Source: an uncultured Erythrobacter sp. (lineage in GTDB: Bacteria; Pseudomonadota; Alphaproteobacteria; Sphingomonadales; Sphingomonadaceae). Taken from it: a stretch of DNA of 64,000 bases. The notes under the pieces were generated by a model, which was not told where the DNA came from, made no database searches, and saw only the letters and a list, made by a program, of their open reading frames with translations. The translations under genes were made by a program, and so were the position numbers. The stretch spans positions 1 through 64,000 of the forward strand of contig CALCCG010000003.1 of the NCBI GenBank assembly GCA_937899785.1, written 5' to 3'. Below are positions 1 to 64,000 of the stretch, piece after piece (position 1 is the first letter of the stretch; each line of letters begins with the position of its first letter).

Positions 1-2199
1 AGCGGAGGTGAGGTAATCGCTCTCTTCCAAAGCGAACACATCGATCCCGCGCGTGATCTCAGTCGCGTAGACACGCCCGTTATACCAATAGGACGACCAA
101 TAGCCGCCGACGACCATCTGGTCCTCATCAATCGGACCGCGATCGAAGAAGGCGATCTCCACAGGGTTCGAGCTGTCGGTGAAATCCATCACGCTGATAC
201 CGCCCTGATACCAGCTTTGCACAAAGATATCGCGGCCCGGCACCGGAACGATCGAGCCGTTATGGGCGACGCAGTTCTCCATGTCGGTCTGCGGACCGGG
301 CATCTTGTAGTGGCTGCGGAACTCCAGCTTGCCATCCACAATATCGTAGATCGCGTTGGCGCCCCAATCCATTGGATCAGAAGCCTTGCAGCGCGGACGC
401 CCACCGCCACCCCATTCATCGGTGAAAATCACTTTGGTGCCATCGTTGTTGAACGTCGCCGAGTGCCAGTAGGCAAAGCCCTTATCGAAGACCGCGTCGG
501 TGCGAACCGGATTATAGGGGTCCGAGATGTCCATCAGAATGCCGTTGCCCGAGCACGCGCCAGCCGCGATGCCAAGCGCCGGGAAAACGGTAATATCATG
601 GCACTGATTGGTCTGACGCGTGTTCTGCGTGCCCTCGCCACTTTCGCCGCCTTTCCAAAGCCCAGCGATTTCACCGGTCTCGGCGTCCGCGAAAACGCGC
701 GGACTGCTGACGATGCGCGATTGCGACGGATCCGCCAGCGGTATCTCAATCACGTCGATGCTGAAGAGCGCAGTGCGGCTATCGGCCGCGCTTGCAATGC
801 AGCGCTCAAGCTCCTCTTGCTTGCGAATGCGCGATGTGCCTGAATTGTACACGACGATCTTTTCATCATCATGCGCAACGACTGAGTGGGTGTGGCTTCC
901 GCGGCACGTTTGCACCTGGCCGACCTGGCGCACCGCGGTGAGATCAGAGATATCGAAAATGCGAAGTCCGCGAAAACGCTCTTCGCTGACATCCTCTGCC
1001 ACGCCTTGCAGGCCGCAGTCGACGCGTCCCCGGGTCTGCTCAACGCTCATCACGAGGATATCGCCCACGACCGATACGTCACCTTGCCCACCCGGACACA
1101 CAACCGAGCTCATGAGATCAGGCACGCCGTCCTCACCCAGCTTGTAAATGTTGAAGCCGTGATAGCTGCCCGCGACCATAATATCGTCGAAGAACGCCAT
1201 GTCGGTGTTGGCAAAATCAAGCAGCGGCGAACGTTCGGCGTATTGAGTGAGGCTTTCCTCCTCTTCCTCATCGCGCACCGGAGTCTCAGCCGCGTCGGCT
1301 ACCGCTTCAGCGGCGTCGGCAACCGTTTCTGCCGTTTCGTCTTCAGCAACTTCAGCCTCTTCCGGTTCATCCTGCGGAATAGCCGGACGCAAGTCGGCCG
1401 GGTTATCGGGATTAAAGAAGCCGGCTGGCTTGGACAGGCTCACAACCTTGCGCAAATTCAAGATCGCCTCACCGGCATCCGCAAAGCCCGGGGTCAGGCC
1501 AGCACGCGGATCGGGCGACAGCGATGCAAGCAAGTCGTTCATCTTGTCGATCTCGGCCTGCTGATCATTCTCGATATCACCGACGAACTGGAACAACACG
1601 GGGTCAGCTGCGGTGCCTGGCTGGCCCAGCAGATCGTCGACCATGTCGATCGCACCTTCATGGTGGGCGATCATCAGAGTGAGGAACAGGCGGTCAAAAT
1701 CAACCCCTTCAAGCGTGGCCAATTCGGCCATCTGCTCTGGGGTTGCCATGCCTGCCATCTGTGAATGGTCGATCATCGCATGCTCGGAATGGTCCATCGC
1801 TGAATGATCCATGCCGTCGGTCATGCCAACCATAACGGTCTTCTCGCCGCGCTCCGCAAGCCAATCGTTCATGAACTCGATTTCGTCCGCCTGGCTTGAT
1901 TCAATCCGTCCGCCGATGGCGACCAGTTCTTCGCGATTGGTGCGATCCTTGATCAGCTGGGCCATTTCCACCGCTTGCTGATGGTGTCCGATCATACCTT
2001 GCATGAAGGCGACATCCGCAGGCGTGTAGCTAGCCGCGGCCAGAGCGCTCGCCTCTTGCGCGCTAAGAGTGCGGCTCGCTTGCCCTGGTGCGCCCGGTTG
2101 CACAATCGGCGCGGCCTGAGCCAGCGCCACACTGGACGAACCGAGCAGCAGAGCCGAAAGCGCAGCGCGCGCGGCAAAGGTGCGGTGAGAATCGGACAT
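1..2199 (-). CDS. Partial (3' end outside window): secreted DUF305 domain protein fused to an LVIVD-repeat beta-propeller-like region
   Basis: Own minus-strand read, open from ATG at 2199 to the window edge and absent from the ORF track. N-terminus MSDSHRTFAARAALSALLLGSSSVALAQA looks like a signal peptide. Two His-rich DUF305-type motifs (MQGMIGHHQQAVEMAQ, LTLMIAHHEGAIDMVDDLL) are followed by LVIVD-like repeats (GLRIFDISDLTAVRQVGQ, ISVMDFTDSSNPVEIAFFDRG). Confidence 0.85.
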   Translation of the reverse strand, partial: MSDSHRTFAARAALSALLLGSSSVALAQAAPIVQPGAPGQASRTLSAQEASALAAASYTPADVAFMQGMIGHHQQAVEMAQLIKDRTNREELVAIGGRIESSQADEIEFMNDWLAERGEKTVMVGMTDGMDHSAMDHSEHAMIDHSQMAGMATPEQMAELATLEGVDFDRLFLTLMIAHHEGAIDMVDDLLGQPGTAADPVLFQFVGDIENDQQAEIDKMNDLLASLSPDPRAGLTPGFADAGEAILNLRKVVSLSKPAGFFNPDNPADLRPAIPQDEPEEAEVAEDETAETVADAAEAVADAAETPVRDEEEEESLTQYAERSPLLDFANTDMAFFDDIMVAGSYHGFNIYKLGEDGVPDLMSSVVCPGGQGDVSVVGDILVMSVEQTRGRVDCGLQGVAEDVSEERFRGLRIFDISDLTAVRQVGQVQTCRGSHTHSVVAHDDEKIVVYNSGTSRIRKQEELERCIASAADSRTALFSIDVIEIPLADPSQSRIVSSPRVFADAETGEIAGLWKGGESGEGTQNTRQTNQCHDITVFPALGIAAGACSGNGILMDISDPYNPVRTDAVFDKGFAYWHSATFNNDGTKVIFTDEWGGGGRPRCKASDPMDWGANAIYDIVDGKLEFRSHYKMPGPQTDMENCVAHNGSIVPVPGRDIFVQSWYQGGISVMDFTDSSNPVEIAFFDRGPIDEDQMVVGGYWSSYWYNGRVYATEITRGIDVFALEESDYLTSA

Positions 2200-2500
2200 G
2201 AAGAGTTCCCCGTGTTACAAAAGTCTTGCCGCGCAAAGTGCCGCTGTTCAGCCTCCAGTCAAGGGCGCTGTACCACCTTTGTCGAATAGTTGGTTCGGAA
2301 CCGACCCTGATCCGTTCACGTATTGGTGTTGGAAAAGCGCGCGAGCGAAAAATTGAGGCGATCGCCAGGCGGACGACAATTTGCGGCCCGGTCGCTTGCA
2401 TCGCACAATTGGTCGCAACGGCCAGCGCGTGCTCTTGCCGGGACGAATCGAGCGCGACTAGCGTCGTAAGTTAAGCTTACGCTAACCTAACTCGGAGACA

Positions 2501-3595
2501 TTGACGCCTATGCTTCGCAACCGCTGGTTTCTCGCATGTCTCGCCTTTGCTGGTGCACTTTGGGCGCCCGCTCAAGCGAACGCGCAAAATCAGCAGCCGG
2601 ATTTCGAAAGCAGCTTTGACAGCGCCTTTGGCACCGAAATGCGCTCGCCGACCAGTTTTGAGGCGATTTACGCATCCAATTTTGAGCAGCAAATCGCAGA
2701 CCTTGCGGATGGATCGCGCGGGCGAATTGGCGTCTACGCAGTAGACCTGAGTTCAGGCGAGGAAATCTCGGTGCTGGCCGATATGCGTTTTCCTATGGCC
2801 TCGACCAGCAAAGTTGCCGTGGCCGCTGCATTCCTGGCCGGTGTGGACAATGGGAAGTTCAGTCTCACCAGTGAATTCCCGCTGCTGATCCCGATCCGCT
2901 CAAAGAAGTTTTCCAGCGACAAGGCGCCGGTCAAGAACGGAAAATACCTCCCCGCGCATGAGTTAATCAGTCTGATGATCTCCAAAAGCTGCAACAGCTG
3001 CACGGACGCTCTTCTCAAGGTCGTGGGCGGGCCGGATGCGGTCAACAGCTGGGTTAGCAAGGAAACGGGCATCGAAGACTTCGAGTTGTCGCGCGACATC
3101 GCAACGCTTGTGCGCGATGATGGCGAGTTTGACCCCGTTGAATGGGTCGATCCGCGCGATTCCGCGACACCGCGCGCGATGGGGCAACTGCTCACGGGCC
3201 TCTATCAGGGCAAGTGGCTGAGCGCGGAAAGCCGCGATTTGCTTATGGCCGCGATGGAACAGACCACAACGGGCCGTCGCCGTATGAACGCGGCTCTGCC
3301 CATGGAGGCGAGCCTTGCCCACAAAACGGGGACGCTTAGCCGCACCGCCAGTGATATTGGTATTTTCCGCCTGGCCGACGGACGCGCCGTAGCTGCGGCT
3401 ATCTACGTGACCGGACAAAGCGCCAATCTGGCGGACGAGCGGCGCAACAAGCGAACGGCCCGCAAACGGCGCGACGCCCGCATCGCGGATATCACACGGG
3501 CGCTGTACACAGGCTTCTCCGCCAAGGCCGGGCTGCTTGATGATCCAACCAGCGGCTGGACCGCCGCGCCCACTCCAGAAGCCACGGGCGGCTAA
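2501..3595 (+). CDS. Serine hydrolase, class A beta-lactamase-like, secreted
   Basis: 364 aa; signal peptide; STSK (SxxK) and HKTGT (KTG) motifs. Real start may be the ATG at 2510. Confidence 0.85.
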   Translation: MTPMLRNRWFLACLAFAGALWAPAQANAQNQQPDFESSFDSAFGTEMRSPTSFEAIYASNFEQQIADLADGSRGRIGVYAVDLSSGEEISVLADMRFPMASTSKVAVAAAFLAGVDNGKFSLTSEFPLLIPIRSKKFSSDKAPVKNGKYLPAHELISLMISKSCNSCTDALLKVVGGPDAVNSWVSKETGIEDFELSRDIATLVRDDGEFDPVEWVDPRDSATPRAMGQLLTGLYQGKWLSAESRDLLMAAMEQTTTGRRRMNAALPMEASLAHKTGTLSRTASDIGIFRLADGRAVAAAIYVTGQSANLADERRNKRTARKRRDARIADITRALYTGFSAKAGLLDDPTSGWTAAPTPEATGG

Positions 3596-3609
3596 GCTGG
3601 AGAATGAAA

Positions 3610-3635
3610 AAGGCGGCGCCTTGCAGCGCCGCCTT
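3610..3635 (-). terminator. Rho-independent terminator-like hairpin between convergent genes
   Basis: aaggcggcgc-cttgca-gcgccgcctt, 10-bp stem, followed by a T run on the minus strand. Confidence 0.7.
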
Positions 3636-3685
3636 ATCCAAAAACCAGCGCGCCTCCGCAAAGGAACGCCAAACTTGGAAGCGAG

Positions 3686-3931
3686 TTACTCGCCAGCCAT
3701 CATTTCTTCGGCCTTTTCGGTGGCGGCTTCGACCGCTTCGCCGGTCGCTTCCGCAGCGCCTTCAACCGCTTCTCCGGTTGCTTCGGCAGCGCCTTCTACG
3801 GCTTCGCCGGCTTCGCCAGCCTCAGCGGCCATCGCGTCCACAGTTTCGCCGGCCTTCTCAGCGGTTTCCGAGCAAGCGGCAAGGCCAAGCGCCGAAGTCG
3901 CAACGGCGGCAGCAAGAACGAACTTACGCAT
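3686..3931 (-). CDS. Small Ala/Glu-rich repeat lipoprotein
   Basis: 81 aa; signal peptide with lipobox LAAC; repeated GEAVEGAAEAT units. Confidence 0.75.
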   Translation of the reverse strand: MRKFVLAAAVATSALGLAACSETAEKAGETVDAMAAEAGEAGEAVEGAAEATGEAVEGAAEATGEAVEAATEKAEEMMAGE

Positions 3932-4196
3932 AATGGAAAATCCTTATTCAACGAGTGAAAAAGCGTGGGAATTCATATGCCTGATCCACGCGAAGCCGGA
4001 TAATTGACCCCCGACTCCTGCTCGCACAATAATGGCCGGAATATGGCACTTCAAGCCCGCACACGTGCAAATAGACGCATTTCGCCACTTTTCAGCCACA
4101 TTTCAGCCGAGTTGCTCGATTGGCTTGAGCGCCCCCCGCAGGCTCTTTGGAGCAAATCGACTACCGTCGCTGGCGCACCGATGCTAGCAGTCCGCC

Positions 4197-7028
4197 ATGG
4201 CCGATCAGCAGCATCTTTATCTCGTCGATGGTTCCTCTTACATCTTCCGCGCCTATCACCGGCTCCCGCCGCTAACCAACCCTGAGGGCACACCGGTCGG
4301 CGCGGTCTATGGCTACACCACAATGCTTTGGAAGCTGGCCGATGATCTCGATCGGGCGGACGGACCCACCCATCTGGCGGTTATCCTGGACAAGGATTCC
4401 AAAAGTTTTCGCAACGACATCTACCCCGAGTACAAGGCCAACCGGCCCGAACCGCCGGAAGATCTGCGTCCGCAATTCCCGCTCATCCGCGACGCCACCC
4501 GCGCTTTCAGCCTTCCGTGTATCGAGGAACAAGGGCTCGAGGCGGACGATCTAATCGCCTCCTACGCGCGCGAGGCGCAGCGACAGGGCTGGCATGTCAC
4601 GATCGTCTCTTCGGACAAGGACCTGATGCAGCTCGTTGGTGAAGAGGATGGCGCACGCATCGACATGCTCGACACGATGAAATCGATGCGAATCTACATC
4701 CCCGAGGTCGAAGAGAAGTTCGGAGTAAGGCCAGAGTTGGTGGGTGATGTGCTCGCGCTTATGGGCGACAGCGTGGACAACATTCCCGGCATCTACGGCG
4801 TTGGGCCCAAGACCGCGTCCAAATTGATCGCCGAACACGGCTCGCTCACCGCCGCGCTGGACCAGGCGCCCGAGATGAAGAAGTCGAAGCTTAAGGAGCG
4901 CCTTATCGAGGGGCGCGCTGATGCGGAGATGAGCCGGGTCCTGGTCACGCTAAAGGAGGACTGCGAACTGCCGGTGGCGCTGGGAGACATGCAGCTGACC
5001 GCCATCCCCGAAGAGCCGCTAACGGAGTTTCTTCAGCGGCACGGATTCACCTCTTTGCTCAAACGGCTCGGCGCGGGGGCCGGGAGTCCAGAGCGCGCCA
5101 ACAATCTCCACCCCGCCAAAGCCGAGACCACTGGCGACGTGAGCACCGCAACCGGAGCGCGCCAACCTTTGCCAGATATGCCCGAGGTCGATCGAAGCGC
5201 CTACCAGACGGTCCAGAGCCTTGCTGCGCTTGAGCCGTGGATTGCGCGCGCGAAGGCCACGCGGTTGGTCGCGGTCGACACGGAAACCACCTCGCTCGAC
5301 GCGATGCAGGCGGATCTGGTGGGTGTGAGCCTCGCTCTTGCGCCGAACGACGCATGCTACATTCCGCTTGCCCACGGAGGGACCGATCTGCTGGCCGAGA
5401 AGCCCGAGCAGATCGGCGTTGAGGAGGCTTTAGCCCAGCTCAAACCGCTGCTTGAGGACACTGCAGTGCTCAAGGTTTTCCAGAACGGCAAATACGATCT
5501 CAACGTGCTCGCGCGCTATGGGGTCAATGTGCATCCGATCGAAGATACGATGGTGATGAGCTTCGATCTCGACGCGGGGCGCGGCGAAGGGATGGGCGGC
5601 GGACACGGTATGGATGAGCTTTCCGAGCGTCATCTCGGCCACACTCCGCTCGCCTTCAAAGACGTTTGCGGGACGGGTAAGAAGGCGATCCCTTTCGCAG
5701 AGGTGCCGCTCGCCCGGGCGACCGAATACGCTGCGGAAGACGCTGATGTGACCTTGCGTCTTTATCGCACCTTGAAGCCGCGTCTTTCGGAAGAAGGCGG
5801 CACGCGGGTTTACGAGCGGGTCGATCGTCCCTTGATACCCATCGTGGCCCAGATGGAACGCGAAGGCATCAAGGTCGACCGTGCGCAACTTGCGAGGCTT
5901 TCTGAGGAGTTCGCAACGAGAACCGCCGGGCTTGAAACGGAAATTCACGAGATTGCTGGACAGGAATTTGCTGTGGGCAGCCCCAAGCAATTGGGCGAAG
6001 TCCTCTTCGACAAGATGGGTTTTAAGGGTGGCAAGAAAGGCAAAAGCGGCGCCTATTCGACCGATCAATCGGTGCTCGAAAAGCTGGCGGGCGAGGGCGC
6101 GCCGATCGCCAAGAAGGTGCTCGAGTGGCGCCATCTTTCGAAGCTCAAATCGACATACACAGACGCGCTGCAGGGTCAGATCAACCCTGAGACAGGACGC
6201 GTCCACACGAGCTATAGCCTGGCCGGCGCGCAAACCGGACGACTGTCCTCCACCGATCCAAATTTGCAGAACATCCCGATCCGGACCGAGATTGGCCGCA
6301 CAATCCGGCAAGCCTTTGTTCCCGAACCCGGCAACACTCTGCTCGCCGCAGATTATTCACAGATCGAACTGCGATTGGCCGCCCATATGGCCGAGGTCGA
6401 TACCCTCAAAGACGCCTTCGCCAACGGCGAAGACATTCACTCGCGCACCGCCACCGAAATGTTCGGCGAAGTCACCCGTGACACGCGCGCACGCGCCAAG
6501 ACGATTAACTTCGCGATACTCTACGGTATCTCACGCTGGGGACTGGCCGGGCGGCTGGAAGTCGAACCTGACGAAGCGCAGGCGATGATTGACACCTACT
6601 TTCAGCGCTTTCCCGGCATCCAGAGATACATTACCGAGACCCTTCAAACCGTGGGCGAACAAGGCTATTCGGAGACGCTGTTTGGCCGCAAGACCTGGTT
6701 TCCCCGGATCACATCCAAGAACCAAGCCGAACGCCAGGGTTCTGAACGCGCCGCCATCAACGCACCAATCCAAGGGACCAGCGCCGACATCATCAAGCGC
6801 GCCATGGCGCGCATGCTGCCCGCCTTGCGCGACGCCGGTCTGAGCGAGGTGCGCATGCTGCTGCAAGTGCACGACGAATTGGTGTTTGAACTTCCGGAAG
6901 GCGATGTTGCCGCCGCTTCGCTGGTGATCGAACGTGTGATGTCCGAAGCCGCGCTTCCCGCCGTCACGCTCGACGTACCGCTTGCGATCGATATCGGCAC
7001 CGGCGCCAGCTGGGACGCTGCGCACTAG
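4197..7028 (+). CDS. polA: DNA polymerase I
   Basis: 943 aa; 5'-3' exonuclease N-terminus (YLVDGSSYIFRAYH), 3'-5' exonuclease motif (VAVDTETTSLD), polymerase motifs (DYSQIELRLAAH, QVHDELVFE). Confidence 0.98.
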   Translation: MADQQHLYLVDGSSYIFRAYHRLPPLTNPEGTPVGAVYGYTTMLWKLADDLDRADGPTHLAVILDKDSKSFRNDIYPEYKANRPEPPEDLRPQFPLIRDATRAFSLPCIEEQGLEADDLIASYAREAQRQGWHVTIVSSDKDLMQLVGEEDGARIDMLDTMKSMRIYIPEVEEKFGVRPELVGDVLALMGDSVDNIPGIYGVGPKTASKLIAEHGSLTAALDQAPEMKKSKLKERLIEGRADAEMSRVLVTLKEDCELPVALGDMQLTAIPEEPLTEFLQRHGFTSLLKRLGAGAGSPERANNLHPAKAETTGDVSTATGARQPLPDMPEVDRSAYQTVQSLAALEPWIARAKATRLVAVDTETTSLDAMQADLVGVSLALAPNDACYIPLAHGGTDLLAEKPEQIGVEEALAQLKPLLEDTAVLKVFQNGKYDLNVLARYGVNVHPIEDTMVMSFDLDAGRGEGMGGGHGMDELSERHLGHTPLAFKDVCGTGKKAIPFAEVPLARATEYAAEDADVTLRLYRTLKPRLSEEGGTRVYERVDRPLIPIVAQMEREGIKVDRAQLARLSEEFATRTAGLETEIHEIAGQEFAVGSPKQLGEVLFDKMGFKGGKKGKSGAYSTDQSVLEKLAGEGAPIAKKVLEWRHLSKLKSTYTDALQGQINPETGRVHTSYSLAGAQTGRLSSTDPNLQNIPIRTEIGRTIRQAFVPEPGNTLLAADYSQIELRLAAHMAEVDTLKDAFANGEDIHSRTATEMFGEVTRDTRARAKTINFAILYGISRWGLAGRLEVEPDEAQAMIDTYFQRFPGIQRYITETLQTVGEQGYSETLFGRKTWFPRITSKNQAERQGSERAAINAPIQGTSADIIKRAMARMLPALRDAGLSEVRMLLQVHDELVFELPEGDVAAASLVIERVMSEAALPAVTLDVPLAIDIGTGASWDAAH

Positions 7029-7183
7029 TCTGTCGGTTCGGATAGACTGAATGGGAAAAAAGGAGGCCACTCAGAAGGCATCATCCAACACGCTTCAAGC
7101 CCGCAATTGAAAACGTGTGAGACACATTGCGCTTTGGGCGGCCTACATTCACATGGCCAAGTATGATTGGCGCCACGTTTTCG

Positions 7184-9493
7184 TCAGTCGTGTTTCTTCG
7201 CGCGCGAAGGTTCCAAGGTATCAGGCTCAAAGAACCCAATAGGGTTAACCTCGACCGCGCGTTTCTTCAGCTCGCCGCGCATAGCGCGATACTCCGCCTC
7301 CATTCGTGGCGTAACCGTTGCCCGGCTGTCCTTTAGCGCCTCTTCAAAATCGACGGCAGAGACCTCCACTACCTCGCCTCCAACGCGCCGCAGGGCGCCC
7401 AGCCCTGCCCGACGCACCACGTCTTCGAGATCCGCACCGGTGAAGCGTTCCGTATCCGCAGCGACCGCTCGGAGATCAACATCGCCACCCAGCGGCATTT
7501 TCGCGGTGTGGATGCGCAGAATATGTTCGCGGCCAGCCTGATCGGGCGTGCCAACATAAACGAGTTCGTCAAAGCGTCCCGGGCGGAGCAGCGCGGGATC
7601 CATAAGTGCAGGCCGGTTTGTGGCTCCGATCACCACAACCGATTGGAGTTCTTCCAGGCCGTCCATCTCCGCCAGGATCGTGTTGACGACCCGGCCCGTG
7701 ACTTGCGGTTCGCCCTGACCTGATCCGCGCGCGGGGACCAGACTGTCGATCTCGTCGATAAACACGACGCATGGTGCCACAGATCGCGCCCGCTGAAACA
7801 TTCGCGCGATCTGCTGCTCGCTTTCGCCATACCATTTGGAGAGCAGATCAGAGCTCTTTATGGAGATGAAGTTCGCTTCCGCTTCCTTGGCCACGGCTTT
7901 GGCAAGCAACGTCTTGCCGGTCCCGGGCGGGCCATAAAGGAGAAAGCCTTTAGCGGGCCGGATCCCGAGACGTCGGAAAGCATCGGGGGTCTTGAGCGGC
8001 AGTTCGACGCCCTCTTTGAGCTTCTCGATGGCGTCACCAACACCGCCGATATCGTCCCATGCAACGTTGGGCATCTGAACCATAACCTCGCGCATGGCCG
8101 ACGGCTGGATGCGCTTGAGCGCTGAGAGGAAATCCTCGCGCGTCACGCACAGATCGTCGAGCACTTCAGGCGGAATGGTCTGCTCATCAAGGTCCAGCCG
8201 CGGCATGATACGGCGTACCGCGTCAATGGCGGCCTCGCGCGCAAGAGCGGCCAGGTCTGCTCCGACAAAGCCGTGCGTCACCCTTGCGAGCTCTTCCAGA
8301 TCGACCGCGCTTTCCAGCGGCATGCCGCGCGTGTGGATCGCGAGAATCTCGCGCCGACCGCCCGTGTCGGGAACGCCTATCACGATCTCGCGATCAAAAC
8401 GGCCCGGACGGCGCAGCGCTTCGTCGATTGCATCGGGGCGGTTCGTCGCGGCGATCACCACGAGATTGGCGCGAGCCTCGATTCCGTCCATGAGCGTAAG
8501 CAATTGCGCGACGAGCCTTTTCTCCGCTTCGCCAGGCACCTGTGTGCGCTTAGGCGCGATCGAATCGATCTCGTCTATGAACACGATGGCCGGCGCGGCG
8601 CGGGTGGCCTCTTCAAAGACTTCACGCAGGCGCTTCTCGGATTCGCCATAGCCGGACCCCATGATCTCCGGTCCGTTGATGGTGGAGAATTCCGCGTCCG
8701 ATTCGTTCGCCACCGCTTGGGCAAGCCGCGTCTTACCCGTGCCTGGAGGCCCATGGAGCAGCACGCCCTTAGGAGGATCGACGCCCAACCGGGTGAACAG
8801 CTCAGGATATCGCAGCGGCAGCTCCACCATCTCGCGCAGCGCGCGGATCGTGTCTTCCATGCCGCCAACGTCATCGTAATTCACACCGGCGCGCGGGTCG
8901 CGGGGCTCTTCAAACTCGGTCCGCAGTTCAACTTCGGTGTTCTCGTCGATATGGACGATGCCTTTGGGGCTGGTTGAAGCAACGGACAGGCGAATTTGCG
9001 TCAAAGCGTAGGCTGGCGCCCGCAGGAGCTGACGCACATCGCTCGGCATATTCTGAACCGGCTGCTGACCGGTGGTTGCCACGAGATCGCCTGCAAGCAG
9101 TGGCTTGCGAAAGAAATTGCGTTTGAGCGCTTGCGTTGGGCCTTGGAGCCGCATGTCGCGTTGAGCGGGCGCAAACACCACTCGGCTTGCGGGTCTGGAC
9201 TGCGTTGCGCGCACCTCGACATGTTCGCCCGACGCGGCCTCGGCGTTGCCGCGCTGCAATCCATCAAGGCGGACGACGTCGAGAGTATCGTCCTCAGGAT
9301 AGGCGGCCATCGCGATAGCCACTGTCAAGCGCTTGCCTTCGATCTCGACGATGTCACCTTCTGTAATGCCAAGGCTTTGAAACGCGGAACGCGGCATACG
9401 CGCAATGCCTTGTCCGGACTCTTCTTGGCGCGCGGGCGCGACCTGAAGACGGGCCGATCGCGCAGCCGCTGGTTTGTCCGCATCCGCCATCAA
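7184..9493 (-). CDS. CDC48/VCP-type double AAA+ ATPase
   Basis: 769 aa; N-domain-like start; two Walker A motifs (GPPGTGKTRLAQAVANE, GPPGTGKTLLAKAVAKE) and two Walker B motifs (VFIDEIDS). Confidence 0.95.
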   Translation of the reverse strand: MMADADKPAAARSARLQVAPARQEESGQGIARMPRSAFQSLGITEGDIVEIEGKRLTVAIAMAAYPEDDTLDVVRLDGLQRGNAEAASGEHVEVRATQSRPASRVVFAPAQRDMRLQGPTQALKRNFFRKPLLAGDLVATTGQQPVQNMPSDVRQLLRAPAYALTQIRLSVASTSPKGIVHIDENTEVELRTEFEEPRDPRAGVNYDDVGGMEDTIRALREMVELPLRYPELFTRLGVDPPKGVLLHGPPGTGKTRLAQAVANESDAEFSTINGPEIMGSGYGESEKRLREVFEEATRAAPAIVFIDEIDSIAPKRTQVPGEAEKRLVAQLLTLMDGIEARANLVVIAATNRPDAIDEALRRPGRFDREIVIGVPDTGGRREILAIHTRGMPLESAVDLEELARVTHGFVGADLAALAREAAIDAVRRIMPRLDLDEQTIPPEVLDDLCVTREDFLSALKRIQPSAMREVMVQMPNVAWDDIGGVGDAIEKLKEGVELPLKTPDAFRRLGIRPAKGFLLYGPPGTGKTLLAKAVAKEAEANFISIKSSDLLSKWYGESEQQIARMFQRARSVAPCVVFIDEIDSLVPARGSGQGEPQVTGRVVNTILAEMDGLEELQSVVVIGATNRPALMDPALLRPGRFDELVYVGTPDQAGREHILRIHTAKMPLGGDVDLRAVAADTERFTGADLEDVVRRAGLGALRRVGGEVVEVSAVDFEEALKDSRATVTPRMEAEYRAMRGELKKRAVEVNPIGFFEPDTLEPSRAKKHD

Positions 9494-9625
9494 ATTTCCT
9501 CTCGCCGCCCATCGGTGCCGCTGCCTTGAACAGGCACGCTAGGTTTGTGCGTGGCGCAATGCAATTGGCGAAACCGAAAGGCGTAATCACCCTGATGCAT
9601 CGCTTAAGCGACCCGCGCCAGTGAC

Positions 9626-9653
9626 AAAAAAAGCCCGGCGCAAAGGCCGGGCT
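9626..9653 (-). terminator. Rho-independent terminator (minus strand)
   Basis: Minus strand: AGCCCGG-CCTTTGCG-CCGGGCT followed by TTTTTT. Confidence 0.8.
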
Positions 9654-9800
9654 GAAAAGTTTGGGAGAGGATGCCTGAAAGGCACGTTGGAGATATGGAG
9701 GGCGGCCAGCTTTTGTGCAAGTGCGAAAGCCGCATACTTACTTGCAAAATCCGCATTGAATATATCTAAGTGTTCGTTTTCGATCACATTATCGAACGTT
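9626..9800 (-). ncRNA. Candidate small RNA ending at the 9626-9653 terminator
   Basis: Gene-free interval with a strong minus-strand terminator; upstream hairpin TGCCTttcAGGCA flanked by CCCTCC / TCCTCTCCC pyrimidine tracts. The only ORF (9587-9787) reads through the terminator. The 5' end is a guess. Confidence 0.4.
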
Positions 9801-10021
9801 ATTCGCTCATTCTGTAGGCAGATGTCTAAAAATTAGGCAATTTTGTGCGCGTATGATGCTGCACTGCACCAAGTAATACCGCCGGCCGACTCATTCGAAT
9901 CGCGCAATCACCACGCGGCAGGGCCGTCAAAGCCAGAGGTGACTCTGGCCAATCAAGCGATTAGGCAACACCGGTCATTTTGATCGGCTTTCCGAAAGCC
10001 CTAACCACAGGCGTCTTGCTC

Positions 10022-10744
10022 ATGTCTAAGATCTACCCCAGCGCTGAGGCTGCGCTGGAAGGCGTGCTCACCAACGATACGCTCATCGCTGCGGGCGGAT
10101 TCGGGCTTTGCGGCATTCCCGAGCGACTGCTCGACGCGATCCGCGATAGCGGCGTCACCGGCCTGACCTTCGCGAGCAACAACGCAGGGATCGACAACGA
10201 AGGTATCGGCAAGCTGCTGCGCACACGCCAAGTCAAGAAGATGATCAGCTCCTACGTTGGCGAGAACAAGGAATTTGAGCGCCAGTACCTCGCCGGTGAG
10301 CTTGAGGTTGAATTCTGCCCTCAAGGCACCCTTGCCGAACGGATGCGCGCCGGCGGATCCGGTATACCGGGCTTTTACACCAAAACCGGTGTTGGCACGC
10401 AAGTCGCTGAGGGCAAAGAGCACGCTGAGTTTCCAGATCCTGACGGCGTGATGTCGACCTACATCCTTGAGCGCGGTATTTTTGCCGATCTCGCCATCGT
10501 TAAGGCTTGGAAAGCGGACGAAACCGGCAACCTGATTTTCCGAAAAACGGCGCGCAACTTCAACCAACCCGCGGCAACTTGTGGGCGCGTATGCGTGGTG
10601 GAGGTAGAGGACATTGTGCCCGCGGGCGCACTTGATCCCGACGCGATTCATCTGCCCGGTGTCTTTGTAAATCGTATGGTGCTTGGGGCACCCTACGACA
10701 AGAAAATCGAGTTCCGCACAACCCGCGAGCGCGAGAGCGCGTGA
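10022..10744 (+). CDS. scoA: 3-oxoacid CoA-transferase subunit A
   Basis: MSKIYPSAEAALEGVLTNDTLIAAGGFGLCGIPERLLDAI, typical of the CoA-transferase alpha subunit. Confidence 0.93.
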   Translation: MSKIYPSAEAALEGVLTNDTLIAAGGFGLCGIPERLLDAIRDSGVTGLTFASNNAGIDNEGIGKLLRTRQVKKMISSYVGENKEFERQYLAGELEVEFCPQGTLAERMRAGGSGIPGFYTKTGVGTQVAEGKEHAEFPDPDGVMSTYILERGIFADLAIVKAWKADETGNLIFRKTARNFNQPAATCGRVCVVEVEDIVPAGALDPDAIHLPGVFVNRMVLGAPYDKKIEFRTTRERESA

Positions 10745-11568
10745 AGCCGGCGTACCGCTCGTTTGCAGCCCTCGCCTGCCTCGCGGGGCTAACCCTGTCA
10801 GGCTGCGCTGCGGTCGCGCTTCCAGTGCTGGCTGGCGGGGCAATTGTCCGCTCAACCACTGACGGTATCGACGCCGATTTAAGCCGCGCCAGCACACCGG
10901 ATCAGAGCCCAGCGCCGCAAGCCGCCGCCAGTTCAACACCTTCTCACACCCGCTATCACGATCCCGAGGAAAAGGATGCGTTTGCCCTGTTCTTTGCCTA
11001 CGCCAAGGGTTGGAATGGTCAGAAAACGGCGGCTTTGCGCCAACCGGCGGCCCTGGATGGTGTTCGAAAGGAATGTCGGAACACAGCGCCCAGTGTGCTG
11101 ATCGATCTGGACCCGGCCGGCTCTGTGTTTGCACCCGGCATGGCCTTATCGCGCCGCAAGGAATTGGCTGCCAACCTCGCAGAGCTCAGAAAAAGGAACA
11201 TCTCGGTAGCCTGGATATCCGCCGCGTCAGCTGCGTATGCAGGTGATGTGCGGCTCGCCCTCAAGAACAGCGGACTTGATCCCGCATCAAGCGACGCGCT
11301 TCTCATGATGCGTTACCACACGGATCGCAAACAGACCCGTCGCAACGACCTTGCCGAGGCGATGTGCCTTATCGCGATCGCCGGCGACGAGCGCGCGGAT
11401 TTTGATGAGCTGTATAAGCATCTGATCAATCCCGAGGCCGCCTACACGCTCGAAAGGATCGTGGGAAATGGCTGGTTTCTGGTACCCAGCCTGATCATCG
11501 CCACTCCGAACGCGCCCGCAGCACCCGACACACTCCTTGTCGCCACCATGGAAGAGACCAAAGAATGA
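10741..11568 (+). CDS. HAD-superfamily (acid-phosphatase-like) lipoprotein
   Basis: GTG start overlaps the scoA stop; lipobox LSGC; DLD motif in [13 protein letters not shown]; overlaps the scoB start (ATGA). Confidence 0.75.
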
Positions 11569-12227
11569 CCGACCCTGCCAAGCACATCGGCTGGAGCCGC
11601 GATCAGATGGCCGCGCGCGCTGCGCGCGAGCTGCGGGATGGCTACTATGTCAATCTTGGCATCGGCATCCCCACGTTGGTTGCCAATCACATCCCGGACG
11701 GGATGCTGGTGACGCTTCAGAGCGAGAACGGAATGCTCGGCATCGGACCCTTCCCTTACGAGAACGAGGTTGATCCTGATCTGATCAACGCAGGCAAGCA
11801 GACAATCAGCGAATTGCCTCACAGCGCTTACTTTGACAGCGCGACGAGCTTTTCCATGATACGCGGTGGGCATATTGACCTTACTGTCCTTGGGGCCATG
11901 GAGGTCGCGCAAAACGGGGATATCGCAAACTGGATGATCCCGGGCAAAATGATCAAGGGTATGGGCGGGGCGATGGACTTGGTCGCCGGTGTCAAGAAGA
12001 TCATCGTTGTCATGGACCACACAAGCAAGGCGGGCGATCCGAAATTCATTCCATCGTGCAGCCTCCCGCTCACCGGAGCGGGCGTGGTCGACATGATCAT
12101 CACGAATCTCGCCGTATTTCACCGACCCGATAAGTCTGAGCCCTTTAAACTCGTTGAGCTCGCGCCGAGCGTGAGCGCCGAGGAGGTCGCCGCCAAGACC
12201 ACAGCGACTTACAAGGTGGACCTTTAG
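11565..12227 (+). CDS. scoB: 3-oxoacid CoA-transferase subunit B
   Basis: [31 protein letters not shown], typical of the CoA-transferase beta subunit. Confidence 0.95.
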
Positions 12228-12347
12228 AAGAACGGCAGGACACGGTCACAACTTGGGACCGCAAGAAGCCTCATCAGCGCCGTTCCACGTAGGGTTGTCC
12301 TTTGGCGGACGGTGGCCAAACCGCTCTAGACCGCTATAGCGCGCGGC

Positions 12348-13505
12348 ATGACCACATGGCTTGAATCCCCGCGCAACCCAAACACGCCTTTGGCCGGCCT
12401 TAAAGTGCTGGAATTGGCGCGCGTCCTAGCCGGCCCTTACGCCGGACAGGTGCTGGCCGATTTGGGCGCGGATGTGATCAAGGTCGAGAGCCCGGAAGGC
12501 GATGGCACGCGCCAATGGGGTCCGCCTTGGGTCACGCGCGTGGGGGCCGACGGGGTCGAGCGCCGTGAGGCGGCCTACTACCACGCGTGCAACCGCGGCA
12601 AGCGATCTATCGCGGCCGACTTCAAAGATGAGAGCGCGCTCAACAGAGTTCAGGCTCTGGCGCGGGATGCCGACGTCCTGATCGAGAACTTCAAGACCGG
12701 GAGCCTCGCCAAGTTCGGCTTGGACTATGGGTCGCTTACCGACAGCAATCCAGGGCTGGTCTACTGTTCGGTAACCGGCTTTGGCCAAACCGGCCCGCGC
12801 GCGCATGAAGCAGGGTACGACTTTGTCATTCAGGGTATGAGCGGCTTTATGTCGCTAACCGGAGCGCCCGACAGCGAACCTGTCAAAATGGGGATCTCGA
12901 TCTCCGACCTTTCGACGGGCATCTGGGCGGCCAATGGCATTCAGGCGGCGCTCTTGATGCGCGCGCGGACAGGCAAAGGCCAACATGTCGACATGAGCCT
13001 GATGGATTGCTCGGTGGCGTTGCTGTCAAACCAGGCAACCTATCACTTCACCACTGGCGCAAACCCGCCACGGATGGGCAACGCTCACGCGCAAGTTGCC
13101 CCTTATGGCGTCTATCCTGTGAGCGATGGGCACGTGATCCTCGCGCCGGCCAACGATCGCCTGTTCGCCAAACTGATGATGGTGCTGAACCTCGAAACGC
13201 TGGCCCAGGACCCGCGCTTCGCCCACAACGGCAACCGGGTGACCAACGCACGCGCGCTGGATAGCCTGATCGCCAAGGCTTCGGCTCGATGGACGAAGAC
13301 GTCTTTGCTCGACGCGTGCCATGAAGCGGGCGTTCCCGCCGGGCCGATCAACAATCTGGATGAAGTCTTTGCCGATCCGCAAACGCTGTCGCGCGGCCTC
13401 AAGGTTGGGCTCGGTGAGTTGGCCGGCGTGCGCAGCCCATTTGTCTTTTCCGACGCCGAGCTTGCCCTGGACGCCGCGTCTCCGATGCTTGGCGAGCACG
13501 GTTAG
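12348..13505 (+). CDS. CaiB/BaiF family (class III) CoA-transferase
   Basis: PLAGLKVLELARVLAGPYAGQVLADLGADVIKVE; VTGFGQTGP motif. Confidence 0.95.
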   Translation: MTTWLESPRNPNTPLAGLKVLELARVLAGPYAGQVLADLGADVIKVESPEGDGTRQWGPPWVTRVGADGVERREAAYYHACNRGKRSIAADFKDESALNRVQALARDADVLIENFKTGSLAKFGLDYGSLTDSNPGLVYCSVTGFGQTGPRAHEAGYDFVIQGMSGFMSLTGAPDSEPVKMGISISDLSTGIWAANGIQAALLMRARTGKGQHVDMSLMDCSVALLSNQATYHFTTGANPPRMGNAHAQVAPYGVYPVSDGHVILAPANDRLFAKLMMVLNLETLAQDPRFAHNGNRVTNARALDSLIAKASARWTKTSLLDACHEAGVPAGPINNLDEVFADPQTLSRGLKVGLGELAGVRSPFVFSDAELALDAASPMLGEHG

Positions 13506-14698
13506 GACAAAGCGCGCGCCACCCGGCGCCAAAGCCACTCTAAGGGTCCCCTACTGATCCGTGCGCCCCAAAGCGGAGACCAGATGAGCATCGCCACGAT
13601 TGGCACAAAGCTGAGGGCCAAAGCCCCAGCGCGGGTCACCTGACCAAACCACCCCAAGCCCCAACCGGCAAAGAGCGCTGCAAAAATGACGCTGGTCGCA
13701 ATGTAGTTGGTAAGCGAGAGCCGCCCGACGAAGGCAAGGCGCCGCGTCACCGCTCCATCCGGCGCCAGCAGCGCCATGGCCAGCAACGCATAAGACAGTC
13801 CAAGAAGCGTATCGAACGGCGCCGATACAATCAGGGCCGCGGAACCGGCAAGCGCCCCTGGAAAGCCCGCCTCGGCAACCCACCATCCGATGGCCAGCAG
13901 GGCAGGAATCGCAACGATCGCGCAAGCCGCGGCGAGCCGCTGTAAGCGAAAGGTGCGCCATTCACCCGCCAACATTCCGTCGCGCCACAGGCCCATACCC
14001 AAAGTCATCGCCGCCAGGTTCAACGGCAACGCCGAAAGGAGCGCGGACAATTGATCCGGAATTGTGGCGCTTCGGCGCGCAATCCGCTCGCCCAGACCCT
14101 CTTGGCCCAGACGAAGAGCGTATTCCAGAGCGCCGGGATCAGAGCCAAAGTTTCGCTCCGCGAACAGCGCCGCATCTGTGCCGACACGGCCCGCGTAAAA
14201 ATCGAGCCCTGCGGCTCCAAAGACGATAAGGCCGCCGCCAAGATGCAACGCCAAAAAGCCGACCGCGATCGCATAAAGCGCGGCAGACGACTTGCCCCTA
14301 AGGAACGGCAGCGCCATGCCTGCCACTGCGTAAACACGCAGCACATCGTTGCTGGCCAGAACGATGGAATGCGCAAGGCCTATACCGAAAAGCACCGCCA
14401 TTCGGGCCATGTGCGCGCGCCAGGGCCGTTCGCGCTCTTTATCCAGGAGAATAAGACACCCCGCGCCAAAGAGCATCGCAAACAGAGTACGAAATTTGTC
14501 TTCAACAAAGACAAAGCTGGCCAGCCAGACCAATCGATCTGCTGCGCCATCCGCTCCGTAGGCGACGGGGTTGTAGTACGCCTGAAGCGGCAACGCGAAG
14601 ACGTAGACGTTCATCCACGCAATGCCGATCACTGCGACCCCGCGCACGGCGTCGAGCTGCGCTACACGATTGCCTGAATGGTCAAAGGGCCGCTGCAT
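13502..14698 (-). CDS. DUF418 domain-containing membrane protein
   Basis: RVAQLDAVRGVAVIGIAWMNVYVF; multiple TM segments; C-terminal LSLTNYIATSVIFAALF typical of DUF418/YeiB. Confidence 0.88.
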   Translation of the reverse strand: MQRPFDHSGNRVAQLDAVRGVAVIGIAWMNVYVFALPLQAYYNPVAYGADGAADRLVWLASFVFVEDKFRTLFAMLFGAGCLILLDKERERPWRAHMARMAVLFGIGLAHSIVLASNDVLRVYAVAGMALPFLRGKSSAALYAIAVGFLALHLGGGLIVFGAAGLDFYAGRVGTDAALFAERNFGSDPGALEYALRLGQEGLGERIARRSATIPDQLSALLSALPLNLAAMTLGMGLWRDGMLAGEWRTFRLQRLAAACAIVAIPALLAIGWWVAEAGFPGALAGSAALIVSAPFDTLLGLSYALLAMALLAPDGAVTRRLAFVGRLSLTNYIATSVIFAALFAGWGLGWFGQVTRAGALALSFVPIVAMLIWSPLWGARISRGPLEWLWRRVARALS

Positions 14699-14719
14699 AG
14701 GACAGCCCTAGCGCAAAGA

Positions 14720-15967
14720 TCAGCTGAGCGCCGACTTCAGATCATCGATCAGGTCGGTACGCTCCCACGGGAAGAAATCGCCTTCCGCCGTACGCCCAAA
14801 ATGACCATAGGCCGCGCTTTTGCGGTAGATCGGTTTGTTGAGGCCCAGATGGGTGCGAATACCGCGCGGAGTAAGACCACCAAGCTTAGCAATCGATTTG
14901 ATCGCGCCCTCAATCCCCGCATCCGTCACCCCCTCGGTGCACGTCCCGTGCGTGTCGACATAGAGCGACAGCGGCTCGCTCACGCCAATGGCGTAAGCAA
15001 TCTGGATCGTGCAGCGGGAAGCCAGGCCGGCGGCCACCACATTCTTTGCCAGATAGCGGGTGATATACGCGGCGCTACGGTCCACTTTCGTGGGGTCCTT
15101 GCCGCTGAACGCCCCACCGCCGTGCGGGGACGCACCGCCGTAGGTGTCGACAATGATCTTGCGTCCCGTAAGACCTGCGTCTCCATCAGGGCCACCGATC
15201 TCGAACGCGCCGGTTGGGTTGATGTGCCAGGCGGTCTCCTCAGTGATGAAACCTTCGGGCAGAACGCCGGTGACCACATTCTTCACATAGGCTTTGAGTT
15301 CAGCCTCCTGGTCGCCCTCATGATAGCCGCGCGCGTGTTGGGACGAGACGACGACGGCGGTGCAGGCGACCGGCTTACCATTTTCATACTTCAGGGTGAC
15401 CTGGCTCTTGGCGTCCGGCTCTAGAAACGGAGCAAGACCCGATTTGCGATCGGCGGCGAGTCGCTCAAGGATCTTGTGGCTGTAATCAAGCGTTGCCGGC
15501 ATCAGGTCTGGAGTCTCATCGCACGCAAAACCGAACATAATGCCCTGATCGCCTGCGCCTTCATCCTTGTTCGAGCCTTCCTCTCCGGCATCGACGCCCA
15601 TCGCAATCTCCGATGATTGGCCGTGCAGGTGATTTTCAAACGTCAGCGTTTCCCAGTGAAACCCGTCTTGCTCATACCCGATTTCGGACACCGTGCGGCG
15701 CACTGCGCTCTCAATCTCATCGCGCGCACCAGGCGCCCAGTAATTGTTGTATTTCCAGTCTTCGCGGCTCGTATCGTACATCGGCGTGCAACGAATTTCG
15801 CCCGAGAGAACGACGCGCTGGGTCGTGGTCATAGTCTCGCAGGCAACGCGCGCTTCGGGATCCTTGGCCAGCATCAGGTCGACGATCGCATCAGAAATCT
15901 GGTCGGAAACCTTGTCGGGGTGCCCTTCAGAGACACTTTCCGAGGTGAACAGGTATTCTTGACGCAT
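14720..15967 (-). CDS. metK: S-adenosylmethionine synthetase
   Basis: [52 protein letters not shown]. Confidence 0.98.
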
Positions 15968-16025
15968 GGGAACTCCCGATTGCTGTGCGTAGTGCCGGCC
16001 ACCTCATGCAGATATAAGGAAACCT

Positions 16026-17684
16026 TTATGTCTGGGCAGCGCCGTAGCTGCGCGATCTCCGAAGCGCAAGCAGTCTTGGGACGCCCAGACCCGCCAAGAT
16101 CAGCAGCGCCGACCAAGCGAGCGCAAGCGCGTTGCCAAAGCGCGAAAACAGGGTCGGCGAACGCGCTTGCGGCACACGTCCTTCCAGCGCTGCGGCGGCC
16201 CCTGTCGGGATGTGTTGACGCACCGACCCGTTGGCATCGATGACCGCGCTTATGCCGGTTGTGGTCGAACGCAGGACAGGAAGGCCTTCTTCGAGAGCGC
16301 GCAGGCGCGCTTGCCCCAAATGCTGCGGCGGACCCCACCCGCCGAACCAACCATCGTTGGATGGGTTGAAGATGAAATCGGGGCGATCCTCGCGATCAAC
16401 CACGCGGCCGGAAAACACAATCTCGTAGCATATCTGAACGCCGGCCTTGCCAAACGGACCAAGATCGAGCGTGCGCGGGCCAGGACCTGGACGATAGTCG
16501 ATCGACCCGGCAACCAGGCGCGAAAGGCCAAGGGGTTCGAGTATCGAGCGCATGGGCAGGTATTCGCCATAAGGCACCAAGTGGGCCTTGGCGTAGTGAT
16601 GGGTAATGTCACCCGCCCCGTTAAGCGCAAGGACCGAGTTGCGCGCGCTGATCGCCCGCCGGCGTCCCTCAACTACGCCAATGTCAAGATTGACCACCCC
16701 GGTTAGCAATGTGGATTCAGCCCCGATCACCGCGCCGATCCGCTGTCTGGCAAACTCCGGATCCCCTTGCCTTGTCAGCGGGTTTGGGACGGTCATCTGG
16801 TTGTAGTAGCGTTGCGGGTAACCGTCCTCGAGAAAGTCTGGAATAGCGCTCTCAGGCCATAAGACCAGTCGCGGTTGCGAGCGATGCGCGGCGGTTAGGT
16901 TCGCAATACGCTCAAACTGTTCCTCGAATTTGGAACTGTCGTTTATCTCGTCTTGGGGAATAAGGGGTTGGACGAGCGTAAAGCGCGTTTGAGTGTTCTC
17001 TTCCCAGGAATCTGTGTCAGGGAAAACCATCCTGATCGAAACAAGGGCAACCAGAAGCCCGAGAGCCAGCCAGCGCTTCGATAGGGCAAGAGCCACAGCG
17101 CCAGCGGCGATGACGACGGCCAGGCCGGACAGCGCATAGGTACCAGAATACGGGAGAACGACGCCAAGGCCGGGTGCCGTCCATCCGCCAAGCAGGATCA
17201 TCCCGAGCGGGGGCCAAGGATATCCGGTAAAGGCCCAGCTCCTCGTCCATTCCAAGAGAATCCAGGCGCCGGCGAGCACGACACCGAAGGCAAGCGGGGG
17301 TGAACGCCGCGCAAGAAGGTGAGCGGTAAGCGCCGCAAGAGCCGGATAAACGGCCAAGTAGGCGCACAAGAGGGGGACCGCAATCCAGCCAAGAAACTCA
17401 GGCATCTTGGCCTGATGCGTAAAGGCCGTTGCAATCCAATTGTTAGCTAAGGTCAGATGCACCCAGCCGAAAAGCCATCCGCACCAGGCGGCCGCCCGCC
17501 ATGTGGGCGCCTTGTACAACAACGCGATGAAGCCGCCCAAGGCCGGCAAGGCCAGCCACCAAAAGTGTACGGGAGGATATCCGAGCGCTGAGATCAGGCC
17601 GAAACCCACGCACGACAGAGCTGGACGGTTTGCGCATGCGCGCCAAAGGCCACCAACACCTTCGTAGACGGACGAAAGCATCAC
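16026..17684 (-). CDS. lnt: Apolipoprotein N-acyltransferase
   Basis: N-terminal TM region plus nitrilase-like domain (LVLWPESAIPDFL, YAKAHLVPYGEYLP, GVQICYEIVF). Confidence 0.95.
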   Translation of the reverse strand: MMLSSVYEGVGGLWRACANRPALSCVGFGLISALGYPPVHFWWLALPALGGFIALLYKAPTWRAAAWCGWLFGWVHLTLANNWIATAFTHQAKMPEFLGWIAVPLLCAYLAVYPALAALTAHLLARRSPPLAFGVVLAGAWILLEWTRSWAFTGYPWPPLGMILLGGWTAPGLGVVLPYSGTYALSGLAVVIAAGAVALALSKRWLALGLLVALVSIRMVFPDTDSWEENTQTRFTLVQPLIPQDEINDSSKFEEQFERIANLTAAHRSQPRLVLWPESAIPDFLEDGYPQRYYNQMTVPNPLTRQGDPEFARQRIGAVIGAESTLLTGVVNLDIGVVEGRRRAISARNSVLALNGAGDITHHYAKAHLVPYGEYLPMRSILEPLGLSRLVAGSIDYRPGPGPRTLDLGPFGKAGVQICYEIVFSGRVVDREDRPDFIFNPSNDGWFGGWGPPQHLGQARLRALEEGLPVLRSTTTGISAVIDANGSVRQHIPTGAAAALEGRVPQARSPTLFSRFGNALALAWSALLILAGLGVPRLLALRRSRSYGAAQT

Positions 17685-17738
17685 ACGGTCAACCTATCGC
17701 GCGCACGTGGCTTCGCAGCCCCTCAGCTCAAATCTATG

Positions 17739-18413
17739 TCAGCCGACCGCTTCCAGCGCGTCACCATCGTCGCTGCCGGGCGAAGTGTCGCCACCAATTG
17801 CGGGAGGAAGAACCGAGGAGTCAATCTCTGCAGGCTCGCCATCGTCAGGCGCCTTCTTCGTGCGGGGCTTGCGTGCGCGCGGCGCCCGGGTCTCGTCCGG
17901 GGCCGATCCCCGGCGGCGGCGCGATTTGGTATCAGCCGAGCCCTCGTCTGCCTCTGCGGCAACCGCATCTGAAGTCTCAACTTCCTGGTCCGCGAGTTCC
18001 CCTTCAACGCCGACTTCGCCTTCGGCCTCCAGCGCATCGCCATCTTCACGGCGGCTGCGGCCACGGCGAGCGTTGCGGCGGTTATCGTTGCGACGGGCAT
18101 CGCTGTCATCGCCCTCTTCAGCGCGGGCATCGCCGTCATCGCCGCGACTTTCGTTGCGCTTGGCGCGGGCCTCTTCCTGGCGCGATTTGTTGTCAGCGAT
18201 GACCCGGAAATAGTGATCCGCGAATTGCAGGTAGTATTCGGCCTGAACCCGATCGCCGTTGTGCTGAGCGTCTTGGGCCAGTTTCTTGTACTTATCGAGC
18301 AATTGCGGCGCGTTACCACGCGCCCGGCTGTCAATCCGGTTAAGCTGGTTTCCGCCGCCGCCCTGGTTGCGATTACCGCGACCGCGGCGACGATTGTTCC
18401 GATTGTTATTCAA
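17739..18413 (-). CDS. DUF4167 domain-containing protein
   Basis: MNNNRNNRRRGRGNRN...LNRIDSRARGNAPQLLDKYKKLAQDAQHNGDRVQAEYYLQFADHYFRV, upstream of prmC/prfA. Confidence 0.92.
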   Translation of the reverse strand: MNNNRNNRRRGRGNRNQGGGGNQLNRIDSRARGNAPQLLDKYKKLAQDAQHNGDRVQAEYYLQFADHYFRVIADNKSRQEEARAKRNESRGDDGDARAEEGDDSDARRNDNRRNARRGRSRREDGDALEAEGEVGVEGELADQEVETSDAVAAEADEGSADTKSRRRRGSAPDETRAPRARKPRTKKAPDDGEPAEIDSSVLPPAIGGDTSPGSDDGDALEAVG

Positions 18414-18693
18414 GGAAAGTCTTCCTCATTTGCAGCCCTTGCGGCACAGCCAGACGCAAAAAATACAGCGCCTTGCGGCCATTTGGTCCCCATGGGCCCT
18501 AAAATCACCCGCATCCCTCCGGGACGCGGTGCACACTCCGTATCGTGTCGACCAAAGAGTCGTGACCCTCACGGTCGAAAAAAACGATAAGTCGGAGCTT
18601 GACGTGGCGCAGCACCCAAAAGCGCTGAACGGCATGTCTGATTCGACAGCTAGCGAGCCGAAACCGATTTGCCAAGCCCCACCGCCATTTTCC

Positions 18694-19536
18694 CTAGGAA
18701 AGGATCAGCGCGCGTGGCCGATTTGCAAGATCATGGCGAAGTTCGGCGTCCAATCCTTCTTTTTCAGCAAGTTCGGCCACGGCCCGAGCCTGACTGGCAC
18801 CAATTTCCAACACGGCCTTTGCCCCTGGAAGCATGAGCTCGGGCAATGACGGGATCAAGCGCCGATAGTCATCAAGTCCGTCTGATCCGGCGAACAGGGC
18901 CCCCGCTGGCTCGAAGTTACGGACATCGATTGTCAACTCGGCGTCTGTTTCAACATAGGGCGGGTTTGCAATGACCAGATCGACCCGATCAAGTCCCTCG
19001 GTCCAAAATCCGCCTTGATCACCCTCTTCGCTCCAGTCGGCTTCCAAAAAGCGCGACCGCCCCGTCAGACCCAACCTTTCTGCGTTTTCGGACGCCACGG
19101 CGAGCGCCGCTTGGCTCCGATCCAATCCCGTGCCGCGAAATCCTTCTCTCTCGGCCAGAAGGGTGAGAAGGAGCGCGCCTGACCCCGTACCCAGGTCGAG
19201 GATTTGACCTTCTTCGAGATTGCCCAAGGCGCACAGAGCGGCGTCAATCACGGTCTCGCTATCCGCCCGTGGGATGAGAACGGCGCGGTTGACCAAAAAC
19301 TCGCGGCCGAAGAAGGAACAGCGACCGGTGATGTAAGCGATTGGTTCACAGCCAGCGCGGCGTTCAACCAAGAGGTCGTACCCTGATGGAGCGCGGTCTT
19401 GCATGCGATGAAGGAGCGTTTCCGAGCGTCCGGTCCGCAATAGGTGCGCCATAAGCAGTTCCGCATCCAGTCGCGCGGTTTCGCTTGTTGCTTGCAACCG
19501 CTGCGCTGCCGCGCGGACAGCCTCAGCAACGGTCAC
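18694..19536 (-). CDS. prmC: Peptide chain release factor N5-glutamine methyltransferase
   Basis: [40 protein letters not shown] (NPPY). Confidence 0.96.
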
Positions 19537-20600
19537 TGCGCCAGCGCCGCCAAGCGCTTACCTTCATCCTCGGCAATCAGAGCATCGACCATTTCACCAA
19601 GTCCGGGGCCGGCTAGGACATCGTCAAGTTTATGAAGCGTCAAACCAATGCGGTGATCGGTCACACGGCCTTGGGGAAAGTTGTACGTGCGAATCCGCTC
19701 CGAGCGATCGCCGGATCCGACCATCGCCTTGCGCGCTTCGGCCTCCGCGCCCTGCGCTTCATCGCGCATCTTTTCATAGAGCCGCGCGCGAAGGACCTGC
19801 ATCGCCTTGTTGCGGTTCTTGATCTGGGAACGTTCATCCTGCTGCATGACGACGAGCCCCGAGGGCAAGTGCGTGATGCGGACCGCGCTATCGGTCGTGT
19901 TGACGTGCTGGCCGCCTGCGCCCGAGGCGCGATAGGTGTCGATCTTCAGGTCGCCTGCATCAATCTGGACATCGACCTCATCGGGCTCGGGCAAAACCGC
20001 CACTGTCGCCGCCGAAGTGTGGATGCGCCCGCCGCTCTCGGTCACCGGAACGCGCTGGACGCGGTGAACGCCGCTCTCAAACTTGAGCTTGGCGAAAACG
20101 CCCTGCCCGGTGACGTTGGCAACGATCTCTTTAAATCCGCCGACTTCGCTGGCGTTCATGCTGACCGGTTCGACGCTCCAGCCGTGCTCGGCGGCGAAAC
20201 GTTCGTACATGCGATAAAGATCACCGGCGAAGCGCGCCGCTTCATCGCCGCCCGTGCCAGCGCGGATTTCGAGCATGGCGGGCCTGCTGTCCGCCGCATC
20301 GCGCGGAAGCAACGCAATGGCGAGAGCTCGCTCCTTGGCGGGAAGGGCCTCGCGCAAGGTGGTGAGCTCCTCTTGCGCCATCGCCTTCATCTCCGGGTCG
20401 GCGAGCATGTCCTCAAGACCCACGATTTCTTCGCGCGCGGCCCTTACGTCGGCAGCGATTTTGGCGACCGGCTCAAGCTCCGCGTAATCGCGAGAGGCGC
20501 GCACGAACTCGTCACCTTCCAGCGTGCCGCTGGCCATGCGCGCTTCGAGCTCTGCGAAGCGATTGGCGATTTGGTCAAGGCGTTGGGGGGGGATTTGCAT
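19533..20600 (-). CDS. prfA: Peptide chain release factor 1
   Basis: [28 protein letters not shown] (GGQ motif). Confidence 0.97.
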
Positions 20601-21947
20601 TTATCTGGGCTCTGGAAGGGTTCGAACCTCTTCGTCCAACTCATCGATCCTGTCGCCAAGCGCGCCAAGATCTTCGTCAAAGCGAAGATCCCAACCTTTC
20701 TCGATGATCTCATCGATAGAAAGGCTGGTCTGTTCTCCGGTGGCGAGGTCTTTAAACTGGAGGCGGCCCGAAGCGATTTCATCATCACCAATGATAATCG
20801 CTGCCTTCGCGCCAGCTTGATCCGCCCGGTTGAAACGCTTCTTCATATTTCCACGAGCAAATATCTCGGTCGAAAACTGGGTCATGCGTAAGGTTTGCGC
20901 GACTTCGACAGCCTTGAGTTGAGCATCCGCTCCGATAGGAATGACCGCGAACTCGACTGGATCACCCGCTTGTTCCCCCACCAGCATAGCCAGCCGCTCG
21001 ATCCCAGCCGCCCAGCCGACCGCCGGCGTCGCCGGACCGCCCAAGCTCTCCATCAGCCCGTCATAGCGCCCGCCGCCCAAAACCGTGCTCTGCGAACCCA
21101 GCGCTTCAGCCGCCGCCGAACCCTCATCGGGGACGAACTCAAACGCCGTGTGGCGATAATAGTCGAGCCCGCGCACGAGGCTCTCTGCCCGCGTCCACGC
21201 GACGCCCGCCGCATCGAGCCCGCTAGTCACGCTCTCAAAAAATGCCAAAGCCTCGCCCGAAAGATACTCATCGATCTTGGGCGCGTCGGGCAAAAACACC
21301 TTGTCGCGCGGGTCCTTGCTGTCGAGGATGCGCAGCGGGTTCTTGTCGAGACGCTCCTGGCTGTCTTCGGAAAGATCGCCGCGCACCTTCCCGAAATACG
21401 CAATCAACGCGGCGCGCCAGGCCTCGCGGCTCGACGCATCGCCGAGTGTGTTGAGGTGCAGGGTGACGCCTTCAATCCCAAGCTCGCGCAAAAGCTGATC
21501 CGCCATCGCCAGCAATTCGACATCGGCCTGCGGCTCCGCGGCGCCGATGATCTCGGCGTCAATCTGGTGAAACTGGCGATACCGGCCCTTTTGCGGGCGC
21601 TCATAGCGAAACAAAGGACCGTGCGTCGCAAGTTTCAACGGCGCGTGCTGCTGCCAGCCATTGGTGAGATAAGCGCGCGCAATTCCGGCGGTAAACTCGG
21701 GTCGCAAGGTTAGCGAGTCTCCCCCGCGATCCTCGAAGGAATACATCTCTTTGGAGACGACATCGGTCGTCTCGCCCAGCGAACGGGCAAAGACCTCGGT
21801 CTTTTCAAAGACCGGGAATTCGGCGCGACGGAAACGATAAAGACGCCGAACGCGCTCAAACGTTTCGACGACAAAGGCAAAGGCCTCGGCGTCGGGGCCG
21901 AAGATGTCCTGGGTGCCGCGAATGGCCTTGGGAGTGTTCTTACTCAT
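20601..21947 (-). CDS. hisS: Histidyl-tRNA synthetase
   Basis: [28 protein letters not shown]; start placed at [13 protein letters not shown]. Confidence 0.96.
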
Positions 21948-22098
21948 AATGCCCTGTATCTGGTTTCCTGAGCGCCTAAGACCAAGGGGGGCCTTTCGCA
22001 ATGCCCCGCCGCGCGCTAATGGGCCGCACGGTCAAGCCGCCAACGCTCAAACGCCCGGACCGAAAGCGGCGCAGCTATCAATTAGGAAACCCCCTTCC

Positions 22099-22632
22099 AT
22101 GCGCATCGACAAGATACCCACTGGCGCCAACCCGCCGGACGATCTCAACGTGATCATCGAAGTCCCTACGGGCGGCGAGCCGGTTAAATACGAGTTCGAC
22201 AAGCAAAGCGGAGCGCTGTTCGTCGATCGCATCCTGCACACGCCCATGCGCTATCCAGCCAATTATGGTTTTGTCCCCCACACACTCAGCCCCGATGGCG
22301 ACCCTCTCGATGCGCTTGTTATTGCGCGATCGCCATTTATTCCAGGCTGCGTGGTGCGCTCGCGCCCAATTGGTGTGCTGAACCTAGAAGACGAGCATGG
22401 CGGCGATGAAAAGCTGGTCTGCGTGCCGGTGGATACGACGTTCCCCTATTACTCGGACGTGGGGGAAACAAAGGACTTACCCTCGATCATCATGCAGCAG
22501 GTCGAGCATTTCTTCACCCATTACAAGGACCTCGAAGCCGAGAAATGGGTTCGCGTCGGCAAATGGGGCGACCGAGCCGAAGCGCGCCAAATCGTGATCG
22601 AGGCAATCGCGCGCGCCGGCAGCGCGGCTTGA
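22099..22632 (+). CDS. ppa: Inorganic pyrophosphatase
   Basis: VPTGGEPVKYEFDKQSGALFVDRILHTPMRYPANYGFVPHTLSPDGDPLDALV. Confidence 0.97.
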   Translation: MRIDKIPTGANPPDDLNVIIEVPTGGEPVKYEFDKQSGALFVDRILHTPMRYPANYGFVPHTLSPDGDPLDALVIARSPFIPGCVVRSRPIGVLNLEDEHGGDEKLVCVPVDTTFPYYSDVGETKDLPSIIMQQVEHFFTHYKDLEAEKWVRVGKWGDRAEARQIVIEAIARAGSAA

Positions 22633-22680
22633 TGGCCGTTCGCCGCTCTGGTGGAGCCTGGCTCCGCCAAATCAGGCGCG

Positions 22681-23061
22681 TCAAAGAAAGGCGAAGATAC
22701 CCTTTACAAGGGCGGTAAGACAAACGGGCAACCCAATCGCAAGCAACCAAAGGGCGATCGTATCCCGACGGAACGCCGAAGCGAGCTCTGGATTGGTGGC
22801 GTCCTCGTCGCTCAAGCTGGTCCAGCGGCGTTCGAACCACCGGCACGCGGGTATGATGGCCGCTACGAGGATCACAAGCGCTGCATAAGGCAAGATGGAG
22901 GAAAACCCCTCGGCCAAGGCCTTCACGGTCATGTAGATTTGCAGTCCGGTGTAAACCAAGAGAGCGTATGCGACATGATCGCTCATCGCTCTCCGCCAAT
23001 CCGTTGACGAGCTTGCCGGACCCGCGTCCGCTCGCTCCTGCTCCTGCGACAATTCGTTCAT
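22681..23061 (-). CDS. Small hypothetical membrane protein
   Basis: MNELSQEQERADAG...; about three hydrophobic segments; no family recognised. Confidence 0.7.
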   Translation of the reverse strand: MNELSQEQERADAGPASSSTDWRRAMSDHVAYALLVYTGLQIYMTVKALAEGFSSILPYAALVILVAAIIPACRWFERRWTSLSDEDATNPELASAFRRDTIALWLLAIGLPVCLTALVKGIFAFL

Positions 23062-23434
23062 TAGCCCGCTCCCCGACGGTTTAACCTCTCCGTCGGGACT
23101 ATCCCAAACCCAGCCACGCGTTGCAAGCTCTGTAACAAATTTGCAATTCCCTTGCATGGAACGCAAAGCTGCACCGCCACTCTTCTGGAATTGCTGGAAA
23201 ATTGTCGGCGCAGATCGAAGCTGAGCCGAATCCGATCCACGCTCGCGGCTCCGCTTTGGCGGTGAAAATACGCGAATCGCAAAGATGTGGCGCCGTTGAG
23301 GGCCCGCGTGAGCGCCGATCTTTCACCGCTCCAACGGTCTATTCTTGCAAAAATCCTGCCAAATGCGTCATTGTTCGCAAGACTAAGCAGAAACCACCCT
23401 TCCCTGATACTACGACTTTGCTAAAGCTGGCGCG

Positions 23435-24250
23435 ATGACTGACACAACCACCCTTGCGAACGACGCGCTAGAGACTGAAACGGCCCAGAGTTCGTACAGC
23501 GACGCACCGGCGAGCAAAGAGATGCCTGAGGGCGGTCTCGAAGTTATATCGATCGCCAAAAGCTACGACAAACGCGCTGTGCTGAACGACATTTCGCTTA
23601 GCGTTGCCAAAGGAGAGGTCCTTGGCCTCCTTGGACCAAACGGCGCGGGCAAGACGACGTGCTTTTATTCGATCATGGGGCTGGTCAAACCCGATTCCGG
23701 CCGCATCCTCATGGACGGTGAGGATCTTACAAACCTGCCTATGTACCGGCGCGCCATCCTGGGAATTGGCTATTTGCCGCAGGAGACAAGCATCTTCCGC
23801 GGCATGACGGTTGAGGAGAACATCAACTGCGTTCTTGAGATGGTCGAACCGGACCGCGAAACGCGGGCAAAGGAGCTTGAACGGTTGCTGGGCGAATTCG
23901 GCCTCACGGATCTTCGCGACAGCGCGGCAATGGCGCTTTCCGGGGGCGAAAGACGGCGCTGTGAGATCGCGCGCGCGCTGGCTGCAAAGCCCTCCATAAT
24001 GTTGCTTGATGAGCCATTTGCCGGGATCGACCCGCTTTCGATCAGCGATATTCGCGACCTCATCAAGGATCTGAAGCGGCGCGGCATCGGTGTGCTCATT
24101 ACCGATCACAACGTGCGCGAGACGCTCGATATCGTCGATCGCGCTTGCATTATCTATGGGGGCCAAGTCTTGTTTGCCGGCACACCGCAAGACTTGGTGG
24201 CCGATGAAAATGTGAAACGGCTCTATCTGGGCGAGAGCTTCACGCTCTAG
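23435..24250 (+). CDS. lptB: LPS export ABC transporter ATP-binding protein
   Basis: Walker A GPNGAGKTTCFYSIMGLV, LSGGERRRCEIARAL, upstream of rpoN. Confidence 0.95.
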   Translation: MTDTTTLANDALETETAQSSYSDAPASKEMPEGGLEVISIAKSYDKRAVLNDISLSVAKGEVLGLLGPNGAGKTTCFYSIMGLVKPDSGRILMDGEDLTNLPMYRRAILGIGYLPQETSIFRGMTVEENINCVLEMVEPDRETRAKELERLLGEFGLTDLRDSAAMALSGGERRRCEIARALAAKPSIMLLDEPFAGIDPLSISDIRDLIKDLKRRGIGVLITDHNVRETLDIVDRACIIYGGQVLFAGTPQDLVADENVKRLYLGESFTL

Positions 24251-24261
24251 GATCACGCTGC

Positions 24262-25770
24262 ATGGCTCTCGGCCCTCGCCTGGACCTTCGCCAATCGCAA
24301 TCGCTGGTGATGACGCCGCAATTGCAGCAAGCGATTAAGCTGCTCGCGGCGTCCAATCTTGAGATCGAAACCTATATCGGTGAAGCGCTGGAAGCCAATC
24401 CGCTGCTGGAAGCGGGGGCTGTGTCTTCCGAGAACACCGGCGATCCCGGCGAGCCGGACGATATCCCCCGTGAAGAATTTACTGCGGACCAACTTATCGC
24501 TCAAGGAGGCGGGGAGGGTGACGCCCCGCTCGATCTGGATACCAGCGCACTGGATCGGGATCGCGACACTGGCGATGGAAGCACTGCGTCGCGAACCGCG
24601 AGCGCCGACGACTGGGGAAGGGCCGCAGGATCGGGTGGCGGCATCGACGGTGAAGCGCCGGATATCGAGGCAACACGAGCGGCTGAGCTTTCCTTGGGAG
24701 ACCACTTGCTGGCTCAGATCGGAGCGGTTGTGCGCGACGAAAGGCAAGGCTTTGTTGCGCGCCACCTGATCGGCCTTCTCGATGACGCCGGCTATCTCTC
24801 GCCGGATCTGCGCGAGGTTGCGCTGGACCTTGGTGTTGCGCTCCAGGAAGCCGAAAGAGCGCTTCTCGCGATCCAGACACTCGATCCCAGCGGGGTTGGG
24901 GCGCGCAGCCTCGCCGAATGCCTCGCCATTCAGGCTAAGGAGGCCGACCGCTACGATCCGTGCATGGCGCGTTTGATCAACAATCTGGAACTCATCGCGC
25001 AAGGCGAAGTGGCCCGCCTAAAACGCTTGTGCGGCGTTGATGAGGAAGACCTTGCCGACATGTTGAGCGAGTTGCGAGGCTACAATCCCAAGCCTGGCCT
25101 GGCCTACGCGCAGACCAGCGACACAGCGATCGTCCCTGACATCCTGCTTACCCCGAATGGCGAACATGGATGGGACATTGCGCTCAACGAGGACACGCTG
25201 CCTCGTCTGATCGTCAACCGGGACTATTATGTCGAGCTGTCGGGTGGGGCGACCAATCCAGAGGCGCAGACGTGGCTCAAGGAAAAGCTGGCCGATGCGC
25301 ACTGGCTTATCCGCGCGCTGGATCAGCGACAAAAGACGATCCTCAAAACCGCAGCCGAGATCGTCAAACAACAAGATGGGTTCTTTAGACACGGTGTTTC
25401 CGAGCTGCGCCCGCTCACCTTGCGCGAAGTGGCGGAGCAGATCGAGATGCACGAAAGCACGGTGAGCCGCGTCACGAGCAACAAATATCTTTGGTGCGAA
25501 CGTGGGACGTTCGAGCTAAAATACTTTTTCTCCAGCGGGGTCGCTTCCAGCGACGGCGAAGGCGCGTCCTCTGAAGCCATCAAGGCGCGGATCAAGGCGC
25601 TGACCGACGCCGAGGACCCCAAAAAAGTGCTGTCGGACCAAAAGTTGGTGGACCTGCTTAAGGAAGAAGGTTTCGATCTCGCGCGGCGAACGGTCGCTAA
25701 ATATCGCGAGGCTATCGGGATCGGATCGAGCGCTCAAAGGCGGCGCGCGAAGAAGATCGCGGGGCTCTAG
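24262..25770 (+). CDS. rpoN: RNA polymerase sigma-54 factor
   Basis: N-terminal LRQSQSLVMTPQLQQAIKLL; C-terminal RpoN box ARRTVAKYR. Confidence 0.97.
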   Translation: MALGPRLDLRQSQSLVMTPQLQQAIKLLAASNLEIETYIGEALEANPLLEAGAVSSENTGDPGEPDDIPREEFTADQLIAQGGGEGDAPLDLDTSALDRDRDTGDGSTASRTASADDWGRAAGSGGGIDGEAPDIEATRAAELSLGDHLLAQIGAVVRDERQGFVARHLIGLLDDAGYLSPDLREVALDLGVALQEAERALLAIQTLDPSGVGARSLAECLAIQAKEADRYDPCMARLINNLELIAQGEVARLKRLCGVDEEDLADMLSELRGYNPKPGLAYAQTSDTAIVPDILLTPNGEHGWDIALNEDTLPRLIVNRDYYVELSGGATNPEAQTWLKEKLADAHWLIRALDQRQKTILKTAAEIVKQQDGFFRHGVSELRPLTLREVAEQIEMHESTVSRVTSNKYLWCERGTFELKYFFSSGVASSDGEGASSEAIKARIKALTDAEDPKKVLSDQKLVDLLKEEGFDLARRTVAKYREAIGIGSSAQRRRAKKIAGL

Positions 25771-25826
25771 AGAGGCATCAATGCCGCAATTGCGTGCATC
25801 TCCGCATCACTAGGTAGAAACCCTGC

Positions 25827-25839
25827 GACTCGTGGAGTC
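25827..25839. promoter_or_regulatory. Two GANTC (CcrM-type methylation) sites upstream of ctrA
   Basis: GACTCgtgGAGTC: GACTC at 25827-25831 and GAGTC at 25835-25839. Confidence 0.6.
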
Positions 25840-25973
25840 AGGCCGGTTTACACTAAATTAACCTTTCCCGTTCAGATGTTGTGTGGTTAATACATGACAA
25901 CACCTCTTTATGAGGCGTTACCGCACCGAAACGTGTCACGACCCAGATTTTTGGGGCAACTAGGGGACCAGCA

Positions 25974-26669
25974 ATGCGCGTGCTGCTGATTGAGGACGAG
26001 CCGACAACCGCTAAGGCGATCGAGCTCATGCTGACCACCGAAGGGTTTAATGTCTACTCAACCGATCTGGGCGAGGAAGGCCTCGATCTGGGCAAGCTCT
26101 ATGATTACGATATCATTTTGCTCGATCTGAACCTGCCGGACATGCACGGCTATGACGTGCTTAAGAAACTGCGCGTTGCGAAAGTGCAAACGCCGGTTCT
26201 GATCCTTTCAGGCATCGCCGAAATGGACAGCAAGATCCGCTCATTCGGCTTTGGCGCCGATGACTATGTGACCAAGCCCTTCCACCGGGAAGAACTGGTT
26301 GCGCGCATCCACGCCGTTGTGCGGCGCTCAAAAGGCCACAGCCAGTCGATTATCCGCACCGGCAAGCTTGCTGTTAACCTCGACGCGAAGACCGTCGAAG
26401 TCGACAGCGCCCGCGTCCACCTGACCGGTAAGGAATACGCGATGCTCGAGCTGTTGTCGCTGCGTAAGGGCACCACGCTTACGAAGGAAATGTTCCTCAA
26501 CCATCTTTACGGTGGCATGGACGAGCCGGAACTGAAGATCATCGACGTCTTCATCTGCAAGCTGCGCAAGAAACTCAGCCATGCATGCGGCGGCGAAAAC
26601 TACATCGAAACGGTTTGGGGCCGCGGCTACGTTCTGCGCGATCCCCATGAGGAAGTCGAAGCGGCCTAA
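25974..26669 (+). CDS. ctrA: Cell cycle response regulator CtrA
   Basis: [67 protein letters not shown]; OmpR-type wHTH domain. Confidence 0.97.
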
Positions 26670-26695
26670 CCGCACACCATTCTAGTCTCGCAAAC

Positions 26696-26732
26696 GCGCC
26701 CGGGGCCAGTATTGGTCACCGGGCGCTTTTTT
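26696..26732 (+). terminator. Rho-independent terminator of ctrA
   Basis: GCGCCCGG...CCGGGCGC followed by TTTTTT. Confidence 0.85.
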
Positions 26733-26733
26733 G

Positions 26734-27954
26734 TCAGCGCCGCGCCAGTCCAGCGGCGAGATCAAGCCCGGTCGGGTCCTGGAAGGCTCGCAGGCCGAAC
26801 TCCGGCGCAATCGCCAACAAATGATCGAAGATGTCGGCCTGAATGCCTTCATAGATATCCCACGCAGTTGTGTTGGTGAAGCAATAGAGCTCGATCGGCA
26901 GACCGTGCGTCCCCGGCGCCAATTGCCGCACGAGCAGCGTGAAATTCGCGTCAATGCGCGGATGCGATTTCAGATAGGCCTGTATATAGGCGCGGAAGGT
27001 CCCGATATTGGTAAGGCGCCGCGCATTCACAGGCGCGGCTTCGCCGTCCAGCTCGTTCGCGTTCCACTCGGCAATCTCTGCACCCTTCGCCTCGAGATAG
27101 GGCGCGAGCACGTGGAACTTCGTGAGGTCGGCCACCTCGTTTTCACTCAGAAAACGGATCGAGTTCTGGTCAAGAGCGATGCTGCGCTTGATCCGCCGTC
27201 CTCCGCTTTCGGCCATGCCGCGCCAATTGGCGTAGCTGTCGGAAACCAGTCGATGGGTCGGGATCGTGACAATCGTCTTGTCGAAATTCTGCACCTTCAC
27301 CGTGTGCAGCGAAATGTCGATCACATCGCCATCCGCGTCCATGCTCGACATCGTAATCCAGTCGCCCACGCGGAGCATGTCGTTGGTGGTCAGCTGGATG
27401 CTCGCGACTAGGCTCAGGATCGTGTCCTTGAACACCAACAGCAAAACCGCCGTTATCGCGCCCAGACCGGACAGCAGCAGCAACGGGCTTTCATCGATCA
27501 GGATCGAGATCACGATAATCGCCGCGCCGCACAGGACAAGGATCTTGGCGACCTGGACAAAGCCCTTGATCGGACGGTTCTTGGAGGTCGGCAGACGCTC
27601 GTAGAGCTCGTTCGCGTAGGCTAGCCCGCGTATGATGGCCATCGCGACCGACACGACAATGAGCGCCTGCGCGGTGTGCATGATGAATGTGCGCGTCTCG
27701 ACCGAAAGACCAGGAACAAGCCATTCAAGCCAGATCCCACGCGAGATAATCAGCAACGGCACCACCGTCGCAGCCCATCCGGCGGCCTTGTCATCCGTGT
27801 CGGTCTTTTGGTCGAGCCAGCGGGCCAACGTCGCCAGGATTACCGCCTTAAGGATGTAATTGGCGATCACAGCGGCAAGGCCGAGCCCAAGCAAGCCAAC
27901 AAAGGTCTGCACCCACGGTGCCTGCTGGTCGAAGAAAATAGCGAGTTGTTCCAT
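26734..27954 (-). CDS. MscS-family mechanosensitive ion channel
   Basis: TM region then MscS core (LRVGDWITMSSMDADGDVIDISLHTVKVQNFDKTIVTIPTHRLVSDSYANW). Confidence 0.93.
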   Translation of the reverse strand: MEQLAIFFDQQAPWVQTFVGLLGLGLAAVIANYILKAVILATLARWLDQKTDTDDKAAGWAATVVPLLIISRGIWLEWLVPGLSVETRTFIMHTAQALIVVSVAMAIIRGLAYANELYERLPTSKNRPIKGFVQVAKILVLCGAAIIVISILIDESPLLLLSGLGAITAVLLLVFKDTILSLVASIQLTTNDMLRVGDWITMSSMDADGDVIDISLHTVKVQNFDKTIVTIPTHRLVSDSYANWRGMAESGGRRIKRSIALDQNSIRFLSENEVADLTKFHVLAPYLEAKGAEIAEWNANELDGEAAPVNARRLTNIGTFRAYIQAYLKSHPRIDANFTLLVRQLAPGTHGLPIELYCFTNTTAWDIYEGIQADIFDHLLAIAPEFGLRAFQDPTGLDLAAGLARR

Positions 27955-28044
27955 ATCTTGCGCGCTCTAGCGGGGAAGCCCCCCCGGCCTCAAGCTTTGC
28001 AAGCACTGGACAAGCGCAAAAGAGATCGCCAATCGCTGCTCCCC

Positions 28045-28746
28045 ATGACGGCATACAAGGAAGGCGACCCCACCACGCTCAGCCGGCTCTATGGCCGCAG
28101 CGTCGGCAAACCCCTGCGCGCGCGCCAGCAGGAGTTGGTCGACACGCTCCTTCCCAAGATTTCGGTACCGCAAGACGGGCCGGTTACGGCTGCCGCGCTT
28201 TTTGGTGAGGAGTGCGCGCTGCATTTTGAGATCGGCTTTGGTGGCGGAGAGCATCTTGCCTATCGCGCGGACCTCTTGCCCAATCACGGCTTTATCGGCG
28301 CCGAGCCCTTCCTCAACGGCGTAGCGCAGGCGCTCGCTCATGTGGAAGAGGGCAAACTGGCCAATGTCCGCCTTCATCACGGAGATGCGCTCGAAGTGCT
28401 CGGGCGCATGCCCGACGGAGCGCTCACCATGATCTATCTGCTCCACCCCGATCCATGGCCCAAAGCGCGCCACGCCAAACGCCGGATGATGAACGATGGC
28501 CCGGTTAAGCTGATCGCGGACAAGCTGAGGCCGGGCGGCGAATTTCGCTTCGGCACCGATCACGCGGTCTATCTGCGCCACGCGCTGATGGTGATGCAGC
28601 GCTACACCGATCAATTCGAATGGGTCGTTGACGGCCCGGCAAGCTGGCAAAACCGCCCGTCGGGCTGGAGCGAGACCCGCTACGAACAAAAGGCGCGCGA
28701 AGTCTTCGGCCACGAGGTCTGGTACTTCCGCTTTCGGCGGCGCTGA
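28045..28746 (+). CDS. trmB: tRNA (guanine-N7-)-methyltransferase
   Basis: HFEIGFGGGEHLAYRA, FIGAEPFLNGVAQAL, YLLHPDPWPKARHAKRRM. Confidence 0.95.
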   Translation: MTAYKEGDPTTLSRLYGRSVGKPLRARQQELVDTLLPKISVPQDGPVTAAALFGEECALHFEIGFGGGEHLAYRADLLPNHGFIGAEPFLNGVAQALAHVEEGKLANVRLHHGDALEVLGRMPDGALTMIYLLHPDPWPKARHAKRRMMNDGPVKLIADKLRPGGEFRFGTDHAVYLRHALMVMQRYTDQFEWVVDGPASWQNRPSGWSETRYEQKAREVFGHEVWYFRFRRR

Positions 28747-28797
28747 ATTGCAATTGCGCCCCCTTGGCGTCAGACTGCACCGCAACAGGGGGTAGCT

Positions 28798-30027
28798 ATG
28801 GTAGCAAGGCGGCAATTTCTTGGGGGCTTGGTCGTTGCGGCCGGAGCGCTGACTGCATGTTCCGAAGTCACCAGCGGCGGCGATGAATCGGGCGGACGCG
28901 CGACCAATCCAAAGTCAGCTGGCCTTGATGCCACGGCTCTTGAGGATGCGCTGGTCGGGTCTTCCTATCTTGGTACAGGCGGCGGTGGGAGCCTTGCTGA
29001 AGCGCGAGCGCTGATTGCGAAGGACCTCGCCTCCGGCCTTTCCTTTCGTCTTCTCTCTGTCGACGCCTTGAGCGACACGGACCGTGTCGCCTGCCCTTAT
29101 GGGCTTGCCAGTCTGGCGCCGATGAGCGAGGAAATGGCAGCCAAACTCGAAGGGAATGAAGCCAAGTTTGAAGAGACCGTTCAGCTCGCCTTCGAAACGC
29201 TGGAAGACCATGTTGGGCAAAAGTTCGCAGCGGTGATCCTTGGCGAGATCGGACCTTTAAGCCTAGCCGAGGGCCTTTCGATCGCAGCGCGCCTTGGTGT
29301 CCCGGCCCTTGACGCCGACACCGTCGGTCGTGCCGTCCCTGAGATCAATCAGCACTCAGTTAAGGTTGCAGGGATACCCCTTACTCCCATTGGTGCGGCG
29401 ACGCCCTTCGGCGACCAATTGGTGGTCAAGACTCTGGGAGATCCAAGCCGTGCCGAAGACCTGCTGCGGAGCGTATCGGTGGTCAGCCAGCTTTGCGGGG
29501 TGACCGACAGTCCCATCACCGGACGGCAAGCCCGAGCCAAGGGGACACTCGTCACCGAGAGCTTCACCCTTGCCCAGTCAATCGGCGAAGCGGTTCGTTT
29601 GGCGAAGGAAAGCGGCGGCGATCCTGTTGAAGCGGCGCGCGCTGCGGGCGATGGCTACCTCTTGTTCAAAGGCGCTGTCGCCGACTTTGACTGGCGCGAT
29701 GAAGACGGCTTTCTGGTTGGCACGCTCGATCTTGAAGGCACCGGGGCGTTCGCCGGCCAAAGCTTCAAGACTGACTATAAGAACGAGCACCTTGTTGCGC
29801 GCCGCGACGGCCTTGTAGTGGCGACATGCCCGGACCTTATAAGCGTCATCGATCTTGAGAGCTTTGACGGGGTCAACAATCCCGATTTCACCATGGGGCA
29901 AAGGGTCGCGGTGATGGGCTTTCGCTCCGATCCGCTGTGGCGCGAAGAGGCGGGTCTAAAGGTCTTCAGCCCGGCTTATTTCGGCTACAACTTAGACTAC
30001 GTCCCGATCGAAGAGCGGATCGCCTAA
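28798..30027 (+). CDS. DUF917 family protein with Tat/lipoprotein signal
   Basis: ARRQFLGGLVVAAGALTAC leader; GTGGGGSLAEARALI and DADTVGRAVPEINQHS typical of DUF917. Confidence 0.88.
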   Translation: MVARRQFLGGLVVAAGALTACSEVTSGGDESGGRATNPKSAGLDATALEDALVGSSYLGTGGGGSLAEARALIAKDLASGLSFRLLSVDALSDTDRVACPYGLASLAPMSEEMAAKLEGNEAKFEETVQLAFETLEDHVGQKFAAVILGEIGPLSLAEGLSIAARLGVPALDADTVGRAVPEINQHSVKVAGIPLTPIGAATPFGDQLVVKTLGDPSRAEDLLRSVSVVSQLCGVTDSPITGRQARAKGTLVTESFTLAQSIGEAVRLAKESGGDPVEAARAAGDGYLLFKGAVADFDWRDEDGFLVGTLDLEGTGAFAGQSFKTDYKNEHLVARRDGLVVATCPDLISVIDLESFDGVNNPDFTMGQRVAVMGFRSDPLWREEAGLKVFSPAYFGYNLDYVPIEERIA

Positions 30028-32285
30028 CCCACAACCCCCGCGCTCGTCAGCACGGCCAGCGTCAGCACGTCGGGCGCGAGCGCGGTCATCGGGGCGATCT
30101 GCACCGGCTTTTCCATGCCCAGCAGCATCGGGCCCACAGTGCTGTTCGATCCGAGCTCGCGCAGCAGCTTAGCCGACAAATTGGCCGATTGCAGGCCCGG
30201 CATCACCAACACATTGGCCGGCCCCGACAGGCGGCTGAACGGGTAAAGCTTCATCACCGCCGGGTTCAGCGCGGCATCGGGCGCCATCTCGCCCTCATAC
30301 TCAAAGCCCGGCTCTTCAGCATCAAGCATCGCCACCGCATCGCGAATGTTGTCGAGCCACTGGCCCGACGGGTTGCCAAAGGTCGAATAAGACAGGAACG
30401 CGACGCGCGGCTCATGGCCCATCCGCCGGGCAACCGCCGCCGTCTCTTTCGCAATGTAGGCCAATTCCGAGGCGCTTGGGCGTTCGTTGATCGTGGTGTC
30501 GGCGAGGAAGGTCGTGTGGTTCTTGCCAATCATCATGTGGATCCCGAAGGGCAAGGCGCCCTCCTTTTTGTCGAGCACCAGATTCACCTCGCGCACCGTC
30601 TGGGCGTAGGTTCGGGTGAGACCTGAGATCATTCCGTCGGCATGGCCCAGCGCCACAAGCAGCGCGGCGAACACGTTGCGCTCTTGATTGACCATACGGC
30701 GCGCGTCACGCTCGGTGTAACCGCGACGCTGCAAACGGTTGTAGAGATAGTCGACCATCGCTGGGACGTGTTGACTGTCCGCTGAGTTCTGAATTTCAAA
30801 GCTCCCGGGGTCCGAGACCGAAAGCTGGTGCAGCTTGTCGAGCACCGCTTTGGTGCGCCCGACCAGGATCGGCGTACCATAGCCAAAATCGCGGAACTGG
30901 ATGGCCGCGCGCAGCACGACCTCCTCTTCCGCCTCGGCGAAAACCATCCGCTTTGGGTTGGCTTTGGCCTCGTTGTAGACTCCGGTGAGCACGCTTGTGG
31001 TCGGGTTGAGGCGGCTTCGCAGCTGGACCCGGTAGGCCTCAAAGTCCTCGATCGGCGCTTTGGCGACGCCCGAATCCATCGCCGCTTTGGCGACCGCAGA
31101 GGACACAACCTCGATCAGGCGCGGATCGAACGGAGCAGGGATAATGTAGTCGGTGCCAAACTTCTGGTTCTTGCCATAAGCGCTCGCCACCTCTTCCGGG
31201 ACACGTTCACGAGCGAGTTCAGCGATGGCGGCCGCAGCAGCCACTTTCATCTCTTCATTGATGGTCGTCGCCTGGACATCAAGCGCGCCGCGAAAAATGA
31301 ACGGGAAACCCAGCACGTTGTTGACTTGGTTGGGAAAATCGCTGCGTCCCGTGGCGATGATCGCATCCGGACGCACCGCTTTGGCTTCGTCTGGCATAAT
31401 CTCGGGAACAGGGTTGGCCATCGCGAAGATGATCGGCTTATCGGCCATCTTTTCCACCCATTCCGGCTTAAGCGCGCCAGCGGCGGAAAGACCCAGGAAG
31501 ATGTCAGCCCCTGCGAGAGCCTCTTCCAAGGTGGTCGCTTTTGTCGCGACGGCGTGAGCGCTCTTCCACTGGTCGACATTCTCGCGGCCAGGAGTGATCG
31601 GGCCGCTCCGATCGCACATGATCACGTTCTCGTGCGGGACGCCCATCGCCTTGATCAGCGCGGTGCAGGCAATCGCCGCAGCGCCGGCCCCGTTCACAAC
31701 GATTTTTACGTCTTTCACATCCCGTTGGGTGAGATGGCACGCGTTGAGCAACCCGGCAGCGGTGATGATCGCCGTGCCGTGCTGATCATCGTGCATGATC
31801 GGGATGTTCATGCGTTCGCGAAGGGCCGCCTCGATAACAAAGCATTCTGGAGCCTTGATATCTTCCAGGTTGATGCCGCCAAAGCTTGGCTCCATCAGCG
31901 CGACCGCCTCGATAAAGGCGTGGGGATCCTCTGTGGCAAGTTCGAGGTCGATCGAATCCACATCCGCAAAGCGCTTAAACAGCACCGCCTTGCCTTCCAT
32001 CACCGGCTTGGAGGCCAAAGCGCCAAGATTGCCGAGACCCAGGATGGCTGAACCATTGGAAATGACCGCCACGAGGTTTGCTTTAGCCGTGTATCGGGCG
32101 GCGAGCGAAGGATCCTCGGCGATGGCCTCTACCGGCGCCGCAACGCCGGGCGAATAGGCAAGGCTAAGGTCGCGCTGCGATGTCATAGGCTTCGTCGCTA
32201 CGACTTCGAGCTTACCGGGCCGAATGGTCTCGTGATAAAACAACGCTTCGCGCGTCGTGAAGCCACCCTTCGGTTCGTCAGCGAT
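30024..32285 (-). CDS. maeB: NADP-dependent malic enzyme with C-terminal phosphotransacetylase-like domain
   Basis: LAYSPGVAAPVEAIAEDP; C-terminal phosphotransacetylase-like region (MIGLTRTYAQTVREV...). The track starts at TTG 32243, but the homologous-looking sequence FTTREALFYHE extends upstream to about 32285 (putative ATC start; see findings). Confidence 0.94.
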   Translation of the reverse strand: MADEPKGGFTTREALFYHETIRPGKLEVVATKPMTSQRDLSLAYSPGVAAPVEAIAEDPSLAARYTAKANLVAVISNGSAILGLGNLGALASKPVMEGKAVLFKRFADVDSIDLELATEDPHAFIEAVALMEPSFGGINLEDIKAPECFVIEAALRERMNIPIMHDDQHGTAIITAAGLLNACHLTQRDVKDVKIVVNGAGAAAIACTALIKAMGVPHENVIMCDRSGPITPGRENVDQWKSAHAVATKATTLEEALAGADIFLGLSAAGALKPEWVEKMADKPIIFAMANPVPEIMPDEAKAVRPDAIIATGRSDFPNQVNNVLGFPFIFRGALDVQATTINEEMKVAAAAAIAELARERVPEEVASAYGKNQKFGTDYIIPAPFDPRLIEVVSSAVAKAAMDSGVAKAPIEDFEAYRVQLRSRLNPTTSVLTGVYNEAKANPKRMVFAEAEEEVVLRAAIQFRDFGYGTPILVGRTKAVLDKLHQLSVSDPGSFEIQNSADSQHVPAMVDYLYNRLQRRGYTERDARRMVNQERNVFAALLVALGHADGMISGLTRTYAQTVREVNLVLDKKEGALPFGIHMMIGKNHTTFLADTTINERPSASELAYIAKETAAVARRMGHEPRVAFLSYSTFGNPSGQWLDNIRDAVAMLDAEEPGFEYEGEMAPDAALNPAVMKLYPFSRLSGPANVLVMPGLQSANLSAKLLRELGSNSTVGPMLLGMEKPVQIAPMTALAPDVLTLAVLTSAGVVG

Positions 32286-32431
32286 AAGTACCTCCTGTTG
32301 CCGCCCTTCCTTCGGCGTTTAGACGGCGATCGTTACAAGTCATAGGAGAATTGCGTCTTTCGAGGAGGGATCAGGGGATAGCCCGTAAGGGCGACCTCCC
32401 GAATCGGCTTAAGGCTGATAACCACAGCCAA

Positions 32432-35077
32432 ATGGCCGCTGCCTCGTCACCCAAACCCACTCCGATGATGGAGCAATATCTCGCTCTCAAAGCAGAAGCG
32501 TCGGGCTCGCTGTTGTTTTATCGTATGGGCGACTTCTTCGAATTGTTCTTTGATGACGCAAAGCGCGCCTCTGCCATTCTCGACATCGCTTTGACCGCGC
32601 GCGGCGAGCATGACGGAGAGCCCGTCGCCATGTGCGGCGTTCCCGTGCATTCCGCTGAAGCGTATCTCGCGCGGCTGATCAAGGCGGGCGAGAGGGTCGC
32701 TATCGCTGAACAAGTCGAAACGCCCGACGAGGCCAAGGCGCGCGCCAAACGCGAGGGCAAGCCATCTTCCAAGGCGTTAGTGAAACGCGACATTGTGCGT
32801 TTTGTGACAGCGGGAACGCTAACCGAGGAGGCGTTGCTTGAACCGCGCCGGTCCAATGTTCTGGCAGCCCTGGCCAAACTGCGCGAAACCATCGGCATCG
32901 CGTCGGTCGACATTTCAACCGGGGTGATGGTGCTGGCCGAATGCTCTTCTGAATTGCTGGGCGCGGAGTTGGCCCGGCTGGGCCCGAGCGAGGTGGTGGT
33001 GCCCGATGGATGGGCTCAGAGCGCCCCCGAAGACCCAGCCCTCCATGCGCGCGCAAGCTTTGACAGCGACAGCGGAGCGGCGCGCCTGGCCGGATTGCAC
33101 GGCGTCGCTACGCTGGACGGCTTTGGAGAATTCTCGCGCGCGATGTGCGCGGCAGCCGGGGGCTTGCTTGGCTATCTTGACCATGTGGGTCGCGGGTCGC
33201 TGCCGCTTCTTCTTCCGCCGCAGACGCACGCAGGTCAGACGACAATGGTGATGGATGAGGCGACGCGCGCGAGCCTTGAAATCCTCTCCAGCAGCGGTGG
33301 GTCCAGGGCCGGCAGCCTTGTGGCGACATTGGATCGCTGCGCAACAGGCGCCGGATCACGTCTTCTCGCTGAGGATCTGTCTTCCCCCTTACTGAGCGCT
33401 CCGATGATCACCGAGCGGCTTGCCGTCGTCCAATTTTTTCGCGATCGCCCGATAGAACGCGCCAGCCTGCGCGATCTTCTGCGCGGCCTTCCCGATCTGA
33501 GCCGTGCCCTGGGTCGGATCGTCGCCGATCGAGGGTCCCCGCGAGATCTTGGGCAAATCCGCGATGGCCTGCTTGAAGCCCAACGCATCGAGACAGGTCT
33601 GCGCGCTCTACCCGATAAACCGCCGCTTCTTGAGGCGCTCTTGCCCGGTCTTACAGGGCATGGCGCCTTGACCGATTGGATGACGCGCGCACTGGTTTCC
33701 GCTCCGCCGACAGAGCGCGCTGGTGGCGGCTTTATTGCAGAGGGCTATGACGCCGGACTGGACGAGCTGCGCTCAATATCCGGCAGCGCGCGCCGCGCCA
33801 TCGCCGCTATGGAGGCGCGATACCGCGAGGAAACAGGTATCGCGAGCCTCAAGATCAAGCATAACGGCGTGCTTGGCTATTTCATCGAAGTCCCCAGCCG
33901 TCACGCGGACCGCCTGATGGAACCGGACAGCGGCTTTACGCACCGGCAGACCATGAAAGGCGCGGTGCGGTTCAACTCGCTCAGCCTGCATGAGGAAGCT
34001 TCGCGAATCTCGGAGGCCGGCGGTCGGGCTATGGCGGCGGAAGAAGCGCATTTTGAAGAATTGGTCGCCGCCATCATTGCGGCCCGCGAGAAGATCGCCG
34101 ACACCGCCGCTGCGGTGGCAAGGATCGATGTCGCGGCCGGCAACGCCGAACGCGCAGCGGAGGGCGATTGGTGTCGGCCGGACATTGAAGAAACCCCCGG
34201 CCTCTCCATCACGGCTGGGCGTCACCCGGTGGTTGAAGCGGCGCTCACGCAAACCCGCGACCGCTTTGTGGCAAACGATTGCGCTCTGAACACCGACAAT
34301 CGGCTCTGGCTCATCGGGGGGCCGAATATGGGCGGGAAATCGACGTTTCTGCGGCAGAACGCGCTCATTGTTCTCATGGCTCAGGCGGGGTGTTTCGTTC
34401 CCGCCGAAGCGGCGCGCATTGGCCTGGTTGACCGCTTGTTCAGCCGAGTGGGCGCGTCCGACAATCTGGCGCGCGGGCGCTCAACCTTTATGGTGGAGAT
34501 GGTCGAAACCGCCGCGATCCTCTCGCAGGCGACGCCCAGCAGCTTTGTCATCCTCGATGAAGTCGGGCGTGGAACGTCAACCTATGACGGCGTCGCTTTG
34601 GCTTGGGCGGTCGTCGAAGCGGTGCACTCGCAGATTGGCTGCCGTTGCCTGTTCGCAACCCATTACCATGAACTCGCACGCCTTTCTGAAAGCTGCGAAG
34701 CGCTTTCATTGCATCATGTTCGCGCGCGTGAGTGGAAGGGCGAACTGGTTTTGCTTCACGAACTGGCTGAAGGGCCGGCAGACCGGTCCTATGGCCTGGC
34801 CGTGGCAAAGCTGGCCGGTGTGCCTCCACCGGTTGTTGCGCGAGCCAAGGCGGTGTTGGAGCGTTTGGAGAAGACGCGTGCGGAAACCGGCGGGATTGCC
34901 GCGGGCCTTGGCGATTTACCCCTCTTTGCCGCTTCGGCCGTGCCTGATGACACGCCGCAATCGGCATCAGACGAGCTGGCTGATCGCCTCGCTCAAACGG
35001 ATCTGGACGCGCTTTCGCCGCGCGAAGCGCTCGACCTTCTCTATGATTTAAAGCGCGACATGGCTGAGCGGCGTTGA
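32432..35077 (+). CDS. mutS: DNA mismatch repair protein MutS
   Basis: [34 protein letters not shown]; Walker [41 protein letters not shown]. Confidence 0.98.
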
Positions 35078-35128
35078 CGCAGGCGGAGACTACCAAACCT
35101 TAACCGCCTATGGGCTAAAGCCGCGGTC

Positions 35129-35611
35129 ATGGCTGACGGTGTTTTGGCAAACAGTAAGAACGCTCTGATCTTTGCTGGTGGCGTTATTGCGTGCGCCGTC
35201 CTGCTCGCGACGACCATCGGGTCGCAGTTCACGCCCAAGGACCAAGGCGAAGCCGTCGAAGAGCAAGACGTGCCCCGCACAAGGACAGCCACGGCCAGTC
35301 CCTCGCGGCAACGGCCTCGCTCAGCCAGCGCTTCGGCGCCATCAGAAACCGAGTTTTTCGGGGACTTTGAGGGTTTCGCCGATGATAAAGCGCTGATCGA
35401 TGACACCGCTGGTTTTGATCCCAGTCCCGCCGATGAATCCAGCGTGATCTTGGAAGAGGCCCCCTCCTTCGAAGAGCCTGACGCGCAATCATCGCGATTG
35501 ACCAATCAGCCATCACGCTTGGAGCAAGAGCGCGAGGCGCCCACTAAGAGGCCCAAAAGAGGTGACGTCCCGGATGATGTGAACTGGGTCTCGAAGAGCG
35601 GGCAACGTTGA
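35129..35611 (+). CDS. Hypothetical protein with one N-terminal TM segment and acidic low-complexity tail
   Basis: 160 aa; NALIFAGGVIACAVLLATTIG hydrophobic segment. Confidence 0.65.
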   Translation: MADGVLANSKNALIFAGGVIACAVLLATTIGSQFTPKDQGEAVEEQDVPRTRTATASPSRQRPRSASASAPSETEFFGDFEGFADDKALIDDTAGFDPSPADESSVILEEAPSFEEPDAQSSRLTNQPSRLEQEREAPTKRPKRGDVPDDVNWVSKSGQR

Positions 35612-35644
35612 ACGCAGGGCCGTGCGGATCCCCTGCGGGTTGGG

Positions 35645-36514
35645 TCAACGGGTGGGCACCGGCGCTTCGCCGGAATAGTCGTAAAAGCCGCGACCGGTCT
35701 TGCGTCCCAGCCAGCCAGCCTCGACATACTTCACAAGCAGCGGTGCGGGGCGATACTTGCTGTCACGCGTCGTCTTGTACAGCACTTTGATAATATCAAG
35801 ACACGTATCCAGCCCAACAAAGTCAGCAAGCTGGAGAGGCCCCATCGGGTGGTTGAGACCAAGGCGGCAGCCCTTGTCGATATCTTCGATCCCTGCGGTC
35901 GACTGACCCAGCACAAACACCGCTTCGTTGATCATCGGCAGCAAGATACGGTTAACGACAAAACCCGGCTCATCCTGGCTAAGCACCACCTCTTTGCCCA
36001 ACCCTTCGGCAAAGGCCGTGACCCGGTCGGTTGTTACTTGTGCGGTCGCAAGGCCGGGAATGACTTCTATCAGGCCCATGACCGGCACCGGGTTGAAGAA
36101 ATGCAGCCCGATAAAACGGGATGGGTCTGGCGAATGGTTCGCCATACGCGTGATCGGGATCGAGCTCGTGTTGGACGCCATGATCGCGGTGGCGGAGAGC
36201 ACTTTGCCCGCGTTCTCAAAGATCGCTTGCTTGATCGGTTCCTTCTCAGTCGCCGCTTCGATGATCAGGTCAGCGCTCTCCATCGCGGCGTAGTCGCCAA
36301 CCGGTGTGATCCGCTCAAGCAGCGCCTCGGCTGCGTCCGCTTCGATCTTGCCGCGACCAACCTGTTTGGCCACCGCCTTGTCGACCCGCGCCTTGCCCGC
36401 CTCGGCGTGTGCAAGATCGATATCGGCGAGGATTACATGCATGCCTTGCCCGGCGACGGTCTGAGCGATCCCGGTTCCCATCTGGCCGGCTCCGATAACC
36501 GCGATATTCCGCAT
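35645..36514 (-). CDS. 3-hydroxybutyryl-CoA dehydrogenase
   Basis: [33 protein letters not shown] (Rossmann), [36 protein letters not shown]. Confidence 0.95.
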
Positions 36515-36626
36515 AGCAGCATTTCCCTTCGCATGTGCAGCAACTGACGTGGCTCGCGTCGTTAGCGGCGCAAACAAGGGATGGCTAGAGCGTTGGGAGC
36601 CTCAGGGGCTGCAGGGCGATAGCGCC

Positions 36627-37202
36627 TTAGCGGTTGGCACCGGGCACCCACTTTACATCGTCAGCGCCGTTGGCGTTGGTGACGCGGGCGAGGACAAAGA
36701 GCAGATCGGAAAGCCGATTGATGTAAATGAGCGCCGCGGGGTTGACCTCGGTCTTTGCCGCCAGTTCCGTCATAGCGCGCTCCGCCGCGCGAGCGCTGGC
36801 GCGCGCGATATGAACGCGCGCAGCCGCCTCGCTGCCGCCGGGAAGCACAAAGCTGGTGAGGGGCTGGAGGTCCTCGTTAAGCGCGTCGATCTGGCTCTCA
36901 AGCCACTCAGCTTGGCTTGGCACGATACGCAGCGCCATCTGCGATGGAGTAAAGTCTGCGTCAGGAGCCGGCGTCGCAAGGTCCGCACCGAGATCGAAGA
37001 GGTCGTTCTGGATCCGCGTGAGCGCCGCTCGGTGTGCCTTGTCTTCAAGCGCGCAAATCGCCAGCCCGATAGCGCTGTTTGTCTCATCGACTGCGCCCAT
37101 CGCTGCAATCCGCGCGGAGTGCTTTGGCGTGCGCGATCCGTCAACGAGGCCCGTTGTCCCATCGTCGCCCGTGCGGGTGTAAATCTTGTTCAGTTTGACC
37201 AT
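36627..37202 (-). CDS. PduO-type cob(I)alamin adenosyltransferase
   Basis: LNKIYTRTGDDGTTGLVDGSRTPKHSARIAAMGAVDETNSAIG. Confidence 0.95.
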   Translation of the reverse strand: MVKLNKIYTRTGDDGTTGLVDGSRTPKHSARIAAMGAVDETNSAIGLAICALEDKAHRAALTRIQNDLFDLGADLATPAPDADFTPSQMALRIVPSQAEWLESQIDALNEDLQPLTSFVLPGGSEAAARVHIARASARAAERAMTELAAKTEVNPAALIYINRLSDLLFVLARVTNANGADDVKWVPGANR

Positions 37203-37214
37203 GGGAGTTGCGTC

Positions 37215-37457
37215 TTAATCCCCGCCAGCCGCGGCGAGCAGTCCGATCACCACAACGACCGCGATCGCGGCAGCCTGATACTTGATGCGGGCGAACATGG
37301 CCTTGTTCTGCATGTTCTGCATCTCGGTGACGGTTTCGCCCTCCCCGCTTTCCAGATTGATTTTGGTTGTTTTCAAGAACGCGACCACTCCCTTCACAAG
37401 GGAGTAAACGACAAGCCCGGCCAGGGCCACGAACACAGCGACGAGCAAATAGATCAT
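37215..37457 (-). CDS. Small twin-transmembrane (HIG1-like) protein
   Basis: 80 aa; two TM segments with internal MQNKAMFARIKYQAAAI, resembling HIG1-domain proteins. Confidence 0.7.
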   Translation of the reverse strand: MIYLLVAVFVALAGLVVYSLVKGVVAFLKTTKINLESGEGETVTEMQNMQNKAMFARIKYQAAAIAVVVVIGLLAAAGGD

Positions 37458-37482
37458 GGCTCTCTAAATAGCTCGCTCGCCC

Positions 37483-38313
37483 TCAGGTTCCAGCGATCTT
37501 TGCATGGGCGCGCCATCGCACGCGCAATTCCTCGGCCAGCGCCCGGCCATTTTCGCCGGCGCGGCGTTGATCACCAAGCGCGGGCGAGCCGCGACGCTTC
37601 GACAGCTTCTTCCCTTGATCGTCCATCAACAGGCCGTGGTGATGCCAACGCGGAACGGGAAGATCGAACAAGGCCTGAAGGAGCCGGTGAATGTGGCTCG
37701 CAGCGAAAAGGTCCCTGCCCCGGGTCACAAGCGTCACGCCGTCCTCAGCATCGTCCAGCACGACCGCCAGATGGTAGCTCGCCGGGGCATCCTTCCGCAC
37801 GATCACCAGATCGCCAAAGTCGCTGGGGTCAACCTCCACACATCCGGCCTCCTCATCGCTCCAAACCAGTCGGCCCGCTTCGGCCATCGCCTTTTCAACA
37901 TCCAGTCTCCAAGCGACGGGAGCGGTCGGATCGAGCCTTTTCCCCTTGCAGGTCCCAGGATAGATCAGGCCTTCCTCGCCCCGCCGCGCACCGGCCGCTT
38001 CGATCTCTTTGCGGGTGCACACGCACGGATATAGGAGCCCCCTGTCGATCAGATCGCTCGCCGCCAGGGCGTAGCGCTCAAGTCGGGTCGATTGGGCTGG
38101 CACTTCACGCCACTCCAGACCAAGCCATTCCAGGTTGCGGCGATACTCATCGATCAGCTCTGGTCGGGTGCGCCCGCCATCGATGTCCTCGATCCGCAAG
38201 AGAAATTCTCCGCCGGCTTCGTGTGCGAGATCATGGGCAACGACCGCTGAAAAAGCGTGGCCACGATGCATCGGGCCATTGGGACTTGGCGCAAAGCGGG
38301 TGACTAGGGGCAT
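37483..38313 (-). CDS. gluQ: Glutamyl-Q tRNA(Asp) synthetase
   Basis: TRFAPSPNGPMHRGHAFSAV, LRIEDIDGGRTRPE, short GluRS paralogue lacking the anticodon domain. Confidence 0.93.
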   Translation of the reverse strand: MPLVTRFAPSPNGPMHRGHAFSAVVAHDLAHEAGGEFLLRIEDIDGGRTRPELIDEYRRNLEWLGLEWREVPAQSTRLERYALAASDLIDRGLLYPCVCTRKEIEAAGARRGEEGLIYPGTCKGKRLDPTAPVAWRLDVEKAMAEAGRLVWSDEEAGCVEVDPSDFGDLVIVRKDAPASYHLAVVLDDAEDGVTLVTRGRDLFAASHIHRLLQALFDLPVPRWHHHGLLMDDQGKKLSKRRGSPALGDQRRAGENGRALAEELRVRWRAHAKIAGT

Positions 38314-38382
38314 GGTCGCCTCACTCTTGGCATAGAGCCGCCGCGCGCGCCATCCACGCCTTACTCTCAGCCTCTAAACAGT

Positions 38383-38391
38383 TTATCCACA
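38383..38391 (+). promoter_or_regulatory. Perfect DnaA-box 9-mer
   Basis: TTATCCACA in the gene-free interval upstream of the HNH endonuclease gene. Confidence 0.45.
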
Positions 38392-38481
38392 GGCTGCCCA
38401 CAGTCTTACTCAAAAGAGCGGGCCATTCCTCGTCGTGGATAGCACGCTTGTAACGGCTTTGACTCTTTCCCTTGCCACGGC

Positions 38482-39123
38482 ATGATCGCATTCAATCAGG
38501 GAGGGACGCGAAACGTGTTCAAAGCCGAACTGATCGAAGGCGCGGCAAAATTTCGCAGCGCCGATGAGGACCCGACGAGGAATCTTTCGGGCTGCCCCGC
38601 GCTTGTGCTCAACGCGGATTACACGCCCCTGTCTTATTATCCGCTCTCGCTCTGGCCCTGGCAGACGGCGATCAAGGCGGTGTTCCTCGACCGGGTCGAC
38701 ATTGTCGCGAGCTATGATCGCGAAGTGCATTCGCCCAGTCTGGACATGAAAATCCCAAGTGTGATCGCGCTTAGGCAATATGTGAAGCAAAGCGAGTTTC
38801 CCGCGTTCACCCGCTTCAATCTGTTCCTGCGCGATCGCTTTCAGTGCCAGTATTGCGGCAGCACCGAGCATCTCACGTTTGATCATGTGATTCCGCGCCG
38901 TCTTGGTGGCAGAACCACCTGGGAAAATATCATAACCGCCTGCGCGCCCTGCAATATGAAAAAGGGCGGACGCACGCCAAAGCAGGCCAATATGCCGGTT
39001 CGAATGAAGCCGATCCGCCCAACAAGCTGGCAGTTGCAGCAACACGGCAAGCAGTTCCCGCCCAATTACCTGCATGAGACGTGGCGCGACTGGCTGTATT
39101 GGGACATCGAGCTAGAGGCTTGA
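38482..39123 (+). CDS. HNH endonuclease
   Basis: RFQCQYCGSTEHLTFDHVIPRRLGGRTTWENIITACAPCNMKKGGRTP. Confidence 0.93.
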   Translation: MIAFNQGGTRNVFKAELIEGAAKFRSADEDPTRNLSGCPALVLNADYTPLSYYPLSLWPWQTAIKAVFLDRVDIVASYDREVHSPSLDMKIPSVIALRQYVKQSEFPAFTRFNLFLRDRFQCQYCGSTEHLTFDHVIPRRLGGRTTWENIITACAPCNMKKGGRTPKQANMPVRMKPIRPTSWQLQQHGKQFPPNYLHETWRDWLYWDIELEA

Positions 39124-39154
39124 CCGCCGCGCTTTGCCGCGCAAGGTCAGCTTC

Positions 39155-39586
39155 ATGACCGCGCTCATTCTCTCAGCCTTGCTCGTGGCCGCTTCGATTT
39201 CGATCCATTACGAAACGCTGCGCCTCACGACTATTGGAGCAACGGACCTGGGGGTGCGTCCCCGGATACGTCTTTGGATGATGTTGGCAGGGGCTGTAAC
39301 CTCGCATCTGATCCATATTGTGCTCTACGCCGTCGCCTATCTTCTGCTCGAATACTCTTTCGAGGTGGGCGCGATCGAAGGGCCGGACAGCGGCCCCTTC
39401 AACGACGCGTTCTACTTCTCGCTCGTGTGCTACACGACGCTCGGATTTGGCGACGTTTATCCATCAGGAGCACTGCGCCTGCTGAGCGGAATTGAGGCCC
39501 TCAATGGCCTTGTCATGGTCACCTGGACCGCGTCGATGACCTATCTGCATATGGAGCGCTTTTGGCGGATGGGTGCCGAAGAGTAA
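39155..39586 (+). CDS. Potassium-channel-like (pore-loop) membrane protein
   Basis: Hydrophobic segments flanking DAFYFSLVCYTTLGFGDVYPSGALRLLSGIEALNGL (filter TLGFGD). Confidence 0.85.
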   Translation: MTALILSALLVAASISIHYETLRLTTIGATDLGVRPRIRLWMMLAGAVTSHLIHIVLYAVAYLLLEYSFEVGAIEGPDSGPFNDAFYFSLVCYTTLGFGDVYPSGALRLLSGIEALNGLVMVTWTASMTYLHMERFWRMGAEE

Positions 39587-39591
39587 GCCTT

Positions 39592-40821
39592 CTATGTCAC
39601 CGCCGCCCGCTGGGTGAACTCCGCGCGCCGCCATTCCCCATGCTCAAAGACAGTGGCCAGACGCTGCGCCGCCTGCGCGATATCCGCAAAGCTCAAATAG
39701 GCCGGGGCAAAGCCCAAGCGCAGGATATCCGGATCGCGGAAATCGCCGATTACACCGCGCGCGATCAGCGCCTGGCAGATGGCGTAAGCGTCGCGGTGGC
39801 GGAACGAAAGCTGGCTTCCGCGCGCGCCGCTGTCGGCGGGGCTTACGAGGTCGAGCTCCAAGCCATAGCTTTGGACGCATTCGAGGAAAAATTCCGAGAG
39901 CGCTTGCGACTTGGCGTAGAGCCGTTCGACGCCGATCTCGGCGATCAGATCGACGCCCACTTCCAGCGCGGTCAGGCCCAGCACAGGCGAGGTGCCGCAT
40001 TGCAATTGCTCGATCCCGGGTGCGGCTTCGTAGTCGTCCGAAAAAGCAAAGGGGCGCGCGTGTCCGAACCAGCCGGTCAGCGGTTGTTTGAGATCGGCCA
40101 GATGCCTCTCGGCAACAAAGGCGAAGGCGGGCGCGCCCGGGCCCCCGCACAGATATTTGTAGCCACACCCTGTGGCAAAATCCGCGCCGACCGCGTTGAG
40201 ATCCACCGGCAGAGCTCCGGTTGAGTGGGAAAGGTCCCACAAGACCAGCGCTCCCGCTTCATGCGCCGCTTTGGTAAGCTGCGCCATGTCGAAAAGCTCG
40301 CCCGTCTTGTAGTGCGAATGGGTGAGCATCAGCACAGCAACGTCTTCGCCAAGCGCCTCCAATATAGTCTCGCGCGGGGCCAATCGCTGTGTGGCAAGGC
40401 CCTGTCGCTCAAGCCCTTGGATCATGTAAATATCGGTGGGGAAATTGCCCGGCTCGGACAGGATCACCTTTCGCCCGGGCCGCCTTTCGAGACCCGCAGC
40501 GATTAACTTGAACAGGTTTGCGCTCACCGTGTCACAGGCAATAACCTCATGCGGATGCGCGCCGATCAGTGGAGCAATTTTGGCGCCGATGCGGCTGCCC
40601 ATCTCAAACCATCCAGCCTCGTTCCAGCTTCGAATAAGGCCCTCGCCCCACTCGTCCTCAACCGCGCGCGCTATCGCTGCGGGGGTGGCCTTGGGCAACG
40701 CTCCGCGCGAGTTGCCATCGAGATAGACAACGCCTTCGGGAAGCGTGAAAAACGAGCGATACTGACGAAGCGGATCGGCCAGGTCACAATCGCGCGCCTG
40801 TGCGAAAAGGGTCACGGCCAT
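39592..40821 (-). CDS. kynU: Kynureninase
   Basis: VYLDGNSRGALPKATPAAIARAVEDEWGEGLIRSWNEAGW; LWDLSHSTGALPVDLN. Confidence 0.95.
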   Translation of the reverse strand: MAVTLFAQARDCDLADPLRQYRSFFTLPEGVVYLDGNSRGALPKATPAAIARAVEDEWGEGLIRSWNEAGWFEMGSRIGAKIAPLIGAHPHEVIACDTVSANLFKLIAAGLERRPGRKVILSEPGNFPTDIYMIQGLERQGLATQRLAPRETILEALGEDVAVLMLTHSHYKTGELFDMAQLTKAAHEAGALVLWDLSHSTGALPVDLNAVGADFATGCGYKYLCGGPGAPAFAFVAERHLADLKQPLTGWFGHARPFAFSDDYEAAPGIEQLQCGTSPVLGLTALEVGVDLIAEIGVERLYAKSQALSEFFLECVQSYGLELDLVSPADSGARGSQLSFRHRDAYAICQALIARGVIGDFRDPDILRLGFAPAYLSFADIAQAAQRLATVFEHGEWRRAEFTQRAAVT

Positions 40822-41438
40822 TCTCGCAGGATCGCGCGAACCGGCGATGCATCCGCGTTCACAACCGGCAGCGGTAAGGCGATAAGTTCGTAGCGTCCTT
40901 CGGGGACGTTATCGAGGACGAGTCCTTCCAGCACGCGCATATCGTGCTTAAGCACCGCTTTGTGAGCGAGCATCTCCTTGGAATCCTGGGGATCGATAGA
41001 GGGTGTGTCGATTCCGACAAGCTTAACCCCCTGAACCCCGAGCCATTCGATCGTCCCTGGGGCGATGGCGGTGGTGTCGTTATCCCAGGTGTCGTGCGGG
41101 AAACGCTCAAAGGTGCGAAACAAGACCCGGTCGACGCTGTGCAAACGCGGCAAGTCGCCGACTTCGATAGCCGCGCCTGCGCGACGCGCGTCCACCACCA
41201 GGCACTCGCCGAGATAGGGCTCCAAGCCGACACTCGCGATGTCAGGTGCGGTCTCGCAATAGTGCAGGGGGGCGTCGGCGTGGGCCCCGGAATGGGTCGA
41301 CAAAGTGAGCGCCGACACGTTCACCGGAGAGCCCGACTCCATTTGCCAGGTGCGTTTGTGCTCAAACGCGGTGTCGCCGGGCCAGACAGGTAGCTCAGGT
41401 CGCAGCGGCTGAGAGATGTCCCATATGCGCCGACTCAT
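40812..41438 (-). CDS. kynB: Arylformamidase (cyclase family)
   Basis: WDISQPLRPELPVWPGDTAFE, TLSTHSGAHADAPLHY; between kynU and kynA. Confidence 0.95.
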   Translation of the reverse strand: MSRRIWDISQPLRPELPVWPGDTAFEHKRTWQMESGSPVNVSALTLSTHSGAHADAPLHYCETAPDIASVGLEPYLGECLVVDARRAGAAIEVGDLPRLHSVDRVLFRTFERFPHDTWDNDTTAIAPGTIEWLGVQGVKLVGIDTPSIDPQDSKEMLAHKAVLKHDMRVLEGLVLDNVPEGRYELIALPLPVVNADASPVRAILREWP

Positions 41439-42253
41439 ATGGCCGTCCTCACGCTGAGCAGTTCGGGAAAGAACGCTTGTTTGAGAACACCCTCAAGATA
41501 CGGCACGCCTGGTGTTCCACCAGTGCCCCGCTTGAAGCCGATGATCCGCTCAACGGTCTTCAAATGGCCAAACCGCCAGCGTTGGAAATGGTATTCAAGA
41601 TCGACGAGCTTCTCAGCGAGTTCATACAAGTCCCAATAGGAATGCGGCTCGCGGTAAATGGTGGCCCAGGCCGCTTCAACGCTGGCGTTGGCTGAGTAGG
41701 GTGCCGCTAGGTCCCTTTCAGTCACGCTCGGGTCAATCGCGAAACCGCGCCGCGCGAGCAGCGCAATCGCTGCATCATAGAGGCTTGTGCGCGCTGTTTC
41801 CTCGCGTAGCCGCTCAGACCAATCGCCGGTCCTTTGATGCAGGCGCACATGCTTGGGATCGCGTCCTCCGAGCATGAACTCCATCATGCGATATTGGGGC
41901 GATTGAAAGCCCGACGAAGCGCCCAGATGCGGCCGAATTGCCGAGTAATCGTGCGGTGTCATCGTGCTCAGGACATCCCAGCTCTGGATCAATTGCGTCT
42001 GCGCGCGCGACACGCGCGAAAGCATCTTGAACGCTGGGCGCAGATCGTCTGCTTCAATCGATAGGCGCGCGCTTGTGAGCTCATGGAGGCACAGCTTGAG
42101 CCACAATTCGCTCGCCTGATGGACGATGATGAAAAGCATCTCATCATGCGCCCGAGACGCAGGATGCTGCGCCTCTAGGATGCGCTCCAGATCGAGGTAA
42201 CTGCTGTAGGTGACCGTCTCATTCATAGCTTCGCCAGCCCTAGCGCGTGCCAT
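41435..42253 (-). CDS. kynA: Tryptophan 2,3-dioxygenase
   Basis: VTYSSYLDLERILEAQHPASRAHDEMLFIIVHQASELWLKLCLHEL. Confidence 0.96.
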   Translation of the reverse strand: MARARAGEAMNETVTYSSYLDLERILEAQHPASRAHDEMLFIIVHQASELWLKLCLHELTSARLSIEADDLRPAFKMLSRVSRAQTQLIQSWDVLSTMTPHDYSAIRPHLGASSGFQSPQYRMMEFMLGGRDPKHVRLHQRTGDWSERLREETARTSLYDAAIALLARRGFAIDPSVTERDLAAPYSANASVEAAWATIYREPHSYWDLYELAEKLVDLEYHFQRWRFGHLKTVERIIGFKRGTGGTPGVPYLEGVLKQAFFPELLSVRTAI

Positions 42254-42265
42254 AACAGGCGCAAG

Positions 42266-42718
42266 TTAGCCTTCAAGAACGCGGGTTTCCGGGTGATGCT
42301 TGTCGAGGTGCTTCTTGATGATGCGAAGATTGCGTGTGTTGGAGCGGAACACAAGGTCAGCCGCGTCGCCAACAAGCGGCACCAGACCGATCAGGGTGTC
42401 GAACGCGACATTGGCGCCCATCCGGGTAAGCGACCATTTGGAAAGCCCCAAATTGCGCGCCTCCCACACGATGTAAGCGCCCATCGCGGTCGTCACGACG
42501 TCGCCGAGCACCGGTACGAGACCAATCAGCGCGTCCAATCCGACCGGAACGTTCAATCCCGGAATGCGAAAGCTGCGCTCTAGCAGGTACTCCATCGCTT
42601 CGACCCGAGCTCGGATCGAGGCTGGGTCCGTCCCGATCGGAAGCGTGAAGCTCATCCCATCAGGGCCACCACCCGGCCAGCCGTCCGGAAAAGGATCCAT
42701 ATTACCCGGATTGTTCAT
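42266..42718 (-). CDS. DUF4112 domain-containing protein
   Basis: FRIPGLNVPVGLDALIGLVPVLGDVVTTAMGAYIVWEAR...FDTLIGLVPLVGDAADLVFRSNTRN. Confidence 0.92.
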   Translation of the reverse strand: MNNPGNMDPFPDGWPGGGPDGMSFTLPIGTDPASIRARVEAMEYLLERSFRIPGLNVPVGLDALIGLVPVLGDVVTTAMGAYIVWEARNLGLSKWSLTRMGANVAFDTLIGLVPLVGDAADLVFRSNTRNLRIIKKHLDKHHPETRVLEG

Positions 42719-42736
42719 TTTCGCTCCTCTCCAGTC

Positions 42737-44221
42737 CTAATTGGTGGGTCCAGAGAGCGGGAACAAGGGGTGCAATCCCCACGGATTGGGTTGGTAGTCG
42801 GCAATCGAGCCGCGCACGAGCGACCAGCGAACGGGAGCGCCAAGCGGAATGAACACGTCTTCCGCAACCAAGACAGCATGCGCCTCAGCGAGCATGCGGC
42901 GCTTGACGCGTGGATCGGTGATGCTGAGCGAAGCGTTGACCATTTCGTCGGCCGCCTCTGAGCACAATCCGATCTCAAGTTCGCAATTGAGTTGATTCAA
43001 GTACCACCGCGGGCTTGAATAGCGCGCGATTGTGTCGCGCCAGGTAAGCTCGGCCCCGGCACCCGGTCGCACCTGAACCGCACGCACCCCAATATCTGCC
43101 CAAGCGCGCGCAATACCGTCGAACACCAGATCGCTACCCGGCCCTTGCGGCATGCCAATCCGCAAGACAACTTCGTCGACCTCATTTTCATCGCGCCATG
43201 TCGCCATGCGTGTCGCGGCGATCTGACGTCGCTCGTCGAGCGATAATCCTTCCCAGCGACTTCCGGCAATCGCTTGATCACCAAACATACCTGGGGGAAC
43301 GATCCAACTTGTCGGCTGCCAACCGCCAAGACCAAAGGGCTCAATCAAGGCGGCGCGGTCAAGCGCCATCGAAAGCGCCTCGCGTCGTGCAGGGTCGGCC
43401 AACACTCCCTCGTCGCTTCGAAACACCAGTCCGAAGAGCCCCTGCGCGGGATCGACCTGGATCGTTCCTCGAGAGAGCGGCCCGAGCTCGATCTGCGGGA
43501 ACGCGGAGAGCGTGCCGTTCAGGAGCAAGTCAATTTGGCCCTTGGAAAAAGCGTTGATCGCCATACCGGGCGGCAAGGAGCGCACGGCCAAGGAGCGACT
43601 CGAGGCTTCCCAATCCGGGCGCCTTGGCAGTCCACGCTCCTGTGGCGGAAGCGCGCTCAGGCGCGCAAGGGGTTGCTCGTCATCGCGCGACACCACCATA
43701 GGGCCGGCTCCGCTTCCGCTTTTGATCACTCCGAGCTCTGGTTGAGCCAAGAGCCGCAAGAAATCTGGCATGGGACTCGAAAGGCGCAGTTCCACGACCT
43801 TCTCCGTCATCGCACGAATATCGGTAACCTTGGCGAGGTCGAGGCCTAGTGCGGTGCCCTCTAGCTGGCCCAGAAGTCCAGTTAAAGCCAGTTCAACATC
43901 TTCCGCCTTTACCGGCTCCCCGTCTGGCCAGGCGCGCTCTCTGAGGCGAAAGATATAGCTCATGCCGTCGTCGGTTACGATCCATCGTTCGGCTAGCGCC
44001 GGCACAACTTGACCCGACGAATCAAGCGCCACCAAACCTTCAGTCGACGCGGCTCTGAGATGTTGAGCGGCGGGGGATAGCTGCACACCTTCTTCGAACA
44101 GACTTCCTGAATCGCCGACAATTCCAACTTCAACCGGGCCATCTGGGGCAAACGGCGTACACCCCGCGATCAAAAGGGTGCATGCAAGCAGACAAGTAAA
44201 TGGGTATTGCGGAGCCATCAT
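42737..44221 (-). CDS. ABC-type peptide transporter substrate-binding lipoprotein (SBP_bac_5-like)
   Basis: Lipobox LIAGC; ALAERWIVTDDGMSYIFRLRERAWPDGEPVKAEDVELAL. Confidence 0.88.
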   Translation of the reverse strand: MMAPQYPFTCLLACTLLIAGCTPFAPDGPVEVGIVGDSGSLFEEGVQLSPAAQHLRAASTEGLVALDSSGQVVPALAERWIVTDDGMSYIFRLRERAWPDGEPVKAEDVELALTGLLGQLEGTALGLDLAKVTDIRAMTEKVVELRLSSPMPDFLRLLAQPELGVIKSGSGAGPMVVSRDDEQPLARLSALPPQERGLPRRPDWEASSRSLAVRSLPPGMAINAFSKGQIDLLLNGTLSAFPQIELGPLSRGTIQVDPAQGLFGLVFRSDEGVLADPARREALSMALDRAALIEPFGLGGWQPTSWIVPPGMFGDQAIAGSRWEGLSLDERRQIAATRMATWRDENEVDEVVLRIGMPQGPGSDLVFDGIARAWADIGVRAVQVRPGAGAELTWRDTIARYSSPRWYLNQLNCELEIGLCSEAADEMVNASLSITDPRVKRRMLAEAHAVLVAEDVFIPLGAPVRWSLVRGSIADYQPNPWGLHPLFPLSGPTN

Positions 44222-44302
44222 CCCATCACTCCTAACAGAGTGATGTGCTCGCGTCAGCGAAGTAAGAGCGGCGGCGCCTGGATAAAGACGCTTGGAGCGC
44301 GG

Positions 44303-44680
44303 TCAGACTTTTCGCAGGGTCGTGGGATCGGGGGGAGCGGGCGCTTTGTGGGCCCAGGAGGCCTTTAAGGTCATGTCGACCTCTTGGCTTTCAGTCTGAG
44401 ATGGTTTGCGCGCGAGCTGAGAGTCGATTTCGCGATCAAAGGCGATACCAAACCGCTTATCCTGCACCCAGGCGACACTGCCCCCGACCTGGCCGACATT
44501 GCGCAGCTCAATTTCGAGCCTTGTCCCGCGTTGGACAAAGACATTGCCTTCGCCCATCATCCCGCCATCAGAGAGATTGCGCACCCGCACGCGGTGCGCT
44601 TCGCTCTCTTGTTCGACCCGAACGCTGGCGAGTAGAAACAGACTGTCGCGTGTCACGCTGCGTGTCTCTACACCCGTCAT
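44303..44680 (-). CDS. PilZ domain-containing protein
   Basis: RVRNLSDGGMMGEG (PilZ N/DxSxxG) and upstream Arg-containing segment. Confidence 0.8.
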   Translation of the reverse strand: MTGVETRSVTRDSLFLLASVRVEQESEAHRVRVRNLSDGGMMGEGNVFVQRGTRLEIELRNVGQVGGSVAWVQDKRFGIAFDREIDSQLARKPSQTESQEVDMTLKASWAHKAPAPPDPTTLRKV

Positions 44681-44901
44681 ATTCGCCGCTTCTCCTGCGT
44701 TCTTTGCTTGGTTCGACCTCGATGCACCGCGTTTCTGCCCCCGCAGGCCCGCGATCTGAATCTCGCTAGGCAGGCGCGGTAAACGGATCGTTAACGCGAA
44801 GCGCAGCGAGGGATGAGAGTGGGCTAACGTGCCAAAGTGAAACGCTTATCAGGCAAAGTGTTTAGACAGTCAGAGCAGCCGAAGAACGCACACCCTGCGT
44901 T

Positions 44902-45360
44902 CTATTCGTCGCGGCTTACTTTCTCGCGACGCTCATGCGCCTCTTGGGCCTCAACGGTCATGGTTGCCACAGGGCGCGCGATCAAACGCTTTAGTCCGAT
45001 CGGATCACCGGTAACTTCACAATAGCCGTACTCGCCTTGGTCGATCCGGCGCAGCGCGGAATCGATCTTCGAAACAAGCTTACGCTGGCGGTCACGCGTG
45101 CGCAGCTCGATGCCCCAGTCCGTTTCACTTGATGCGCGATCGTTCAAGTCCGCCTCTCGGATTGGGCCATCCTGCAAAGACTGGAGCGTCTGATCCGCCG
45201 CGCTGTGAATCGAGCGCTTCCATTCGATCAGTAGCATCCTGAAATAGGTCTGCTGTTGCTCATTCATATAGTCTTCGTCATCGCTGGGCACATAGTCCGG
45301 AGCGAGCAAACGTTTGGCTTTTTCAAGGATGTCAATTTCGTCAGCTGCAGACGTCGCCAT
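44902..45360 (-). CDS. dksA: RNA polymerase-binding transcription factor DksA
   Basis: DYVPSDDEDYMNEQQQTYFRMLLIEWKRSI...ALRRIDQGEYGYCEVTGDPIGLKRLIARP. Confidence 0.95.
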   Translation of the reverse strand: MATSAADEIDILEKAKRLLAPDYVPSDDEDYMNEQQQTYFRMLLIEWKRSIHSAADQTLQSLQDGPIREADLNDRASSETDWGIELRTRDRQRKLVSKIDSALRRIDQGEYGYCEVTGDPIGLKRLIARPVATMTVEAQEAHERREKVSRDE

Positions 45361-45575
45361 TGGGCCCTCTTGTAACAGTCATCTTCCGCCTGACAGTCCC
45401 ATATCAGCGCCTGAGCGTGCTCATTGGCAAGCTTGCCCCCCAGCAAGTCGCAGCGATTGGCTGGCCCTATAGGCATGACAATTGGGCCTAGCAAGCGACT
45501 TTGCGCATAGGCGCGTGAGCCAACCCCCGAAATCGCGCCGCTCTTGCCGGGGAAAACCCTTAATGCGTCGCGCTG

Positions 45576-45590
45576 TTAACCAATTGTTAG
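45576..45590. promoter_or_regulatory. CtrA-like binding site
   Basis: TTAA-CCAATTG-TTAG, one mismatch to TTAA-N7-TTAA, about 86 bp upstream of the 45676 start. Confidence 0.45.
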
Positions 45591-45675
45591 CCATGATCAG
45601 CAAGACCTTGGTGGACCGCGATCAAACGGATGTCCGATCGCTTGAACATTTGAGAGCAACTTGGGGGAATGCATA

Positions 45676-46005
45676 ATGGAACTGACACCAATCAAGTTTG
45701 AAACCAGCCAGCCAACCGAAAACAAGGCCGAAGATCTCGTGGTCGCTCGTGCGCTTGCCTCCGCGGCGCGCGGCAACGTTTCGGCCTTCTTTGATCTAGG
45801 TGTCGTGTACTCGACTGGCAGCGGCGGGGTTCCGAGCGACCTCATTGAAGCGCACAAGTGGTTTAACATCGCCGCAGCGCGCGGACACGAGGACGCTGCG
45901 GTCTGCCGCGCCGATGTTTCCGACGAAATGACTGCACGAGAAATCGCCGAGGCCCAGCGGCGCGCGCGCCAATGGCTTGCTGACGAACGCCGCCGGGTTG
46001 CCTGA
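45676..46005 (+). CDS. Sel1-repeat-like protein
   Basis: AAARGNVSAFFDLGVVYSTGSGGVPSDLIEAHKWFNIAAARGHEDA. Confidence 0.82.
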   Translation: MELTPIKFETSQPTENKAEDLVVARALASAARGNVSAFFDLGVVYSTGSGGVPSDLIEAHKWFNIAAARGHEDAAVCRADVSDEMTAREIAEAQRRARQWLADERRRVA

Positions 46006-46013
46006 TAGAAAGC

Positions 46014-47168
46014 TCAGTCTGTCTTTTTGAACGGCGTACGCCCGTCGAGGAAAATCTGATCGGTGGCTACCCCTTCGCGCTCGCGCTCGAGAAAGTCCGC
46101 TACCGCTTCGCGAAAGCCGAGGTCTGCCAGCCAGTGAGCCGACCACGTTTTAACCGGCTCATAACCTCGCGCGAGCTTGTGTCCGCCCTGCGCGCCCGCT
46201 TCCACCCGGTCAAGGCCAAGCTCAATCGCGAGATCGATCGCTTGATAGTAGCACAGCTCGAAATGCAAAAAACGCACATCTCGGTTGCAGCCCCAATAGC
46301 GGCCATAGAGCGCGTCTGACCCGATGAAGTTGAGCGCTCCAGCAATCGGATCGCCATCTTCGAAGGCGAGGATGAGGACCAGCCGCTCGCCCATCCGCTC
46401 GCCCAACAAAGTAAAGGCCTCACGCGTCAGATAGGGCGTGCCCCATTTGCGCATGCCGGTGTCTTGGTAGAAGATCCAGAACGCGTCCCAATGCTCAGAC
46501 CTTATGTCATCGCCTGACAGCCTCTCAATTCGCAAACCCTCTTGCGCAGCTTCACGCTCTTTGCGCAGGTTCTTGCGCTTGCGCGATGCCAGATCATCCA
46601 GAAAGCCTTGAAAGGTATCGTAATCACGATTCAGCCAGTGGAATTGGAGATCGGACCGAATGAGCCATTCGCCAGCCTTAAAGAGCCCAATCTGATCGGG
46701 CTCCACAAAGGTGGCGTGCGCGCTCGAAAGATGGCTTTGCAAGCAGACCGCTTCGGCTCCCTTCAAAAGATGAGGCGCTAACGCTGGATCGGAAAGGAGC
46801 AAGCGAGGGCCGCTAGCCGGCGTAAACGGCGCCGCAATCTGAAGCTTCGGATAATAGCGCCCACCCGCCTGGTGCAACGCATTCGCCCAGCTTTGGTCAA
46901 AGACATACTCGCCCTGGCTATGCGATTTGGCGTAGCTCGGCATCGCAGCGAGAAGACGATCCGCCTGATCTTGAATGACGATCGGAACGGGGTCCCAGCC
47001 CGTGCCTTCGCCGACACTGGCTGAATCCTCGAGCGCGCTCAGGAATTCGTGTGAGACAAAGGGGTTGCGGTTCCCACCCAACGCGTTCCAGTCTGCGGAG
47101 GCAAAACTGCCAACCGAGGGCGCCAATCGCACCGTGAGTTCCTTTGAGGCAGCGCCCGTATCGCTCAC
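46014..47168 (-). CDS. DUF482 / FemAB-like GNAT-fold protein
   Basis: GNRNPFVSHEFLSALEDSASVGEGTGWDPVPIVI...DRVEAGAQGGHKLARGYEPVKTWSAHWL. Confidence 0.9.
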   Translation of the reverse strand: MSDTGAASKELTVRLAPSVGSFASADWNALGGNRNPFVSHEFLSALEDSASVGEGTGWDPVPIVIQDQADRLLAAMPSYAKSHSQGEYVFDQSWANALHQAGGRYYPKLQIAAPFTPASGPRLLLSDPALAPHLLKGAEAVCLQSHLSSAHATFVEPDQIGLFKAGEWLIRSDLQFHWLNRDYDTFQGFLDDLASRKRKNLRKEREAAQEGLRIERLSGDDIRSEHWDAFWIFYQDTGMRKWGTPYLTREAFTLLGERMGERLVLILAFEDGDPIAGALNFIGSDALYGRYWGCNRDVRFLHFELCYYQAIDLAIELGLDRVEAGAQGGHKLARGYEPVKTWSAHWLADLGFREAVADFLEREREGVATDQIFLDGRTPFKKTD

Positions 47169-47893
47169 CCAACCGCCTCGCCTTCAGCGATAAGCGCGTC
47201 GGCGAGAAGACCGGCAACCTTTGCCTCTTCCCGAGTGCGGACTGTCCACGTCAACAGCGGATTTCCAGCCGCGCGCCATTCGGCAGCTTCCGGGCGAGAA
47301 AGATCGCGCCGGTCTATTGCCAAAAAATCTGGCTCGGCTTGTTCAATCAAGTTGAGATCACGCCACATGTGCTCAAAACCATTTGGCAGGCTATCAGTGC
47401 CCACAAGGCCCCGACAGGTTTGGGGGACATTTGCCTTAAACCACTCAGGAACGCGCGGATCGAAGCTCATCACCGCGTATCGGCCTGAATATTGCTCAAG
47501 CGTCCGGCTCACATATTGACACGTCCATTCGACATCATAGGCAGGGCGGGACTTTATCTCGATCAGGAGGGGAGCGCGCCCGGCCAGTGTCTCCAGAAAG
47601 CGCTGCAGCCTTATTGGCGTTTGCTTCGAGCCGATGAGCGCGAGGGCCTCCAACTCGTCTGCGGTGTGATCTTCAACAGAACCGACAGCACCGGTAAGGC
47701 GCGCAAGATCCCAATCGTGAAACACCATGGGCCAATCATCAGCGCTGCGCTGAATATCGCATTCAATGCCAAGCCCACTTTCTATGGCTGCCTCAGCCGC
47801 AGCCAGCGAGTTTTCGGGCACTTTATCGCTATGCAGCCCGCGATGGGCGAACGTCGTTTGGGTGAGCCAAGCCGGTGGGCTGCGACCAGCCAT
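47165..47893 (-). CDS. Glycerophosphodiester phosphodiesterase family protein
   Basis: FAHRGLHSDKVPENSLAAAEAAIESGLGIECDIQRSADDWPMVFHDWDLARLTG; start set at MAGRSPPAW. Confidence 0.93.
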   Translation of the reverse strand: MAGRSPPAWLTQTTFAHRGLHSDKVPENSLAAAEAAIESGLGIECDIQRSADDWPMVFHDWDLARLTGAVGSVEDHTADELEALALIGSKQTPIRLQRFLETLAGRAPLLIEIKSRPAYDVEWTCQYVSRTLEQYSGRYAVMSFDPRVPEWFKANVPQTCRGLVGTDSLPNGFEHMWRDLNLIEQAEPDFLAIDRRDLSRPEAAEWRAAGNPLLTWTVRTREEAKVAGLLADALIAEGEAVG

Positions 47894-47900
47894 CTCCAGA

Positions 47901-48359
47901 TCACTCACCCGCGATAGCGATGACCGCATCGACTTCGACCGCGGCACCGAGCGGCAGAGCCGGCACTCCGATCGCCGCGCGTGCATGACGACCCCGTTCG
48001 CCAAAGACTTCAAACATCAGATCCGATGCGCCGTTGGCGACTTTGGGTTGATCTGTGAAAGCTGGGGTCGAGCTGACAAACGCCCCGAGCTTCACGACCC
48101 GCTCAACCTTATCGAGCAATCCAGCTTCCTTCAGCTGCGCCAGAATCATCAATCCGCAAGCCCGAGCCGCTTCTATACCGTCGGGTAGATTCACATTTTC
48201 GCCCAGCCTCCCCTTCTTGAGAACGCCATCAATGAAGGGAAGTTGGCCAGACACATGGGCAAAGCCGCCATAGGCTACCACCGGTACATAACTTGCCACT
48301 GGAGAGGCCGCATCCGGAAGAAGGATCCCAAGCTCTTGCAAACGCGCTTCAACACTCAT
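47901..48359 (-). CDS. RidA family protein
   Basis: FAHVSGQLPFIDG...GLMILAQLKEAGLLDKVERVVKLGAFVSSTPAFTDQPKVANGASDLMFEVFGERGRHARAAIGVPALPLGAAVEVDAV. Confidence 0.92.
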   Translation of the reverse strand: MSVEARLQELGILLPDAASPVASYVPVVAYGGFAHVSGQLPFIDGVLKKGRLGENVNLPDGIEAARACGLMILAQLKEAGLLDKVERVVKLGAFVSSTPAFTDQPKVANGASDLMFEVFGERGRHARAAIGVPALPLGAAVEVDAVIAIAGE

Positions 48360-48988
48360 GCCGGTTCCTTTTCCAAGCGTGCCACTAGCCACGGCAAAGC
48401 ATCCGCCCAGCGGTCGATCCTTGCGTCCGCGTTTCCTTCTTTATGCGCACACGTGATGCCCTCTGCGATCATCGGTTCGCCGCACATATGCAGGCGAACA
48501 ACGTTAGGGACGGTCTCCTTTACCGAAACGTGGTGTTGCGCCAGATCATCAATGAAGACCGCGCGGCGGTCCGCCCCATACTCGTCCAATATAGCCTTGA
48601 GCGCGGGACCCTTTGGCCCCTGATTGGTGTAGACGGGTGCGAGGATCCCCACTTTCGCAAGCTGCTCCGCGCGTTTCTCCCGGCGCTCATCGACGAGGTT
48701 GGTGAGCACAACAATATCGGCAAGCTCCGAGAGAGCGTTGATCGCCTCAACCGCGCCCTCGATCGGCTCTTGTGTGTCCATCTCAGTGTCGAAGAAGCGG
48801 CCCAGCATCTTCCAAGTGTCCATAGCTTGGAGCACTTCGCCAGTGGCTTTCCAGCGAAGGGCCTCCGCAAAGTTGTGCCCCTCAAGATTGAAGTCGACAC
48901 CTTGGCTTGCTTCCAGCCACTTCTTGAACGGGGCAACCATGTGCAAAAGCACTTCGTCGCAATCGCTGATTATGAGGGGGCGAGTCAT
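48356..48988 (-). CDS. HAD family hydrolase
   Basis: LIISDCDEVLLHMVAPFKKWLEASQGVDFNLEGHNFAEAL; FIDDLAQHHVSV. Confidence 0.8.
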   Translation of the reverse strand: MTRPLIISDCDEVLLHMVAPFKKWLEASQGVDFNLEGHNFAEALRWKATGEVLQAMDTWKMLGRFFDTEMDTQEPIEGAVEAINALSELADIVVLTNLVDERREKRAEQLAKVGILAPVYTNQGPKGPALKAILDEYGADRRAVFIDDLAQHHVSVKETVPNVVRLHMCGEPMIAEGITCAHKEGNADARIDRWADALPWLVARLEKEPA

Positions 48989-49284
48989 TCTAGCTGGCTC
49001 CTTGGAGAGAGGTCTTGGCGAGCCGCCATAAGCTCTTCCGGCGTGACCGCCAGAGCTTCCGCAGCTCGTATCAGATCAGGTTCGTAGTTGGCGAGAAAGT
49101 CAAGGCATGAGGCAAGAACTGTTGGATCCCCGAGCCCGCTGCGAAGCGTGTCAGGTTCCAACCCGGTTAGTTCCAGATACCGCCCCGCTCGCTCATCGTC
49201 CTCAAGCACCCAGCCCAGCGCTGCAAGAGCAAGGGTTGCCGCCCGCGTTGTCTTTTCGGCACCATCAGCATGGTTTTGCGGCAT
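48985..49284 (-). CDS. DUF3572 domain-containing protein
   Basis: ALAALGWVLEDDERAGRYLELTGLEPDTLRSGLGDPTVLASCLDFLANYEPDLIRAAEALAVTPEEL. Confidence 0.88.
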   Translation of the reverse strand: MPQNHADGAEKTTRAATLALAALGWVLEDDERAGRYLELTGLEPDTLRSGLGDPTVLASCLDFLANYEPDLIRAAEALAVTPEELMAARQDLSPRSQLE

Positions 49285-49345
49285 TGTCGCAATCTTTCGT
49301 GTGGGGTAATCGGGTAAACCAATCGGGGCGATAATAGCGGGGCGC

Positions 49346-49717
49346 GTGGTGACCAAGCGAATAATGGTCGTGGAAGATAACGACCTTAACCGCAAACTCT
49401 TCTGTGACGTTTTGAACGCGAATGGTTTCGAAGCGGTGCCCGTTGCGGATGGTGAGCTCGTACTAGAAACCGCGAGACGGCACACACCCGACCTTATAAT
49501 CATGGATATTCAGCTCCAAGGTGTCTCTGGCGTCGACCTAATCGAAGCGGCAAAAGGCGACGCCAGGCTAGAGGCGATACCGGTTCTGGCGGTAACCGCT
49601 TTTGCCGCGAAAGGCGATGAAGAGCGGATCCGAGCGGCAGGGGCTTCGGGATATCTGGCAAAGCCTGTGTCGATCACGCCATTCCTCAGCGCGGTAAAGG
49701 GCTTGCTGCCTGGTTGA
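49346..49717 (+). CDS. divK: Single-domain response regulator DivK
   Basis: IMVVEDNDLNRKLFCDVLNANGFEAVPVADGELVLETARRHTPDLIIMDIQLQGVSGVDL; single receiver domain. Confidence 0.92.
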   Translation: MVTKRIMVVEDNDLNRKLFCDVLNANGFEAVPVADGELVLETARRHTPDLIIMDIQLQGVSGVDLIEAAKGDARLEAIPVLAVTAFAAKGDEERIRAAGASGYLAKPVSITPFLSAVKGLLPG

Positions 49718-49810
49718 AGACCGCCCAACGCTTGACAAATCTGGTGCCGAAACGCTTTTCCAGCGTTTGTGTATTGGAATTAGGCCAGCCTACCCAAGAT
49801 TCGCTCAAGA

Positions 49811-50071
49811 ATGAAAGACTACCCGACCATGACCGAAGCCGAAGTTGATGAGCGGATCCGCGCTCTTATCGAGCCCTTCAACAAGAAGGGTATCGATATT
49901 GAGGCCCCTACGACGTTTGCCAATGATTTAGAATTCGACAGCCTCACAGTCATGGACTTTGTGGCCGAGATCGAAGATGAATTCGACATAATCATCACCA
50001 TGAACCAGCAGGCCGAGATTGAGAACTACGGACAACTCGTCGCGGCGGTGCACAAGCTCCAGGATAGCTGA
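49811..50071 (+). CDS. Acyl carrier protein adjacent to serine palmitoyltransferase
   Basis: NDLEFDSLTVMDFVAEIEDEFDIIITMNQQAEIENYGQLVAAV (DSL phosphopantetheine site). Confidence 0.93.
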   Translation: MKDYPTMTEAEVDERIRALIEPFNKKGIDIEAPTTFANDLEFDSLTVMDFVAEIEDEFDIIITMNQQAEIENYGQLVAAVHKLQDS

Positions 50072-50085
50072 TACAAGGCGCCCCT

Positions 50086-51330
50086 ATGACCGACCTAGCC
50101 ACTAAAGCCGCCCCTGACGCCGCCACGCCCAAAGGAGACCTATTCTCCAAGTTCGATGGGATGATCGAGCTGCGCGAAACGATTCTCGCGACCGGTGTTG
50201 AAGATCCATACAATCTCGTGATGGAAAAGGTGCTCTCTCCGACGCGCGCCATCTGCAATGGCCGCGATACAATTCTGCTCGGCACCTACAATTATATGGG
50301 CATGACGTTCGACCCCGACGTGCTTGATGCTGGCAAGGAAGCGTTGGAAAGCTACGGCTCCGGCACGACGGGCAGCCGTGTTCTCAACGGCACGTATCAA
50401 GGGCACAAAGAATGCGAGGACGCGCTCAAAGAATTCTATGCGATGGACCATGCGATGGTCTTTTCGACGGGGTATCAGGCCAATTTGGGCATCATCTCAA
50501 CAATCGCCGGCAAGGGTGACTACATCATCCTAGATATCGACAGCCACGCGTCGATTTATGATGGCTGCGCCATGGGCAAGGCTGAGATCGTGCCGTTTAA
50601 GCACAACGATATCGAAGCTCTGGAAAAGCGGATGCGGCGCCTGCCAGCGGATGCAGGCAAGCTCGTCGTTTTGGAAGGCGTGTACTCGATGCTGGGCGAT
50701 GTCGCCCCGCTTCAAGAGATGGTTGCTATCGCGAAAAAGTATGGCGCGATGGTGTTGGTGGACGAAGCGCATTCGATGGGCTTTATCGGAGAGAACGGCC
50801 GCGGTGTTGCCGAACAACAAGGAGTAATCGAAGATGTCGACTTCATCATCGGCACCTTCTCGAAAAGCGTCGGAACCGTCGGCGGCTTCTGCGTCTCGAA
50901 CCATCCCAAGTTTGATATTCTGCGCCTAGTTTGCCGGCCTTATGTCTTCACCGCCAGCTTGCCGCCAAGTGTGGTGGCCACGGCAGCGACTTCGATCCGC
51001 AAGCTGCGGCACGGCGCCAACAAGCGCGCGCATTTGTGGGAGAACTCAAAGCGCCTGCATGAAGGCCTGGTTGAGATGGGGCTCTCGCTCGGTACAGACG
51101 AACCGCAAAGCGCGATTATTGCCGTGATTATGCCGGACTTGGAGCGCGGTGCGATGATGTGGGAGGCGCTTTTGAAGGAGGGCCTCTACGTCAACCTCGC
51201 ACGGCCACCGGCCACGCCAGCTGGCATGACTTTGCTGCGCTGTTCGCTGTGCGCTGAGCACTCCACTGAGGAAGTAGACGCGATACTTGCGATGTTTGAG
51301 AGCGCCGGCAAAGCGGTCGGGATTATCTGA
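50086..51330 (+). CDS. spt: Serine palmitoyltransferase
   Basis: Alpha-oxoamine synthase family: NYMGMTFDPDVLDAGKEALESYGSGTTGSRVLNGTYQGHKECEDAL; PLP Lys in GTFSKSVGTVGGFC; next to an ACP. Confidence 0.93.
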   Translation: MTDLATKAAPDAATPKGDLFSKFDGMIELRETILATGVEDPYNLVMEKVLSPTRAICNGRDTILLGTYNYMGMTFDPDVLDAGKEALESYGSGTTGSRVLNGTYQGHKECEDALKEFYAMDHAMVFSTGYQANLGIISTIAGKGDYIILDIDSHASIYDGCAMGKAEIVPFKHNDIEALEKRMRRLPADAGKLVVLEGVYSMLGDVAPLQEMVAIAKKYGAMVLVDEAHSMGFIGENGRGVAEQQGVIEDVDFIIGTFSKSVGTVGGFCVSNHPKFDILRLVCRPYVFTASLPPSVVATAATSIRKLRHGANKRAHLWENSKRLHEGLVEMGLSLGTDEPQSAIIAVIMPDLERGAMMWEALLKEGLYVNLARPPATPAGMTLLRCSLCAEHSTEEVDAILAMFESAGKAVGII

Positions 51331-51338
51331 CTAGCGGT

Positions 51339-52016
51339 CTAATCCGTGGCGGTAAGCCAACGCGCCGTAGCGACAGCCACAAGAGACCCAATCAACTGGG
51401 CAGCAATAAACATCGGCGCGTCGCCCGGCGCTATGCCGGTGTATGTGTCGGTCAGCGTACGGGCTACCGCGATAGCCGGATTGGCAAAACTGGTAGAAGA
51501 CGTGAACCAAATTGCACTGCTGATATACAACGCAACTGCGGCCGGGATGGCAGCGGGTCGATAGCGCAGCAGCAGCAGAATCGTGAGCACTAGTCCAAAG
51601 GTTGCAATGAACTCTCCCACCCATTGACCCACCCCTGTGCGCGGAGTGTCCGACACCTGAAGCACCGGCAACGTGAACATCACATGCGCCACGAACCCCG
51701 CACAAGAGCCCGCGACCACCTGCACCGCTACGAACGCGGCAGCCAGTCCCGGGCGGATTTCGCGTCGAACTACGAACGCCAACGTCACTGCCGGATTGAA
51801 ATGGGCTCCAGAGATGGGGCCCAGCATCGAAATCAGGACAAACAGAATGGCCCCGATCGACAATGTGTTGGAGATCAGAGCGACCCCGCCGTTTCCGCTC
51901 GCCAAGTCTTCTGCCATGATCCCGGATCCGATCACGGCCAGGAATAGGAAAAAGGTTCCAATCGCTTCGGCTACAAGTTTGCGGGCGGTGTTTGGTTCAG
52001 ACTCTTCACTGGTCAT
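51339..52016 (-). CDS. Aquaporin (MIP family)
   Basis: GPISGAHFNPAVTLAF and SFANPAIAVARTLTDTYTGI (two NPA motifs). Confidence 0.94.
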   Translation of the reverse strand: MTSEESEPNTARKLVAEAIGTFFLFLAVIGSGIMAEDLASGNGGVALISNTLSIGAILFVLISMLGPISGAHFNPAVTLAFVVRREIRPGLAAAFVAVQVVAGSCAGFVAHVMFTLPVLQVSDTPRTGVGQWVGEFIATFGLVLTILLLLRYRPAAIPAAVALYISSAIWFTSSTSFANPAIAVARTLTDTYTGIAPGDAPMFIAAQLIGSLVAVATARWLTATD

Positions 52017-52677
52017 AGCGTGCCTCAATTGAGCCTGGATTGGCGCAAGGTCCGCCGGCGGATTCATCGCCACCGCCAAACTGTGTCAACACCGCCACAC
52101 CACCGATCACAAGCAGCACGAAAGCGGATGTCACGAACCCTAAATAGCGATCAATAAGGCTCTTTATAGGAGCGCCAAAAACGCGGAACAGCAAGCCGAT
52201 AGTGAAGAAGATCATCCCGCGACCGATGAGACTGGCGGCGATGAATGTCGCGAAGTTCATGCTCACAAATCCCGCGCTGATTGTGAGCAGTTTGAACGGT
52301 ACAGGCGTTGAGCCGGCGATAATGATCGCCTCCCAATCATACTCTTTGAGATAGCACGCCGCGGCCGGAAAGCTCTCAGAAAGCCCGATAAGCTTGAGCA
52401 GCCAAACGCCCACGCTGTCAAACAGAGCCACACCTATGAGGTATCCGAACGCCCCCCCTGCCACCGATGCAAGCGTGGCAATGATCCCAAACCGCAGAGC
52501 CTTCTTGGGTTCCGCAAGGCACATCAATCCGAGCAGGGGGTGTGGGGGGATCGGAAAAAAGCTTGCTTCGACAAAGCAGAAAAAAGTCAGCCACCCTTGC
52601 GCATAGGGGTGCGAGGCTTTGTCCATGGTCCACTCGTATAGTGCACGCAGCCAAGCCATTAGCAGCCAATCTCCCAT
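52006..52677 (-). CDS. YqaA/DedA-like (VTT domain) membrane protein
   Basis: FVEASFFPIPPHPLLGLMCL...GGAFGYLIGVALFDSVG...PFKLLTISAGFVSMNFATFIAASLIGRGMIFF. Confidence 0.88.
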   Translation of the reverse strand: MGDWLLMAWLRALYEWTMDKASHPYAQGWLTFFCFVEASFFPIPPHPLLGLMCLAEPKKALRFGIIATLASVAGGAFGYLIGVALFDSVGVWLLKLIGLSESFPAAACYLKEYDWEAIIIAGSTPVPFKLLTISAGFVSMNFATFIAASLIGRGMIFFTIGLLFRVFGAPIKSLIDRYLGFVTSAFVLLVIGGVAVLTQFGGGDESAGGPCANPGSIEARYDQ

Positions 52678-52766
52678 CTTGGCCCTCGAGCCGCTGAATG
52701 TCCGCCTAGGACAGGCTTGCAGGGAGCGCAAGTAGCATCCCTTAAAACCTATTTGGTAAAAAAAGA

Positions 52767-52794
52767 TTGACATTGTAACGCTATTTGGTTACAA
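52767..52794 (+). promoter_or_regulatory. Putative promoter with operator-like inverted repeat upstream of the GTA-like genes
   Basis: TTGACA (52767-52772), 16 bp, TTACAA (52789-52794); perfect inverted repeat TTGTAAC-gctatttg-GTTACAA (52773-52779 / 52788-52794). Confidence 0.55.
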
Positions 52795-52814
52795 AGAGGC
52801 AACATCGCAAAAGT

Positions 52815-53384
52815 GTGAGTCGCAAAGAGATCGCGGCACACCCCGCCCTTCGCGGCCATTCCAACTGGAAAGGCCGCTTTCTTAGTGCCGTCCCGACCCC
52901 GGAGGTCACGATCACCGCGTCCCACAAACGAACCAACATCAACGACCAACTCAAGAGGGGTGAGGAGCCTGGCCTTAACCGCCATTGGCGCGGCCGGTTT
53001 CTCGACTTTCTGGCCGAAAGTTCAAACGTGTCCGAATCCGCCAGGCGGGCCGGGATCAACCCCAGCCGGGCCTATAAGGTTCGCCGCGAGGAGCCCGAAT
53101 TCGCCCGTCAATGGCTTGCCGCCTTATGGGAGGGCTACGTCCATCTCGAATTGGAAGTCTTGCGACGGCTTCGCGAAGGAGACAATTCCACCAGCGGCAA
53201 CGACAAATACGACTTCGCCAACGCCATAAGGCTGCTGAACGCGCATCGCGACAACGCCGTGCGGGCTCAGGCCGAACAACGCAATGTAAGCGCCGCTGAA
53301 ATACGCGCCTCGATCGATCGAAAAGTCGAAGCGATCCGGCTCCAAGTGCAGCGCGAGAAGCTCAAGAGTCCGGCCAGATCGTGA
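52815..53384 (+). CDS. GTA/phage-associated small-terminase-like protein
   Basis: GTG start downstream of the promoter; HTH-like WRGRFLDFLAESSNVSESARRAGINPSRAYKVRREEPEFARQW; overlaps the terminase start at 53381. Confidence 0.65.
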   Translation: MSRKEIAAHPALRGHSNWKGRFLSAVPTPEVTITASHKRTNINDQLKRGEEPGLNRHWRGRFLDFLAESSNVSESARRAGINPSRAYKVRREEPEFARQWLAALWEGYVHLELEVLRRLREGDNSTSGNDKYDFANAIRLLNAHRDNAVRAQAEQRNVSAAEIRASIDRKVEAIRLQVQREKLKSPARS

Positions 53385-54706
53385 CCATCAATTTGTCGTT
53401 CCTCGCCGAGGAAGACAGCGATACACGCGATCGGATCGTAAATGCGCTGGATCAACGTGAGCGCAACGAGTTCGATTTCCATTGGGAATTGAATGCAAGA
53501 CCGCCGCAACTGGCTCCGACAGGGGACTGGCGCACATGGATGATTATGGCCGGGCGCGGTTTTGGCAAGACCCGGGGGGGTGCCGAATGGGTGCGGCAGA
53601 TCGCCGAAAGCAAGCCTAACGCGCGCGTTGCGCTCTTGTCGTCTTCGCTTGCGGAAGCCCGTAGCGTAATGATTGAAGGAGAGAGCGGTATCCTGGCTTG
53701 CTCACCCCCTGATCGTCGCCCGATCTTCGAGCCATCATTACGGCGACTGCGATTTCCCAATGGTGCGCAGGCCCAGATCTATTCCGCCGCTGAACCAGAG
53801 AGCTTGCGAGGTCCTCAGCACAGCCACGCTTGGTGCGATGAAGTCGGGAAGTGGCCGCTTAGCGGAGAGCGAGCGACACGATGCTGGAACAATCTGCTTA
53901 TGGGCCTGCGGCTTACGGCTCGTCCCCAGACGATGGTGACAACGACACCGCGAACGGTGCCCTTGATCGAACGGCTGTTGAAACAAGAAAAGCAGGGTTC
54001 GATCGCGGTTACGCGCGGATCCACTTACGACAATGTCGGCAACCTACCTCGCCGGTTCTTTGAAGCCATTGAGACGGAGTTTTCCGGGACACAACTAGCC
54101 CGCCAAGAAATCTGTGGCGAGTTTCTCGCGGACATTGAAGGCGCTCTTTGGACGCGAAGCGTGCTCGAAGCTTCACGCGAAGATGGCGTTGCACCGGTGT
54201 ATCGCCGGGTCGTTGTCGCGGTGGACCCGCCAGCTTCGGCCAAAGGGGACGAATGCGGAATTGTCGTCGCATCCCTTGGAGAAGATGGCGTGGCCCGCGT
54301 CCTTGCGGATTGCAGCGTCGCGCAAGCAGGTCCCGGTGATTGGGCGAGCGCGGTAAGCGCAGCCGCTAAAGAGTGGCAGGCCGACCGGGTTGTGGCGGAG
54401 GCCAATCAGGGCGGAGCAATGGTAGAGAGCGTCTTACGCGCCGTAGATAAGGCGTTACCCATCAAGCTCGTACACGCGAGCCATGGGAAAGTCGCGCGAG
54501 CGGAACCCATCGCGGCGCTCTACACGGCCGGCCGAGTTCGACACCGCGGGATCTTCGCGAGGCTCGAAGACCAATTGTGCGGCCTCCTAACCGGCGGCGA
54601 TTACGCCGGGCCGGGCCGCAGCCCCGATAGAGCCGACGCTCTTGTGTGGGCGCTGAGTGAACTCATGCTCAACCGCCCCACGCGGCCAAGCGTTCGCCCG
54701 ATCTGA
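53381..54706 (+). CDS. GTA/phage large terminase (DNA packaging ATPase)
   Basis: Walker A MIMAGRGFGKTRGGAEWVR; Walker B HAWCDEVGKW; nuclease-domain-like VAVDPPAS...DRADALVWALSEL. Confidence 0.93.
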   Translation: MTINLSFLAEEDSDTRDRIVNALDQRERNEFDFHWELNARPPQLAPTGDWRTWMIMAGRGFGKTRGGAEWVRQIAESKPNARVALLSSSLAEARSVMIEGESGILACSPPDRRPIFEPSLRRLRFPNGAQAQIYSAAEPESLRGPQHSHAWCDEVGKWPLSGERATRCWNNLLMGLRLTARPQTMVTTTPRTVPLIERLLKQEKQGSIAVTRGSTYDNVGNLPRRFFEAIETEFSGTQLARQEICGEFLADIEGALWTRSVLEASREDGVAPVYRRVVVAVDPPASAKGDECGIVVASLGEDGVARVLADCSVAQAGPGDWASAVSAAAKEWQADRVVAEANQGGAMVESVLRAVDKALPIKLVHASHGKVARAEPIAALYTAGRVRHRGIFARLEDQLCGLLTGGDYAGPGRSPDRADALVWALSELMLNRPTRPSVRPI

Positions 54707-54718
54707 AAAGGAACCCAT

Positions 54719-55586
54719 ATGGCTTGGATCGATACTTTTCTCTCTGCCTTTAAAGGTGGGGAGACGTCCCGCGTGCCCCTCGCGTCGGGCTTTGTTACCG
54801 GCATGCCGGGCGAATGGCTTCATGCGTTTGAGGCGACCATCCCCGATGGCTATGAATACACGAGCGCCGTACGCCGCGGTTTTCTCGCCAACCCGATTGC
54901 TCAGCGCGCCGTCCGCATTGTCGCGGAGGGCATTGCCCAAGCCCCACTTTCAAGCTCGCATGCGGAGCTCATGGCGCTTGTTAAGGCCACGAGCGCAGGC
55001 CAACCACTTGTCGAAACTCTGGCGGCGCACTTGCTGCTCCATGGCAATGGCTACGTGCAAATCGTAAAGGACGCCCAGGGACGGCCCTATGAACTCTACG
55101 CCCTTCGGCCAGATCGCGTGCAGATCGTGACCGATGAAAGTGGTTGGCCGTGCGCGGTCGACTACAATATAGCAGGCGAGCAACGCCGCATCCCGATGGA
55201 AGACGACGATGGTTGGCCAAGCCTCATCCAGGTTAAGGCAATGCATCCGCTAGAGGACCACTACGGTGCCAGCGCGCTCGCCGCCGCGCACGAAGCGGTG
55301 AAAATTCATAACGCCGCCTCGGCTTGGAATTGCGCTCTGCTTGACAACGCGGCGCGGCCATCCGGCGCACTAGTCTACGATACGGGCGATGGTGCAGGGC
55401 TCACCAACGATCAGTTCGATCGGCTCAAATCGGAACTGACAACCGCTTTCTCTGGCGCTGGTAACGCGGGTCGACCGATGCTTCTCGATGGCGGTCTAAA
55501 ATAGCAGAGTATGGCGCTTTCGCCCGCTGATATGGACTTTGCAACGCTGAAAAGCACCGCAGCGCGCGAGGTGGCCCTGGCATTCG
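54719..55586 (+). pseudogene. Phage/GTA portal protein gene, disrupted
   Basis: HK97-type portal sequence (LLLHGNGYVQIVKDAQGRPYELYALRPDRVQIV) interrupted by TAG at 55502-55504. The same frame continues QSMALSPADMDFATLKSTAAREVALAF (a portal motif) and then breaks at about 55586. Confidence 0.85.
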
Positions 55587-55820
55587 AGTAAGATTGCCGT
55601 GCGCGTTGCCGAGAGCTGGCATTTCGTCGACCCGATTGATGGGCTCGAAGTCTACGATCATGCCGCGCGGCAAAAGCGGGTTTTCAAGACGGTATGGCAC
55701 CAAGTTTCCGTTCCCGCGCAAGCACAAGGTGGAAGCGTGGTCGATGTCGAGGCTCGTGCTATGTTGGCCGAACTGATCGCGGGGCTTCGCAACGTTGGGA
55801 TATTTACAGAGATGGTGTGA
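55587..55820 (+). pseudogene. 3' remnant of a DUF2793-like terminal GTA gene
   Basis: Frame reads SKIAVRVAESWHFVDPIDGLEVYDHAARQKRVFKTVWHQVSVPAQAQGGSVVDVEARAMLAELIAGLRNVGIFTEMV*, resembling DUF2793 C-termini; no proper start. Confidence 0.6.
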
Positions 55821-56011
55821 CAACACGCGACCTGGCACAACGCCATCCCAACAAAGGCGGGAGACTGTCACGAATGCGAAGGGAATTTCCTCCAAACCCT
55901 CATCGAAGCGGTAAAGTTGCAACAGTTCGAGACGATTGATTGCTTGCTACTCAACCGTGGAAAAGATAAAGGCTTTTGAGAGCCTCACGTTTATAAAAAG
56001 GGGAAATAAGA

Positions 56012-57172
<1,161 letters not shown>

Positions 57173-57197
57173 GGAGATACATAAGGCTAAATGCAGT

Positions 57198-57232
57198 GAA
57201 GGGGGCTGGAGCGATCCAGCCCCCTTCTTTTT
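57198..57232 (+). terminator. Rho-independent terminator downstream of the OmpA-like gene
   Basis: GAAGGGGGCTGG-agcgat-CCAGCCCCCTTC-TTTTT. Confidence 0.9.
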
Positions 57233-57400
57233 GGTGCCAGAGGCTCTGGCGAGCCTAGATTGGCCGCCACAACAACCTGATGGTGGCAACAAGCTCGCTC
57301 GGTTCCAGGGCGCTTCCTATATTTTCGGCGCCGCTACGATCCAACTGGGCCAGTTCTGCCAAACGCGTGTATAGCGGCCCTGATAGTCCGGCAGGCACCC

Positions 57401-59011
57401 TCAATCGATGGACAGATTGCTCTCGCCAGCTTCCTGCGCACGACGAAGTAGACTGCGTTCCGCTTCGGGGACCGTGCGGTAAGCTGCCACGAGCAGAATT
57501 AGCCCAACAGGCACGGCAACCAGAAGGCTCAAACCACCGCTCGAAAGGCTACCGGTAATGGTTGAGACCTGTCCCGCCATATACGGGCCAAGGGCAAGAC
57601 CAACCAATGTGGTCGCCAAGAAGAACGTTGCTGTTGCCGTCCCTCGCATGCGAGGCAAGACAAGGTCCTGAGTGGTTGCAGCGGCGGCTCCAAGCGCTGA
57701 ACTTCCGAAAAGCGATTGCAAGAAGGCTGCGATATAGAATGTCGTCGTGTCTCTCGTCGTGAACATCAAGAAGAGAAACGGCGCTGACCCGGCGAGCCCA
57801 ACGGCCACAACCAGGAGCCGGCCGGCAGGGTTGCGTGCACGCAACCAGTCCGCGGCCCGGCCGCCCAAAATCACTCCCAAAAAGCCAGCCATTGCCCCAG
57901 GCCCACCGATCCACCATCCGGCTGTCGAAGGTGCCGCACCCAACACTCTAATAGCATAGGGCGCAGCCCAAAACGAGGCTGCGTATGACATGAAGGCAAC
58001 CATGCCATACCCCAGAATGGTGGTGAGGAAGGCCGGTGTCTGCCAGATCAGTCGAAAAGTTGACGCATCGCGGCGCTGTAACGTCGAAGCCCACGAGAAA
58101 ATCGCGTAATATCCGATCCCGACCGCTGTCCATTGCTGCGCGTTGCCGGTCAGCCGCACCATGGCGTATGCAAGGCCGCCAATAACCAAAGCCCCAGCGA
58201 GGTTTACTGCAATGCCGCGAAATCCGGATTGCGCCGCCCCGATCAAGGTGAAGGGAGGAATGACCGCGACCAGTTCCTTGAAGAATCCACGGAACGGCTC
58301 AGCTGGAGCAGGTGTTACAATCCCCTCGCTTTCACCGCGCAAGGGCTCGCGAAGTGTAAAGACCAGTGCGGCTAGCAAGATACCAGGTAAGCCTACAATG
58401 ATGAAGGCGGCTTGCCAGCCAGCCAGCCCCAGTGGCGCGTTAGTTGGGTAAGCGGCGTTCCACCGCTCGACGATTGCCCCGCCGATGAGCAGGGACACCC
58501 CTCCGCCAATGTACAGACCCGAAGAGTAGATCGCGAGCGCAGTCGCCCGCATGTTCTTTGGAAACCAATCCGATATCAGCGAATAGGCACTTGGACTGGC
58601 GGTCGGCGGCCCCACCCCGGCTCCGCCCCTTGCGACGCTGAGCATTGCAAAATTGCGAGCAAATCCGGAAAGCGCCGTAAAAGCCGACCAGATAGCGAGG
58701 CCTGCAGACATCAAGCGCACGCGATGCCAGCTGTCAGCCAGTTTTCCCAATGGTATGCCGAACAAGGCATAAAAGACGCCGAAGGCGGTACCATAGAGAA
58801 AGCCGATCTGATCATCGCGCAGGCCAAGGTCCGCTTTGATATCCTCAGCCAAAATCGAGATGATGTTGCGGTCGATGAAATTCAGCACATAAACTAGCAC
58901 CAACACACCCAACGCGTACCAGCTATAGGCCGGAACGGATTGTTTTTCCGCCGGCTCTTGCGCCGCAACCGTATCGCTCAAGAGAATTCCCCTAGCCCGT
59001 TTATTCGACAC
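57401..59011 (-). CDS. MFS transporter
   Basis: YALGVLVLVYVLNFIDRNIISILAEDIKADLGLRDDQIGFLYG...GIPLGKLADSWHRV; about 12 TM segments. Confidence 0.95.
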   Translation of the reverse strand: MSNKRARGILLSDTVAAQEPAEKQSVPAYSWYALGVLVLVYVLNFIDRNIISILAEDIKADLGLRDDQIGFLYGTAFGVFYALFGIPLGKLADSWHRVRLMSAGLAIWSAFTALSGFARNFAMLSVARGGAGVGPPTASPSAYSLISDWFPKNMRATALAIYSSGLYIGGGVSLLIGGAIVERWNAAYPTNAPLGLAGWQAAFIIVGLPGILLAALVFTLREPLRGESEGIVTPAPAEPFRGFFKELVAVIPPFTLIGAAQSGFRGIAVNLAGALVIGGLAYAMVRLTGNAQQWTAVGIGYYAIFSWASTLQRRDASTFRLIWQTPAFLTTILGYGMVAFMSYAASFWAAPYAIRVLGAAPSTAGWWIGGPGAMAGFLGVILGGRAADWLRARNPAGRLLVVAVGLAGSAPFLFLMFTTRDTTTFYIAAFLQSLFGSSALGAAAATTQDLVLPRMRGTATATFFLATTLVGLALGPYMAGQVSTITGSLSSGGLSLLVAVPVGLILLVAAYRTVPEAERSLLRRAQEAGESNLSID

Positions 59012-59030
59012 GACACTGAACCGTATCCGA

Positions 59031-59729
59031 TTATTTTGCGTATTCCGTGCTATCGATTATTCCCGCCTCGGCAAAACCCTTTTTACGCAATCGGCAGGAA
59101 TCGCACAGGCCGCAAGCCCTTCCATCCTCGGTCGGATCGTAACAAGACCAGCTCCAGGCTGGATCCAATCCAAGTCTTGCGCACTCCTTGGCAATGTCCG
59201 CTTTAGTCAGGTGTTGCAGTGGGGCGCGAATAGTGAAAGGCGCGCCTTCAACGCCGGCTTTCGTCCCGAGCCGAGCGGTCTCAGCAAAGCTTGCAATGAA
59301 CTCTGGGCGGCAGTCGGGGTAACCGGAGTAGTCGCGCGCGTTTACGCCAATGAAGACATTGCGAGCGCCAGCGGCCTCAGCGCAAGCCATCGTCAGCGCA
59401 AGAAACACCAAATTGCGCGCCGGGACATAGGTCACGGGAATGGCATCGCCAACGCCGTGCTTAGGGACATCGATCGCATCGGTCAGAGCCGAACCACCAA
59501 AGGCGCGCAAGTCGAGTGCGATCTCCACCTGGCTCATCAGTCCAAGTTCTTTCGAGATCCGTTTGGCCGATTCCAATTCCAACCGATGCCGCTGCCCATA
59601 ATCGACGCTTAGCGCGCGGACTGCAAAGCCCTGCTCTTGGGCCAAGGCGGCGGTGACCATCGAGTCGAGCCCTCCTGAGAGTAGAACTACTGCGACTGGG
59701 CGCTCGTCAATCTTCTCAGCGTCTATCAT
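59031..59729 (-). CDS. queC: 7-cyano-7-deazaguanine synthase
   Basis: VVLLSGGLDSMVTAALAQEQGF; C-terminal CYDPTEDGRACGLCDSCRLRKKGF. Confidence 0.96.
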   Translation of the reverse strand: MIDAEKIDERPVAVVLLSGGLDSMVTAALAQEQGFAVRALSVDYGQRHRLELESAKRISKELGLMSQVEIALDLRAFGGSALTDAIDVPKHGVGDAIPVTYVPARNLVFLALTMACAEAAGARNVFIGVNARDYSGYPDCRPEFIASFAETARLGTKAGVEGAPFTIRAPLQHLTKADIAKECARLGLDPAWSWSCYDPTEDGRACGLCDSCRLRKKGFAEAGIIDSTEYAK

Positions 59730-59782
59730 AGCGCCAACGCGCTAGGCGCGCCGATGCTCGAAGGCAATCACCATATGCCCGT

Positions 59783-60196
59783 CTAGCAAGAGCCGGTTCG
59801 GCGCGCTTCAGCGACAAACTGAAAGGGGAGACCTGAAGAAATCCCGTTACTCTCAATCTGAACCAACGCTTCGGTTTCACGGCGGACATTGGTCCGGCCA
59901 TAGCCAGTACCAGGACAGGTATATTGCACCGTGAACTCACCCAGCTGGTCCTCAATCACCACGTGGCTGCAATTGGGTTGGTCATGTTGCAACTGGATAA
60001 GCTCCTGCCCAGTCTTAATGCAGATTTTCCGTTCAGCCGATCCGTCGCGATACTTTATTGTCCATTCCCCCTTCGCAAGACCGTTGAGCATCCTAAGGCT
60101 GTTGGATTGCGCCGCGAGTGGCAGAGCACCAGCCACAAGACCAGCGCCCAGTACGAGCGCTGATCTGATCGAAATTGTGCGCTTTTTTTCTCGCAT
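59783..60196 (-). CDS. DUF3617-like secreted protein
   Basis: Signal peptide; LAKGEWTIKYRDGSAERKICIKTGQELIQLQHDQPNCSHVV...YTCPGTGYGRTNVRRETEALVQIESNGI. Confidence 0.7.
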   Translation of the reverse strand: MREKKRTISIRSALVLGAGLVAGALPLAAQSNSLRMLNGLAKGEWTIKYRDGSAERKICIKTGQELIQLQHDQPNCSHVVIEDQLGEFTVQYTCPGTGYGRTNVRRETEALVQIESNGISSGLPFQFVAEARRTGSC

Positions 60197-60281
60197 GAGA
60201 GGCTCTCCAGCCATAACTCGCATAACTTCTTGGAGATGTTAGACTAAGCGTGATGAAACGCGCCTGAACGACGGTTCGGAG

Positions 60282-61184
60282 CTAGACCGAAAGCGGAAAG
60301 GTGCGTGAGCAGAACGCGCAGTCGACTTCGATCACGCCAGCTTCGTTGCGCATCGCTTCCTGCTCGCCCGGCGGAAATCGGGCGAGCACGGATTCGTAAT
60401 AGTCCGCCGTGCAGCGACAACCGCGCGCAAGAGAGGCGCTGGACTGAATGCGGATTTCATCCTCTTCGTGAAACAGTCTCCAGACAATCCCTTCCATCGA
60501 AAGGCCGGGATCGAGCAGCTCCTCATGGCTGACCGTGCTTGATAGTGTTGCAACGTGTTCCCAATCGGGATGATCCATGCGCACATGAAGCCGCTCTCGC
60601 CCTTCTTCGCCATCCGCCAGATGTTGGACCAAAAAGCCGGCGGCAACGCGGGAGCCATTTCCCGCGCGGCTGGCCACGCGGATCAGGGTTGGCACTTGTT
60701 CAGATTGTGTGAAGTATTTTTCGCAGGCCTGCGCTAAAGTGTCGCCCTCAAGCGGAACAATACCCTGATAACGCTCGGTTACACCTGTGCCGCTATCGGT
60801 TTCGAAGGTTATCGTTAGATAACCTCTCCCAAACAGCGCTGGAAGCGATGGATTAGCGCCCAGGCCTGCTAAGGCCTCGTCATCAAAGTCCGCGTAGCCG
60901 CGCATCGACCCACCGCGAAAATCGCACACTAGCAAACGCACAACACCGTCCTGGGTTTGCGCCTGCATGGTCATCTGCGCATCCTGGCCCTTGAGCAGGC
61001 CGCCCATCAGCGCGCACAGGACCAATGCCTCCGCGACCAAATGCGTGATGGGTGCGGGGTAATCGTGCGCTGAAAGCACATCGTCGACCACCTTTTCGAG
61101 CCGCACTACACGGCCCCGCGCGTTGCGGTTGGGCAAGGTAAAGCTGAGCAGCGTGTCAGCATAGATCTCTGTCTTAGCGTCCAT
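60282..61184 (-). CDS. hslO: Hsp33 family redox chaperone
   Basis: LARGCRCTADYYESVLARFPPGEQEAM...VIEVDCAFCSRTF (CxC...CxxC); start set at MDAKTEIYADTLL. Confidence 0.93.
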   Translation of the reverse strand: MDAKTEIYADTLLSFTLPNRNARGRVVRLEKVVDDVLSAHDYPAPITHLVAEALVLCALMGGLLKGQDAQMTMQAQTQDGVVRLLVCDFRGGSMRGYADFDDEALAGLGANPSLPALFGRGYLTITFETDSGTGVTERYQGIVPLEGDTLAQACEKYFTQSEQVPTLIRVASRAGNGSRVAAGFLVQHLADGEEGRERLHVRMDHPDWEHVATLSSTVSHEELLDPGLSMEGIVWRLFHEEDEIRIQSSASLARGCRCTADYYESVLARFPPGEQEAMRNEAGVIEVDCAFCSRTFPLSV

Positions 61185-61239
61185 GCACACTATATGGGCA
61201 CGTCCAGAGCGGCTGTAAGCCCCGTTACGTCCAATTCGG

Positions 61240-62181
61240 TCAGCCGAGAAGGCCAAAGCACCACAAGAGAATCGACTTCTGCGCGTGAATTCGATTTTCC
61301 GCTTCGTGAAAAACCACGGAATGGGAGGATTCGAAAACCTCTTCGCTCACCTCTTCGCCCACATGTGCGGGTAGGCAGTGAAGGAACAAAGCGTCGGGTT
61401 TGGCCTCAGTCATGAGCGCGGCGTTCACCTGAAAGGGCTCCATTGCGACGCGCTTTTCATCCGCATCGGCCTGGCCCATCGAAATCCAGGTGTCGGTCAC
61501 CAGAACGTCAGCGTCGCGTGCGGCTTCGGCAGGGTCCTGGGTGAGCGTGACCCTCGCGCCGCCCGCGCGCGCCATCTCAACAAATTCTGCGTTGGGCTCA
61601 AACCCCGCTGGTGTCGCTACCCTCACGTTGAACTTCATCAAGCCCGCCGCTTCGAGAATCGAATGCAAGACGTTGTTACCATCCCCGAACCAAGCGAGCT
61701 CAAGGCCAGGCAGCGTCTTGCCATGCTCGATCACTGTCAGCAGGTCTGCCACAATTTGGCAGGGATGCGAACGGTTGGTGAGGCCGTTGATCACGGGCAC
61801 GCTGGCATGTCGAGCCATCTCCACGATCTTGGCGTGATCATCGGTGCGCAGCATGATCGCATCGACCATCCGGCTGAGAACGCGCGCTGTGTCCGCAATG
61901 GATTCGCCCCTACCAAGCTGACTTGAGCCAGCGTCCAGGATCAGAACCGATCCCCCAAGCTGGCGCATCGCCATGTCGAAGCTGACCCGCGTTCGGGTCG
62001 AATTCTTCTCAAACACCAAAGCCAGAACTCGGCCTGCTAAGGGCGAATCGGCGTCCGCGCAGCCCTTGGGCCAGTCGGCACGCGCAGCCTTGCGGTCAAT
62101 CGCATCGGCGATCATCGCGGCAATGGCATCGGCTCCGGCATCCTCGAGTTCGAGGAAGTGCTGCGTGGCGAGCGCGCTCAT
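61240..62181 (-). CDS. argF: Ornithine carbamoyltransferase
   Basis: [33 protein letters not shown]. Confidence 0.96.
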
Positions 62182-63377
62182 GCCTGCTCAGGCAGCTTGA
62201 AGCTAGCAGCCCCTGCGGATAGCTTGTCGAAGAATTCGTCAATCTCCGCATCGCCGATCACCAGCGGCGGGATCACACGCAGGGTCTGATCGCCCGCAGC
62301 GACGGTCAGCAATTGATGATTGTCGCGCAGGTGGACGAAGAAAGGCCGGCTTTCGACCTTCATCTTGATTCCCAGCATCAACCCTTTACCGCGTACCAGC
62401 TCAAACAGCTCGGGATAATTGCCGATAAACTGCTCAAGGCGCGCGCGCACACGCTCCCCTTTCTCGGTCACTTCGGCGAGGAAATCCTCGTTGGCGACCG
62501 CTTCCATAACCGCACTGCCCGCCGCCATCGCGAGCGGGTTGCCGCCATAGGTTGAGCCATGCGTGCCCAATGTCATGCCGCGCGCCGCCTTTTCAGTCGC
62601 CAGGCACGCGCCGAGCGGGAAGCCACCGCCCAGCCCCTTAGCCGAGGCGACAATATCGGGTTCAATGCCGTAATGCTCATAAGCGTAGAGCTTGCCCGTG
62701 CGGGCCATGCCGCATTGCACTTCATCGAGCACCAGCATTAGACCATGTTGGTCCGCGAGCGCGCGCAGGCCGTGCATGAATTCGGTCGAGGCGGGTCGGA
62801 TGCCGCCTTCGCCCTGGATCGGTTCGACCAGAAAGCCTGCTGTGTTCGGGCCAACCAGCGCCTTGGCCGCTTCCAGATCGTCAAACTCAGCGTACTTGAA
62901 CCCTTCGAGCAATGGTGAGAAGCCGTGGTGCATCTTGGTCTGGTTTGACGCGCTGATCGTTGCCATAGTGCGCCCGTGAAAGGCGTTGGCAAAGGTGATC
63001 ATCTCGGACCGATTGGCCGCACCCTCATCGCCTGCATTCTGGTGGTAAGCGCGCGCGCATTTGATTGCAGTCTCAACCGCCTCAGCTCCGGAATTCGTGA
63101 AGAAGACCGTGTCGGCAAAGGTATGATCCACCAGTTGTTGCGCCAGACGCTCACCCTGCGGGCTGCCGTAGAGGTTTGAGACGTGCATCAAAGTCTCGGC
63201 CTGCGTCTGGATCGCGTCGATCAGTCCGCGATGCGAATGACCCAGCAAATTCACGGCAATCCCGCTGGCAAAATCGAGATAGCGCGTGCCATCTTCATCG
63301 ATGAGGTGGCAATGATCGCCCTTCACGGGCCGGACTCCGCAACGCGGATAAGTGGGCATCAGCGGCGTGATCGACAT
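62178..63377 (-). CDS. argD: Acetylornithine aminotransferase family
   Basis: [60 protein letters not shown]; upstream of argF. Confidence 0.95.
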
Positions 63378-63511
63378 GGAAACAATCCCAGCAAAGTTGA
63401 GGCCTGCAAAGCCTTCTGCAAAAACAAATGGCGACCCATTTACGGGGTCGCCATCGTTTTAGATAAGGCCGCTCCCGCATTGGGTCAAACGGCGCATTAT
63501 GAACTCAGGAC

Positions 63512-63988
63512 TTATTCCTGCACAGGCACCAGATTGACAGCTGAGTATTTGCCTCGTCGGTCCACCTCAAGGTCAAACTCGTACCGCTCACCTTCATTGA
63601 TAGCCGTGAGACCAGAGCGCTCAACAGCACTGATGTGAACGAACGCGTCCGGCTGCCCGTCGTCGCGGACCAGAAACCCGAACCCCTTGGTTGAGTTAAA
63701 GAACTTGACCGTACCAGCCGCCTTTTCGCCGGTGAGTTCACGCTTTGGCGGGCCGGCCTGCTGCACAGCGATCACCTCACCCACAACCTGAAGGTCTTGG
63801 GCTGAGACTTTGCCGCCGCGGTCCACAAGGTTAAATTCAAGCTCTTGGCCTTCCGCCAGGCCTTCAAGCCCAGCGCGCTCAACCGCGCTAATGTGGACGA
63901 AAACGTCCTCACCGCCGGTCTCTTGCTGAATAAACCCAAAGCCCTTTTGGCCGTTGAAGAACTTCACCGTGCCTTTACCGGTACCCAC
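63512..63988 (-). CDS. Double cold-shock-domain protein (may extend past the window edge)
   Basis: Two CSDs: [35 protein letters not shown] and [38 protein letters not shown] start at 63988; the frame stays open to 64000. Confidence 0.93.
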
Positions 63989-64000
63989 AACCTGAGCGGG

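Follow-up and report, generated by a model that had tools for sequence, protein, structure and literature searches.

The closest described system is the RcGTA-like head–tail cluster of the Alphaproteobacteria, whose gene order is seen in intact relatives at the locus described here. The portions of PMC10883770 consulted identify DUF2793 as a gene transfer agent (GTA) tail-fibre protein, and read pseudogenised or lost GTA clusters as cheater lineages. The literature anticipates GTA-minus cheaters and records that the whole cluster exceeds the capacity of most particles (PMC10883770, PMC6209664, in the portions consulted); models hold that GTA-minus cells should invade (PMC6209664). How GTAs persist, given that producing cells lyse and non-producing cells survive, is a standing question. 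Viswanathan et al. in 2017 reportedly noted a proline-rich OmpA gene beside a conserved Sphingomonadales prophage, which is probably the same element as the GTA locus of this study; that element was reportedly described as a prophage, unlike the GTA reading given here.

Anatomy of the GTA stump

The window is the whole 64,000-nt stretch analysed, positions 1 to 64,000 of the forward strand of contig CALCCG010000003.1 from an uncultured Erythrobacter sp. (assembly GCA_937899785.1). Its GTA cluster begins with an intact gene for the small terminase subunit, TerS (GTA g1; 52785..53384, + strand), identified by PHROG 4044 ‘terminase small subunit’ (E 3.9e-10) and by synteny in relatives. The TerS stop is overlapped by the GTG start of the large terminase gene, TerL (g2; 53381..54706, +), which encodes a 441-residue protein with intact ATPase and nuclease domains. 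Both Pfam models (PF03237 and PF17289; Terminase_6N, 63.7 bits and Terminase_6C, 71.2 bits) score above cut-off, and the protein aligns over its full length with 76% identity to TerL of genome G036, the closest relative with an intact cluster, which carries the whole 13-kb cluster in the same place. An earlier, sequence-only reading of the window had called the terminase-type genes intact and the packaging ATPase open, and both statements hold.

The portal gene (g3) is broken twice. Its N-terminal 261 codons (54719..55504, +; PF04860, 127.9 bits over 54719-55501) are closed by an in-frame TAG at 55502-55504, where the G036 codon is TGG (GGLKWQSLALSP). The PF04860 profile resumes after the TAG over 55505-55588, delineating a portal remnant in the unchanged frame (55505..55586, +; profile positions 205-231) that runs up to a deletion joint. 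This second lesion, near 55585-55590 (+), is located by alignments to the G036 portal and to the DUF2793 genes of loci L041 and L176: the DNA alignment between the window and G036 portals extends from 54719 to 55584 and then stops, and ~11 kb is missing, as judged from the spacing of the corresponding points in G036. The portal had been read as ending abruptly at about 55586; similarity does end there, but the gene is already closed by the TAG. Likewise, the deletion proposed in that reading is borne out by synteny, but it is one of at least two lesions, the nonsense codon being another.

Beyond the joint lies a 3′ fragment of the DUF2793 tail-fibre gene, a pseudogene out of frame with the portal (55587..55820, +). 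It matches PF10983 at profile positions 43-83 of 87 with 22.7 bits (E 9e-5 against Pfam, 2e-4 in the genome search), a score short of the 27-bit curated cut-off, since the domain is incomplete here. This is the sole PF10983 match in the genome, and the piece aligns with the DUF2793 gene of intact relatives at the same locus, confirming the suggestion that the frame after the joint belongs to a DUF2793 protein. Chance is not a reasonable explanation for the matches in the stump, and we regard its anatomy (an RcGTA-like stump with a broken portal and a 3′ piece of DUF2793) as close to certain. Compared with an RcGTA-like cluster, the window lacks everything between mid-portal and the tail fibre; the cluster therefore cannot make particles, and the strain is a GTA non-producer. 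Of the capsid and tail genes that define a functional GTA, no HK97 capsid gene (PF05065) was detected genome-wide; the assembly is a draft of 256 contigs and 95.85% completeness, which makes the evidence for capsid absence strong but not absolute.

The stump is flanked on the left by acyltransferase, aquaporin and VTT-domain genes (50086..52773, given without strand), placed by tblastn synteny. These neighbours are shared with relatives, and the window locus is therefore orthologous to theirs. The conserved right-hand neighbour is a proline-rich OmpA gene (56012..57172, +; PF00691) that adjoins DUF2793 in nearly every locus with that end in view. Within it, a long CCG-rich run at 56726-56820 encodes a polyproline linker. 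In several relatives’ drafts the shared joint described below lies ~1.3 kb from a contig end, and these assemblies probably break in the CCG-rich run.

The intact cluster in Erythrobacter relatives

Erythrobacter relatives carry a complete ~13 kb cluster at the same locus, with the acyltransferase and often the VTT-domain gene on its left and OmpA on its right. Its order is TerS, TerL, portal, HK97 protease, HK97 capsid, connectors, tail proteins, TIGR02217 distal tail, TIGR02218 baseplate hub, NlpC/P60, megatron and DUF2793 tail fibre. In genome G011 (locus L046), models for the HK97 protease and capsid, head–tail connector, TP901-1 tail tube, TIGR02217 (Rcc01695 family), TIGR02218 (GTA baseplate hub) and DUF2793 score above cut-off. 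NlpC/P60 is also matched, and scores against the GTA megatron and RcGTA tape-measure models fall short of the NCBIfam cut-offs.

Several features mark the cluster as RcGTA-like. TerL, the portal and their neighbours are orthologous and syntenic with those of G036 and other genomes, and RcGTA-type families are found in L046. The chromosomal place is fixed, with flanks from spt/VTT to ompA common to dozens of species; the L046 open reading frames with family matches are structural, and integrase and replication genes are absent from among them. A distal DUF2793 tail-fibre gene is indicated by PF10983 in both the window and L046. Synteny with ~50 Erythrobacter genomes with intact TerL, most with the whole cluster in view, thus bears out two further points of the sequence-only reading, the GTA identity of the cluster and the distal position of DUF2793. 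Five intact clusters (L162, L160, L161, L148 and L167 in G066, G104, G103, G101 and G098) contain an extra 0.5-1.3 kb between TerL and the portal.

A shared joint in collapsed clusters

The TerL N-terminus is present in 91 of 114 Erythrobacter genomes, and 28 of these 91 contain a collapse different from that of the window, in which TerL residue 150 is joined to DUF2793 residue 31 (loci L032-L040, L118, L121, L122, L130, L133, L137, L138, L142, L145-L147, L151, L155, L156, L158, L163, L164, L173 and L183). ‘Intact’ here denotes a TerL of full length in a cluster not otherwise broken, with some draft contigs ending before the tail fibre, and five genomes are left unclassed. On the left side of the shared joint, similarity to TerL extends to residue 150 and breaks off immediately ahead of Walker B (WCDE); on the right side, DUF2793 continues at the GQAQKEFF motif, +1 out of frame. 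The register of the joint is identical in all 28; the joint base itself is usually T, with C or A in a few genomes. This stump keeps TerS, TerL 1-150 with Walker A (TerL′) and DUF2793 from about residue 31, which spans the whole PF10983 domain (DUF2793′).

A search of the 28 collapsed genomes, closed ones included, recovered no terminase C-terminus, and relocation of the GTA core elsewhere in these genomes is rejected on that ground. Nor was a terminase C-terminus found in G091 (L125) and G128 (L135), where the same left cut in TerL leads into the baseplate hub gene near its residue 138; in intact relatives, TerL and the hub gene share 2-4 bp at these joint sites. Assembly error is unlikely to account for the shared joint, which is present in single-contig genomes such as G003, G021, G083, G100, G102 and G116.

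Private joints are found in six genomes (G000, G019, G067, G112, G126 and G010), the window’s included. G126 (L172), a very close sister of the intact G006, joins TerL residue 97 to DUF2793 residue 47 and is a case of recent loss. The portal–DUF2793 junction of the window is in no other genome examined, so that the finding that would have counted against the earlier deletion model, relatives with the same short arrangement, was not made for this junction; many relatives carry another short arrangement with one common junction, between TerL and DUF2793. The window does not contain this TerL codon 150–DUF2793 codon 31 joint, which characterizes the commonest non-producer form seen in the genus.

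Taken alone, the window lesion is a known kind of event, the loss of a GTA cluster in one lineage. Its private junction and the unique end points of six genomes are consistent with ordinary decay, a recent random GTA loss with nothing wider behind it, and GTA loss with pseudogenisation is known (PMC10883770, in the portions consulted). This is probably the correct account of the window’s own lesion, yet as a full explanation it is very improbable, as it leaves unexplained the joint in 28 relatives and, as described below, in at least 13 further genera. The surprising part of the locus is this joint shared by relatives, outside the window, which is hard to explain by chance deletion. The cheater lineages of PMC10883770 are likewise non-producers derived from producer lineages and scattered among producers; no single deletion joint that recurs at the same base throughout a family is described in the portions of that source consulted. 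The literature searched, which did not reach the 2017 Sphingomonadales prophage paper, contains no description of the shared joint. An allele with one diagnostic joint, present in dozens of species beside intact sisters, would make the question of GTA survival testable in natural populations.

Distribution over the species tree and the family

The collapsed state is scattered over the species tree. Sharing of the state requires at least 20 changes on well-supported branches, its clustering is no greater than that of shuffled labels, and it is found mainly at the tips. The tree was built from rpoB, spt and acp of 82 genomes; spt and acp lie near the locus, and the tree is thus not fully independent of it. 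Gene trees for TerL 1-150 and DUF2793 follow the species, with collapsed G117, G021, G090, G102 and G108 adjoining intact G005 (in the TerL tree only), G078, G066, G024 and G136, respectively. Horizontal spread of one whole haplotype is ruled out by this agreement of the TerL′ and DUF2793′ trees with the species.

In a set of 53 family genomes, selected because their TerL matches were short, the same joint was read in at least 13 further genera, several of which also contain full-length TerL. A degenerate pattern of the joint matches 25 of ~313 family genomes and none of 86 genomes from other families in the order, and a reversed control pattern gives no matches; the pattern is strict and misses G003, G004, G021 and G072 among others, making 25 a lower bound.

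State of the retained genes

The terminase genes of the window are not accelerated. Measured against ~40 outgroups, the difference in protein divergence between the window and G036 is -0.007 for TerS, 0.000 for the N-terminal and -0.012 for the C-terminal part of TerL, whereas the DUF2793 piece is faster than its G036 counterpart by 0.094. These rates allow two states for the window terminase, a recent release from selection or continuing constraint, the same options that the sequence-only reading had posed.

Among the collapsed genomes, dN/dS is low in two sister pairs: 0.02 for TerS, 0.06 for TerL′ and 0.12 for DUF2793′ in G018/G061, and 0.05 for TerL′ in G115/G116. Collapsed lineages have no significant excess protein change in TerS or TerL′; DUF2793 has a mean excess of 0.013 (p 0.027), as does the neighbouring ompA (0.022, p 0.027). 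Two codons beside the joint differ in usage between alleles in ways that are silent for TerL. Codon 149 is CAT, which provides an ATG in the DUF2793 frame, in 14/27 collapsed and 13/50 intact alleles (p 0.028), and codon 150 is GCT, providing Leu in that frame, in 11/26 and 4/50, respectively (p 7e-4). The p values for rates and codons are uncorrected for shared ancestry and for multiple testing. In at least 25 of the 28 collapsed genomes DUF2793′ looks open; it is broken in G004 and G083 and cut by a contig end in G080.

These observations bear on the idea that TerS–TerL(1-150)–DUF2793 is a selected, working gene set, for example an inhibitor of GTA or phage packaging in which a terminase with Walker A and without Walker B would act as a poison subunit. 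The low dN/dS, the lack of significant excess change in TerS and TerL′, the open DUF2793′ frames and the enrichment of CAT and GCT would all fit such a role. Seven collapsed genomes, however, contain no ATG, GTG or TTG start in the DUF2793 frame, the breaks of that frame in G004 and G083 also tell against it, the TerL′ tail past the joint has no fixed length, and the window’s own stump does not have the TerL(1-150)–DUF2793 structure. Exchange with intact alleles, or recent deletion, would also give low dN/dS. We consider a selected gene set unlikely as the explanation of the joint, although some retained function may exist whether the joint had a single origin or formed by repeated deletion.

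Origin of the shared joint

In intact genomes, microhomology between the TerL and DUF2793 sites amounts to 0-2 bp, and in-register similarity between the two joint sites does not rise above background, the true register taking rank 161 of 241. Tyrosine and serine recombinases need a shared core sequence. The lack of homology at the joint argues against deletion via direct repeats or microhomology, and conservative site-specific recombination by either recombinase class does not fit a joint with 0-2 bp in common. That leaves a single origin of the joint or a process that cuts at two set positions.

A single origin is supported by the combination of a shared base register, scatter over the tree and absence of homology, while TerL′ and DUF2793′ follow the species. 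We put at about even the probability that one ancient GTA-minus allele has been kept in circulation and re-flanked by recombination. The TerL-150/DUF2793 allele would have arisen once and stayed in circulation beside the intact allele, and homologous recombination would have swapped its flanks time and again for those of the local intact allele, leaving the joint alone shared by descent. At ~1.5 kb, the stump could be small enough for packaging into a GTA particle and could convert a recipient that has the intact allele; the 13-kb cluster probably could not make the return trip. A fitness balance between collapsed and intact alleles would be expected, and the window would be one case of a family-wide producer/non-producer state. 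A more tentative proposal, which we consider somewhat less likely than not, is that this GTA-minus allele is as old as the family and persists beside the intact GTA in many species as a long-lived polymorphism, spread by recombination and perhaps inside GTA particles, with a stump that may encode a packaging inhibitor.

The flanks place demands on a single origin. At matched rpoB distance, collapsed alleles show no excess similarity to one another near the joint relative to intact alleles, even within ~15-20 bp, so that recombination would have to occur very near the joint, repeatedly, in almost every lineage. This pattern favours formation in place, unless recombination acts very close to the joint; by a rough estimate, recombination that close is possible if it is frequent over a species’ lifetime. 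Under a single origin, G091 and G128, with the same left cut and another gene on the right, must have a separate account.

The alternative is that a nuclease or joining process repeatedly makes the same deletion in place in many species, cutting at TerL codon 151 and DUF2793 codon 31, with collapsed lineages tending to die out. The flanks of collapsed alleles match the intact allele of a sister species almost to the joint, as would be expected: G108 and G136 are identical over 39 nt on the DUF2793 side, G102 and G024 share TTCAGTCACGCC, and G128 and G122 share the left side. The absence of excess similarity among collapsed alleles, the concentration of the state at tips and the reuse of the left cut with a different right end in G091 and G128 also agree with repeated deletion. 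However, the two sites have neither homology nor a conserved core, and at least 20 joinings of the same two points, 12.7 kb from each other, would call for a dedicated system, of which none is visible in the cluster. We know of no enzyme that cuts and joins at such fixed points. The shifts at codons 149-150 further suggest that many collapsed alleles are not brand new. On balance we find repeated deletion rather doubtful; if the joint does form anew repeatedly, it points to a new precise deletion process in bacteria.

For an allele in circulation, carriers and mixed populations are of interest. No donor or carrier of the collapsed allele was observed: viral contigs contain no exact match to the pattern of the collapsed joint or to that of the excised-circle junction, and plasmids and phages contain no near source of TerL, all matches being below 60% identity. 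No case of both alleles within one species was read among the genomes examined, which counts against a standing polymorphism. In the draft G119 (L166, L183), a TerS–TerL′ contig ends at CATGCCTG, the exact point of divergence between the collapsed (TGC) and intact (TGG) alleles. It shares an overlap of exactly 141 bp with the contig containing the collapsed joint, which resembles a forked assembly graph; 141 bp is a usual k-mer size for a metagenome assembler. Contigs of G277 (L282) and G369 (L292) end at the same allele-parting point. The second path at the fork was not found in G119, G277 or G369; the simplest reading of these contig ends is that both alleles were present in those samples.
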